From contig JANXYO010000118.1 of the NCBI GenBank assembly GCA_025356015.1, positions 1 through 49,392 on the forward strand: a stretch of 49,392 nucleotides of DNA. The letters run 5' to 3'. The stretch comes from Spirochaetaceae bacterium (lineage in GTDB: Bacteria; Spirochaetota; Spirochaetia; Treponematales; Rectinemataceae). The notes beneath the pieces are model-generated. The model worked only from the letters and a program-made list of their open reading frames with translations, did not search any database and was not told the DNA's origin. Positions 1-49,392 of this stretch are shown one piece after another (positions within the stretch are counted from its first letter, which is position 1; the number at the start of each line of letters is the position of its first letter). The position numbers were made by a program, and so were the translations under genes.

Positions 1-1248
1 GTAGGCGAAGGCGAGGCCGATGCCACGCAGACTTCCGTTCTCGCGGGCCGAGCGGCGCTTGCGGACTATCTCGTTGCCGGCCCACTTGCGGCGGTAGTCG
101 CTTATCTCGCCGAGCCGCGCCGCTATGGCCGCATAGGGCACCTCCTCGTCAAGGATTTCCCCGGTGAGGAGCCTTGAGCCCTTGACGAGAACGTTGCGCG
201 ACTTCCAGTCAAGTGGATCGTCCCCGAGTGCCGCGGCCATACGGTTGGCATGTGCCTCGACGGCGAAAAAGCTGTGCGAGGCCCCCAGTCCGCCAAAGGC
301 GCCCAGGGGCGGGGTGTTCGTGGCGACCGCGTAGCCCTCGATCCGCAGGTTAGGGCAGGTGTATGCCCCCGTCGCCGCGATGACGGCCTGGCTAAGTATC
401 TCCTCCGCGAGGGGTGAGTATGCCCCCACATTGATCGCGATGCGCACATCGAGGGCAGCCAGGTCTCCAGCCGGGTCGAGTCCGGCCCTGACGCTCACCG
501 AGCTGCGCGCGCGCTTGGGGGCGAATCTGTGGTCCTCCTCGCGGGTGAGGAGTATCTTGACGGGGCGGCCGCAGACCACAGCCGCCACGGCGGCGTGGCA
601 TGCCAGGAAGGAGGGGTACCAGAGCTTGCCGTCCAGATGGACGCCGAGGCGGGTAGGGCGGACCGAGACATCCTCGAGCTTGCACGCGAGGGCCCGTGCG
701 ACCGAGTCGCGGACATTGTAGGGCCATTGGGTCGCGCACCAGATGGCCATCTTGTTGTAGTCGTATGCCGCGACCGCGCCCTGGGCCTCGCTGTAGAAAT
801 GCGCTATCGAGTTGCTTCGGTAGGTTCCCTCGTACACAGCGCCGGCTATGGAAAAGGCCAGGTCGGGGTCGCCCACGACGACGACGCGCTTGGCCGCGAC
901 CTGGTCGGAGGAGAAGCTCTCCCACGAGAGGAAGGGCTCGTCCTCGGCGCAGCTGACCTTGGTGGCCGCGGCCAGTTCGTCGACAAGGATGGCATCGGGG
1001 CCGGCGATGAGGGCGACAGGCTCGCCGGTGTAGGAGATCCTCTCCTCGGCGAGGATCGGGATCTCGGCGCCGAAGGAGACCATGCGGTTCTCTCCTGGTA
1101 TGTCGGCGGGAAGGATCGTGCGGTAGCCGGGAGGGAGTCGGGGAAATACGATCGAGCGGATCTCTCCCTTTGCCACAGGAGACCTGACCAGGGCGGCATG
1201 GATCATGCCCTCGGCCTGGAAATCGGTCACCGAGAGCCGGCGCGCCAA
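1..1248 (-). CDS. xanthine dehydrogenase-family molybdopterin-binding subunit, partial (N-terminal ~410 residues)
   Basis: The frame runs open off the window edge, so the C-terminal half is missing. The visible product reads like the large (Mo-cofactor) subunit of the xanthine dehydrogenase/aldehyde oxidase family: GMIHAALVRSP, ISYTGEPVALIAG, RPVKILLTREED and a late TNTPPLGAFGGLGA segment occur in family order. These enzymes hydroxylate purines or aldehydes with a molybdopterin cofactor. Two cofactor loops are unusual: the GGGFGGK loop reads LGVHLDGK, and the AFRGFG loop reads AFGGLG, so Arg is replaced by Gly. The start is uncertain. No ATG lies near the expected N-terminus; TTG at 1248 or GTG at 1230 are the candidates, just after the aminotransferase stop at 1272. 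Family assignment is secure; activity and substrate are unknown. Confidence 0.8.
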   Translation of the reverse strand, partial: MARRLSVTDFQAEGMIHAALVRSPVAKGEIRSIVFPRLPPGYRTILPADIPGENRMVSFGAEIPILAEERISYTGEPVALIAGPDAILVDELAAATKVSCAEDEPFLSWESFSSDQVAAKRVVVVGDPDLAFSIAGAVYEGTYRSNSIAHFYSEAQGAVAAYDYNKMAIWCATQWPYNVRDSVARALACKLEDVSVRPTRLGVHLDGKLWYPSFLACHAAVAAVVCGRPVKILLTREEDHRFAPKRARSSVSVRAGLDPAGDLAALDVRIAINVGAYSPLAEEILSQAVIAATGAYTCPNLRIEGYAVATNTPPLGAFGGLGASHSFFAVEAHANRMAAALGDDPLDWKSRNVLVKGSRLLTGEILDEEVPYAAIAARLGEISDYRRKWAGNEIVRKRRSARENGSLRGIGLAFAY

Positions 1249-1271
1249 TTCAGCTTCGCGGTTACGCGGCG

Positions 1272-2441
1272 TCAGGATCCCCTTGGCGCCGAGATGTCGA
1301 GGACGGCCTCGACCACCCTCTCGACCTGGGCCTTGCTCATGCCGTGCCAGATGGGGAGGGAGAGGGTCCGTGTGAACTTCTCGAAGGCTCTGGGGAAGGA
1401 TTCGGGCTTGAGGCCGTAGCGCTCGGCCCAGTAGCGCATGATGTGCAGGGGGATGAAGTGGACCGAGCTCCCTATGCCCTTCTCCTTGAGCCGAACGACG
1501 AACTCGTCGCGCCCGAAGCCCAGGCTTTCCGCATTGACCCGCAGGCTAAACAGGTGCCAGGCATGGGCCGGATGGGTGGGAGGGCTCTGCACGGCATCGA
1601 GGCTGGCGAAGGCCGAGAGGTAGCGCGCGGCGATCGCCTTTCGCTCGCAGAGGAAGAGCCTGGCCTTCTTGAGCTGCTCTCTGCCGATGGCGGCGAGGAT
1701 GTCGGGGAGGTTGTACTTGTAGCCTGCCTCGGCGACCCCGTAGAGCCAGGAGGCCTCCTTCGAGGTGTAGCGGTCCCAGGCCTCGCGGTCGAAGCCGTGG
1801 AGCCGCATGAGGGCCATGCGTTTTCGCAGGCCCTCGTCGGCAGTGACAACCATGCCGCCCTCGCCGGTGGTGATGGTCTTGGTCGCGTAGAATGAGTAGA
1901 CCCCTATGTCGCCCAGGGTTCCCACCGTCCCCTCGGGAAGCCGCGAAGGGAAGGCGTGGGCCGCGTCCTCGACGACGGCGCAGGCGTGGCGGCGGGCGAT
2001 GGCGAGGATCTCGGCCACCCTGCAGGGAAAGCCGCCCACATGGACAAGGACGAGGGCCTTGATGCGCTTTTCCCTCGAGAGCAGGGCCTCGAGGGATTCG
2101 GGATCGATGTTGTAGTCGTCCTCGGATATGTCGCAGAACCGGATCTCGGCGCCCAGGTGCCGTGCGACAGCCGCGCTTGAGGTGAAGGTGTAGGGACTTG
2201 TCGCGACAAGGTCGCCCTGGCCCACGCCCAGGGCCTCGAGGGCGAGGTGGAGGCCGCTTGTCGCCGAGTTCACGGCTAGGGCGAAGGGAGAGCCGACGAA
2301 GGAGGCGAACTCGGACTCGAAGGCGAGGGCGACCTTTCCCGTGGTCAGCCAGCCCGAGCGCATCACCTCGAGGACGGCGTCCTCCTCCTCCTTCCCGATA
2401 GAGGGGAGGGCGAAGGGGACGAAGTCAGTACTCGCTTTCAT
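1272..2441 (-). CDS. DegT/DnrJ/EryC1/StrS-family PLP-dependent sugar aminotransferase
   Basis: A 389-residue enzyme that transfers an amino group to a nucleotide-bound keto-sugar, the family's usual role in amino-sugar synthesis for surface glycans. Visible features are the N-terminal FVPFALPSIGKEEEDAV, the cofactor-binding VVEDAAHAF around D159, and the Schiff-base lysine at about K188 in SFYATKTITTGEGGM. The length is normal for the family. The ATG overlaps the end of the upstream dehydratase/epimerase by 17 bases, which suggests coupled translation. Pairing with a CapD/FlaA1-type dehydratase matches known pathways to UDP-linked 4-amino-6-deoxy sugars. The exact sugar product cannot be told from sequence. 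Confidence 0.9.
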   Translation of the reverse strand: MKASTDFVPFALPSIGKEEEDAVLEVMRSGWLTTGKVALAFESEFASFVGSPFALAVNSATSGLHLALEALGVGQGDLVATSPYTFTSSAAVARHLGAEIRFCDISEDDYNIDPESLEALLSREKRIKALVLVHVGGFPCRVAEILAIARRHACAVVEDAAHAFPSRLPEGTVGTLGDIGVYSFYATKTITTGEGGMVVTADEGLRKRMALMRLHGFDREAWDRYTSKEASWLYGVAEAGYKYNLPDILAAIGREQLKKARLFLCERKAIAARYLSAFASLDAVQSPPTHPAHAWHLFSLRVNAESLGFGRDEFVVRLKEKGIGSSVHFIPLHIMRYWAERYGLKPESFPRAFEKFTRTLSLPIWHGMSKAQVERVVEAVLDISAPRGS

Positions 2442-3918
2442 GGTCGGGAACGATAAGCGTCGGGACGAATCTTTTCAAGGCCGCCCTGAGGCTGTGGCGG
2501 TTGCGGTAGGACTTTTCCCCGCCTTCCTGCGGCATGCAGTGGGGTGCGAGGGCAGAGAGGAGCTCGGCGAGCGGAAATGAGGAAGCCTTGCTGGATTCAA
2601 GGCGGTTGATCCGGGGATACTCCGTCGGGACGAGGACCTCGTCGGGTGCGCAGAGGCGCTCCTCGAGCCTCTCTCCGGGCCTAAGGCCTATGTACTCGAT
2701 GGGGATATCCCGTCCCGGCTCGTAGCCATGGAAGCGGATGAGCTGCTCGGCGAGGTCCTTGATCTTTATGGGCTCGCCCATGTCGAGCAGATAGCTGCGC
2801 CCCGTCTTTCCCACTCCACCGGTCTTGAGGACGAGGGAGCAGGCTTCGGGTATGGTCATGAAGAAGCGAGAGGCCTCGGGGTGGGTCACGGTGACCGGGC
2901 CTCCCTTCTCGATCTGTCTTCGGAAGAGGGGGACTATCGAGCCGCGCGAGCCAAGGACGTTGCCAAAACGGACAACCATGAACTCCCTGCCCGGCGCAGC
3001 CCTGGTGGCAGCCTCGAGCACGATCCGCTCGGCGAGGAACTTGGAGGCTCCGTAGACCGAGACCGGCTCGACGGCCTTGTCTGTCGAGACGAGGACAAAA
3101 CGCCTGACCCCGGCGGAGAGGGCGGCCTCGACGAGGTTGCGCGTGCCGAAGACATTGTTGTGGATCGCGGCGACCGGGTTCTCCTCCATCATGGGCACAT
3201 GCTTGTAGGCGGCGGCGTGGAAGACCGCGTCGGCCTTGAGCCTTCCCAGGACGAAGCGCATGTAGCTCTCGTCCTTGAGGTCTCCGATGAGGGGAACGAT
3301 GGAGGTCTTCTCGCCGACCCCCTCCTCGCGCAGGAGACGCAATTCCCTGTCGATCTGGTAGATGGCATCCTCTCCATGGCCGAAGAGGTAGAGCCGCGCC
3401 ACGCCGGCGGAGAGGAGCTGGCGCGAGAGCTCCGAACCGATGGATCCCCCCGCTCCGGTGATCAGTACCCGCTTTCCCCTTAGGTAGGAGAGGCTTTCCT
3501 TAAGGCCGATCGAGACGGGGTTGCGGCCTAAGAGGTCGTGGCTCTCTATCTCCCTGGCCTGGATGAGGTGGGCCTCTCCCTCGACGATCTGGGCTATGCC
3601 GGGGATTATCCGTATGCGGACAAAGCCAGCCCGCTTGAGGAGGGCGTAGAGCTCGCGAAGGAATTCCCTGGTAGCGCTGGGGATGGCGATGATCGCCTCG
3701 TCGGCCGGTGTGCGCCGGAGGAGGTTGACCACGTCCCTGATGGGCCCCAGGACGGGAATGTTGTCTATGCGGTCGCCTATCTTCGCCTGGTCGTCGTCGA
3801 GGAAGGCGACGACGCTGCCAAAGACGGCCTTCGTCCGTATCTCGCGGGCGATCGCCCTTCCGGCGAAGCCGGCACCGATGATGTATATCCTGGAGCTCTC
3901 GTGCTCATGGCTTCCCAT
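2425..3918 (-). CDS. CapD/FlaA1/PglF-like nucleotide-sugar 4,6-dehydratase/epimerase, soluble form
   Basis: A 497-residue protein with two Rossmann-type parts. The first has YIIGAGFAGRAIA and an FLDDD segment (CoA-binding-like). The second is an extended SDR domain with VLITGAGGSIGSELSRQL, HAAAYKHVPMMEENP, LVSTDKAVEPVSVYGASK and RFGNVLGSRGSIVPLF. Family members dehydrate or epimerise UDP-GlcNAc-type sugars for capsule, O-antigen or protein glycosylation. Many relatives begin with four membrane helices; here the protein starts directly at the Rossmann fold, so it is predicted to be cytosolic. ATG 3918 is chosen over an upstream in-frame start because the extra residues would lie entirely inside the NusG-like gene; the 14-base overlap that remains fits the operon. 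Confidence 0.9.
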   Translation of the reverse strand: MGSHEHESSRIYIIGAGFAGRAIAREIRTKAVFGSVVAFLDDDQAKIGDRIDNIPVLGPIRDVVNLLRRTPADEAIIAIPSATREFLRELYALLKRAGFVRIRIIPGIAQIVEGEAHLIQAREIESHDLLGRNPVSIGLKESLSYLRGKRVLITGAGGSIGSELSRQLLSAGVARLYLFGHGEDAIYQIDRELRLLREEGVGEKTSIVPLIGDLKDESYMRFVLGRLKADAVFHAAAYKHVPMMEENPVAAIHNNVFGTRNLVEAALSAGVRRFVLVSTDKAVEPVSVYGASKFLAERIVLEAATRAAPGREFMVVRFGNVLGSRGSIVPLFRRQIEKGGPVTVTHPEASRFFMTIPEACSLVLKTGGVGKTGRSYLLDMGEPIKIKDLAEQLIRFHGYEPGRDIPIEYIGLRPGERLEERLCAPDEVLVPTEYPRINRLESSKASSFPLAELLSALAPHCMPQEGGEKSYRNRHSLRAALKRFVPTLIVPDHESEY

Positions 3919-4450
3919 TGGCTTCTTCGCCTCCCCTCGTGACCCGTTCCACGGCCTTGAAGCCCAGGTCGATGAGGAAGCCCGTCTGGCACATATCGAG
4001 CAACACCTTGGCCCTGCCCTTGCGTCGGTCGACTTTGACGATGCTCCCCTCGAGGCCCTTGAGCGGCCCGCCCAGAACGACGATGCGCTCGTTCTCATCA
4101 AAGGTCACAGTCGAAGTATCGGCACGGGGACCGAAGGACATGAAATACAGGAGGAGGCGCTCGTCCTTTTCGGGCAGGGGGCTGGGGCTCAGGTTGTCGC
4201 GGAGGAATCGCACGAAGCCCGGGGTCTTGCGTACGGTCCAGTAGGCGTCGGCATCGGCGAGGAGGTCGTCTGTCTCGATGAAGACATAGCCCGGGAAGAT
4301 CGGCGATTCGCGCATGCGCTTCTTGCCGCCCTTTTTGACCTCAAGGACCCGCTTGGGCAATAGAAAGCGCCTCTCCCTCGCCAGGGGGCCGAGACGGCGG
4401 AGAAAATCGTCCTCGGAGTCGGTGAAGACCTGGATCGCGTAGTAGTTCAT
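3905..4450 (-). CDS. NusG paralogue (RfaH/LoaP/UpxY-like antitermination factor)
   Basis: 181 residues with a NusG N-terminal domain (MNYYAIQVFTDSEDDFLRRL, then FPGYVFIET and KTPGFVRFL) and a C-terminal KOW segment (ERIVVLGGPLKGLEGSIVKV). It is the first gene of an operon of nucleotide-sugar genes, the standard position of specialised NusG paralogues that let polymerase read through long polysaccharide operons. ATG 4450 is chosen because the NusG fold begins there; an in-frame ATG at 4489 would add 13 residues and falls inside a palindrome. GGGGG sits eight bases before ATG 4450. That it acts on this operon is inferred from position. A housekeeping NusG role is unlikely, since that gene normally sits next to ribosomal protein genes. 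Confidence 0.85.
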   Translation of the reverse strand: MNYYAIQVFTDSEDDFLRRLGPLARERRFLLPKRVLEVKKGGKKRMRESPIFPGYVFIETDDLLADADAYWTVRKTPGFVRFLRDNLSPSPLPEKDERLLLYFMSFGPRADTSTVTFDENERIVVLGGPLKGLEGSIVKVDRRKGRAKVLLDMCQTGFLIDLGFKAVERVTRGGEEANGKP

Positions 4451-4464
4451 GTCCGGTACCCCCG

Positions 4465-4494
4465 ATAGTAGCACGTGCAATTGCCTCAAGGCAA
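4465..4494 (-). promoter_or_regulatory. candidate promoter of the NusG-paralogue operon
   Basis: On the minus strand, TTGCCT (4494-4489) and TACTAT (4470-4465) are separated by 18 bases, and TG one base before the -10 box gives an extended -10. The -35 is weak. The predicted transcript would start about seven bases before ATG 4450. Confidence 0.45.
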
Positions 4495-4495
4495 T
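4480..4495. repeat. perfect inverted repeat (operator-like) overlapping the -35 region
   Basis: ATTGCCT-CA-AGGCAAT is a 7-bp perfect inverted repeat with a two-base centre. It covers the proposed -35 box of the minus-strand operon. Its geometry suits a dimeric DNA-binding repressor or activator; an RNA hairpin is less likely because it would lie upstream of the predicted start of transcription. Confidence 0.5.
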
Positions 4496-4559
4496 GGAAG
4501 GAAGCGCCTAAGGCGGAGGGCCAAGCAGGCCGATAGAGAAGGTGAACAGGAAGGTAGCG

Positions 4560-5081
4560 GTGAGAAAACTAGCATCTTTGTTCCCCCTTCTCATGCTTGC
4601 GGTGTTCGCCATTGTCCCGGCCTCCGCAATGACTGTGGCCCTCGACCCTGTCGAGGATCCGGCCCAGACCAGCCTCGCCCCCACGCCCTACGATTCCCTG
4701 CTCACGGGCTGTATGGAAGGCCTGTTCTCTGCGGGTGTCATCGCGACAAACTCCGCGCCAATCAAGGGATCGCGCGAACTCTGGTCGGGACCGCTCTTCG
4801 GCCTTTCCGCGGCGCGTGATGGTTACGTAGATTATCTCGTAGCGATATGGACCGAATGGCGGAGCTCCGCCTTCAAGAAGGATACCTGGATACCCGGCAG
4901 GCTCGACTGGCGCCTCGTGCGCGTATCTGACGGTGTCCTTGTCGCCACGGGTTCGGTGTCAGGCCCAGCCGATTCCCCCTCTGCGGCTGCGAACAACGCG
5001 CAGGGCGCAGCCTCGGTGGGCCAGGCCCTCGCTGCCGCCTGCCTTGGGAGTCTCAAGCCCGGCTCGAATGGAGGACATTGA
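4560..5081 (+). CDS. secreted protein of unknown function
   Basis: 173 residues that I do not recognise as a named family. The N-terminus is a clear signal peptide (basic MRKLAS, hydrophobic FPLLMLAVFAIV, then PASAM), so the protein should be exported. The middle (VDYLVAIWTEW, then RLDWRLVRVSDGVLVATGSV) resembles the beta-strand pattern of CsgG/LpoB-like outer-membrane-associated proteins, but only loosely. GTG 4560 is preferred because AGGAAGG lies five bases upstream; GTG 4542 in the same frame is an alternative. Its stop overlaps the start of the SPOR-domain gene, so the two are probably translated together and may share a cell-envelope role. Confidence 0.65.
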   Translation: MRKLASLFPLLMLAVFAIVPASAMTVALDPVEDPAQTSLAPTPYDSLLTGCMEGLFSAGVIATNSAPIKGSRELWSGPLFGLSAARDGYVDYLVAIWTEWRSSAFKKDTWIPGRLDWRLVRVSDGVLVATGSVSGPADSPSAAANNAQGAASVGQALAAACLGSLKPGSNGGH

Positions 5082-6778
5082 TGAAACGGCATGTGCTCTT
5101 CGCGGGGATCATCGTCCTCGCCCTGCTCTGCGGCGGGGCCTCCGTATGGGAGGGGAACGCGGTTGTGGGCGGAGCCGGGGACTTCTCCTCCGAGGGCCTC
5201 TTCGGAGCCTGCAATTCATTTCCCCGTGACACTTCGGTCGAGGTGAGCAATCTCGAGAACGGCAGGACCATAACTGTCGTCATCTCGCGGAATGTGGACA
5301 ACCCCGGAGTCTTCATCGCCTTGTCGCCAAAGGCAGCCGAGGCCCTCGGGATGAAGGTCGGTTCGGCAGCCCGCGTGCGCGCGATATCGAAGACGGTAAG
5401 CAACGCCCAGGCGAGTCTGCCCGCGACCCGGCCAGGCGAGAATGCCGATCCCGACTTCAATCCCAGGGCCCTCGTCGAGCGTGGCAAGACGACGGCAGCG
5501 GGGGCGGCAGTTCCCCTGCCTCCCGCAGCCGCAGCCGCTCCCTCGGCCGCCGCCATAATCGACGCAGCCGTCAACGAGGCAGGCAACCAGGCGGCTGCTG
5601 GATCGGAGCCGGCTTCACCGGCAGGGGCCAGCGAGCCCGGAGAGGCTGCACAAGCAGGAGTCCCAACAACAGCACCCGCAGCAGAATCTGGGGCCGGGGC
5701 AAAGGTCGCTGCGGATGAAGCACCGCTTCCCCCTGAGGCTTCAGCGCTTGCCGGAGTGCCCCGGCCGGCCCCCTTCGCCCTTTCCCTGCCCACCCCAGAC
5801 CAGGTGCAGCCTGGCCCGGAGGGACAGAGCCCCTCGGCGCGTGCCTTCCCCGCGACGGGCCCGGAGGAATTGGGCGGGGCAATCCTCCAGCCTAGAAAGA
5901 CCGGCCCAGGACGGGTCGCCCTCGCCGAGCCCGATGTAAGCGCCCCTGTCGCGGAAGAGCCAGCCGTGGCCGAAGGTCTGGACCGTCCCGAGCTTGCCCA
6001 GGTCGGAAACCACATCGAGCTCCTCGAGCCGGGTCTCGGTCCCGATACCCTTCCCGAGGACGCCCTGCCCAGGATAGCCGTTCCCGCCCCTGGGGCGCCA
6101 AAGCCCGAGCTTGCTGAGATCGATGTGGGCACGAAGCCGGCCGAGGCGACTGCAGAGGCCATAGACATCGAAAAGCCAGCCGTGGCCGCCCTTCCCGGGG
6201 CCCCGGTCCCGCTCAGCGAGCCCCCGGCCGAGGGTCTCGTCGAAACTCCCGAGGCCACGGGCCTCGAGCATCCGGCCCAGGTTGAGCCAGCGACTGGCAT
6301 GGCCCTCGCCGAGCCCTCACCCGCCTCCCCGGAGCTCCTGCATGCGCCAGCCCCAGGCGCGGCAGCCGCGGGAAGCCCGGGAGAGCTCTCGATAGCCCTT
6401 GAGCCAGCTGCCCCAAGGCCGCCGGCGGGAAGCGCGAGCGCTCCCGCTGCGAGCCCTGCGAGCCCGGGCGCCAAGGTGGCGACAAAGCCAGCGCTCAAGG
6501 CCGGAGCCGTGACACCCAAGGCTGTCACCCTGGTACCTGCCCTATCAAAGGGCTCCTTCTACGTCCAGGTCGGTGTCTATGGAACAAACGAGGCGATAGA
6601 GAAGGCCGCGGGTGGATTCGCCTCGGGCTATCCACTCGCGATGGAAAGGGTCGAGATGAAGACGGGTTCGGCCTACCGCCTCTACGTCGGCCCCTTGTCG
6701 CGTGACGAGAGCGGCGTGGTCCTGTACAGGATCAAGTCCCTCGGCTACAAGGATGCCTTTGTCAGAATTGGAACCTGA
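5081..6778 (+). CDS. RlpA-like double-psi beta-barrel protein with C-terminal SPOR domain
   Basis: 565 residues: a signal anchor (KRHVLFAGIIVLALLCGG), a DPBB region at about residues 40-105 (DTSVEVSNLENGRTITVV, then IALSPKAAEALGMKVG), a long low-complexity Pro/Ala/Glu stretch to about 480, and a C-terminal SPOR domain (SFYVQVGVYG to YRIKSLGYKDAFVRIG). SPOR domains bind glycan strands stripped of stem peptides at division sites; RlpA proteins act as lytic transglycosylases or septal factors. The His/Asp residues used by catalytic RlpA are not evident here, so a structural role is more likely. ATG 5081 is chosen over TTG 5078 because GGAGG lies six bases before it. The start overlaps the previous stop by one base. 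Confidence 0.85.
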   Translation: MKRHVLFAGIIVLALLCGGASVWEGNAVVGGAGDFSSEGLFGACNSFPRDTSVEVSNLENGRTITVVISRNVDNPGVFIALSPKAAEALGMKVGSAARVRAISKTVSNAQASLPATRPGENADPDFNPRALVERGKTTAAGAAVPLPPAAAAAPSAAAIIDAAVNEAGNQAAAGSEPASPAGASEPGEAAQAGVPTTAPAAESGAGAKVAADEAPLPPEASALAGVPRPAPFALSLPTPDQVQPGPEGQSPSARAFPATGPEELGGAILQPRKTGPGRVALAEPDVSAPVAEEPAVAEGLDRPELAQVGNHIELLEPGLGPDTLPEDALPRIAVPAPGAPKPELAEIDVGTKPAEATAEAIDIEKPAVAALPGAPVPLSEPPAEGLVETPEATGLEHPAQVEPATGMALAEPSPASPELLHAPAPGAAAAGSPGELSIALEPAAPRPPAGSASAPAASPASPGAKVATKPALKAGAVTPKAVTLVPALSKGSFYVQVGVYGTNEAIEKAAGGFASGYPLAMERVEMKTGSAYRLYVGPLSRDESGVVLYRIKSLGYKDAFVRIGT

Positions 6779-6799
6779 GTCAGCGACGCATTGACCGGT

Positions 6800-6834
6800 A
6801 CAGGCCGCCCCTTAGGGGGCGGCCTGTTTCATTT
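6800..6834 (+). terminator. rho-independent terminator after the SPOR-domain gene
   Basis: A 12-bp perfect stem (6800-6811 with 6816-6827), a TTAG loop and the tail TTCATTT. It lies between convergent genes. The minus strand has no T-rich tail, so it should act mainly on the plus-strand transcript. Confidence 0.85.
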
Positions 6835-6888
6835 GAAGCTGCGAACCTGCGCGTCACATGTTCGGGCCCGGGGCTGCTTGTCTAGGGC

Positions 6889-8370
6889 TCACGGTCCCTT
6901 CGCGAGGGCGGCCGAGAGGCGGGAGAGTCTGAGCTCGAGGGCCTCCCTCGCCTCCTCGCCGGGCTGGAGACTGCTTGCGTCAATCCCGGCCCTGATGGGT
7001 TCTGGCAGGAAGCCCCGGGGGATTCCGCGGTAGAAAAGGAAGGAGACGATCGCGCTCGGTATGGCCTGGGGCGGCTCGGCTTCCTCGGTGAAAAGGAAAT
7101 TGCCAAGGGAATAGGCGATCAGCGACTGTCCCCGCGCCTCGATGCCCTGGAGGACATGGGGATGGCTCCCGATGACAAGGCGGGCACCCGCGTCCGCGAA
7201 ACCACGGTAGAGCTCGCGGGTGGTGGCAGGGGGGCTCTCGACATATTCCGAGCCCCCGTGGGCCATGACGACCACGGTGTTTCCGCCAGCCGCGGCTAGG
7301 CTTATGGCCGAAAGGCTCATGTTCTCATCGCTTGCGACTCCCGGCTTTGAAGGCCCGGCAGCGGCTTCCTCGGTGGTGAACCCAAGGCGCTCGCGCGGAT
7401 ATCGGGCAAAACCGAGGAAGGCGAGCATCTGGCCTCCTGCGGGAGACGGGAGCAGACGGGGCGCCTCGGCCGCCTGGATATCGCGTCCCGCGCCGACAAA
7501 GGGCATGCCCGCCCCCTCGAGGTCCTCAAGGCTGTCGAGGAAGCCCACTTCTCCATAGTCGAATGCGTGGTTGTTCGCGAAGAGGAGGAGGGAGAGACCG
7601 GCCTCGCCAAGGGCCCGGGAGCTCCCCGGGGGGAAGCGGAACTGGAAGCGCTTGCGGGGATTCGGGTAGCCGCGCGTAGTGACGGGGCCCTCGAGGTTGG
7701 CGACCAGGAGGCCCCGAGACCGCATGAAGGCCAACAGACCTCCGCCAAAGAGCCTATCCTGGCCTTCCTCACCACCTAGAAGCCGCATGCCGCCCTCTGG
7801 TCCCAGCTGGATGTCCCCGGCCGCGGCGAGGATATAGGGTGGGGCCTCGGCCCGGCAGGCGGCCGAGGCCCTGTCGAGCCAGCCAAGGAGGGCGGGATCC
7901 CTTCCCTTCCTGCCGGAGAGTGTGAGCAGGAGGCCCTGTGCGAAGGGATAGCCGCTCTGGCCCGGCCATTTCCCGCCTATCTCGGCGGCACGGCGCGGCG
8001 GCGCGACGGACTCAAGTGCCTCGAGCCCGAGCGACCTTGCCTCGGCCTCATCAAAACGGTAGCGGGGACTGGATATCGGCAGAGGCAAGGCAAGCCACCT
8101 GGTACCCGCTTCCCGCGTGGTCCGCGGGCCAAGAAGCAGCGAGGCGGGGGCCTGCGCATCAACGTCCTTGGCGAGCTCAAGGCCGAGTGCCGCATCGGAA
8201 TCAGGGCCTGCAAGCTTCCACCCGGGGGGCAGGGGCGTCGCTGCGATGATGTCGGAGAGACGGGGGCCGAGCTCAGCCTCCGCCAGGAGCTCGATCCTGC
8301 CCCCTTGTTCCGAGCAGGCCGCGAGGAAGGGCAGGGCAATGAGGATCAGGGCCCGGACGCGGCGATGCAC
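6889..8370 (-). CDS. CapA-family (PGA_cap) metallophosphoesterase-like lipoprotein
   Basis: 493 residues. The N-terminus is a lipoprotein signal with lipobox LAAC (Cys19), placing it on the periplasmic side. From about residue 178 it carries the CapA/PgsA calcineurin-like fold: AAGDIQLG, NLEGPV, LLFANNHAFDYGE, VVMAHGGSEY and VIGSHPHVLQG, matching the metal-ligand blocks of the family. Residues 20-175 form an extra region that I cannot assign. In Firmicutes CapA takes part in poly-gamma-glutamate export, but most family members have no known role and no capB/capC is present here. The start is GTG 8370. It lies 56 bases behind the MFS gene and is probably cotranscribed with it. Confidence 0.85.
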   Translation of the reverse strand: MHRRVRALILIALPFLAACSEQGGRIELLAEAELGPRLSDIIAATPLPPGWKLAGPDSDAALGLELAKDVDAQAPASLLLGPRTTREAGTRWLALPLPISSPRYRFDEAEARSLGLEALESVAPPRRAAEIGGKWPGQSGYPFAQGLLLTLSGRKGRDPALLGWLDRASAACRAEAPPYILAAAGDIQLGPEGGMRLLGGEEGQDRLFGGGLLAFMRSRGLLVANLEGPVTTRGYPNPRKRFQFRFPPGSSRALGEAGLSLLLFANNHAFDYGEVGFLDSLEDLEGAGMPFVGAGRDIQAAEAPRLLPSPAGGQMLAFLGFARYPRERLGFTTEEAAAGPSKPGVASDENMSLSAISLAAAGGNTVVVMAHGGSEYVESPPATTRELYRGFADAGARLVIGSHPHVLQGIEARGQSLIAYSLGNFLFTEEAEPPQAIPSAIVSFLFYRGIPRGFLPEPIRAGIDASSLQPGEEAREALELRLSRLSAALAKGP

Positions 8371-8426
8371 CCAGGGACCTCGATCCGCCCCCTGGGGGAT
8401 CGGGGGGAGGGGAGAGGGCCACGCGC

Positions 8427-9584
8427 TTATTCCCGCCCCCTGCGGACCATCCCCACCTGGAGGGCGAGTCCGGCGGCCATGAGGACGGCGAGCCAGATGA
8501 AGATCGATGACCAGGACACGAGCTGGTAGACGAGGCCTCCCGCGATCGAGCCAAGAATCTGCCCCGCAGTGAGGAGGGCCTCATGGATGGTGACGCGCCT
8601 GTCGCGGTCGCTCGCGCCGCTCGCGCCGTAGAAGAGGGACATGCTGTAGATGAAAGCCATCACGAGTCCCGTGGCGAAAAGGCCCAGGGCAAAGGCCATG
8701 GGCGTCTTGATGAAGATGAAGAGGATGTCGAGGCAGAGTGCCGCGAGCACGGCGAGGGGGACCAGGGCCACACGGAAATGCCAGGACGCGATCCGGCCCA
8801 CGAAAGCGAAGCCAAGTGCGGTGGCCGCGGCCCTGATGAGGAGGACGAGGCCGATACCCGATTCGCTCATCGCGAGCTCGTCCTTGGCGTAGAGGGGGAA
8901 GATGTTGAAGAAGACAGCCATGAAGGCATAGATGAGGAAGACCCCGACCCAGGAGGGGAAGCGCAGGGGGCTCGAATGGTCGGTGGCGCCCTTCCTCGCC
9001 CCTGAGGCAAGCTGCGCGGGCGGGGGAGCGATGTGTCTCGCCGCGAGGATGAACAGCCCCGTGCCCAGGAAGACCGCGATGCCCACGTATAAAGGGAGGA
9101 ACACGCCCCTCTCGGTGAGCATGCCTGAGATGTAGGGAGAGACCACTGCGCCCATGCTCCACGAGGCGCTGAAGGCGCCGTTTGCCCTGCCGAGCGCCGG
9201 CCCCTCGACTCCCGAGGTGATCCAGCCCATCAGCCTTGGCCAGAAAAGGGCGCAGGCGAAACCGTACAGGGAGTTGCAGACAAAGGCCGAAAGGAGGCTC
9301 GGGGTAAGGAGGTGGACCACAAGGAGGGCGGCCGAGGATAGGTGCATGAGGGCCATGGAGACCGGGGCGGGCAGGATGCGCGACAGCGGTTTCAGGACGA
9401 TGCAGCCGAGGAAGTAGGAGATGGCCCAGAGGGCAGCGAACCAGCCCACGGTGGCAGGACCTGCGCCGTAGGCTTCCTTGGCGACGAAAAGGAAGCCAAG
9501 GTTGACGATCCCGATCGCAAGGGCCGCAAGGAAGGCGCTCGGCAGAAGAAGGACAAGGCGGCGGTCGGGAAGTGCGGCGGGCAT
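8427..9584 (-). CDS. major facilitator superfamily (MFS) transporter
   Basis: 385 residues dominated by hydrophobic helices (about 12), with a short polar loop in the middle (about residues 185-205, HIAPPPAQLASGARKGATDH) that separates two six-helix halves, the usual MFS arrangement. GRANGAFSASWSMGAVVSPY in helix 4/5 is typical of drug- or sugar-type MFS proteins. The substrate cannot be told. ATG 9584 is preferred to GTG 9590 because the promoter's -10 box ends at 9591, leaving no room to transcribe the GTG. Confidence 0.85.
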   Translation of the reverse strand: MPAALPDRRLVLLLPSAFLAALAIGIVNLGFLFVAKEAYGAGPATVGWFAALWAISYFLGCIVLKPLSRILPAPVSMALMHLSSAALLVVHLLTPSLLSAFVCNSLYGFACALFWPRLMGWITSGVEGPALGRANGAFSASWSMGAVVSPYISGMLTERGVFLPLYVGIAVFLGTGLFILAARHIAPPPAQLASGARKGATDHSSPLRFPSWVGVFLIYAFMAVFFNIFPLYAKDELAMSESGIGLVLLIRAAATALGFAFVGRIASWHFRVALVPLAVLAALCLDILFIFIKTPMAFALGLFATGLVMAFIYSMSLFYGASGASDRDRRVTIHEALLTAGQILGSIAGGLVYQLVSWSSIFIWLAVLMAAGLALQVGMVRRGRE

Positions 9585-9590
9585 TCTCAC

Positions 9591-9620
9591 AGCCTAGCCC
9601 GAGCTCAATGGACGGGTCAA
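9591..9620 (-). promoter_or_regulatory. sigma70-type promoter for the MFS-capA operon
   Basis: TTGACC (9620-9615), an 18-base spacer, then TAGGCT (9596-9591). ATG 9584 lies six bases beyond the -10 box, so the transcript is predicted to begin at or next to the start codon. Confidence 0.6.
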
Positions 9621-9632
9621 TCGACCGCGGAT

Positions 9633-9662
9633 TTGACACCCGGGCGGTGGAGTGCGTACTAT
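9633..9662 (+). promoter_or_regulatory. sigma70-type promoter for ligA
   Basis: Consensus TTGACA (9633-9638), an 18-base spacer, then TACTAT (9657-9662). The predicted leader is only about 10 bases and starts at or near the AGGAG ribosome binding site at 9670-9674. Confidence 0.8.
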
Positions 9663-9679
9663 GGCTCCTAGGAGCAGCC

Positions 9680-11584
9680 ATGGCGAGCAAGAAGGGCGGG
9701 CGCGTCGCCGAACTCGAGCGCCTCATCGTCCACCATCAGGAACTCTACTACAACAGACAGCCGGAGATCTCCGACGCAGAGTTCGACGAGCTCTGGGACG
9801 AGTTGTCTTCACTCGATCCCGACAACCCGGTCCTCGGCGCCGTCGGCCCAGACAGTGCCGACGGCTGGCCAAAGGAGCGCCACCTCATGCCCATGGGCAG
9901 CCAGGAGAAGGCCTCAAACCCCGAGGAGTTCCTCGCCTGGGCGGCCAAGGTGGCCCATCCCGAATACCTAGTCCAGTACAAGCTGGACGGCGCGAGCCTG
10001 GAGCTTCAGTACTCGGGTGGCCTGCTCTCCCGCGCCGTCACGAGGGGCGATGGCGAGATCGGGGACGACATCACGCCCAACGCGTCGCGGATGCGTGGCG
10101 TGGTCGGCCGCCTCAAGGCTCCCTTCGACGGCGCGGTGCGTGGCGAGGTCGTGATGACCAGGGAGATCCACCGCACGAAGTATGCCGACAAGGCCAATTG
10201 CCGCAACGCAGCGAACGGTCTCATGAAGCGCAAGGACGGAGTCGGCAGCGAGGACCTCCGCGTCATCTGCTACGACGCCCGGGCCTTGCCGGATCGGGGC
10301 TCCCGCGATCCCCGATCCGGTTTCGCCGACGAGCTGTACAAGCTCTCATGGCTCGAGACGATGGGCTTCGAGACTGTGCCGATGCGGCTGTGCACCAGCG
10401 CCGGGGAGGTCGTCGGCTACCGCGCCCGCATCATGGCCGAGCGTCCTTCCATGCCCTACGACATCGATGGCCTCGTCGTGAAGGGCAGGGAGATCGACCT
10501 GGCGGACATGGAGCGCGCCCGGCCCGAGAAGCAGATTGCCTTCAAGTTCAGCCTCGAGGAGGCAGTCTCGACATTGCGCGAGGTCGAATGGAGCGAATCT
10601 GGCGCGAACTTCACGCCCATCGGAATCATCGACCCGGTGAGGCTCGCGGGCACGACGGTGCAGCGCGCGAACCTCGTCAACACCAACATCGTAAAGGGCA
10701 TGGGCCTAAGGCTCGGCTCGAGGGTGGTGATAACCAAGCGGGGCGAGATAATCCCCAAGATCGAGAGCCTCGTCGACAACCCAGAGGATGCCGCCGAGAT
10801 ACCTGTCCCCTCGACCTGCTCCTGTGGAGCGGGCCTTGTGGACGAGGGCACGAGGCTCTACTGCCCCAATCCCGAGTGTCCAAAGAAATCCCTCCACCGC
10901 CTCGAGAAATGGCTCTCCGTGCTGGACATCCGCGCCTTCGGTGTTGGCATAATCGGCAAGCTCCACGCCTCCGGCAGGGTGAAGTCCATCGCTGACCTCT
11001 ACTCCCTCGAGGCGGGCGAGCTTGCCGAGTACGACCGGATGGGGGAGCTTCTCGCGAGGAAGATCCTGCGCAACCTCCTGGTCCGAAACGAGGTTTCCTT
11101 GAGCGAGTTTATCGCTGGCTTCGACATCGAGGGCATCGGAGAGCTCATCACCCAGAAGGCGGCGCTCGCGGGCTTCGACAGCCTCGAGAAACTCCGCGCG
11201 GCCGGGCCTGAGGAGCTCGCCTTGGTCGATGGACTGGCGGAGATCACGGCCCGCACCATCGTCGATGGGCTTGCAGCCCTGGCAGGCGAGATGGACGCCC
11301 TCCTTGCGACGGGAGCGGTCCGCATCAGGGTTCCGGCCGCGGGCGGGCCCCTCGCAGGCAAAAGCTTCTGCTTCACCGGGGAGCTCAAGACGATGAAGCG
11401 GCCCGAGGCCGAGGCTCTGGTCAAGTCCCTCGGCGGGACCGCCAAGCCCAGCGTGACCAAGGGCCTTGGCTATCTGGTCACCAACGATCCGCTCTCGGGC
11501 TCCGACAAGAACAAGAAGGCGGCGTCCTATGGGGTCGCCGTTATCGGCGAGGACGAGTTCCTGCGGCTCGCGGGCAGGGCCTGA
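9680..11584 (+). CDS. ligA: NAD-dependent DNA ligase, divergent LigA type
   Basis: 634 residues that seal nicks in DNA using NAD+. Order: Ia-like N-terminus (ELYYNRQPEISDAEFDELWD), adenylation domain with active-site Lys at about 101 in QYKLDG, VTRGDGEIGDDITPN and GAVRGEVV, OB fold, a four-Cys zinc finger (CSCG, then YCPNPEC), helix-hairpin-helix repeats, and a C-terminal BRCT domain (LAGKSFCFTGELKTMKRPEAEA). It is slightly shorter than the usual ~670 residues. Several motifs differ from canonical LigA: MPMGSQEK instead of MLSL, and NCRNAANGLMKRKDG where RNAAAGSLRQLD is usual. ATG 9680 is chosen for its AGGAG five bases upstream and the strong promoter; longer in-frame starts precede the promoter. 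It could be a second ligase or the only one. Confidence 0.9.
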   Translation: MASKKGGRVAELERLIVHHQELYYNRQPEISDAEFDELWDELSSLDPDNPVLGAVGPDSADGWPKERHLMPMGSQEKASNPEEFLAWAAKVAHPEYLVQYKLDGASLELQYSGGLLSRAVTRGDGEIGDDITPNASRMRGVVGRLKAPFDGAVRGEVVMTREIHRTKYADKANCRNAANGLMKRKDGVGSEDLRVICYDARALPDRGSRDPRSGFADELYKLSWLETMGFETVPMRLCTSAGEVVGYRARIMAERPSMPYDIDGLVVKGREIDLADMERARPEKQIAFKFSLEEAVSTLREVEWSESGANFTPIGIIDPVRLAGTTVQRANLVNTNIVKGMGLRLGSRVVITKRGEIIPKIESLVDNPEDAAEIPVPSTCSCGAGLVDEGTRLYCPNPECPKKSLHRLEKWLSVLDIRAFGVGIIGKLHASGRVKSIADLYSLEAGELAEYDRMGELLARKILRNLLVRNEVSLSEFIAGFDIEGIGELITQKAALAGFDSLEKLRAAGPEELALVDGLAEITARTIVDGLAALAGEMDALLATGAVRIRVPAAGGPLAGKSFCFTGELKTMKRPEAEALVKSLGGTAKPSVTKGLGYLVTNDPLSGSDKNKKAASYGVAVIGEDEFLRLAGRA

Positions 11585-11600
11585 TGGGCCGGGGATCCTG

Positions 11601-11900
11601 ATGCAGACAGCCGACTGGATACGCCCCTCAGGAAGCCGCATCCTCGTTGCCGTCAAGGTCGTGCCCGGCTCCGCCCGGTCATGCCTCGCCGGCATGCGCG
11701 GCGGCTGCCTCCTGGTCAGGGTGGCTGCCCCGCCCGAGAAGGGCAAGGCGAACGAGGAGCTCAGGTCCTGCGTCGCCGCCGCCCTGGGCATCTCGAAGTC
11801 CGAGGTCGAGCTTGCCGCCGGGGCCTCATCGCGCAGGAAGACCCTCTCCCTTCCCGCTTCCATGGAGGCAGCCCTAAGGTCCCTCGCGACGCAGGCCTAG
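11601..11900 (+). CDS. yggU: DUF167/YggU-family protein
   Basis: A 99-residue protein of the conserved YggU/DUF167 family. VAVKVVPGSARS, then LLVRVAAPPEKGKANEEL and SEVELAAGASSRRKTLSL, is the complete family pattern. The biochemical role is unknown in all bacteria. It starts 16 bases after the ligA stop and is probably cotranscribed. Confidence 0.85.
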   Translation: MQTADWIRPSGSRILVAVKVVPGSARSCLAGMRGGCLLVRVAAPPEKGKANEELRSCVAAALGISKSEVELAAGASSRRKTLSLPASMEAALRSLATQA

Positions 11901-11946
11901 AGGCCGCGAGAGCCCTGCCAGCAATGTCCCGCGGGAGGCCGCGGAC

Positions 11947-11976
11947 TTGAACGCTGGAGCCGATGCGCGCTAGACT
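11947..11976 (+). promoter_or_regulatory. sigma70-type promoter for argS
   Basis: TTGAAC (11947-11952), an 18-base spacer, then TAGACT (11971-11976). This gives a leader of about 55 bases with GGGAGGAG at 12021-12028. Confidence 0.6.
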
Positions 11977-12038
11977 GCCCTCCCGTCGCGCGGCAAATTG
12001 ATCCGGCCCGAAGGCATGACGGGAGGAGCCTCAAAGCG

Positions 12039-13802
12039 ATGACAGAGCTCAAGACTGCATGGAAGAACATCGTCGCCGGAGCCCTCGAGGCCTATGCCCG
12101 TGAGCGCGGCGTCGAGGCAGGCCCGGACCTTGTCTCGGCCATCGTGATAGAGAGACCTCCGAAGGCCGAGCTCGGCGACCTCGGCTTCCCGATGTTCCCC
12201 TTTGCCAAGCTCCTTCGCTCGGCTCCCGCCCAGGTGGCGGCTGCCCTCGCCTCCAAGATCGCGGCCGATCCCGCCGCGGGGGCACGTGGCCAGGCCAGGG
12301 CCGAAGGTCCATACCTCAATGTGAGCCTCGCCAGGCCAGGCATCTGCGGCGCCACGATCGCAGCGGCGACGTCTCCGGGCTGGGGCAGCTTTGGTTTCCT
12401 CGCTGGCAAGAAGGTGATGATCGAGTTCTCCAGCCCGAACACGAACAAGCCCCTCCACCTGGGCCACCTGCGCAACAACGCCCTCGGGGAATCGATTTCG
12501 CGGATCCTCTCTGCCGCTGGAGCCGAGGTGCGAAAGGTCAACCACATCAACGACCGGGGCGTCCACATCTGCAAGTCGATGCTCGCATACCAGCGCTACG
12601 GCGAGGGCCGCCTGCCCGCAGACGAGGGTCTGAAGAGCGACCATTTCGTCGGCAAGTACTATGTCATGTTCAACAAGCTCAAGGAGGAGGACCCGCGGGC
12701 CGAGGAAGCGGCACAGGGCCTCCTGCGGCGATGGGAGGCCGGCGAGAGCGAGGTCATCGAGCTGTGGAAGCGAATGAACGGCTGGGCTATAGAGGGCATC
12801 AAGGCCACCTACGAGAGGACCGATGTCTGCTTCGACCTGTATGACTTCGAGAGCGACACCTACGAACTGGGGCGCGCGGAGGTGCTGAAGGGCCTAGCGG
12901 CGGGCGTCTTCTACAAGGAGGAGGACGGCTCCATATGGGTCGACCTCGAGGACGCCGGCCTCGACAAGAAGGTCCTCCTGCGCAAGGACGGCACCAGCCT
13001 CTACATCACCCAGGATATCGGCACCGCCATCTTCAGGCACGGCGACTGGCCATACGACAGGCTCATCTATGTGGTTGCCAACGAGCAGCAATACCATTTC
13101 AAGGTCCTCTTCGAGGTCCTGAAGCGCCTTGGCTTCGAATGGGCAGCCGAGCTCCACCACCTTGCCTACGGTCTGGTCAATCTGCCTTCGGGGCGCATGA
13201 AGACCCGCGAGGGCACGGTCGTCGACGCCGACGACCTCATGGACGAGATTTCTGCTCTCGCGGCCAAGGAGATCGAGGAGAAGGGCAGGGAGGGCGCCGT
13301 CGGGGACATGGCCGGAGTCGCCGAGAAGATCGCCCTGGGGGCCCTTCACTACTACCTCCTCCAGACGGGGCCCATGAAGGACATGCTCTACGACACCGAG
13401 GCATCGCTTTCCTTCACAGGCGATACCGGACCCTACATCCAGTACATGGGGGCCAGGGCCTCCTCGATCCTGCGAAAGCACGAAGCCGGCGAGGGCAATG
13501 CCGTCAAGGGCAGGGTCCGTTTCGAGCTTCTCTGCGGGGACGCGGACTGGAACCTCGTCAAGCGGATAGCCGAGTTCCCCGAGACCCTCGAGGCCTCGGC
13601 CAAGGCCATGGAGCCCTCCCTGCTCGCGGGCTACCTCCACGACCTGGCCGTCGACTTCTCGGCCTGGTACAGGGACAACCCCGTCCTCAACAACAGCGAC
13701 GCCGATCTCTCGGCTAGCAGGGTCGAGCTTGTGAGGGCGGTGAGGGCCACCTTGCAGGCCGGAACCCGCCTGGTTTGCATGCCCTTCCTGGAATCGATGT
13801 GA
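12039..13802 (+). CDS. argS: arginyl-tRNA synthetase
   Basis: 587 residues, class I synthetase charging tRNA-Arg. Visible are the N-terminal additional domain, the HIGH-type signature in SSPNTNKPLHLGHLRNNALG, VNHINDRGVHICKSM, the KMSK-equivalent loop GRMKTREGTVVDADDLM, and the DALR anticodon-binding domain ending in DNPVLNNSDADLSASRVELV. The length is normal. The start is supported by GGGAGGAG ten bases upstream. It has its own promoter and is followed by a separate promoter for rplU. Confidence 0.95.
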   Translation: MTELKTAWKNIVAGALEAYARERGVEAGPDLVSAIVIERPPKAELGDLGFPMFPFAKLLRSAPAQVAAALASKIAADPAAGARGQARAEGPYLNVSLARPGICGATIAAATSPGWGSFGFLAGKKVMIEFSSPNTNKPLHLGHLRNNALGESISRILSAAGAEVRKVNHINDRGVHICKSMLAYQRYGEGRLPADEGLKSDHFVGKYYVMFNKLKEEDPRAEEAAQGLLRRWEAGESEVIELWKRMNGWAIEGIKATYERTDVCFDLYDFESDTYELGRAEVLKGLAAGVFYKEEDGSIWVDLEDAGLDKKVLLRKDGTSLYITQDIGTAIFRHGDWPYDRLIYVVANEQQYHFKVLFEVLKRLGFEWAAELHHLAYGLVNLPSGRMKTREGTVVDADDLMDEISALAAKEIEEKGREGAVGDMAGVAEKIALGALHYYLLQTGPMKDMLYDTEASLSFTGDTGPYIQYMGARASSILRKHEAGEGNAVKGRVRFELLCGDADWNLVKRIAEFPETLEASAKAMEPSLLAGYLHDLAVDFSAWYRDNPVLNNSDADLSASRVELVRAVRATLQAGTRLVCMPFLESM

Positions 13803-13809
13803 GCGCGGA

Positions 13810-13839
13810 TTGACAGCGGGATGCCCGTGGGTGTATAAG
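13810..13839 (+). promoter_or_regulatory. strong sigma70-type promoter of the rplU-rsfS operon
   Basis: Consensus TTGACA (13810-13815), an 18-base spacer, then TATAAG (13834-13839), giving a leader of about 30 bases before rplU. It starts eight bases after the argS stop. Confidence 0.8.
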
Positions 13840-13876
13840 ACACAGCCCAACTATTGATTATATCGAGGTCACGCAC

Positions 13877-14185
13877 ATGTACGCAGTTGTCGAGATCAGT
13901 GGAAAGCAGTATCACGCCGAAAAGGGCGATGTTCTCATGGTAGACCGTCTCGAGGCCGAAAAGGGCGTCGCGATATCCTTTGACAAGGTTGTCTTCTTCT
14001 CCGGCGACACGGTCAAGGTCGGCTCTCCCTACGTAGCCGGCGCGGCGGTCAAGGCCATCGTCCAGGAAGAGATCAAGGGCGAGAAGATCATCGTCTTCAA
14101 GTACAAGCCCAAGAAGGACTATCGCAGGACCCATGGCCACCGCCAGCCCTACACCCTCCTCAAGGTCGAGGAGATCCTGGGATAA
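13877..14185 (+). CDS. rplU: 50S ribosomal protein L21
   Basis: 102 residues. The N-terminus MYAVVEISGKQYHAEKGDVL and the C-terminal KYKPKKDYRRTHGHRQPYT are diagnostic of L21, which binds 23S rRNA in the large subunit. The length is normal. It leads the conserved rplU-prp-rpmA-obg cluster. Confidence 0.97.
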   Translation: MYAVVEISGKQYHAEKGDVLMVDRLEAEKGVAISFDKVVFFSGDTVKVGSPYVAGAAVKAIVQEEIKGEKIIVFKYKPKKDYRRTHGHRQPYTLLKVEEILG

Positions 14186-14199
14186 GGGGCCTTCAAGCG

Positions 14200-14538
14200 G
14201 TGATCTCCGCGAGGGTCTATCTGGATGAGACGGGCGGGATTGCCCGCTTCGAGGCCAGCGGGCACTCGGGCCAAGGGCCGGCAGGACGGGATATCGTCTG
14301 CGCCGCGTTCACAGTCCTGGCGAGAACCGCATTTGAAACGCTTTCGGGCTTCCCGGGAGCCGATCTCGAGCTAGAGGCGCCAGAACCCGGCATCCTGAAC
14401 TTCCGGGTGAGGCGGCCAGGGGCCGGGAGCGAGAGAGCCGCGGGCATCGCGGACTTCCTGCTGGCCGGTCTTTCGGGTCTTGAACGGGAATACCCCGGGG
14501 AACTGGGGCTGACGATCGAACGTAATTGGAGGAAATGA
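14200..14538 (+). CDS. prp: Prp/YsxB-family cysteine protease between rplU and rpmA
   Basis: 112 residues. The family signature is complete: [17 protein letters not shown] gives the catalytic His (about residue 22) and Cys (about 34). In Firmicutes, Prp removes an N-terminal extension from L27, and the gene always lies between rplU and rpmA, as here. The L27 encoded just downstream has no such extension, so the target here is unclear. The start is GTG 14200, 14 bases after rplU. The stop lies one base before the rpmA ATG. Confidence 0.88.
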
Positions 14539-14539
14539 T

Positions 14540-14794
14540 ATGGCACACAAGGGCGTCAACGGCCGCGATTCCAATCCGCAGTACCTGGGCGTAAAAGCCT
14601 ACGGGAACCAGATCGTCACGGCTGGCTCGATCATAATCCGCCAGCGCGGCACTAGGATCCATCCTGGTCTCAACGTCGGGATCGGCAAGGACGACACGCT
14701 GTACGCGCTCAAGGATGGCCGGGTCTTCTTCAAGGAATACCGTGGCAGGAAGTTCGCAGGCATCGAAATCATCGAGGCTGGAGCAGCTGAGTAG
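14540..14794 (+). CDS. rpmA: 50S ribosomal protein L27, with shortened N-terminal tail
   Basis: 84 residues. [20 protein letters not shown], then [27 protein letters not shown], is L27. The N-terminal tail of L27 reaches the peptidyl transferase centre. Compared with the common AHKKAGGSTRNGRDS pattern, this protein reads [10 protein letters not shown], about five residues shorter with a basic Lys and Arg lost. It carries no Prp-cleavable extension. GGAGG lies eight bases before the ATG, and no better upstream start exists in the overlapping prp end. Confidence 0.95.
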
Positions 14795-14911
14795 CTGTCT
14801 CAAGCCCGGCGGGCCGGGAAAGCGATCGCGGACCCGGCACATGGAGCCGCCTCACGGCGCAGCATCAGGCTGGGCTTGTAGGGGCGGTTTCTTCTTTAAT
14901 AGGACATACCA

Positions 14912-16021
14912 GTGATCAAGTTCGCCGATGAAGCGACCATTACCGTCTCCTCGGGCAAGGGCGGAGACGGCTGCGTCGCCTTTCGTCGGGAGAAATACAT
15001 ACCCATGGGCGGCCCCGCGGGCGGGGACGGGGGCCGCGGAGGCGACGTGGTGTTCGAGGTGCGCCGCAACCTTCGCACCCTCGCCGCCCTGCGTTTCCAG
15101 CAGACCTTCAAGGCCCAGACCGGTCAGACGGGCATGGGGAAGAACATGCATGGCCGCGACGGCGATGATGTCGTGATCGCGGTACCGCCCGGGACGATCA
15201 TAAAGCGCCTCGATACCGGCGAGGTGCTCAAGGACTTCGGCCTCGGCTACTCGAAGATGGGCGAGGGCGAGCGATGGGTCTTCCTTAAGGGGGGCCGCGG
15301 CGGCTGGGGCAATACCCATTACAAAAACTCGGTCAACCAGGCGCCCCGCACCTTTCAGCCCGGCCAGGCGGGGAAGAGCGAGAAGCTGCGCATCGAGCTC
15401 CAGCTGATTGCCGACATCGGTTTTGTGGGCTTTCCAAACGCAGGCAAGTCCTCCCTCCTCGACCACTTCACGAACGCAAGGCCCAAGATAGCCCCCTATC
15501 CCTTCACCACGAAGATCCCCAACCTCGGGATGCTCCACGCCCACGACCGCGACATTGTCCTCGCCGACATCCCGGGCATCATCGAGGGCGCCCACGAGGG
15601 CGCCGGCCTCGGCCTGCGCTTCCTCAAGCACATCGCCAGGACGAGCGCCCTGGCCTTTCTTGTCGACCTCTCGGATGAGGGCTGGGAGACGGCTTTCACG
15701 ATCCTCCTCGACGAGCTGAGCTCGTACGCTCCCTCCCTGGCCGAGAAGCCGAGGCTCCTCATCGGCACGAAGCTCGACATTCCGGAAGCTGAGGAGAGGT
15801 TCGCGGCCTTCAAGGAGGCCCACCCCGATGAGAAGGTCCACGGCATCTCGGTGTTCTCCCGGGTGGGAATCGACGATCTCCTCGAGGCATTCTTCAGCTT
15901 CGTCGTCGAGGCCGAGGCCGCCGCGGCGGCCAACACGAGCGTCGAGGACGATCTCTTCGGATCCCCTGGTGCCGAAGAGGACTCCGAGAAGGAGGGCGCA
16001 GGGAACGGAGGGGAAGGGTGA
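14912..16021 (+). CDS. obg: GTPase Obg (CgtA), ribosome assembly factor
   Basis: 369 residues. The glycine-rich Obg fold occupies the first ~158 residues (FADEATITVSSGKGGDGCVA, GGPAGGDGGRGGDV). The G domain follows: G1 GFPNAGKSS, switch region PYPFTTKIPNLG, G3 DIPGIIEGAHEGAGLG and G4 GTKLD, with Thr in place of the usual Asn. A short acidic tail replaces the OCT domain. Obg assists 50S maturation and links growth to GTP/ppGpp. GTG 14912 follows AGGA by seven bases. The stop overlaps nadD by four bases (GTGA). The 116-base gap after rpmA has GC-rich hairpins but no clear terminator. Confidence 0.95.
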   Translation: MIKFADEATITVSSGKGGDGCVAFRREKYIPMGGPAGGDGGRGGDVVFEVRRNLRTLAALRFQQTFKAQTGQTGMGKNMHGRDGDDVVIAVPPGTIIKRLDTGEVLKDFGLGYSKMGEGERWVFLKGGRGGWGNTHYKNSVNQAPRTFQPGQAGKSEKLRIELQLIADIGFVGFPNAGKSSLLDHFTNARPKIAPYPFTTKIPNLGMLHAHDRDIVLADIPGIIEGAHEGAGLGLRFLKHIARTSALAFLVDLSDEGWETAFTILLDELSSYAPSLAEKPRLLIGTKLDIPEAEERFAAFKEAHPDEKVHGISVFSRVGIDDLLEAFFSFVVEAEAAAAANTSVEDDLFGSPGAEEDSEKEGAGNGGEG

Positions 16022-16593
16022 AGGTCCTCATCCTCGGGGGAAGCTTCAACCCCATCCACCTGGGCCACCTGATCATGGCCCAGGAGCTCAGGCTGCAGTT
16101 CGGTTACGACCGCGTCCTCATGGTTCCCTCGCTCCGGCCACCGCACAAGGAACTGACCGTCGACCCCGGCAGCCAGCATCGCCTGGCCATGCTCGCCCTC
16201 GCCATAGCCGGTGATCCCTTCGCCGAGATCGACGACTGCGAGATACGCCGGGGCGGCACCTCCTTCACCATCGACACGGTCAGGGAGATCGCCCAGCGCG
16301 AGGGAGTCGAGGGCAAGCCCGGCCTGGTCCTCGGTGACGACCTCGTCCCCGGCTTCCCGATGTGGCGCGAGCCGGGGGTCCTCGCCTCCGAGGCCGAGCT
16401 CATCTGCGCCCACCGCTCCACAGCGGAAAGGCTGAGCTTCGGCTTCCCTCACCGCTACGGCGACAATCCGCTCATACCCATCTCCAGCTCCCTCGTGCGC
16501 GAAAGGGCCCGTTCCGGCCTGCCCTTCAGGTACCTGGTACCGGCAGCCGTCCATGGCTACATCATCGAGAACAGGCTCTATGGAATCTCCTGA
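16018..16593 (+). CDS. nadD: nicotinate-nucleotide adenylyltransferase
   Basis: 191 residues that adenylate nicotinate mononucleotide in NAD synthesis. The nucleotidyltransferase motif GGSFNPIHLGH is at the N-terminus; PSLRPPHKE and ISSSLVRERARSG complete the family pattern. The GTG start shares four bases with the obg stop, with GGAGGGGAAG just upstream. It forms the usual obg-nadD-yqeK string. Confidence 0.95.
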   Translation: MKVLILGGSFNPIHLGHLIMAQELRLQFGYDRVLMVPSLRPPHKELTVDPGSQHRLAMLALAIAGDPFAEIDDCEIRRGGTSFTIDTVREIAQREGVEGKPGLVLGDDLVPGFPMWREPGVLASEAELICAHRSTAERLSFGFPHRYGDNPLIPISSSLVRERARSGLPFRYLVPAAVHGYIIENRLYGIS

Positions 16594-17164
16594 CCTGAGC
16601 GCCAGGCTCGAGTCCCTCCTGGACGCGATGCTCTCGGCCCCGAGGGCCGGACATTCACGCGGGGTCGCTGCCCTTGCCGCCGAGCTCTGCGCGAGACACG
16701 GCATCGATCCGCAGCGCGGCCGGATCGCGGGTCTCGCCCACGACCTGTGCAAGGAGCTCCCCAAGCGGAGCCAGAGGCTGCTTGCCGCCAGTTACGCCGG
16801 GAAGGTCGAAGGATCTGAGCTCCTGGGCGAGAAGATGATCCACGGTCCGGCGGCCGCTGGCCTTCTTGCTAGGGATTTCGGATACGAGGACGCCGAGGTC
16901 CTCGAGGCCATCGCCCTGCATACCGTGGGCAGGCCTGGCATGGGCCTCTTGGCCAGCCTCGTTTACTGCGCCGACAAGCTCGAGCCGGGCCGCGACCACA
17001 TCGACGAGTCGTGGAGACAGAGGATCCTTGGCCTCGATCCGCCTGAGATGCTCCGCGAGACAGTGGGCGATGTCATAAGGTGGCTGAAGGCCGAGGGCCG
17101 TCCGGTTGCCCCCGAGAGCGAGCTGCTGTACAATAGCCTCCAGACTGGGACAGCCTCCGAATGA
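16580..17164 (+). CDS. yqeK: YqeK-family HD hydrolase (symmetrical Ap4A hydrolase type)
   Basis: 194 residues with an HD fold: the metal-binding His in AGHSRGVAAL, the HD pair in GLAHDLCKELP, MIHGPAAAGLLARDFGY, ALHTVGRPGM and YCADKLEPGRDH. Characterised YqeK proteins split Ap4A into two ADP. ATG 16580 is chosen since MESPDLSARL begins the fold; it overlaps nadD by 14 bases. An in-frame upstream ATG at 16553 would deepen the overlap. The stop overlaps the LCP gene by four bases (ATGA). Confidence 0.9.
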   Translation: MESPDLSARLESLLDAMLSAPRAGHSRGVAALAAELCARHGIDPQRGRIAGLAHDLCKELPKRSQRLLAASYAGKVEGSELLGEKMIHGPAAAGLLARDFGYEDAEVLEAIALHTVGRPGMGLLASLVYCADKLEPGRDHIDESWRQRILGLDPPEMLRETVGDVIRWLKAEGRPVAPESELLYNSLQTGTASE

Positions 17165-18345
17165 AACGCATCTCCATAGACAAGAGCTCCGCCAACCTGA
17201 TCGCGATCCTCGTCGTGGTCGCGATCTCGGTCGGAGGTCTGGGTTTCGCCCTCCGCTCGGAGGTTGCCGGCCAGACTGTGAAGACCGACAGCATCCTCAA
17301 CCTGGCAGTCATCATCGAGCGGGACGGAAAGCCCGCGTCCACCGAGCTCTTCCTCTTTTATCCCGCCAACGGACGCGGGGCCCTCCTCGACGTCCCCGGC
17401 GAGACCGGCCTCATCATAAAGTCGCTGAACCGGGTCGACAGGATAGACGTGCTCTACGGACGGAATCCGAGGGCATACATAGCCGAGGTCGCCCGCCTGC
17501 TCGACACCGATATCCCCTACTGGATCATCCTCGACGAGTCCGGCCTCGCCGCGACGACCGATCTCCTCGAGGGTATCGAGCTCTTCGTTCCGACGGCTGT
17601 CGATTCCCCCGGACCGCCGCGGGTCCTACTTCCCTCGGGGGCAGTCATCCTCGATGGAGACAAGACCGTCCAGCTCGCCTCATACCGCGATCCTGAGGAG
17701 ACTGACGCGGACGCGGCGGGCCGCCGGCAAAAGCTTTTCCAGTCGATCATCAGGAGGATAGGGGAGAAGTCGGCATGGCTTGGCCGCAGCGAGGTCTTCC
17801 CCGCCTTCAAGAGGAGCCTGCGCACGAACCTTGGCTCGGAGTCCCTGAAGCGGCTTCTGCCCGAGCTCGCGAAGCTGGACGCCGATCGCCTCGTCCTTCA
17901 GCGCGTGACCGGAGCCTACAAGAATGTCGACGGCAAGCGCCTGCTCTTCCCCCACTACGACGGGGAGCTTGTGCGCGATATCGTCAAGCAGACCCTCAAC
18001 GCCCTCTCGAGCTCGGGCTCCTCCTCACCGGCGGACAAGATCTTCACGATCGAGATCCTGAACGGCACTCCGACGAAGGGCCTCGCGAAGCGCGCGGCAG
18101 AGATCTTCCAGAGCTTCGGCTACGATGTGGTCTCGGCCGGAAACGCGGACCGGGAAGACTACGCCGCCACCATCGTCGTGGACCGTTTTTCGAACGCGGA
18201 GGCGGCCAAGAACATCGGCAACGTCATCCGCTGCAGCAACCTGGTTTCCCGTCCGGCTGGAGACCCCGTGGAGGGCACCAAGGCGGACGCGGATTTCTCA
18301 ATCATCCTCGGAAAGGACTTCAATGGCAGATACATCAGCCACTAG
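17161..18345 (+). CDS. LytR-CpsA-Psr (LCP) family protein with LytR_C domain, degenerate active site
   Basis: 394 residues. One N-terminal membrane helix (ANLIAILVVVAISVGGLGFA) puts the rest outside the inner membrane. Residues ~45-230 follow the LCP order weakly: STELFLFYPANGRGALLDVP, IAEVARLLDTDIPYWIILDE, and YRDPEETDADAAGRRQK in place of the usual YxRxRxxDxDxGRxxRQ. The LytR_C domain (FTIEILNGTPTKGLAKRAAE) is clear at about residues 295-385. LCP enzymes attach glycopolymers to peptidoglycan, but the SIPRDT active-site motif reads DVPGET here, losing its Arg and Asp. A structural or altered role is likely. ATGA overlap with yqeK. Confidence 0.8.
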   Translation: MKRISIDKSSANLIAILVVVAISVGGLGFALRSEVAGQTVKTDSILNLAVIIERDGKPASTELFLFYPANGRGALLDVPGETGLIIKSLNRVDRIDVLYGRNPRAYIAEVARLLDTDIPYWIILDESGLAATTDLLEGIELFVPTAVDSPGPPRVLLPSGAVILDGDKTVQLASYRDPEETDADAAGRRQKLFQSIIRRIGEKSAWLGRSEVFPAFKRSLRTNLGSESLKRLLPELAKLDADRLVLQRVTGAYKNVDGKRLLFPHYDGELVRDIVKQTLNALSSSGSSSPADKIFTIEILNGTPTKGLAKRAAEIFQSFGYDVVSAGNADREDYAATIVVDRFSNAEAAKNIGNVIRCSNLVSRPAGDPVEGTKADADFSIILGKDFNGRYISH

Positions 18346-18709
18346 CCGCGAGGCGGCTTTCGCGATCGCACGCCTTCTGGCGGAGCACAATGGAGGCGAG
18401 GTGCTAGTCCTCGACCTGGGGGAGCGGGCCTCCTGGACCGACTTCTTCGTCATAGCCACCGCGACGAGCGGGGCCCACCTGAGAGGCCTCGCCCGATTCG
18501 TGGATGAGGCCGTGGCCGGCCTGGACCTCGAGAGGTTCAACAAGATCAAGGGGGCCGACGACGAGGAATGGATCCTCGCCGACCTGGGCACAGTCGTGGT
18601 GCATCTCATGACTGAGCGCGCCCGGAGCTTCTACGAGCTCGAGAAGCTCTGGTTCGAGGCGGCCGCGACCAAGTTCGACCCGCCCCAGGCCCCGAAGCCA
18701 GTTCTCTAG
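18323..18709 (+). CDS. rsfS: ribosomal silencing factor RsfS
   Basis: 128 residues. DFFVIATATSGAHLRGLA, EEWILADLGTVVVHLMTERARSFYELEKLW is the RsfS signature. RsfS binds L14 and blocks joining of the 30S subunit when nutrients are short. ATG 18323 is chosen since family homology starts there; it overlaps the LCP gene by 23 bases, with GGAAAGGA upstream. It is the last gene of the operon, followed by a hairpin. Confidence 0.93.
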   Translation: MADTSATSREAAFAIARLLAEHNGGEVLVLDLGERASWTDFFVIATATSGAHLRGLARFVDEAVAGLDLERFNKIKGADDEEWILADLGTVVVHLMTERARSFYELEKLWFEAAATKFDPPQAPKPVL

Positions 18710-18725
18710 GGGAGCGGAGAAACGA

Positions 18726-18752
18726 GAAGGGCCGCCACCAGGGCGGCCCTTC
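18726..18752. terminator. hairpin between convergent rsfS and the acidic-protein gene
   Basis: An 11-bp perfect stem (18726-18736 with 18742-18752) and a five-base loop. Neither side has a long T tract; the minus strand is followed by TCGTTTCTCC. It probably serves both convergent transcripts. Confidence 0.65.
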
Positions 18753-18781
18753 AAGGCTTGGGATCGGGGCCCTTGAGGCCC

Positions 18782-19114
18782 TCATTCGTCGAAATCATCG
18801 TAGTCGATATCGTCCTCGTAGTCGTATTCCTCTTCTTCCTCGTCGAGTTCCTCGTCCTCGAAGTCGTCCCCCGACTCCTCGTCGTCGAAGTCATCCTCGT
18901 CATCGAAGTCGTCGTCATCGGCGTCTGCGTCCTCGTCCTCGAGGTCGTCGAAGTCCTCTTCTTCCTCGAAATCATCATCCTCGTAGTCATCGTAGCTGTC
19001 GTCGAAGCGCACCGCCGGCGGCATGCCCTGTCCGGCGTCCTCGTAGTCGGAGACCGCCAGAAGTGCGAGCTCGGGAGCTTCGTCCATCGCGGATTCGCTG
19101 TTGGTGTGGACCAT
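18782..19114 (-). CDS. extremely acidic small protein of unknown function
   Basis: 110 residues with an ordinary N-terminal third (MVHTNSESAMDEAPELALLA) and a 74-residue tail in which 54 residues are Asp or Glu and none is Lys or Arg. Phe and Tyr are spaced through the tail. I recognise no family. Such tails occur in nucleic-acid mimics, histone-chaperone-like proteins and the RNA polymerase delta subunit, but nothing here decides among these. ATG 19114 has GGGAGG eight bases upstream. An in-frame ATG at 19207, six bases past the promoter's -10 box, would give a 141-residue form with a basic start. That the gene is real is supported by a near-consensus promoter and a good ribosome binding site. 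Confidence 0.75.
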   Translation of the reverse strand: MVHTNSESAMDEAPELALLAVSDYEDAGQGMPPAVRFDDSYDDYEDDDFEEEEDFDDLEDEDADADDDDFDDEDDFDDEESGDDFEDEELDEEEEEYDYEDDIDYDDFDE

Positions 19115-19212
19115 GTCCTGTTCCTCCCTGCTGTGGGCGGCGCCGTAGAACACTGCTTGCCGCCGACGGAAGGCGGGTTTCGAGGCCTTGAACGGCCAGC
19201 CCGCCATGCGAA

Positions 19213-19242
19213 AATCTAAAAGAGTATCCGGCGGTCTGTCAA
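19213..19242 (-). promoter_or_regulatory. sigma70-type promoter for the acidic-protein gene
   Basis: Consensus TTGACA (19242-19237), an 18-base spacer, then TAGATT (19218-19213). It leaves a leader of about 90 bases to ATG 19114. The region 19243-19350 between this and the ispE promoter holds no gene, only a CCGGGC-N8-GCCCGG inverted repeat at 19300-19319. Confidence 0.75.
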
Positions 19243-19350
19243 CTACGAACGTGAAATAATTCGAGCCGACAGGCCAAAGATCGCGAGGAGGCTCACGCCC
19301 CGGGCGCCCTCCAGCCCGGATACTACAGGGATCGCACAGGTGGGCGGGGT

Positions 19351-19378
19351 TTGACAAGCCTCGCTATATAGGTATAAT
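19351..19378 (+). promoter_or_regulatory. consensus sigma70-type promoter for ispE
   Basis: TTGACA (19351-19356), a 16-base spacer, and a perfect TATAAT (19373-19378). An ATG at 19377 overlaps the -10 box and cannot be transcribed; the next in-frame ATG at 19389 is ten bases further on. Confidence 0.85.
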
Positions 19379-19388
19379 GGCGGCCTCG

Positions 19389-20267
19389 ATGGGGACAAGC
19401 GTCCGCGTCGAGGCCCCGGCCAAGATCAACCTTCATCTGAGGGTCTATGGACGGAGGCCCGACGGTTACCACGGGATCCGAAGCCTTTTTCAGGCCGTTT
19501 CCCTGAGCGACGAGCTCACCATCCGATCTTTGAAATCGCCCGAGGCCGTCGAGATCGACGGCGAATTTGACTGTCCACCCCAAGCGACCACCGTCCACGC
19601 GGCTGTGCTCGCCTTCAGGAGGATCACGGGCATACGCTCAGGCGTATCCATCTCAATCGAAAAGAGGATCCCGGCTGGTGCGGGGCTTGGGGGCGGATCG
19701 AGCGACGCGGCTTCGGTGCTGCGGGGCCTCGACTTCCTCCATGGCACGGGGCTTGGGATCGAAGAGCTCTCGCAAGCGGGCGCGATGGTAGGAAGTGACG
19801 TTCCCTTCTTCTTCCGCGAGGGCGCCGCCCTCGTTTCCGGAAGGGGAGAGAGGGTCCGGGAGATCTGCCCACGCCAGGACTTCTTCCTGGCCCTGGCCTT
19901 CCCCGGTTTCCCGGTGAGCACGGCCCGGGCCTACGCCCTCCTGGACAGTGCCAGACCCGATGACAGTTCCGAGCGGGACCTGAGTATGCAGGAGATCGAG
20001 ACTGCCTACAGGTCGCCCGCCCGGACGTGGCCTTTTGCCAACTCCTTCGAGGAGTGGGTCGGCGTGGGGCATCCAAGGATCCTGTCGATCCGCGAATCCC
20101 TGCTGAGCCTTGGCGCTGTCTTCGCGGCAATGTCGGGCTCGGGCAGCACGGTCTTCGGAGTCTTCGACGATGGGCCCTCCCGGGACCGGGCCTGCGCGAC
20201 CCTCAACGCAGCCGGCATCCATGCTAGCGCCGTCTCGCCGCTTGCGCGGCTTCCGGAGCTTCACTAG
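19389..20267 (+). CDS. ispE: 4-diphosphocytidyl-2-C-methyl-D-erythritol kinase
   Basis: 292 residues. A GHMP kinase of the non-mevalonate isoprenoid pathway that phosphorylates CDP-ME. APAKINLHLRVYGRRPDGYH is the family N-terminus, IPAGAGLGGGSSDAA the ATP-binding loop, and FAAMSGSGSTVFG the third motif. ATG 19389 is chosen because the upstream in-frame ATG (19377) lies inside the -10 box; the mRNA may therefore be leaderless. spoVG follows 42 bases later. Confidence 0.95.
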   Translation: MGTSVRVEAPAKINLHLRVYGRRPDGYHGIRSLFQAVSLSDELTIRSLKSPEAVEIDGEFDCPPQATTVHAAVLAFRRITGIRSGVSISIEKRIPAGAGLGGGSSDAASVLRGLDFLHGTGLGIEELSQAGAMVGSDVPFFFREGAALVSGRGERVREICPRQDFFLALAFPGFPVSTARAYALLDSARPDDSSERDLSMQEIETAYRSPARTWPFANSFEEWVGVGHPRILSIRESLLSLGAVFAAMSGSGSTVFGVFDDGPSRDRACATLNAAGIHASAVSPLARLPELH

Positions 20268-20309
20268 AATTGTGGCAGAAGCAAAAGGGCCACAAGGAGT
20301 GTAGCAGCC

Positions 20310-20594
20310 ATGGAGATCACGGATATCAGAATCCGACGGGTCACGACCGAGGGGAAGCTCAAGGCCTACGTGACGGTGACCTTCGACGACTGCTTCGTTG
20401 TCCATAATGTCAAGATCATCGAAGGCAAGAGCGGCGTGTTCATCGCGATGCCGAGCCGGAAGACGAGAAACGGAGAGTACAAGGACATCGCCCACCCGAT
20501 CCATCCAGATTTCCGGACCAGGCTGCAGGACAGGATCCTCGAGGCCTTCGAGACTGCCCCCATGACGGACGGTTCCCCGATAGACATGGACTAG
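20310..20594 (+). CDS. spoVG: SpoVG family regulator
   Basis: 94 residues. [20 protein letters not shown] and [23 protein letters not shown] are diagnostic. SpoVG proteins bind DNA and RNA site-specifically; in the spirochaete Borrelia it is a known nucleic-acid-binding regulator. AAGGAG precedes the ATG. It lies in the ispE transcription unit and is followed by tRNA-Gln. Confidence 0.95.
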
Positions 20595-20626
20595 ACAAGG
20601 ACCGACGGTTTCTCTCGCCTGCTCTT

Positions 20627-20698
20627 TGGGACGTCGGCAAGCGGTAAGCCTCCGGATTTTGGTTCCGGCATTCGCAGGTTCGAATCCTGCCGTCCCAG
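20627..20698 (+). tRNA. tRNA-Gln (anticodon TTG)
   Basis: A 72-base cloverleaf. The acceptor TGGGACG (20627-20633) pairs with CGTCCCA (20691-20697); the anticodon stem CCGGA/TCCGG encloses loop TTTTGGT; the T arm is GCAGG-TTCGAAT-CCTGC. The 3' CCA is not encoded. It lies between spoVG and rplY and is probably cut from that transcript. Confidence 0.95.
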
Positions 20699-20737
20699 CT
20701 ACCTTCAAGCAAATTCATGGTCAAGGAGACTATACAG

Positions 20738-21433
20738 ATGACAAATCCAATGCTGACCGCCATCGCCCGCAAGGAGACGACGAAAGGCGAACTCAACCAG
20801 CTTCGCAAGGCGGGCAAGATCCCTGCCGTCGTTTACGGTGGCGGCCAGCCCGCAACCCACATCCTTCTTGACGAGAAGGAGTACCTCAAGGCGATGGCCG
20901 GGGCCTCAGAGTCCAGCATCATCGACATGGAGATCGAGGGCAAGAAGTCCAGGGCCTTCGTGAAGGCCCGCCAGCGCAACACGCTGACGAACAAGATCAT
21001 CCACATTGACTTCCTCGAGGTTATCTCCGGCAGGATGCTCACCGCGAAGGTGCCAATCCACCTCGTCGGCTCTCCCGTCGGCGTCCGCGAGGGCGGAATC
21101 CTCGAGAACCCGGCCCACGAGATCCTCGTGGAGTGCGATCCCGACCACCTCCCCGAGAGGATCGACATCGATGTCTCCGAACTCCATGCGAACCACTCGA
21201 TCCACGTAAGGGACATCCCGGCGATCGACAAGGTCAAGATCGTCTCCAGCTCCGACCTCGTCGTGGCCGTCGTCAAGTACGCCAAGGCCGAGGTCGTGGC
21301 CACCCCGGTCGTCGAGGCCGTCGCCGCCGTCCCCGGAGCCGCTCCACCAGCCGGAGCCCCCGGTGCAGCTCCTGGCGCCGCCCCTGGCGCCGCAGCAGCC
21401 CCGGCCGCGGAGAAGAAGTCCGAGAAGAAGTAG
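20738..21433 (+). CDS. rplY: 50S ribosomal protein L25/general stress protein Ctc
   Basis: 231 residues. The long, two-domain Ctc form: an N-terminal L25 domain that binds 5S rRNA (KGELNQLRKAGKIPAVVYGG, IIHIDFLEV) and a C-terminal TL5-like beta domain (GILENPAHEILVECDPDHLP, VSELHANHSIHVRDI). The final 30 residues are an Ala/Pro/Gly-rich tail ending in Lys. ATG 20738 is chosen for AAGGAG nine bases upstream; in-frame ATG 20717 precedes that site. Confidence 0.95.
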   Translation: MTNPMLTAIARKETTKGELNQLRKAGKIPAVVYGGGQPATHILLDEKEYLKAMAGASESSIIDMEIEGKKSRAFVKARQRNTLTNKIIHIDFLEVISGRMLTAKVPIHLVGSPVGVREGGILENPAHEILVECDPDHLPERIDIDVSELHANHSIHVRDIPAIDKVKIVSSSDLVVAVVKYAKAEVVATPVVEAVAAVPGAAPPAGAPGAAPGAAPGAAAAPAAEKKSEKK

Positions 21434-21471
21434 CAGCCCTCGTCAAAGGGCGATCTGGTCGGAATCTGGAG

Positions 21472-21499
21472 AAGGGGAGGGCACGCGCCTCCCCTTTTT
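21472..21499 (+). terminator. rho-independent terminator after rplY
   Basis: AAGGGGAGG pairs with CCTCCCCTT around a seven-base loop, ending in a T5 run. It lies only 20 bases before tilS, whose own promoter I cannot see, so it may attenuate rather than fully stop transcription. Confidence 0.8.
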
Positions 21500-21519
21500 C
21501 ATTGGAGCGGTAGCCAAGG

Positions 21520-22905
21520 ATGAATTACGGTCGAGCCTCAGGCCCCATCGAAGCCGCCCTCCTGGAGTTCCTCAGGGCCAATGCCATCCCCCCCGGGGAC
21601 AGGCTCTGCGTCGCCTATTCGGCCGGGCCCGACTCGACTGCCCTGCTCGCTGCCGCCAGGGCGATCTGCCCCTTGCCTCCCCTCGCCGCCCATGTCGACC
21701 ACGGCCTGCGGCCCGAGGCTGAGCTCGCCGCCGAGCTGAGCATCGCGAAGGCGACCTGCTCGGGACTTGGATCGGGGCTCTGCGTCGCGCGGATACGCCG
21801 AGGCGCGGTGGAGCGGCTCTCCCGGGAAGGGGGGCTAGGGACTGAGGCGGCTGCCAGGGAGCTCAGATACCGGGCCCTGAGGGGCATCATGAGGCACCAT
21901 GGCCTTGCTTGGCTGCTTCTGGCCCACACCCGCGACGACCTCGCCGAGGGCCTCCTTATGAGGCTGCTGGCCGGCTCGGGCTCTGCCGGCCTCCGAGGCA
22001 TCCCCTCGAGAAGGGCTGGGATCCTCAGGCCATTCCTCGGCCTGGGGAAGGCCGAACTCCTTGACTACCTCCGGGAACGCAAGCTCCTCCACAGTTCGGA
22101 TTCGTCCAACGCGTCCCCCGACTACCTCCGGAACAGGGTCAGGTCCCTCCTCATCCCCCTCCTTGACCAGGACTTTCGAGGTTGGAGGAAGGGCCTTGCC
22201 ACGACAGCGCGACGGGCGGCCGAGGAGGCAGAGGCCCTCGATCGGGCCGCGGCAGTCCTCTGCCCTCCCTTCGCGGCTTCAGCTTGGGGAGGGCTTGAAG
22301 TCGGGGCCCAGGCCTTCCTCAAGGCGCCCCTCGCCCTGCGTCTGCGATCCCTTGTCGACGCTGTCGGGAGGATCCAGGGGAAGAGCCGGTCCAGCATGGG
22401 GATGGCCAGGGCGGCGATCAAGGTGCTCGAGGAAGGGGCTTATGGCTACAGCGGGGCGGGAATCCGGGTCTCGCTGGAGGGCGATCTCGTCTGCGTCCGG
22501 ACGGAGGCCCGCGATGGCCTTGATTTTCCTCGGATCGGCGGATATTTTGTAGTAGTCGATCGGCCTTGCCGGATAAGAGTAGGCGCGCTCATCGTGGAGG
22601 CCCATTGGACCACGGGAGCAAGCACTGGCATTCGCGCGGACGCATTCCGATTCCCCCTTGTCATCCGTTCTCGACGCCCAGGCGATGCGATCGCGATTCC
22701 GGGCGGCGAAAAGCGCCTTGACGAGCTGTTCTCCGAGTGGAGACTGAGCGCGCGTTTGCGCGGACTCGTTCCCGTCGCGGAAGACAGAGACGGTATTGTC
22801 GCAGTCCTTGGAGCTGCCTTCGGTGCGAAGGACCGTTTCAGGACTGGGCCAGGACCAGAGGGACAGGAGCGCCGCAGGCTTTCGGTCGTCGTGAAAGGAG
22901 CCTGA
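21520..22905 (+). CDS. tilS: tRNA(Ile)-lysidine synthetase
   Basis: 461 residues that modify C34 of the AUA-reading tRNA-Ile to lysidine. The PP-loop lies at residues 34-39 and reads SAGPDS rather than the usual SGGxDS. Supporting blocks are AAHVDHGLRPEAE, LLLAHTRDDLAEGLLMRLLAGSG and DSSNASPDYLRNRVR, plus a C-terminal TilS domain (RSRRPGDAIAIPGGEKRLDELFSEWRL). tilS-ftsH adjacency is widely conserved; ftsH starts seven bases after this stop. Confidence 0.92.
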   Translation: MNYGRASGPIEAALLEFLRANAIPPGDRLCVAYSAGPDSTALLAAARAICPLPPLAAHVDHGLRPEAELAAELSIAKATCSGLGSGLCVARIRRGAVERLSREGGLGTEAAARELRYRALRGIMRHHGLAWLLLAHTRDDLAEGLLMRLLAGSGSAGLRGIPSRRAGILRPFLGLGKAELLDYLRERKLLHSSDSSNASPDYLRNRVRSLLIPLLDQDFRGWRKGLATTARRAAEEAEALDRAAAVLCPPFAASAWGGLEVGAQAFLKAPLALRLRSLVDAVGRIQGKSRSSMGMARAAIKVLEEGAYGYSGAGIRVSLEGDLVCVRTEARDGLDFPRIGGYFVVVDRPCRIRVGALIVEAHWTTGASTGIRADAFRFPLVIRSRRPGDAIAIPGGEKRLDELFSEWRLSARLRGLVPVAEDRDGIVAVLGAAFGAKDRFRTGPGPEGQERRRLSVVVKGA

Positions 22906-22912
22906 GCCCTAT

Positions 22913-24781
22913 ATGGATTTCGACGACCAGAACCCAAAACCCCCGAGGAAGCCGGGCAGTCCCGAGGGCCCCGCGCGCGGAAGCAAGGCGGCACTCGCGC
23001 TTTTTCTTTCCCTTGGCGTGCTCTTCTCCGCCCTTTTCCTGTTCAATGAGCGGAACGACGCGACCGAAATCCCTTACTCGGCCTTTCTTACCTACCTCGA
23101 CCAGGGCAATGTCGACGCGGTCAAGATCGTCGACCAGTTCGAGATCCAGGGCACGCTGAAGGGCAAGACCGGGGCCCAGGCCCTGTTCAAGACCAACATC
23201 CCCTATGTCGACTTAGAGCTCCTCAAGCAGCTTCGCGACAAGCAGGTCAAGATCACCGGCTCGGTCAAGGGCACGAGCCCCCTGCAGATCCTCGCCGAGT
23301 TCGCTCCATGGATCTTCGGCTTTGTCATAATCTGGTTCATGCTCAGGCAGATGCAGGGCAACAACAAGGCCTTCACCTTCGGCAAGAGCAAGGCGAAGCG
23401 CTATGTCGAACCTGCGAAGAAGACGACCTTCGCCGACGTCGCCGGCCAGAAGGAGGCGAAGTACGAGCTCCTCGAGGTGGTCGACTACCTCAAGAACCCC
23501 GGCAAGTTCGTGAAGATGGGCGCTAGGATACCCAAGGGCGTCCTCCTCGTCGGCATGCCTGGCACGGGCAAGACCCTCCTCGCCAAGGCGGTTGCCGGCG
23601 AGGCCAATGTGCCTTTCTTCCACATGTCGGGCTCGGATTTCGTCGAGATGTTCGTCGGCGTCGGCGCGAGCCGGGTGCGCGACCTCTTCGACCAAGGCAG
23701 GCGAAGCGCCCCCTGCATCATATTCATCGACGAGCTTGATGCCGTGGGCCGCACACGCGGGGCGGGCTACGGCGGCGGACACGATGAGAGGGAACAGACC
23801 CTCAACCAGATGCTTGTCGAGATGGACGGCTTTGACACGAAGGATGGGGTCATAATCCTGGCCGCGACAAACCGCCCCGATGTCCTCGATCCCGCCCTCC
23901 TGCGGCCCGGCCGCTTCGACCGCCAGGTCGTCGTCGCGATGCCAGATGTTCAGGAAAGGACAGACATCCTCGCGATCCACATGCTCAAGATCCCCGTGGA
24001 TGAGAATGTCGATGTCACTCGCATAGCCAGAGCCACCCCGGGAACCTCGGGTGCCGACCTCGCCAACCTGGTGAACGAGGCCGCCCTCTTCGCGATCAGG
24101 CAGAACCGGGTCAATGTGGAGATGCAGGACTTCGAGGAAGCGCGGGACAAGATCCTCATGGGGGTCGCGCGCACGAGCCTGATCATCACCGACGAGGAGA
24201 AGCGCGCGACGGCCGTGCATGAGGCCGGCCACGCCCTGCTCCACTACCACCTCAAGTACTCCGATCCCCTGCACAAGGTCACCGTCGTGCCGCGTGGGAG
24301 GGCCCTCGGCCTTGCCCTCTCGATCCCCGAGAAGGATGTCTATTCGCGGGCGAGGTCATGGCTCGAAGACCGCATAGCGATCATGTACGGCGGCTATTCC
24401 GCTGAGATGCTCTTCTATGGCGAGACGACGACGGGCACTGCCCAGGACATACGCCAGGCCACCGACCTCGCCAGGAAGATGGTCTGCGAGTGGGGCATGA
24501 CCGATTCCCTCGGCCCCATGGCATACGGCCAGGAAGAGGAACCCATCTTCATCGGCAAGGAGATAGCCCAGCACAAGGACTACTCCGAGGACACCGCGAG
24601 GCGCATCGACGCCGCGATCAAGGAAATCCTCCAGGCGGCACTTGTCAGGGTGACCGGCATCCTCACCGAGCACCGCGACCAGCTTGGGAAGCTGGCCGAT
24701 GAGCTCGTGGCACGTGAGACCCTCGATGACAACGATGTGCGGGCCCTCATCGGCCTGCCGCCGAGGGAAGGGAAGGTCTAG
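22913..24781 (+). CDS. ftsH: ATP-dependent zinc metalloprotease FtsH
   Basis: 622 residues, membrane-anchored AAA+ protease that removes damaged membrane and regulatory proteins. Two membrane helices (about 25-44 and 130-147) flank a periplasmic domain. The AAA module has Walker A GMPGTGKT (about 214-221), Walker [13 protein letters not shown], and the second region of homology [20 protein letters not shown]. The zinc site is H436EAGH440. The length and order are typical. AGGAG lies twelve bases before the ATG, a long spacing. The next gene begins four bases after the stop. Confidence 0.96.
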
Positions 24782-24785
24782 CACG

Positions 24786-26738
24786 ATGAGCCGGGGCACG
24801 CGGATATCGGTCTCCATCCTCGTCCCCCTCATCGGCCTGCTCACGCTCGCGAGCGCGCAAACGCAGGCGCCTTCCCTGGCACGCTCATGGTTCGAGGAGG
24901 CAAGGCTCCTCGCCTCGGCGGGCGACTGGGGAGGGGCCAGGGCCCTTCTCGCCGAGGGCATTGGCCTGGACCCCTCAGACTCGGATTCCCTCTATCTCGA
25001 GGCCCTTTCCTCGTCCAAGACGGGGCAGCCTGGGATCGATACCCTCGCCCAGGTCGATGCCGCCATCGCCTCGGCCAGGTTCAGCTACTATCGCGAGGAC
25101 GAGGCACGGGCTCTTCGGGCCGAGCTCCTCGTGCGCTCACGCCGCTGGCGCGAGGCCCTGTCCACCCTCGCATCGATACGGACCGCGGCGCCCTCCGACC
25201 TCGCCTGGATCCGGGCGCGAGCCTTGCTCGGGCTTGGCGACAGGCCGCTCTTTGAGTCCCAGCTCTCGGCCGCACTGCGGCAGTTCCCCGATGAGCCGCG
25301 TTTTGCCAGGCTCTTCCTCGAGCGCGGGGCAAAAGGAGTACCTTCGGATTCAGCGAGGGCGATCGGCGTGTCGATACTTGGACGGCTTTCGCTCTACGCG
25401 GAGACCGATCCAGAAATCCGGGTCCTCGCCGCCCCCATCATGCCCGGTCCCGAGGCGCGTAGGGACGCTGTCCTGGCCTTCAGGTCAATGGGAGGCAAGA
25501 GCGCGGCCGCCACCCTGCGCGCCCTCGAATACGGCATCATTGACGCCAGGACTGCCGGAGCGGAGCTGGTTTCGCATTCTTATCCGCTCTGGGCCGCCGA
25601 TTTCAACGAGGCATGGTCCCTCGCGGGCAGCGATGCCGGCAGGGTGGAGATCGCTGCCGCCCTGCGCTCCTTTGACGGACAGATCGAGGCAGACCGCGAT
25701 GGTGACGGCCTTGCCGAGGAATGGACCCAATTGGTGAAGGGACGGCCAGTCGAATGGAGAAGGGACCAGGCCCAGGACGGCTCGGTGCGCGTGCGCGTCT
25801 CCTTCGCGGCTGGCTCACCCAGCTCCTTCGAGATCGATAGGGGCGACAGGGTCCTCAAAGGGAGCTATTCGGCCTGGCCATCCTGCTCCGATCTGAGTTT
25901 CTCCGCGCCGGCAATGGCGATGGATGAGGGCCCCGTAGCCGCGGCTTCCGCGGCCGCAGCCGCCTCCACCCTCGTGAGGACCTATCTTTTCGGCCCCGAA
26001 GGCTTCAGCTACTCGCCAATTCTGGTTCCAGGCGATGACGGCTCCGGTAGGCCGGAACTCCTGCCCGCGCCCGCATCGGTAGAGCCGCCCCTCGAAAGGA
26101 CAGCGGCCTCCCTCGCCGTCGCGGTCAGGGAGAAGGTCTCGGGCTCAGATGAGGAGACGATCACGCGGCTCCAGGACGGGGTGCCTGTCTCGAGGGAGAG
26201 CTACCGCAAGGGGAGGCTCCTCGCGTCGCTTTCCTACGACAAGGGCAGACCCACGACGGAGCGAGTCGATGCCGACGGGGATGGGAACTTCGAGACCGAG
26301 CGCATCTACGACTGGGATGGCTCGGGCTATTCTGTTGCCTGGGTGCGGATGGACACGAACGCCGACGGCCGATTCGACTACCGCGAGCAGACGCGTTTCC
26401 CCTTCAGGAAGGAATGGGACTTCGGGGGCAGGAGCGGCACCGATGCCCTGCAATACCAGCTTCCGGATGGTTCGATCCGCAGGGAATTCTCCTCGAGGCT
26501 GGACGGGGAGTTCGACGAGGTGCTCATCATCTCGGGTGGCCACCTCGTGTCATTGATCCGGAACGGCAAGACCCCGGCCCTCGTCCCCGACACGAATCCG
26601 GCCGTCTTGTGGATCGGGAAGAAGCCTTTCGACATTGGCAGTAACCTGCCTGCGGGCGAAGGGGTTTTCAACCGCATGGGTTTCAGATTCAGGATAGTGA
26701 AGGCTGGCGATTCCAGCTTCGCGGAAATCATACCTTAA
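24786..26738 (+). CDS. exported protein with TPR-like N-terminus and EF-hand-type loops, function unknown
   Basis: 650 residues; no named family recognised. A signal peptide (ISVSILVPLIGLLTLASAQT) predicts export. Residues ~30-200 are helical with TPR spacing (FEEARLLASAGDWGGARALL, then the next repeat). Three Asp-rich loops look like calcium sites: DRDGDG at 303, DADGDG at 495, and DTNADGRFDYRE at 523-534, which fits the full 12-residue EF-hand loop. Regions after 440 carry repeated strand pairs of the form ERIYDWDGSGYSVAW. It starts four bases after ftsH and lies 15 bases before a protease lipoprotein, so the two may work together outside the inner membrane. This is an inference from position. 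Confidence 0.7.
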   Translation: MSRGTRISVSILVPLIGLLTLASAQTQAPSLARSWFEEARLLASAGDWGGARALLAEGIGLDPSDSDSLYLEALSSSKTGQPGIDTLAQVDAAIASARFSYYREDEARALRAELLVRSRRWREALSTLASIRTAAPSDLAWIRARALLGLGDRPLFESQLSAALRQFPDEPRFARLFLERGAKGVPSDSARAIGVSILGRLSLYAETDPEIRVLAAPIMPGPEARRDAVLAFRSMGGKSAAATLRALEYGIIDARTAGAELVSHSYPLWAADFNEAWSLAGSDAGRVEIAAALRSFDGQIEADRDGDGLAEEWTQLVKGRPVEWRRDQAQDGSVRVRVSFAAGSPSSFEIDRGDRVLKGSYSAWPSCSDLSFSAPAMAMDEGPVAAASAAAAASTLVRTYLFGPEGFSYSPILVPGDDGSGRPELLPAPASVEPPLERTAASLAVAVREKVSGSDEETITRLQDGVPVSRESYRKGRLLASLSYDKGRPTTERVDADGDGNFETERIYDWDGSGYSVAWVRMDTNADGRFDYREQTRFPFRKEWDFGGRSGTDALQYQLPDGSIRREFSSRLDGEFDEVLIISGGHLVSLIRNGKTPALVPDTNPAVLWIGKKPFDIGSNLPAGEGVFNRMGFRFRIVKAGDSSFAEIIP

Positions 26739-26753
26739 AGAGGCGGTTGCACG

Positions 26754-28655
26754 ATGACCCGAGTGATGCCCAGACCCGCGGCAGCCAGACTCTCCCTTGC
26801 TGTCTGCGCTGTGGCGGGCCTGCTCCTGCTCATGACCTGCGCGGCCGCGCCAAAGCCGGCTGTCCAATACGCGACTCCCTACGCAGACCTGAAGCTCCAA
26901 CAGCTGAAGGACCTGTTCGCCACCGACCCCGCCCGAGCGATCGAGGCGGGAGTCGAACTCCTCGCCGCTCCGGCATCCGGCGCCCCGGGACCCTCGCGGG
27001 AAGAGCTTGTCTCCGTCACCGCCTTGGCCATCGCCAAGCTCGGATCGGAGTACCAGACCGCCCTTGCCGCCCAGGACTGGCACGGCGCCCTGTCCCTCTG
27101 GCTTAGCCTCCGTGCCGTGAGCGCCGATCCGCGTCTTGCGGATATTGTCGCCCGTGACCACGCTCTTGGCGACATTGCCACAGAGCCGTCACGGGAGGCG
27201 GAGTTCCTCGAGAAGGACGCGGAGGCCTTTTTTTCAAAGGGACTTGTCACCGCCGCCCTCATCCAGTACCGCGCTGCCCTCGACGCCGGACTGGCCGCCT
27301 CGAAGACCTTCTCAAGAGAGGCTCTGGCAAAATGGACCGGCCGCGCTCTCGCGGCCCGGGACAGGGTGACGCTCGAGCGCATCTCCAGGGAGCTCAAGGC
27401 GCGGGCCGAGGGGCTTCCTCCTGCGGCTCTCGAGTTCCTCGCCTCAAAGGATCCCCTCTCCTCGATGCGCAAGGGAGTGGTGACGCTCAACATCGACAAG
27501 GGCATCAAGATCGAACAGGGAATGGGCCTTCCCGACCGCATCCTCGGCTCGGGCTTCTACATCGACGCTGGCGGCTATCTGATCACCAACTACCACGTCA
27601 TCGAGAGCGAGGTCGACCCCAAATACAAAGGCTATTCGAAGCTGACAGTCCGTCCCGCCGATTCCCCCGAGCTCCGCCTGCCCGCCAAGGTCGTGGGCTG
27701 GGACAAGCTTCTGGACATCGCCCTCGTGAAGGTGACAGGCAGTCCCGAGTACGTCTTCTCCCTCGGTGACGGAACCGACCTCATCCCGGGCCAGAGGATC
27801 TATGCGATAGGTTCCCCCGCTGGCCTCGAGAACACCATAACCTCGGGCATAGTGAGCGCCGTGGGCCGCAGGATCCTCCAGACCGGGGACATAGTCCAGG
27901 TCGATGCCGCCCTCAACCCCGGCAATTCCGGAGGTCCCCTCGTTGATGAGGCCGGCATCGCATCGGGTGTCGTTTTCGCTGGCCTGCCCCAGTTCCAGAA
28001 TCTCAATTTCGCGATTCCCGCGAGCTGGGTCTCCCGCATCCTTCCCGATCTCTTCAGAGGCGGAGAGCTCAAGCGCGCGTGGCTCGGCCTCGCTCTCGCC
28101 GAATCGCGGGACCCAAGCACCGAGGAAAAGCCAGGCCTTGAGGTGGTGTATCGCCATCCCCAGGCAAACGCGGGCATCGAGCGCGGAGACTGGCTTCTCG
28201 GCCTCGACGGCGAGGCGCTCAAGAAGGTGCCACCGGCACAAGGCATAATGCTGAGGCGGAGCCCAGGAAGCCTTGCCCTCGTGGAATTTAGCCATAACGG
28301 GACGACCCTCAGAGTCGTCCGCTATCTCGGGGAGCGGCCATTCATTCCGCTTGAGAGCGCGGCCGCGACAGAACGTCACGACCTTGTCTTTCCCGCCCTG
28401 TTCGGGATGGCAGTAAACCAAATCCCAGGGAGCCTATTCGAGCCCGAGGCCTATACGATCTCCAGGGTCTGGCCCGGAACGGTGGCCGACGAGGCTGGGC
28501 TTTCGGAGAACGATCCCTTCGTGCTCAGGCGCTTCCTCATAGAAAGGGAACAGCATGCCGCGATCATCCAGATCGACGTGAAGAAGCGAAAGGCGGGCTT
28601 TCTGGAGAGCATAATCCAGATCCCGGCTGCCCTGGATATCCCGGACTTCCTTTAG
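26754..28655 (+). CDS. HtrA/DegP-type trypsin-like serine protease, predicted lipoprotein
   Basis: 633 residues. The N-terminus has a long hydrophobic segment ending in a lipobox (LMTC). Residues 35-240 are helical repeats. The chymotrypsin-like domain follows with the catalytic triad His281 (LITNYHVIES), Asp321 (LLDIALVKV) and Ser392 (NPGNSGGP). Two PDZ-like regions follow (RAWLGLALAES to GDWLLGLDGEAL, and ISRVWPGTVADEAGLSENDP). Family members degrade or chaperone misfolded envelope proteins. The helical N-terminal half is unusual for DegP. It probably belongs to the same transcription unit as ftsH and the EF-hand protein, an envelope quality-control grouping. Confidence 0.88.
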   Translation: MTRVMPRPAAARLSLAVCAVAGLLLLMTCAAAPKPAVQYATPYADLKLQQLKDLFATDPARAIEAGVELLAAPASGAPGPSREELVSVTALAIAKLGSEYQTALAAQDWHGALSLWLSLRAVSADPRLADIVARDHALGDIATEPSREAEFLEKDAEAFFSKGLVTAALIQYRAALDAGLAASKTFSREALAKWTGRALAARDRVTLERISRELKARAEGLPPAALEFLASKDPLSSMRKGVVTLNIDKGIKIEQGMGLPDRILGSGFYIDAGGYLITNYHVIESEVDPKYKGYSKLTVRPADSPELRLPAKVVGWDKLLDIALVKVTGSPEYVFSLGDGTDLIPGQRIYAIGSPAGLENTITSGIVSAVGRRILQTGDIVQVDAALNPGNSGGPLVDEAGIASGVVFAGLPQFQNLNFAIPASWVSRILPDLFRGGELKRAWLGLALAESRDPSTEEKPGLEVVYRHPQANAGIERGDWLLGLDGEALKKVPPAQGIMLRRSPGSLALVEFSHNGTTLRVVRYLGERPFIPLESAAATERHDLVFPALFGMAVNQIPGSLFEPEAYTISRVWPGTVADEAGLSENDPFVLRRFLIEREQHAAIIQIDVKKRKAGFLESIIQIPAALDIPDFL

Positions 28656-28692
28656 GCGGCGGCGCGGGGTGGCCGCCTCTAGCCCCCATCCC

Positions 28693-28720
28693 TTGCTTTT
28701 TGGGCGTCTGGACTTATAGT
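28693..28720 (+). promoter_or_regulatory. candidate promoter of the chemotaxis operon
   Basis: TTGCTT (28693-28698), a 16-base spacer, then TATAGT (28715-28720). The -35 is weak, and I see no sigma28-type element. A GC hairpin (AGGCGGC/GCCGCCT) just upstream, after the protease stop, may end the previous transcript. Confidence 0.4.
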
Positions 28721-28743
28721 AGAGAGACATGGGGGCATGACCA

Positions 28744-29067
28744 ATGGAGCAGAACTCTTCGAGGCGAACCCTAAAGCTCGCGGGCGCGCTGAACATCGAA
28801 CGTGCCTCGTCCTTGAAGGCCGAGCTGGCTGCCGCCTTGTCGGCTTCCAGCGAGGTCTTCGCCGACCTCTCCGCGATAGAGGACCTCGACCTCGCCTGCC
28901 TCCAGGTCTTCTACGCCGCGCATAAACAGGCACTGGCAAGGGGCAAGATATTCCATTTTACCGGATCTGTCCCCGGCCGCGTCGTGCGGCGCTTGTCTGC
29001 GAGCGGCTTCCTCCGTGGAAGCCCGGACACTGCGGAGGACTTCGAGGCCTCCCTGGCCGATTTCTAA
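28744..29067 (+). CDS. STAS-domain protein, anti-sigma-factor-antagonist type, chemotaxis-linked
   Basis: 107 residues forming one STAS domain (LKLAGALNIERASSLKAEL, VFADLSAIEDLDLACLQVFY, GKIFHFTGSVPGRVVRRL). In SpoIIAA-like proteins the loop carries a phosphorylated Ser (DSSG); here it reads DLAC, so phospho-switching by a serine kinase seems absent. It opens the che operon, 19 bases before cheA. GGGGG lies eight bases before the ATG. An in-frame mini-reading frame (ATG GGG GCA TGA, 28729-28740) sits just upstream. Its role in chemotaxis is inferred from position. Confidence 0.85.
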   Translation: MEQNSSRRTLKLAGALNIERASSLKAELAAALSASSEVFADLSAIEDLDLACLQVFYAAHKQALARGKIFHFTGSVPGRVVRRLSASGFLRGSPDTAEDFEASLADF

Positions 29068-29086
29068 AGCCGGGAGGCAGGTCTCG

Positions 29087-31243
29087 ATGATCGACAAATT
29101 CAAATCGGCGTTCAAGGAAGAGGCTTTCGAGCTTCTCTCGAATCTTGAGGATATTTTCCTCGAGCTCGAGTCCCATCCCCTCGACCTCGAGCTCATCAAT
29201 GCCGCCTTCCGCGCGATCCACACGGTCAAGGGTTCCTCTGGCATGTTCGGCTACGATACCATCTCGGCCTTCACCCATGAGGTCGAAACCGCGCTCGACC
29301 ACTGCAGGGACGGGACGCTGTCCGTCACAACTGAGTTGATTGGCCTGACCCTTAAGGCGCGAGACCATATCAGGCGGCTCCTCGATTTCGAGGAGCCGGT
29401 GCCGGGTGAAATCATCGCCGAAGGAGAGGCCCTCCTCGCGCGGCTTCTCGCCTACATCGCCAAGGCCGGGCCTGAGGCCATGGCCTCCGCGCCTGCCGCC
29501 ACCGCCGCCACCCCAAATGGGAAGGAGGCCAGCGCGAAGAAGGCCGGCAATGCGCCTGCGCCGGTTCCCGGCGAGAGCGAGACCTACAGGGTCAGGTTCA
29601 GGCCCAAGAGCGGGATATTCAGGGACGGAACAAAGGTCCTCAACCTCCTGGAGGAGATATCGGGACTCGGGCAAGCCGAGAACTACCCCGACACTTCGAT
29701 GATCCCCGAGCTCGACTCCCTTGATCCAGAGAGCTGCTATTGCACCTGGGACTCTGTCCTGACGACGACCGGGGGCGAGAACGAAATACACGATGTCTTC
29801 ATCTTTGTCGCTGACCAGGCCGAAATAGGCATCGAGCGCATCGACATTGCGTCGAGAATCAACCCCGGAGCGGGCACGAAGCGCCTTGGCGAGATCCTCG
29901 TGGAGCGCGGCGCTGTCAGCGGGGAAGCCCTCCGGGAAGCCCTCAGCTCGCAAAAACGTCTCGGCGAGGTCCTTGTCGAGAAACACATCGTCTCGAAGCC
30001 CCAGATCGAGTCTGCCCTCATGGAGCAGGAGCACCTCAAGAAGGTCCACGAGCGGGGGGAGGGCGTCGCCGCGACCATCCGCGTCGCGAGCGACAAGCTC
30101 GACGCCCTGGTCGATCTCGTGGGTGAACTCGTTACCCTCCAGGCCCGGCTCCAGCAGACTGCCCTCGGCCTCAAGGACGCCGCGATTTCGTCGATAACCG
30201 AGCAGTTCGAGCGCCTCATCTCGCAGCTCCGCGACAACACGATGAGCATCCGCATGCTTCCCATCGGGAGCACCTTCAACAAGTTCAGGCGGGTGGTCAG
30301 GGATCTTTCTTCCGAGCTCGGCAAGGAGGCCGAGCTCGTCGCCGAGGGCGCCGACACCGAACTCGACAAGACGGTGATAGAGCGCCTCGGGGACCCCTTG
30401 GTCCACATCATCCGCAACTCCCTCGACCACGGCATAGAGCTGCCCGAGGCGAGGGAGAAGGCCGGGAAGAGCCGCATGGGCACCATAAAGCTGGCGGCGA
30501 AACATTCCGGCGCCTCTGTCCTGATCCAGGTATCCGATGACGGAAGGGGCCTCGATCGCGACGCGATCAGGAACAAGGCGATAGAGAGGGGACTCCTCCA
30601 GCCCGGGCAGGAGCTCCAGGACAAGGAGCTCTACAACCTCATCTTCGAGCCCAATTTCTCGACGGCAAAGGTCATAACCACCGTCTCGGGCCGCGGCGTC
30701 GGCATGGACGTGGTGAAGCGCGAGATCGACCTTCTGGGGGGCTCAGTCCAGCTGGACACGGCGCGTGGCAAGGGCATGACGGTCACCCTCAAGATACCCC
30801 TCACCCTCGCCATCATAGACGGGCTCCTCGTCCGCATCGACCGCGAATTCTTTGTCATACCCCTTTCCTCGGTCGATGGCTGCATCGAGATGACGAAGAC
30901 AGAACTCAGCACCCGGGGAGAGCGCAGGATCATAGAATACCGCGGGGAGCTTGTCCCCTATGTTTCACTCAGGAAGCACTTCGACTCATCGGGAGAGGAA
31001 CCTGGCATCGAGCAGATCGTCATAGCAACCGCCCATGACGCCCGGGTCGGCTTCGTCGTCGACCAGGTCGTGGGCGACTACCAGACGGTGATAAAGCCCC
31101 TGGGGCGCATGTTCCGAGACGTCGAGGGCATCTCCGGAGCGACGATCCTCGGCGACGGGACCGTCGCCCTCGTGCTTGACGTGAACCGCCTCGCCAGCAT
31201 GGTCCAGCGAGAGGCTGGAAGAAAACTCGCCGCAGGGGCCTAG
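29087..31243 (+). CDS. cheA: chemotaxis histidine kinase CheA
   Basis: 718 residues. An N-terminal Hpt domain has phospho-acceptor His45 in AIHTVKGSSGMFG. A middle domain (YRVRFRPKSGIFRDGTKVLN) is followed by a tandem MshEN-like pair at residues 266-314. Then come the dimerisation helices, the HATPase (HIIRNSLDHGIE, VSDDGRGLD, GRGVGMDVV) and a C-terminal CheW-like domain (VIPLSSVDGCIEM, GYDQ-type VVGDYQTVIKPLG). It phosphorylates CheY and CheB to steer flagellar motion. ATG 29087 is preferred, with GGGAGG nine bases upstream; longer in-frame starts run into the STAS gene. Confidence 0.95.
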   Translation: MIDKFKSAFKEEAFELLSNLEDIFLELESHPLDLELINAAFRAIHTVKGSSGMFGYDTISAFTHEVETALDHCRDGTLSVTTELIGLTLKARDHIRRLLDFEEPVPGEIIAEGEALLARLLAYIAKAGPEAMASAPAATAATPNGKEASAKKAGNAPAPVPGESETYRVRFRPKSGIFRDGTKVLNLLEEISGLGQAENYPDTSMIPELDSLDPESCYCTWDSVLTTTGGENEIHDVFIFVADQAEIGIERIDIASRINPGAGTKRLGEILVERGAVSGEALREALSSQKRLGEVLVEKHIVSKPQIESALMEQEHLKKVHERGEGVAATIRVASDKLDALVDLVGELVTLQARLQQTALGLKDAAISSITEQFERLISQLRDNTMSIRMLPIGSTFNKFRRVVRDLSSELGKEAELVAEGADTELDKTVIERLGDPLVHIIRNSLDHGIELPEAREKAGKSRMGTIKLAAKHSGASVLIQVSDDGRGLDRDAIRNKAIERGLLQPGQELQDKELYNLIFEPNFSTAKVITTVSGRGVGMDVVKREIDLLGGSVQLDTARGKGMTVTLKIPLTLAIIDGLLVRIDREFFVIPLSSVDGCIEMTKTELSTRGERRIIEYRGELVPYVSLRKHFDSSGEEPGIEQIVIATAHDARVGFVVDQVVGDYQTVIKPLGRMFRDVEGISGATILGDGTVALVLDVNRLASMVQREAGRKLAAGA

Positions 31244-31248
31244 GCACC

Positions 31249-33233
<1,985 letters not shown>

Positions 33234-33300
33234 GGATTCAAACCCGGGGCTATGTGTCCCGGGACGAGATATGTACGGCAAGGAAAGGAAGGAGACAAGG

Positions 33301-33669
33301 ATGCCGAAGAAAATTCTGATCGTCGACGATTCTGCAGCGATAAGGCAGAGCATATCGTTCATCCTCCAGCAGGAGGGCTACGAGACCCTTGAGGCGACCG
33401 ATGGCCTCGAGGCCCTCAAGGTTCTCGAGAGCGGGCCCACGCTCGACCTGATCATCACGGACGTGAACATGCCCAATCTCGACGGCATAGGCTTCATCAA
33501 GAAGGCCAGGGAGCTGACGCCCTTCAAGTTCACACCCATCCTGGTCCTGACCACCGAGTCCCAGGGCTCCAAGATGAACGAAGGCAAGGAAGCGGGGGCG
33601 ACTGGCTGGATAGTCAAACCCTTCAATGCCGACAAGCTCCTGGGCATCGTGAAGAAAGTCGCCGAGTGA
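33301..33669 (+). CDS. cheY: chemotaxis response regulator CheY
   Basis: 122 residues, single receiver domain: acidic pair DD9-10, phospho-acceptor Asp54 (IITDVNMPNLDG), switch Thr in LVLTTES, and the conserved Lys in WIVKPF. Phospho-CheY changes flagellar motor rotation. ATG 33301 has AAGGAG upstream. The 67-base gap after cheB contains a CCCGGG-N9-CCCGGG repeat (33243-33263) that could form an intercistronic hairpin. Confidence 0.93.
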   Translation: MPKKILIVDDSAAIRQSISFILQQEGYETLEATDGLEALKVLESGPTLDLIITDVNMPNLDGIGFIKKARELTPFKFTPILVLTTESQGSKMNEGKEAGATGWIVKPFNADKLLGIVKKVAE

Positions 33670-33682
33670 GCGCCTGAAAACC

Positions 33683-34147
33683 ATGGAAAGCGAGCAGAGC
33701 GGGCGCTATCTCGCATTCGATCTCGGGGGCAGGCTCTATGCGATCGAGGTGGAGCGGGTCGAGGTGGTGCTCGAGTCAGCCGCGATCACCCGCGTGCCCA
33801 GGGCCCAGAGCCATCTGCGCGGGGTGATAAACTACCGGGGCGCCGTCATCCCCGTCGTCGATCTCAGGATCCGTTTTGGGGAAGGCGAGACGGCGACGGG
33901 CGAGGGGACCAGCATCGTGGTCCTGCAGGTCAGCTATGGCGGCGAAAAGGTGACCATAGGCATGCTCGCAGATTCCGTGCGCGAGGTCATCGACATGCAA
34001 ATCGATGCGATCGAGGACGCGCCAAGGATCGGCAGCAGGATCGATGACTCGCTCATCTCCGGCGTCGGCGAGTACAACGGGGACTTCATAGTGCTTCTCG
34101 ACATCGACGAGGCCTTCAAGGCCGAGGCTTCGGCCGAGGCCCGATGA
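33683..34147 (+). CDS. cheW: chemotaxis coupling protein CheW
   Basis: 154 residues. A CheW/SH3-like fold: YLAFDLGGRLYAIEVERVEVV, ITRVPRAQSHLRGVINYRG, VIPVVDLRIRFG and VREVIDM. It couples receptors to CheA. It begins 13 bases after cheY and its stop overlaps the next gene by four bases (ATGA). Confidence 0.94.
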   Translation: MESEQSGRYLAFDLGGRLYAIEVERVEVVLESAAITRVPRAQSHLRGVINYRGAVIPVVDLRIRFGEGETATGEGTSIVVLQVSYGGEKVTIGMLADSVREVIDMQIDAIEDAPRIGSRIDDSLISGVGEYNGDFIVLLDIDEAFKAEASAEAR

Positions 34148-35985
34148 ACGCGAAGGGAATCCTGATCGTCGAGGACGAGAGCATCGTCGCCCTCGACATG
34201 CGAATGCGACTCGAGTCCATGGGATACCGGGTTGTCGACGTCGTCGACACCGGAGCTCTGGCGCTCGAGCGCGCCGTGAGCGCCAAGCCCGACCTGATCC
34301 TCCTGGACATCAAGCTCAAAGGGCCACTGGACGGGATCGAGACCGCCCGGGCAATACGTGAGATAGCTCCGATCCCGGTCATCTTTGTCACGGCATTCGC
34401 TGACGAAAAGACCCTCCAGCGGGCCAAGCTCACAAGCGCCTACGGCTATATCATCAAGCCATACCACGAGCGGGAGCTGAGGGTCGCGATCGAGCTAGCC
34501 CTGTACAAGCACGAATACGAGCTCTCTGTCGTGCGTGCCAAGGAGCTGGCCGAGGAGGCAAACCGCCTCAAGGGCGAGTTCCTGGCAAACATAAGCCACG
34601 AGCTCAAGACCCCGCTCAACAGCGTGATAGGCTTCGCGCAGCTCGCTCTCGAGCGCGCCCTGGATGAGGAGCAGCGCGAGAACCTGGGCCTGGCCCTGGG
34701 CGCAGCGCATTCCCTGCGCGGCCTCATCGACTCGATCCTGCAGTTCACCAAGATGGAGGCAGGCCGTCTCGCGCCGGTCTCATTGCCCTTCTCCCTTGAC
34801 GCCCTCATCGGGGAGTGCGTGGACATCCTGGCGCTTAGCGCATCGAGGAAGGGCCTCGGCTCCAGCTTCAGGAAGGGCGCCGGGCTGCCGGACCTCGTCG
34901 TGGGCGACGAGGCCCTGCTCAAGCGCATCATCCTCAACCTCATCGACAACGCTACAAAGTTCACCGACTCGGGCAGGGTGAGGCTGGAACTGGACTTCGA
35001 CGATGGTCATGCCCCCGGCGAGGATCCGGAGGGAAGCGTGGCCATTTCGATCTCCGTCGCCGATACGGGAATCGGCATGCCGGCGGACAAGATAGAATCG
35101 GCCTTCGAGCGTTTCACCCAGCTCGACGGCTCGACCACGCGCAAGATCGGGGGCACGGGGCTCGGGCTTGCGATTGTCCGCAAGAGCCTCGAGAGCATCG
35201 GCGGGAGGATTGTCGTGGACAGTTCCCCTGGCCGGGGGACAAGGATAAGGGCATGCCTGAGCCTGGCCCTGCCCGAGGCTGGAAGGCCGGAGCTCCGGCC
35301 TCGCTTTCTCGAGGCGAAGACCCTCGTGATCACCGGATTCGCAGACGAGGAAGCGGGGGATGTGGCAGAGCTCGCTTCCTCCCTCGGGGCTAGCTGTCTG
35401 CGTGCCAGGGATCTCGGCGAGGCCGTTGGCGTCCCAGGATCTCCGCTTGTCATCTGTGACGAAGGGGCCCTAGCCCTTGGCGGCGAGACGGAAGATGAGA
35501 CGAGGGCTCAGGGATTGCCAGGCGGGCTTGAGCACCGCCTTATCGTGGCATTCCGTTTTGGCAGCCATTGCAGGGCCAGGCTGGGTTTCCCCGAGGCTGT
35601 TTCCTTCACAAGCCTGCCGCTCAGGGCCGACCGCCTCGCAGCCTCGGTCCTGTCCCTGAGCCAGCCCCAGTCGGCGACTCCACCCCCTGCCAGGGGTCGG
35701 CAGGCCGGCCGCGATCTGGAGAAGGGGCTTGAAGGCCTTCTGCTGGATTTCGCCCTGGTTCTCGAGACAGCCGGCAGGACAGGCAGCGCCCACGAGGCGG
35801 AGTTGATGGCCAAGGAGCTGAGCCAGGTTTTCGCGAGGGAGGGATTCGGGGAAGGCGAGCGCCTTGCCTTCTCGGCCCTGCTCGCGGCGAGGAAGGGAGA
35901 GGCCAAGGGTCTTGGCCTATTCGCGGCGCGGGCCCGGGAACTCGCTGCCGGCCCGGGCCCGCGGCCTTCAGGCTTGAGAACATGA
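34144..35985 (+). CDS. receiver-histidine kinase with degenerate C-terminal receiver
   Basis: 613 residues. An N-terminal receiver (VEDESIVALDMRMRLESMGY, Asp in ILLDIKLKGPLDG, Lys in YIIKPYHE) leads to a short coil, HisKA with His in ANISHELKTPLNSVIGF, and HATPase (NLIDNATKFTDSGR, DTGIGMP, GGTGLGLAIV). Residues ~390-500 fold-match a second receiver, with an Asp in VICDEG but no conserved Lys/Thr, so it looks inactive. A helical tail of ~100 residues follows. Its start overlaps cheW by four bases, tying it to the chemotaxis operon. The signal it senses is unknown; no sensor domain other than the receiver is visible. Confidence 0.88.
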   Translation: MNAKGILIVEDESIVALDMRMRLESMGYRVVDVVDTGALALERAVSAKPDLILLDIKLKGPLDGIETARAIREIAPIPVIFVTAFADEKTLQRAKLTSAYGYIIKPYHERELRVAIELALYKHEYELSVVRAKELAEEANRLKGEFLANISHELKTPLNSVIGFAQLALERALDEEQRENLGLALGAAHSLRGLIDSILQFTKMEAGRLAPVSLPFSLDALIGECVDILALSASRKGLGSSFRKGAGLPDLVVGDEALLKRIILNLIDNATKFTDSGRVRLELDFDDGHAPGEDPEGSVAISISVADTGIGMPADKIESAFERFTQLDGSTTRKIGGTGLGLAIVRKSLESIGGRIVVDSSPGRGTRIRACLSLALPEAGRPELRPRFLEAKTLVITGFADEEAGDVAELASSLGASCLRARDLGEAVGVPGSPLVICDEGALALGGETEDETRAQGLPGGLEHRLIVAFRFGSHCRARLGFPEAVSFTSLPLRADRLAASVLSLSQPQSATPPPARGRQAGRDLEKGLEGLLLDFALVLETAGRTGSAHEAELMAKELSQVFAREGFGEGERLAFSALLAARKGEAKGLGLFAARARELAAGPGPRPSGLRT

Positions 35986-35999
35986 GGATCGGAGGAATG

Positions 36000-36407
36000 A
36001 TGCGAGTGCTCGTGGTCGAAGACGATTTCGGAAGCCGCAGGATGATGCAGAAACTCCTCGGGCCCTACGGCGACATAGACCTCGTCGTCGACGGGGAGGA
36101 GGCGGTCAAGGCCTTCCGGATGGCCTGGGAGGAAAAGAAGCCCTACGTCGTGGTATTCATGGACATCATGATGCCCAAGATGGACGGACACGAGGCGCTC
36201 AAGCGGATCCGCGAAATGGAACGCGAGCTCGGCGTGAAGCCGGCGAACGAAGCCAAGGTCATCATGACCTCGGTCCTCGATGACCCCAAGAACGTGATCG
36301 AAGCCTACTACGAGGGCGCGGCGACCAGCTATCTGCTCAAGCCGATCGACAGGGACAAGCTGGCCTTCGAGCTTTCGCGGCTCGGCCTCGTTGCCAGAAA
36401 GGACTAA
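36000..36407 (+). CDS. single-domain response regulator (CheY-like)
   Basis: 135 residues: MRVLVVEDDFGSRRMMQKLL, Asp in VVFMDIMMPKMDG, IMTSVLDD, and Lys in SYLLKPIDRD. No output domain, so it acts by protein contact, perhaps as a phosphate carrier or sink between the two kinases that flank it. GGAGG at 35991-35995 supports ATG 36000 (or 35997); ATG 35982, which overlaps the previous stop by four bases, is the alternative and adds six residues. Confidence 0.88.
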   Translation: MRVLVVEDDFGSRRMMQKLLGPYGDIDLVVDGEEAVKAFRMAWEEKKPYVVVFMDIMMPKMDGHEALKRIREMERELGVKPANEAKVIMTSVLDDPKNVIEAYYEGAATSYLLKPIDRDKLAFELSRLGLVARKD

Positions 36408-36413
36408 GGGACA

Positions 36414-38318
36414 GTGCCCGGCATAGCCGTCGTCGAAGACGAGTCCATCGTCGCGCTCGATATCAGGAACTTCCTCGAGCGAAGCGGCTATTCCGTCGCC
36501 GGAGTCTACGCATCTGGCGACGACCTCCTGGCCAACTGCCAGGTGATAGAACCCGACCTTGTCCTCATGGACATAAAGATCAAGGGCAGCCTCGACGGGC
36601 TCGAGACCGCGAGGATCGTGTATGAGCGTCACAAGGTGCCAGTGGTCCTGCTCACCGCCTATGCCGACGACGAGACGGTCGCGAAGGCTAAGATCACCCA
36701 TCCTTTCGGATACATACTCAAGCCCTTCGAGGAACGCGAGCTCAGGACGGCCATCGAGATAGCGCTGTATCGCTCGAGCATGGAAAAGAAGCTGCGGGAG
36801 AGCGAGGAACGATACCGGCGGCTCTTCACCGAGGGAATATCGGAAAACTTCCTCGCAGATGGAAAGGGACGGATCACCGAGGCGAATCCTGCCTTCAAGC
36901 GGCTCATGGGGATAGGGGGTGAAGAGGAGCTTCCCCTGCTTGAATCCCTTTTCCCCGACATGCTCTCCTGGGAGTCCTTTCGCGAGGGCCTCATCGGGGC
37001 GCGCCGGCTCGAGCTTTGGGAGCTTTCCCTCCTTGGCCGGGGCGGACGCGAGGTGCATGTCCTCGCGAACGCCGTCGCCCTGTTCGACCCCCAAGGCGCT
37101 TTCACGGGCATCCAGGGCGAACTCACCGATACGACCGAAAGGCGAAAACTCGAGGAGCGCCTTCTCCAGGCCCAGAAGATGGAGTCGATCGGACGTCTCG
37201 CAGGCGGAGTCGCCCATGACTTCAACAACATCCTCACCGCTGTGCTGGGCTACGCCAACCTCCTCACCGACGAGATCGGGGACAGCAGGGAGGCCAGGGA
37301 CGACGTGGAGGGCATCCGCAATGCCGCCGCGCGAGCGGCCAACCTTACACGCCAGCTCCTCGCCTTTTCCAGGCGCCAGCCCTTCACCCCGAAGACCTTC
37401 GATCTCAACACCCTCATCCAGGATGCGGAGCGCCTGCTCAGGCGGCTCCTCACCGAGGAGGTATCCTTAAGCCTCGAGCTCAAGGCCTCATCGCCCTGGA
37501 TAGTCGCCGATCCAGTGCAGATCGAACAGATACTCCTCAATCTGGCCGTCAACGCTAAGGACTCGATGCCGAAGGGCGGAGACATCTCCATAGGGACCAG
37601 GAACGAGATCCTGGAGGCGCCGAAGGCCGTGGGGCCCGATACCCTGGCCCCGGGCAGCTACACACTGATCGAGGTGAGGGACGGCGGCGAGGGCATCCCC
37701 CCCGAAATCCAGGACAAGATCTTCGAGCCCTTCTTTACCACCAAACCCAAGGACAGGGGAACCGGACTTGGCCTGTCGATGGTATACGGCATCGCGAAGC
37801 AGAGCGGAGGGGCCGTCGGATTCACCTGTTTCGAGGAGGGAGGAACCCTGTTCTCCGTGTGGCTGCCACAGGCCCTTGAAAAGCCCGAGCTGATCGGCGT
37901 TCCCCAGGAGCCACCAGAGGGAGCGGACGCGGCTGCGTCCACGATCCTCTTCGTGGACGACGACGAGGCATTGCGCAGCCTTGCCTCCCGGCTCCTTGTC
38001 AAGCGCGGACACCTGGTCCTCGCGGCGGCCAACGCCGGAGAGGCCCTCCTCATCGCCGAGAGCTATGGAAGGCCGATCGATCTCCTGGTGACGGACACCG
38101 TCATGCCCTTCATGGATGGCTATACCCTCGCCAAGCGCCTCGAGACGATCCTGCCCGGCATCGGGGTCCTTTTCGTCTCGGGCCATCCCGAAAGGGCGGC
38201 GGATCCCGAAGCGAGCGGCCGCTTCCTACCAAAACCCTTCACCGAGAACGAGCTGTCGCGGGCCGTCTCCGAGGCCCTCTTGCGGATCGGGCCCAGGATC
38301 GAGGCCGAGTCTCCCTAA
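36414..38318 (+). CDS. hybrid sensor kinase (REC-PAS-HisKA-HATPase-REC)
   Basis: 634 residues. An N-terminal receiver (VVEDESIVALDIRNFLERSG, Asp in LVLMDIKIKGSLDG, Lys in YILKPFEE) closely resembles that of the kinase two genes upstream, suggesting duplication. A PAS domain follows (SEERYRRLFTEGISENFLAD), then HisKA with His in GGVAHDFNNILTAVLGY, HATPase (NLAVNAKDSMPKGG, GTGLGLSMVYGI) and a C-terminal receiver (ILFVDDDEALRSLASRLL, Asp in LLVTDTVMPFMDG, Lys in FLPKPF). The signal is unknown. Start GTG 36414, six bases after the previous stop. It is the last gene of the che-linked operon. Confidence 0.9.
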   Translation: MPGIAVVEDESIVALDIRNFLERSGYSVAGVYASGDDLLANCQVIEPDLVLMDIKIKGSLDGLETARIVYERHKVPVVLLTAYADDETVAKAKITHPFGYILKPFEERELRTAIEIALYRSSMEKKLRESEERYRRLFTEGISENFLADGKGRITEANPAFKRLMGIGGEEELPLLESLFPDMLSWESFREGLIGARRLELWELSLLGRGGREVHVLANAVALFDPQGAFTGIQGELTDTTERRKLEERLLQAQKMESIGRLAGGVAHDFNNILTAVLGYANLLTDEIGDSREARDDVEGIRNAAARAANLTRQLLAFSRRQPFTPKTFDLNTLIQDAERLLRRLLTEEVSLSLELKASSPWIVADPVQIEQILLNLAVNAKDSMPKGGDISIGTRNEILEAPKAVGPDTLAPGSYTLIEVRDGGEGIPPEIQDKIFEPFFTTKPKDRGTGLGLSMVYGIAKQSGGAVGFTCFEEGGTLFSVWLPQALEKPELIGVPQEPPEGADAAASTILFVDDDEALRSLASRLLVKRGHLVLAAANAGEALLIAESYGRPIDLLVTDTVMPFMDGYTLAKRLETILPGIGVLFVSGHPERAADPEASGRFLPKPFTENELSRAVSEALLRIGPRIEAESP

Positions 38319-38352
38319 GGGGCTCTGTCCCTCTGGCTCTCTCTCTGGGCTT

Positions 38353-39072
38353 TTAGGCCCTGCCGAGCACAAGGCGGTACAGGCGGGATTCGGCTTCCAT
38401 GGTGGCAGCCGAGCCAAAGGCGCGTTCCTCGCGCGGGACGGTCACTGGAAAATCGGCCACGACGGCCGCAGGCCGCTTCGACAGGACGACCACCCGATCC
38501 CCGAGATACACGGCCTCTTCGACGTCATGGGTGACGAGCACGACAGTCCTTCTCTCCTCCTTCCAGAGCCCGATGAAGACATCCATGAGCTCGAGCTTGG
38601 TGGCGAGATCGACGGCCTGGAATGCCTCGTCGAGGAGGAGTATCTCTGAAGGAAAGGCGAAGGCCCTGGCAAGTGAGAGGCGTTGGCGCATTCCGCCCGA
38701 GAGCTCCGCGGGCTTCTTCATGGCGGCATCGGCGAGACCGGCGGAGGCCAGGAATCGGTCGACACGGATCAGGGCCTCGTCTCGGGGCAGGGCGCCCTCA
38801 AGCGCGAAGCATGCGTTCTCCCTCGCGCTGAGCCAGGGCAGGAGACGGGGTTCCTGGAAGGCATAGGAGAAGCGGACCCCCTCGAAGCCGAGCCTGTCTC
38901 CCGAGTCCGGCGGCTTGAGCCCTGCTATCAGATTGAGCAGTGTCGATTTTCCGCAGCCTGAAGGGCCAAGGACAACGCTTATCGACTCGGGGGAAAAACC
39001 GAGGGAGAGGCCATCGAGAACCTCCTCCCCGCCATAGGAGGCGCGGACCTCACGCAGCTCGTAGGCCATCAT
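38353..39072 (-). CDS. ABC transporter ATP-binding protein (NitT/TauT/SsuB type)
   Basis: 239 residues. Walker A LGPSGCGKST, Q-loop FQEPRLLPW, signature LSGGMRQRLSLARA, Walker B ILLLDEAF (DEPF in most), and H-loop VTHDVEEAVYLGDR. The LLPW/VEEAVYL pattern is typical of importers for nitrate, taurine, sulfonates or thiamine precursors. It is the last gene of a three-gene importer operon, overlapping the permease by 23 bases, with AGGGGA before the ATG. Convergent with the hybrid kinase 34 bases away; no clear terminator between them. Confidence 0.92.
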   Translation of the reverse strand: MMAYELREVRASYGGEEVLDGLSLGFSPESISVVLGPSGCGKSTLLNLIAGLKPPDSGDRLGFEGVRFSYAFQEPRLLPWLSARENACFALEGALPRDEALIRVDRFLASAGLADAAMKKPAELSGGMRQRLSLARAFAFPSEILLLDEAFQAVDLATKLELMDVFIGLWKEERRTVVLVTHDVEEAVYLGDRVVVLSKRPAAVVADFPVTVPREERAFGSAATMEAESRLYRLVLGRA

Positions 39073-39877
39073 GTCCCCTTCTCTTGATCAGCAGACCGAA
39101 AATCCACTCCGTGAGCCCGCACAGGAGAACCGAAGCCGCTGCCCAGGCAAAGACGCTGCCGGTCTCGAGCATGACCCTCGCGTCCTGCATCCCGGTGCCC
39201 AGGGCGCGCAGGGGCTGGCTCAGGACCTCACCCGCGACAACGACCTTCCAGGACAGACCAAGGGCGCTCCTCGCCCCTGCCATTAAATGGGGAGCGGCCG
39301 AGGGAAGCCTGAGCTTCCAGAACACGGCCCTAGGTGGAACCCTGAACAGCCTCGCCATCTCGAGCAGGCGTGGATCAGATGCCCTTGCCCCCTCGGATGC
39401 GCTCGAGACCATGACCGGAAAGGCCATGAGGAAGGCCGAGAAGATGGGCACAAAGCCCGAGGGGAACCAGATGAGGGCAAGGAGGATGAGGGCCAGGACC
39501 GGAGTCGCCCTGATCACGGTGAGAAGCGGGGCCAGGGCCGCGGCAGCGAGGGGCCATGCCCCGGCGACCAGGCCTAGACCCGTTCCCGCGAGGGCGGAAA
39601 GCCCGAAGGCCGCCATGCCCCGAAGGAAGGTCGCGACCAGTGCCTCGAGGAAATGCGTTGTCGGATAGAGGTCCACCGCGAGACCAAGGACACGTTCCGG
39701 TGAGGGGAGGACGATTTCCCTGCCTATCGCCTGGGCCGCGAGTTTCCAGATCAGGATGAGGAGGATGGCGCTCGCGGCGCCCGTCAGGACGTGGCTGCTG
39801 TTTCTGAGCCTGGTCCCTGACCCTCCTCTGGCCCCAGGCTCAGACCCTCTAATTGAGTGACGCGTAGAAGGTCCCAT
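39050..39877 (-). CDS. ABC transporter permease (NitT/TauT/SsuC type)
   Basis: 276 residues with about six membrane helices and the EAA-type loop ASDPRLLEMARLFRVPPRAVFWKLRLPSA, typical of binding-protein-dependent permeases. ATG 39877 is chosen because GGGGGAA lies eight to nine bases upstream; a longer in-frame start (39928) would overlap the binding-protein gene by 80 bases instead of 29. The first ~25 residues are polar and weakly conserved. Confidence 0.88.
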   Translation of the reverse strand: MGPSTRHSIRGSEPGARGGSGTRLRNSSHVLTGAASAILLILIWKLAAQAIGREIVLPSPERVLGLAVDLYPTTHFLEALVATFLRGMAAFGLSALAGTGLGLVAGAWPLAAAALAPLLTVIRATPVLALILLALIWFPSGFVPIFSAFLMAFPVMVSSASEGARASDPRLLEMARLFRVPPRAVFWKLRLPSAAPHLMAGARSALGLSWKVVVAGEVLSQPLRALGTGMQDARVMLETGSVFAWAAASVLLCGLTEWIFGLLIKRRGHDGLRAA

Positions 39878-40817
39878 CGGGCAATTTCCCCCCGATGGAG
39901 GCAGGGCTGGTCTCGAGGAAGACGCCAAGAAGGGCTTCGATACCTGGCCGCGCCTCGGGTGCTGGGAGATAGATGTAGTTGGTCCTCGGTATCGCCAGCT
40001 CTGCCATGGCCGCCTTCAGTCCTAGGTCATGTCTCTCGACAAGGAGGCCTGCCGCCTTCGGATTGGCCACCACCCAGGCGAGCGACGATTTGGCCGCTGC
40101 GAGGATTGCGGCAACCGCGGCCGGCCTTTCGCGGACGAGTCTCGAGCTCGTCACGAGGGCTGTCATGGGGTAGCTCTCCTGGCCCGTCGACTTGTTCCAG
40201 AGTCTGCCCAGGTCGAAGGGTGCCTTCAGCTTGGGGTTCGAGGCGAGGGCGAGGGTGGCAAAGGGCTCGGGAAGCACAGCGCAGCTGATCTTTCCGGAGG
40301 CAAGGGCGGCTGCGGCCTCTGGATAGGGCAGGGCGTAGGAAAGATGGAGGTCACGGTCGGGATCCAGCCCCGCGGCCTTGAGGAGGTGCCGGAGAAGAAA
40401 GTCGGGGGTCGCCCCCTGGCCGGCGACTGCGACCTCCTTGCCCCTCAGATCGGCCAGTCCTGCTATCGAGGGATCCGAGGTGAGGAAGGAAACCATGCCG
40501 TTGCCGATTATCGCGACGAGGCGTATGCCGATGCCGGCGCTGTAGAGTTTGGCGGCCATGTTGACAGGGAGGACTGCCACGTCATATTCCCCCGAGATCA
40601 CCTTGGCTGCCATCAGGTCGGCGCTGCCCACGGCCAAGGGCTGAAGGCTCAGGCCCTCGGGGAGGGTCGGCGGGCTTTCGAAAAGGCGGACGAGGCCGAT
40701 GCCCGAGGGACCCTTGAGGGCCCCAAGGACCAGGGTTCCTGTCTGCGCCGATGCGTTCACCGCCAGGACGGCGGTGGCGAGAAGGGCGATCAGCTTTGCG
40801 GTCGAATCGCGTTTCAT
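39849..40817 (-). CDS. ABC transporter substrate-binding protein (SsuA/THI5/NMT1-like)
   Basis: 322 residues with a cleavable signal peptide (KLIALLATAVLAVNASAQT), so periplasmic. The two-lobe fold is seen in VGSADLMAAKVISGEYDVAV, LADLRGKEVAVAGQGATPDF and ISCAVLPEPFATLAL. It delivers a small anion or thiamine-precursor-like ligand; the ligand cannot be told. First gene of the importer operon, with GGAGAGACC before the ATG. Its upstream region (40818-40899) is AT-rich and shared with the divergent mcsAB gene. Confidence 0.9.
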   Translation of the reverse strand: MKRDSTAKLIALLATAVLAVNASAQTGTLVLGALKGPSGIGLVRLFESPPTLPEGLSLQPLAVGSADLMAAKVISGEYDVAVLPVNMAAKLYSAGIGIRLVAIIGNGMVSFLTSDPSIAGLADLRGKEVAVAGQGATPDFLLRHLLKAAGLDPDRDLHLSYALPYPEAAAALASGKISCAVLPEPFATLALASNPKLKAPFDLGRLWNKSTGQESYPMTALVTSSRLVRERPAAVAAILAAAKSSLAWVVANPKAAGLLVERHDLGLKAAMAELAIPRTNYIYLPAPEARPGIEALLGVFLETSPASIGGKLPDGTFYASLN

Positions 40818-40886
40818 CCTTTGGTCTCTCCTTTTCCTTCGCGAGGGAATATATACGCAACGCTATACTTTTTCCATGCCTTGAAC

Positions 40887-40892
40887 TATAGT
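40887..40892 (+). promoter_or_regulatory. candidate -10 box for mcsAB-clpC
   Basis: TATAGT ends seven bases before GTG 40900. No good -35 is visible at the expected distance, and no CtsR- or CIRCE-type operator is seen. CTATA (40863-40867) and TATAG (40887-40891) form an inverted repeat across the shared divergent region. Confidence 0.4.
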
Positions 40893-40899
40893 CCTCTGC

Positions 40900-42411
40900 G
40901 TGACCTGCGCGCAGTGCGGCGAGCGGCCGGCCGCCATCTTCATACGGCGGAGGGTCTCTGGCTCGGGACCTCCAGGGGCGGCGCCCTTGTCCACCGATGG
41001 CAGCCCCGACCTCGCGTTGTGCGAAATCTGCGCCCGCTCGCGCGGCATCACGGCCGGAAAGGGCCGCCTCGACATCGGCATCGAGGAGCTCATGGGAGCG
41101 GCGTCGGCGGCGCAGGATGGCCACGAGCCCGGCATGCCAACGGCCTGCCCTTCCTGCGGCTCCACGCTCTCGATGCTCAGGCGCGAGGGCAGGCTCGGCT
41201 GCCCTTCCTGCCTCGATGCCTTCCACCCCTTTGTCGAGCGCATCCTTGGCAGCTCTCCCCGTGGCTTCTCCGAAGCGCTTGAACGCCCGAGCCGCCTGCT
41301 CTTCCCCTCGCACTCACGCGAGGCCTCGCCCTCGGCCTTCCCCTTTTTCGCCTCCGGCCGCGGCCCGGAAGACGACGTGGTCCTTTCCACCACGGTGCGC
41401 CTCTTCCGCAACATCTCAGGCCTGCCCTTCCCGGGCGGGGCCCGGGGACAGGTGGCGCCCTCCCGCGACATGGTGGCCTCGGCCCTGGACTTGATGCCCG
41501 GAATGAGGCGCTGGGACATGGCCGATCTGGACCATGCCATGCGCCGATCCCTGTCGGAGCGGGGCTTCATGCCCCGCTCATACGCCGCCGACCCCGAGTC
41601 CCTCCTCGCGGCAGGCTTTGATCTGCCGGCCTATCTTCTTGCGGACGAAGGCGACCATCTGCGTATCTGCGCCAGATATCCGGGCCTTGCCCCCGAGGCC
41701 GCGGCCGGCTGCGCCCAGGGCCTTGCGCAGGAGCTCGCCTCAGGGGGATTCCCATTCCTCAGCGACGCACGCGTCGGCTGGGTATGCTCCCGGCTGGAGG
41801 ACTGCGGTCCGGGCATGTCGGTTTCGGCCAGCCTCCACCTGCCTGCCCTCGCACTTACCGGCCTCCACGACCGCTTCCTCCGCAGTATCTTGAGAGAAGG
41901 CATAGTCGTGCGCGGCAGCTATGCCGAGGGTGAAAGCTCAGCGGGCTCGGTGTATGAGGCCGTCGTCACAGGCGCCGCGCGTCTCGACACCGCCGGCATG
42001 CTCTCGGAACTCCATGGCATCGCCTTGCAGGCGGCAGAAGCCGAACGCAGGGCCCGTCAGGAACTGGCGGCCAAGGCCAGGTCTGAGCTGCTGGACACCG
42101 TCGGACGGGCCTATGGCCTCGCCCTCCACGCCAGACGCCTTGCTCCCGGCGAGGGAGCCTCTCACGCCTCGACCCTGAGGCTCGCCGCCCTCCTCGGCCT
42201 GGTGGCGCAAGCTGGCGAAAATGAAGATGGGGCCCATTACCTGGGCCTCGCCGGCCGTCTGGGCAGGCTCCTGGATTGCATGGGGCCTGGAACTATCGCG
42301 GTGTTGTCGGGCCTAGCCGACCAGGAAAGCGGGCCCAAGGATGAGGAACTTCGGTCAAGAGCGCTCCGCTCGGCCCTGAAAGGCGCTATGTTAGTAGGGG
42401 GAGGAGATTGA
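40900..42411 (+). CDS. McsA-McsB fusion: double zinc finger plus guanido-kinase-like domain lacking catalytic residues
   Basis: 503 residues. Residues 1-115 match McsA: CAQCGERPA with CEIC (Cys 3, 6, 41, 44) and CPSC twice (83, 86, 101, 104), two CxxC-CxxC zinc sites. The McsA UVR motif is missing. Residues ~158-480 match McsB, the ATP:guanido phosphotransferase fold that marks proteins with phospho-arginine for ClpCP: VVLSTTVRLFRNISGLPFP, DEGDHLRICARYPG, RVGWVCS, SLHLPALALTGL, VVRGSYAEG. Against active McsB, several key residues are replaced: Thr165 for the ATP-binding Arg, Gly251 for the catalytic Glu of NEEDH, Arg298 for the Cys of CPTN, and Ser307 for an Arg. Glu343 is kept. A pseudokinase adaptor is likely. 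Start GTG 40900 has no ribosome binding site. Confidence 0.88.
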   Translation: MTCAQCGERPAAIFIRRRVSGSGPPGAAPLSTDGSPDLALCEICARSRGITAGKGRLDIGIEELMGAASAAQDGHEPGMPTACPSCGSTLSMLRREGRLGCPSCLDAFHPFVERILGSSPRGFSEALERPSRLLFPSHSREASPSAFPFFASGRGPEDDVVLSTTVRLFRNISGLPFPGGARGQVAPSRDMVASALDLMPGMRRWDMADLDHAMRRSLSERGFMPRSYAADPESLLAAGFDLPAYLLADEGDHLRICARYPGLAPEAAAGCAQGLAQELASGGFPFLSDARVGWVCSRLEDCGPGMSVSASLHLPALALTGLHDRFLRSILREGIVVRGSYAEGESSAGSVYEAVVTGAARLDTAGMLSELHGIALQAAEAERRARQELAAKARSELLDTVGRAYGLALHARRLAPGEGASHASTLRLAALLGLVAQAGENEDGAHYLGLAGRLGRLLDCMGPGTIAVLSGLADQESGPKDEELRSRALRSALKGAMLVGGGD

Positions 42412-44897
42412 TGTTCAAGGGATTGACCCACAGGGCCCAGCGTGTCCTCACGATCCTCGCGCAGGAAGAGGCCAAACGCACACGCGCCGAGCAGGTCCTG
42501 CCGGAACACATCCTCCTTGCGATCGTCAAGGAGGGAGATGGAGTCGGCTTCAAGGCGATGCGGAGCCTCAAGATAGATACCCTCGAACTGCGCGACGAGC
42601 TGGACCGCTCGATCGAGCACCGCCGATCGGGAATTGTCCTGGGCGACCTGCCCCTGTCAAGGAGGGCAAGGTCCCTCCTCGAGGGAGCCGCCGAGGAAGC
42701 GAATATGGCGGGCTCCGACTACATCGGGACCGAGCACTTCATCGTGGCCGCGGCCCGCGAACAGGGTGGTTCCTTCGAGCGATACCTCTCGAGGATCGGG
42801 GTCTTCTACGAGCAGTTGCGCGCCGCGGTCCGGCTTCTCCGCGACCCCTCGGCCAGCCCCGAGGAGAAGCGGGAGAAGACCCAGGCCAGCTCCCCCACAA
42901 AGCCAAATGCGGCGAGGACCCCCCTCCTCGATGAGTTCGCACGCGACCTTACGACCCTCGCCCGGGAGGCACGCCTCGACCCCGTGATCGGGCGCGAGCG
43001 CGAGATCGGCCGCGTCATCCGCATACTGTCGAGGCGGACGAAGAACAACCCCGTGCTGGTCGGGGAGCCCGGCGTCGGCAAGACAGCCATCGTGGAGGGC
43101 CTCGCCCAGCGATTCGCCCGTGGCGAGGCTCCCGACGACCTCACGCGCAAGCGCATCCTGGCCCTGGACCTCGCTGCTGTCGTCGCTGGCACCAAGTACC
43201 GCGGAGAGTTCGAGGAGAGGCTCAAGCGCATCATGAAGGAGATCAGCGCGGCCGGGAACATCATCCTGTTCATCGACGAGATACACACGGTGGTCGGGGC
43301 GGGAAGCGCCGAAGGGACGATCGACGCCTCGAACATGCTCAAGCCCGCACTCTCGCGCGGAGAGGTGCAATGCATCGGTGCGACTACCCTGGATGAATAC
43401 CGCAAGCGTTTCGAAAAGGATGCCGCCCTCGAGCGCCGTTTCCAGTCCGTCCTGGTCGACGAGCCAGGCGCGGCCGAGACCGTTGAGATACTCGAGGGAG
43501 TGAAGGCCCGCTATGAGGACTTCCACGGCGTCAGCTATACGCGCCGCGCCGTCGAGGCCTCGGTCGAATTGTCAAAGCGCTATGTCGCCGACCGCTTCCT
43601 GCCCGACAAGGCCATCGACCTCCTCGACGAGGCGGGCGCCCTCAAGAAGGTCGGCAACCCGGCCCGCCCCGCCGAACTGGCCGAGATCGAGGATGAGATC
43701 CGCAGATTGGTCGAGGAAAAGCTCGCCCTGGTCTCGACCCAGAACTACGAGCGGGCCGCCGAGGTCCGCGACCGTGTCAGGAGGCTCAAGGCAAGGCTCG
43801 AGTCGATCAAGACCGAGTGGGAAGGCACCGGAAGGAAGGACCGCTACCCGGTGACCGAGGACGAGGTGCGCGCTGTGCTCGCCGAGGCCACAGGCATACC
43901 CCTGGAGAAGCTCGCCGAGAGCGACTCCGAACGCCTACTCCTCCTCGAGGATGAGCTCCATCGGAGGGTCGTCGGCCAGGACCAGGCCATCCAGACTGTC
44001 GCCTCGGCCATCAGGCGTTCGCGCGCAGGTGTCTCCGACGGGCGCAGGCCCATGGGGTCCTTCATCTTCCTCGGGCCCACAGGCGTCGGCAAGACCCTGG
44101 TCGCGAAGAGCCTCGCCGAATACCTTTTCGGCTCTGAGGATGCCCTGCTCCGGATCGACATGTCCGACTTCATGGAGCGCCACAACGCATCGAGGCTCGT
44201 CGGATCTCCTCCGGGTTACGTCGGCTACGACGAGGGCGGGATGCTCACCGAGCGGGTGAGGAGGAGGCCCTATAGCGTCGTGCTCTTCGATGAGATAGAG
44301 AAGGCCCATCCCGAGGTCTTCAACCTCCTCCTCCAGCTCCTCGAGGAAGGCGAGCTTCGGGACAACCTCGGCCACACCGTGTCCTTCAGGAGCAGTGTCA
44401 TCATCATGACGAGCAACGCCGGTGCCCGCGAGATTTCCGCGAGCGGGCTTGGCTTCAGAGCCTCTGACCGCCTTCTTTCCTACGCCGAGATCAAGAGTTC
44501 GGCTCTGGCCGAGCTCAAGCGCAGGTTCAATCCCGAGTTCGTGAACCGGGTCGATGGCATCGTCGTGTTCAAGCCCCTGGACCGGGGAGAGGCGAGGACG
44601 GTCCTAGATTTCCTCATCGCCGAATTGGCCAAGCGCCTTGGCGAGCGCGGGGTCGCGCTACAGATCAGGGACTCGGCCAAGGAGATACTTGTCGACCGTG
44701 GCTACGATCCTACCTATGGAGCCAGACCCATGCGCCGCCTGCTCCAGTCCGAGGTCGAGGACCGCCTTGCCGGAGCGATACTGGCAGGCAAGCTCACACC
44801 GGGCTCGGTCGCCCGCTTCGACGCCGTGGGAAGCGAGATACGAGTAAAGGTAAGCAAGGCTGGCCATAGACAGCCAAAGAAGCCCATCGCCCGCTAG
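42411..44897 (+). CDS. clpC: ATP-dependent Clp protease ATPase subunit ClpC
   Basis: 828 residues. Two Clp-N repeats ([40 protein letters not shown]), first AAA+ module with Walker A GEPGVGKT and [16 protein letters not shown], a middle UVR motif ([20 protein letters not shown]) that marks ClpC rather than ClpA or ClpB, and a second module with GPTGVGKT and SNAGAREI. It unfolds proteins for ClpP. ATG 42411 overlaps the mcsAB stop by one base, and GGGGAGGAG lies just upstream, so TTG 42408 is not the start. Cotranscription with mcsAB supports a shared role. Confidence 0.96.
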
Positions 44898-44915
44898 GCC
44901 CTCGCCTGGCCCCGC

Positions 44916-46409
44916 CTAGGCCTCGCCGATAAGGTCCCGCAGAGCGCGGAGCCGCCCCTCGTCAAGCTTGATCGCCAGGTTCTTCTCCTGCATCGGGATG
45001 ACGAGGCCCTTCGGGCCATCCTTCGCGCGGCGAAGATATTTCACGAAGGTATAGTAGACATCCCCGTCGCCCCCCGACCGCCCCTTCGAGTAGTAGAGGG
45101 CGAGATTGCCTGCGTCAAGCAGGATGTCGAGAGGAACGGTCTTGCCTGGCCTCGACTTGACGAAGACATAGGAGCCCGGCCAGTCCCTGGCGTGGAGCCA
45201 GAGATCCGAGCCGCGCACATGGCGCCTGAGGAGCTCGTCGTTTTCCTTGGCCGAGCGGCCCACGAGGATGGTCCAGCCATCGCGCTCAAGCGAAAGCCCG
45301 GGGTAGGTCCTCTTGGTGACCGATCTGGCGGCTCCACCCTTTGCGAGGGCCCGCGCGAGGAGGAAGGGATCGCTCTGCCCCTCAAGGGCCGAGAAATCAC
45401 GCGCCAGGGAGCCCTGTTCCTCGATGGCCGACTTGAGTTCGGCTTCGACATCGGCGAGGCCCGAGCGCGCCTTGCGGTGTTTCTCGTAGAAGGCTTTGGC
45501 GTTGTCGATCATCGAGAGCCTCGGCTCGACCGGAATGCTCACCTCTCCCCCGGCGTAGAAGTCCTCGAGGACAATGAAGCTGTCGCTGGTCTTCACCAGT
45601 GGATTGGCCATGAGTATGTCGCCGAGTTCCTTCCATCGCTCGGCGGCCCTGAACTCCTCGGCCCTTGCGCTCAGCTCGGCGATCCTGAGTTCGAGGGCGC
45701 GGCGCTTCTTGTCGAAGCGTTCCCTGGCCGTGGCGAGCAGTTTTTCCCGGGATAGTTCCCCGCCCTGGGCCGAGTAATGGGCCTCGAGGCGGGCATTGAA
45801 GCTTCCCTCTCCGGGCAGCTCCCTCGCCGAGAATTCCCGGCCTGTAGGGCGCTTGCCCTCGCTCGCTAGGCTCTCCTCGATCACGCAGCGCGCCCCCGAG
45901 ACCTCGGCGCGACGAGGCCTGCGGGCGAGGGCGTCGACGACGAGGCCATCCTCATCGACAAGGACCAGGTTGCCTGCGCCGCTCCAGAGCCTTGCGTAGA
46001 GCCTGTAGTGGCGGAGTCCCGGCGGATCGGCAGGTGGAGCCGTGGCATCCTCGGCTTGCTCGCCCGCCGTTTCGGCCTCGGCTCCATCATCGCGGAAGAC
46101 AGAGATGTCGAAGCGGACAATCCTCTCATCGCCGAGTTGGCTCACGGATTCGATCCTGCCGCCCCTGATCCTTGAGCGCAGGCATTCCATGAAACGAAGC
46201 GGTTGGAGGGGCTTTGGTGGCGGCTTGGACAGGGAATGGAGCCTGCAGGCCCCCTGGGCGATTGAAATCAGCAGCTCGATGTTCCGCCCGTGTTTGTAGA
46301 GCCCGAGGGAGACGGCATCGAAGGAGGGTTGTATGATCCTCTCGATCTTCGCCCCGGAGAGGTCCAGCTCCCCGAGGACGAGGTCTATCTCCTTCCAGTT
46401 GAGGGACAT
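44916..46409 (-). CDS. NFACT/RqcH-family protein (fibronectin-binding-like)
   Basis: 497 residues. The N-terminal NFACT-N region includes RIRGGRIESVSQLGDERIVRF, where the Asp-Arg pair essential in RqcH reads Glu-Arg. A coiled-coil middle (about 240-370) leads to the NFACT-R domain: LVGRSAKENDELLRRHVRGSDLWLHARDWPGSYVFVKS, matching the DxWLH block. RqcH proteins bind split 50S subunits and add alanine tails to stalled chains. At ~500 residues it is shorter than the usual ~560-570. AAGGAAG precedes ATG 46409. It follows secA by 60 bases and is likely cotranscribed. RqcH activity is inferred; the family was first named for adhesins. Confidence 0.85.
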   Translation of the reverse strand: MSLNWKEIDLVLGELDLSGAKIERIIQPSFDAVSLGLYKHGRNIELLISIAQGACRLHSLSKPPPKPLQPLRFMECLRSRIRGGRIESVSQLGDERIVRFDISVFRDDGAEAETAGEQAEDATAPPADPPGLRHYRLYARLWSGAGNLVLVDEDGLVVDALARRPRRAEVSGARCVIEESLASEGKRPTGREFSARELPGEGSFNARLEAHYSAQGGELSREKLLATARERFDKKRRALELRIAELSARAEEFRAAERWKELGDILMANPLVKTSDSFIVLEDFYAGGEVSIPVEPRLSMIDNAKAFYEKHRKARSGLADVEAELKSAIEEQGSLARDFSALEGQSDPFLLARALAKGGAARSVTKRTYPGLSLERDGWTILVGRSAKENDELLRRHVRGSDLWLHARDWPGSYVFVKSRPGKTVPLDILLDAGNLALYYSKGRSGGDGDVYYTFVKYLRRAKDGPKGLVIPMQEKNLAIKLDEGRLRALRDLIGEA

Positions 46410-46469
46410 CGGCTTCCTTGATCCGGCATGGTCAGGGTGCGCAGATACCTAGTGCCCAGGATCCGTCGC

Positions 46470-49229
46470 CTAGCGACCGTGGCAGTGCTTGTACTTCTTG
46501 CCCGAGCCACAGGGACAGGGATCGTTGCGGCCAACCTTGTCCATGGAACGCACGACGGTGGCTCCCTCGGGTCGCGAGGCCTCGGCAACCGCCGAGCGCC
46601 CGCCGGCTGCCTGGGCGCCTGCCCCTCCCCCAAACTGGCCAACCTCGTCATGCATGGTCGAGGCCGAGACGGAAGCCGGTCTCGCGACTCGCTCCTCGGG
46701 AGTCTGTATGCGCACGAGGAAGAGCCTCGTGGCGATCGACCGGCGGATGTCGTCGATCATCTGGTAGAAGATGTCGAAGCCCTCGAGCTTGTACTCGAGC
46801 AGGGGATTCTTCTGCCCGTAGGAGCGGAGGTAGACGGCTTCCCTGAGCGCCTCCATTCCCTCAAGGTGGTCGAGCCAGCGGTTGTCGATGGATTGCAGGT
46901 AGTGGAAACGGAGGAAATGGGTGAGATTCTCGGTTCCCGCGACCTCATGCTTGTTGTCCAGGTCCTTGCGCAGGATCTCGAGGATTGCGGCCTTCACGCC
47001 TTCCACGGTCTTTGCCTCGGGGTCCTCGGGGCGGAAGCCAAGCTGGATGCCAAAGCCTTCCTTGAGCGAGGCCTGGAGATTTGAGAAGGCTTTTGTCCCG
47101 TCCTTGCGCTGCTCCTCATCCCAGGCCGCAGCAAGGCCTTCAATCATGTCGAGGGCTGTGTTCCAGACTCGCTCGTGCAGATTCGGGTCCTTGAGGATCT
47201 CGTCGCGCTGCTCGTAGATGAACTTACGCTGCTCGTTGAGGACATCGTCATACTCAAGGAGGTGCTTGCGTATCTCGAAGTTGCGCTCCTCGACGCGCTT
47301 CTGAGCGTTTTCGATGGTTCGGTTGAGAAGGGGGTGGTAGATGGGCTCGCCTGGCTTCATGCCCACCTTGCTCATCAGACCCTTGAGGTTCTCGCCACCG
47401 AATAGGCGCATCAGGTCGTCGTCAAGTGAGAGGAAGAAGGCCGAGCGTCCCGGGTCGCCCTGGCGCCCCGAGCGTCCACGCAGCTGGTTGTCGATTCGCC
47501 GGCTCTCATGTCTCTCGGTGCCGAGCACGCACAGGCCGCCGAGGGAACGCACCTCCTCGTAGTCCTTGCGCCAGGTCTCGTCCTCTGCGGCTATTGCGGA
47601 GCGGTACTCTTCCTCTGTCGCATTGGAGCCCGCACGTTTTCTCGCCCGGAATTCCGGGTTGCCGCCGAGCTTTATGTCAGTCCCTCGGCCTGCCATGTTG
47701 GTGGCGATGGTCACCGAGCCCTTGGCCCCGGCCTCTGAGATGATGAGGGCCTCGCGTGCGTGGTTTTTGGCATTGAGGACTTCGTGCCTGACGCCGCGCC
47801 TGGTCAGCAGGGAGGAGAGAAGCTCCGATTTCTCGATCGAGACCGTGCCGACCAGCATGGGCTGGCCTTTCTTGTGGGTCTCGGCGATCTCCTCGCAGAT
47901 GGCCTCGAACTTGTCCTTCTCATCGAGGTAGACAAGGTCATCCTCGTCGGCGCGCATGATCGGGCGGTTCGAGGGAATGACCACGACATCGAGGGAGTAT
48001 ATTTTCTGGAACTCTGGTGCCTCGGTATCAGCGGTTCCCGTCATTCCCGATATTTTTTTGTACATGCGGAAGTAATTCTGGAAGGTGATGGTCGCCAGTG
48101 TCCTGTTCCTGCGGGCGATCTTGATGCGTTCCTTGGCCTCGATCGCCTCGTGGAGGCCGTCGGAATAGCGGCGGCCGTGGAGGATGCGGCCAGTGAACTC
48201 GTCAACTATCTGGACCATCTGGTCCTGGACGACGTAGTCGACGTCTTTCTCGAAGAGCCTCGTGGCTTTGACGGCCTGGGTGAAGTAGTGGATGAACTCG
48301 AAGTTGCCCTCGTCGAAGAGAGAGCCCTTGATGAGGCCCCTTTTGTGCAGGAGCTCCTCGATCTTGTTCATCCCCTCGGAGGTGAAGGAGATCCGCTTGC
48401 CCTTCTCGTCAATCTTGTAGTCGCCCTCGAGGAGCTCGCCCTCGTCTTCCTTGGGATACTCCCCGGTCGCCGGGTCCTTCTTCACCTCGACAAGGGAAAC
48501 GGCGAGGCGGTTGACCTCATTGACCTTGAAGGTGTCGTCGTCTGCGGCACCGGAGATGATGAGGGGAGTGCGCGCCTCGTCGATGAGGATCGAGTCGATC
48601 TCGTCGACGACGCAGAAGTTGTGCCCACGCTGGACGCGCTGCTCGTGGGTCCAGGTCATGTTGTCGCGTAGGTAGTCGAAGCCGAACTCGTTATTCGTGC
48701 CGTAGGTGATGTCGCAGGCGTATTCCTTTTTGCGGACATCGTTGTCCATCCGCGAGAGGATCACGCCTACCGAAAGCCCGAGGAAGCGGAACACCTGCCC
48801 CATCCACTGGGAGTCACGCTCGGCGAGGTAGTCGTTGACAGTGACGACATGCACGCCCTCGCCCGAGAGGGCGTTTAGATAGGTGGCGCTGACCGAGGAG
48901 AGGGTCTTGCCTTCGCCGGTCTTCATCTCGACGATCTTGCCCTGGTGGAGAACGACTCCTCCCAGGATCTGGACATCGAAGGGCCGTTCGCCCAGTACGC
49001 GCCGGGCCGCTTCCCTGGCAAGGGCGAAGGCCTCGGGCAGGAGGGCCTCGAGCCCTTCCTCCGCCTTGTAACGGTCCTTGAGACGCTGGGTCTCAAGGGG
49101 GAAATCCTCGTTTTTGAGTGAAAGGGCCCAGCTTTCCTTGCCATTGACCGCATGCAGGAGGGGCAGGAGGCCCTTTACGTCGCGCTCTTTCTTGGTTCCG
49201 AACAGCGCGGCGAGAATGTTCAAGCTCAT
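46470..49229 (-). CDS. secA: protein translocase ATPase SecA
   Basis: 919 residues; the motor that pushes preproteins through SecYEG. Walker A MKTGEGKT (about 102-109), [12 protein letters not shown], the DEAD-type [30 protein letters not shown], and [11 protein letters not shown] are all present. The C-terminus carries the zinc/SecB-binding motif [17 protein letters not shown]. Full length. ATG 49229 is chosen because [17 protein letters not shown] is the family start; it lies seven bases beyond the -10 box, with no ribosome binding site, so the mRNA may be leaderless. The stop codon sits in a small GTCGC-CTA-GCGAC hairpin (46465-46477). Confidence 0.97.
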
Positions 49230-49236
49230 GGCAATT

Positions 49237-49265
49237 ACAATACAGATTTCACTGTGAGGGATCAA
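49237..49265 (-). promoter_or_regulatory. sigma70-type promoter for secA
   Basis: TTGATC (49265-49260), a 17-base spacer, then TATTGT (49242-49237). ATG 49229 follows after seven bases. Confidence 0.6.
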
Positions 49266-49284
49266 GCATGGCCTCGGGGGCGCG

Positions 49285-49313
49285 TTGACAGTCAGGGCCC
49301 CTGCGGGTACTAC
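49285..49313 (+). promoter_or_regulatory. sigma70-type promoter reading out of the window
   Basis: Consensus TTGACA (49285-49290), a 17-base spacer, then TACTAC (49308-49313), divergent from secA. Downstream, AAAGGGG (49322-49328) precedes ATG 49334. Two frames stay open to the window end; one of them reads as a hydrophobic, signal-peptide-like stretch. A gene probably begins here, but its frame cannot be fixed. Confidence 0.5.
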
Positions 49314-49392
49314 TTATCGCGAAAGGGGTTGCCATGCCTCCTCTGTCTCATCAGCTCCATAAGGGTCAGACTGGCCGCGGTCCTCGCCGGGC

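Follow-up and report, generated by a model that had tools for sequence, protein, structure and literature searches.

The closest described relatives of the locus reported here are the McsB and McsA proteins of Geobacillus, Bacillus subtilis and Staphylococcus aureus. In the parts of the published accounts that we consulted, the McsA-McsB tetramer of S. aureus is stabilised mainly by R262-E277, and McsA, with the zinc-finger cysteines Cys87/90/105/108, docks a zinc finger on McsB loop 147-153, thereby placing Cys157 (PMC12467219). Likewise, the phospho-arginine receptor of B. subtilis McsB is described as R337-D338 (PMC8370763), and the kinase-dead variant C167S as retaining part of the work of McsB on MgsR (PMC7235348).

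We analysed a stretch of 49,392 nucleotides, hereafter the window, from a Spirochaetaceae bacterium of the family Rectinemataceae, order Treponematales (contig JANXYO010000118.1). The initial annotation had proposed that McsA zinc fingers and an McsB domain form one protein here, with a stop codon overlapping the start of clpC. Open reading frame and profiles bear this out: an uninterrupted frame with a GTG start encodes 503 residues, and its TGA (42409-42411) overlaps the clpC ATG at 42411 by one base (Table 1). The genes mcsA, mcsB and clpC are thus consecutive, the first two being fused, and translation of the fusion is putatively positioned for coupling to that of ClpC. In a mechanical list of open reading frames, clpC instead begins with a TTG located three bases before this ATG. 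The McsA model NF053706 matches residues 1-116 (E 6.3e-7) and the McsB model NF053707 residues 150-438 (E 8.1e-33), at scores of 29.4 and 114.1 bits that fall below the equivalog cut-offs of 210 and 500; the ATP:guanido phosphotransferase superfamily model PF00217 matches at E 5e-14 and 52.6 bits, above its curated cut-off of 22.4. As in McsA, two CxxC-CxxC zinc fingers follow each other in the same order; unlike McsA, the protein is joined to McsB and has no UVR motif detectable by pattern, the sole UVR profile match of the contig lying in clpC. By eye, we noticed an LGF tripeptide in the ClpC translation, which resembles the ClpP-binding loop motif; the genome holds two ClpP-family matches. 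A promoter scan of 40600-45100 gave no plus-strand site. Divergent from the fusion gene, the genes at positions 39050-40817 (minus strand) look by eye like those for a substrate-binding protein and for the permease of an ABC transporter.

Table 1. Features of the McsA-McsB fusion gene and of clpC, in window positions
Feature	Position	Strand	Basis
McsA-McsB fusion gene	40900..42411	+	ORF, profiles, phmmer, model pLDDT 85
McsA zinc finger 1 (C3xxC6 ... C41xxC44)	40906..41031	+	sequence, McsA model, counterparts in relatives
McsA zinc finger 2 (C83xxC86 ... C101xxC104)	41146..41211	+	sequence; S. aureus counterpart docks on McsB (PMC12467219, part consulted)
Linker, residues 117-153, largely low model confidence	41248..41358	+	relatives' comparison, model
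McsB phosphotransferase (kinase-fold) domain, about residues 154-353	41359..41958	+	profiles, phmmer, superposition
Thr165 at McsB Arg28 position	41392..41394	+	alignment
Gly251 at catalytic Glu121 position	41650..41652	+	alignment
Arg298 at catalytic Cys167 position	41791..41793	+	alignment
Ser307 at McsB Arg176 position	41818..41820	+	alignment
Arg338 to Glu343 (McsB R207, E212), retained in fusion	41911..41928	+	alignment
McsB dimerisation (C-terminal) domain, about residues 362-503	41983..42408	+	model, superposition
Arg403 and Glu418, aligned with R262-E277, the interface salt bridge in S. aureus	42106..42153	+	alignment
Asp481-Glu482, place of B. subtilis phospho-arginine receptor R337-D338	42340..42345	+	alignment
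clpC: Hsp100 unfoldase, N domain, two AAA modules, UVR motif	42411..44897	+	ORF, profiles

By sequence (phmmer), the nearest solved chain is Geobacillus McsB 6fh1 (E 1.5e-27), whose residue numbers are given here as chain index minus 4, anchored on C167. The superposition on Geobacillus McsB suggested by the initial annotation agrees: residues 144-497 of an AlphaFold2 model (mean pLDDT 85) superpose on residues 4-354 of 6fh3 with Z 37.3 and 2.5 A over 338 residues, in the same register, and Foldseek pairs the model with 6fh1 at E 1.6e-23. The whole fold, over both domains, is shared between the predicted model and solved McsB from Geobacillus (6fh1/6fh3), B. subtilis (6tv6) and S. aureus (8gqd), with 338-342 residues at Z 37.

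Alignment to 6fh1 also upheld each of the four changes at catalytic or ATP-binding positions that the initial annotation had listed (Thr165, Gly251, Arg298 and Ser307), together with its retained Glu343. The residues replaced, R28, E121, C167 and R176, are those we take to be equivalent to R124, E225, C271 and R280 of arginine kinase. In that enzyme R124, R126, R229 and R280 form a positive cluster guiding the nucleotide, according to the part of PMC12467219 consulted; the same source has an McsA zinc finger place the catalytic Cys in S. aureus, a residue missing in the fusion. Retained are McsB R30, R125, R207 and E212 (R167, R255, R338 and E343 of the fusion), so the protein may still bind nucleotide, which counts against the reading that we favour below. 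The fusion is homologous to McsB and McsA, but it fails the defining catalytic features of McsB, with the catalytic Glu and Cys and the arginines at positions 28 and 176 replaced, and we infer from these residues that it lacks kinase activity. It also counts against that reading that pseudokinases called by sequence sometimes turn out to be active.

Among 58 closely placed genomes, that of the window being one of them, 30 had a match, and a profile search of 392 phylum genomes matched in 232. From these we read 115 McsB sequences, one per genome, which represent best-scoring loci and hand-picked families rather than a random sample; 48 belong to the order of the window (families f1-f5) and 67 to other spirochaetes. 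The catalytic Cys (C167) occurs in none of the 48 order sequences, R176 in 2, E121 in 13, R207 in 7 and E212 in just 6, and R28 is Arg in 34 of 47. Each order sequence keeps between 0 and 5 of the eight catalytic residues, most often 3. The expectation that the same substitutions would recur in homologues therefore failed for the exact residues, given the frequent Arg at R28 and occasional Glu at E121, and stood for the site as a whole, which is restored in none.

Outside the order, 20 of 67 rows are intact by a rule that demands E121, C167, R28, R30, R125 and R or K at 176 and leaves R207 and E212 free; 8 of these 20 keep all eight residues. They come from families f28, f33, f39, f42, f47, f50, f55 and f57, and f39, f50, f55 and f57 contain degenerate rows as well. 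Cys is found in none of the 95 degenerate rows. The catalytic columns were removed before a tree was computed from 21 intact rows (three of them PDB references) and 91 degenerate ones; on it, with L012, L016, L101, L104, L107 and L110 omitted, at least 7 changes between the intact and degenerate states are needed, of which 3 are forced by well-supported branches; the intact f50 rows lie within the degenerate part of the tree, and their placement is unsure owing to long branches. Given the intact rows elsewhere in the phylum, the site was probably lost, and more than once.

A first scan of genome contigs with the window protein as query found no relative. A second scan, with patterns that contained NEEDH or LTxC[PT][ST]N and thus favoured intact sites, gave 80 loci that tell what is common and not what is absent: 18 from Bacillota, 33 from Planctomycetota, 9 from Omnitrophota, 7 from Verrucomicrobiota, 4 from Gemmatimonadota, 3 from Eiseniibacteriota, 1 each from Zixiibacteriota and Spirochaetota, and 4 without a phylum assignment. 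Every one of the 80 has R28, R30, E121, R125, C167, R176 and R207, and position 212 is Glu in 79 and Asp in 1. The Gram-positive setting in which McsB had been placed by the initial annotation hence needs widening, as intact McsB also occurs in Planctomycetota, Omnitrophota, Verrucomicrobiota and Gemmatimonadota; the several non-Bacillota phyla among these loci (L134-L213) are represented mostly by Planctomycetota and Omnitrophota. One of them, L134 ('Spirochaetes bacterium'), is the best match to a query from the phylum of the window (L066, 51% identity). With all 80 of these outside sequences intact, as are the 20 of 67 other spirochaete rows, the ancestral active site was probably intact too.

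Within the order, we saw the full fusion in the family of the window only (the window itself, L003-L007, L010 and L022). In other members of the order, mcsA and mcsB occupy separate frames; L127 (f4) is an exception, as its finger 2 shares a frame with McsB and its finger 1 does not. The two halves are separated by a UVR-like motif in the fused L004, L005, L006 and L010, whereas the search for one in the window protein, L003, L007 and L022 was negative. Fused genes beyond the order occur in one f9 genome (L100) and in f50, where the active site is intact in most cases. In the f50 fusions (L103, L105-L110), McsA fingers are in frame with the McsB kinase domain (6/7 rows by profile) and clpC is adjacent in 6/7, as in the window; unlike the window protein, they have an intact active site and apparently no dimerisation domain, the six frames read by eye ending soon past the kinase domain. 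A further f50 locus, L101, is without the catalytic Cys. Fused or not, McsA lies beside or in the gene in 92/95 degenerate and 19/20 intact rows.

The contacts that hold McsA and McsB together seem to have fared better than the active site. In the order, the place of R262 of the S. aureus salt bridge holds R or K in 48/48 sequences and that of E277 E or D in 47/48, and glycine 152 of the McsA-contact loop is kept in 47/48; the stacking pair F261-R271 is less conserved (F in 5/48, R in 24/48). The Arg of the phospho-arginine receptor is found in 0/47 readable order rows, 0/13 readable kinase-intact spirochaete rows and 1/44 other readable rows (L075), and, judged by a short motif, in 70/80 loci of the second contig scan; the fusion itself carries D481-E482. 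Since the receptor Arg is missing, we reject phospho-arginine binding through this known receptor, and that part of the initial annotation is unlikely. As far as residues can tell, then, the McsA-McsB body is kept in the order, and the writing site and the known receptor are not.

Other partners of the Bacillota system were sought. As the initial annotation had noted, ctsR is absent: CtsR (PF05848) has no match in the genome of the window or in any of the 58 genomes, in searches whose controls matched in Lactococcus lactis only for CtsR and in 0/14 genomes for PF00217. B. subtilis, one of the control genomes, has both a PF00217 gene and ctsR and was silent all the same, so that little can be read into silence in a control. 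We rejected the presence of another McsB in the genome of the window, there being a single PF00217 match. The YwlE phosphatase has no convincing candidate in the genome; the sole PF01451 match was rejected as YwlE, as it covers 111 bases only. That match lies in a 104-residue frame (L133:1423-1737) with a partial low-molecular-weight phosphatase/ArsC-like motif, flanked, by eye, by pst ABC transporter-like and PhoU-like genes. Set against described McsB, the fusion shares the interface salt bridge, with McsA ahead and clpC behind, and differs in lacking the four catalytic or ATP-binding residues and the receptor Arg, in being joined to McsA and in having no CtsR match.

The tie to clpC extends to the relatives. 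With adjacency defined as clpC at -60 to +400 bases, which left 4/115 rows with too little flank, clpC directly follows the McsB gene in 45/45 testable order loci, in 37/46 other degenerate rows and in 19/20 intact rows; beyond the order, 9 of the 46 degenerate rows that could be tested have no adjacent clpC, which counts against our preferred reading. These nine are L081, L084, L086 and L087 (f30), L097 and L099 (f53), L102 (f48), and L075 and L122 (f58); the single intact row without adjacent clpC lies in f50.

Co-occurrence, scored by hand from homology searches in the 58 genomes, gives 30 with McsB and ClpC, none with McsB alone, 7 with ClpC alone (G009, G033, G036, G039, G041, G044 and G049, without any McsB-like match) and 21 with neither. 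The corresponding figures for the 30 genomes from the family of the window are 9, 0, 1 and 20. Fisher p-values of 3.5e-10 and 7.0e-7 ignore shared descent, and the co-occurrence is in part a reflection of phylogeny. In this scoring G003 was placed among the genomes with neither, since it has a 46-residue McsA fragment at a contig end and nothing that matches ClpC; G052, whose matches are 39% over the full length and 56% over a part, was taken to have no ClpC, and G057 to have McsB by profile search alone. A profile search at E 0.01 of the 28 genomes scored without McsB, a set that includes no known-matching genome, matched in 0/28; the related profile A1 matched 30/30 genomes. In the family of the window, the best ClpC matches of 19 relatives without an McsB match (G004, G005, G007, G010-G013, G015, G019-G029) are ClpB-like only.

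Pairs of degenerate coding sequences from sister families have dN/dS of 0.04-0.24 where dS is finite, many dS values exceeding 1 or being infinite and no pair coming from the family of the window, where none passed 55% identity. By this measure, these pairs are under purifying selection. The ClpC glutamates E32 and E106, which we take to dock phospho-arginine, are kept in 75 and 74 of 77 degenerate and in 17 and 19 of 19 intact lineages; ClpC thus shows no sign of having dropped phospho-arginine, a point against the reading that we favour. In the ClpC N domain, many degenerate lineages have LLPEH and TEHxxxAA/AC and many intact ones xGPEH and TEHLLLAI/AL, a difference of which phylogeny may be the cause.

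We consider it likely that the gene encodes a pseudokinase McsB fused to McsA, an oligomeric, zinc-finger-controlled scaffold or adaptor of ClpC that would write no phospho-arginine. Made alongside ClpC, perhaps by coupled translation, the fusion would oligomerise through its retained interface, bind ClpC under the control of its zinc fingers and either bring clients to ClpC or hold it in check; we infer both the binding and the direction of its effect. The C167S variant of B. subtilis McsB, with its residual work on MgsR, is a precedent (PMC7235348). The loss of the same site in relatives from the order while the gene adjoins clpC suggests a job that does not need kinase activity. Of the non-catalytic, ClpC-linked adaptor put forward by the initial annotation, site loss in relatives and the clpC tie speak for the first two terms, and adaptor function is what synteny, co-occurrence and conservation would suggest. 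MecA and other ClpC adaptors of Bacillota are non-kinase adaptors of unrelated fold, with which the fusion would have this proposed role in common. Against our reading, the action of McsB on ClpC in B. subtilis is reported to need kinase activity in the consulted part of a review (PMC5506225).

The pocket might instead have been repurposed, for nucleotide or another ligand or for new catalysis, with Arg298 and a nearby acidic residue as its new motif. In the family of the window the Cys position is R or K in 7/9 sequences, with D or E three residues further along in 8/9, and the four residues retained in the fusion (R167, R255, R338 and E343) would also fit; over the order, however, the residues replacing Cys are of many kinds (S 13, D 9, R 8, N 5, E 4 and K 2 being the six commonest, n=48), which has the look of relaxed constraint and not of a shared new site, and we think this explanation unlikely. 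We give slightly less credence still to a protein that chiefly senses redox state or zinc and regulates genes, whose McsA fingers would sense thiol stress and whose McsB part would control a transcription factor other than CtsR. McsA oxidation frees McsB to act on CtsR in B. subtilis, as the same review states in the part consulted (PMC5506225), and the zinc-finger cysteines are kept, with at least four CxxC in 84/92 degenerate and 17/19 intact rows with McsA; but none of the 58 genomes has a CtsR match, the window contains no CIRCE-like site at up to 3 mismatches, and what usually lies next to the gene is clpC and no regulator.

Residual arginine kinase activity, slow or conditional, with the missing residues supplied by McsA or ClpC, would suit the docking glutamates kept in most ClpC rows. 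It is very improbable in the face of the loss of Glu, Cys and phosphate-binding arginines in varying combinations across the order, the lost receptor Arg and the lack of a convincing YwlE in the genome. That the gene is a pseudogene, an assembly error or a misalignment is suggested by its oddity and nothing more; with the frame open here and in fused relatives, dN/dS well below 1 in related pairs, and a superposition on McsB that reaches Z 37 without a shift of register, we reject this as extremely unlikely.

Beyond the pseudokinase scaffold proposed for the window, we offer a wider idea tentatively, and with more doubt than conviction: in Spirochaetota the McsB kinase would repeatedly have become nothing but a scaffold for ClpC, the lasting role of McsA-McsB would be kinase-independent, zinc-finger-gated control of ClpC, and arginine phosphorylation would be a dispensable layer; the R/K and D/E motif of the family may hold McsA or a client. 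Titles and abstract openings in a partial literature search gave no account of an inactive McsB or of a spirochaete McsB, so these proteins may form a branch of pseudokinases within the phosphagen-kinase fold that has yet to be described. In Bacillus, the kinase and adaptor roles of McsB on ClpC are described as hard to separate, in the portion of PMC5506225 consulted. By keeping McsA, McsB and clpC together as the site decayed, the order has in effect set the two roles apart by itself, and its proteins are ready-made material for telling them from each other.
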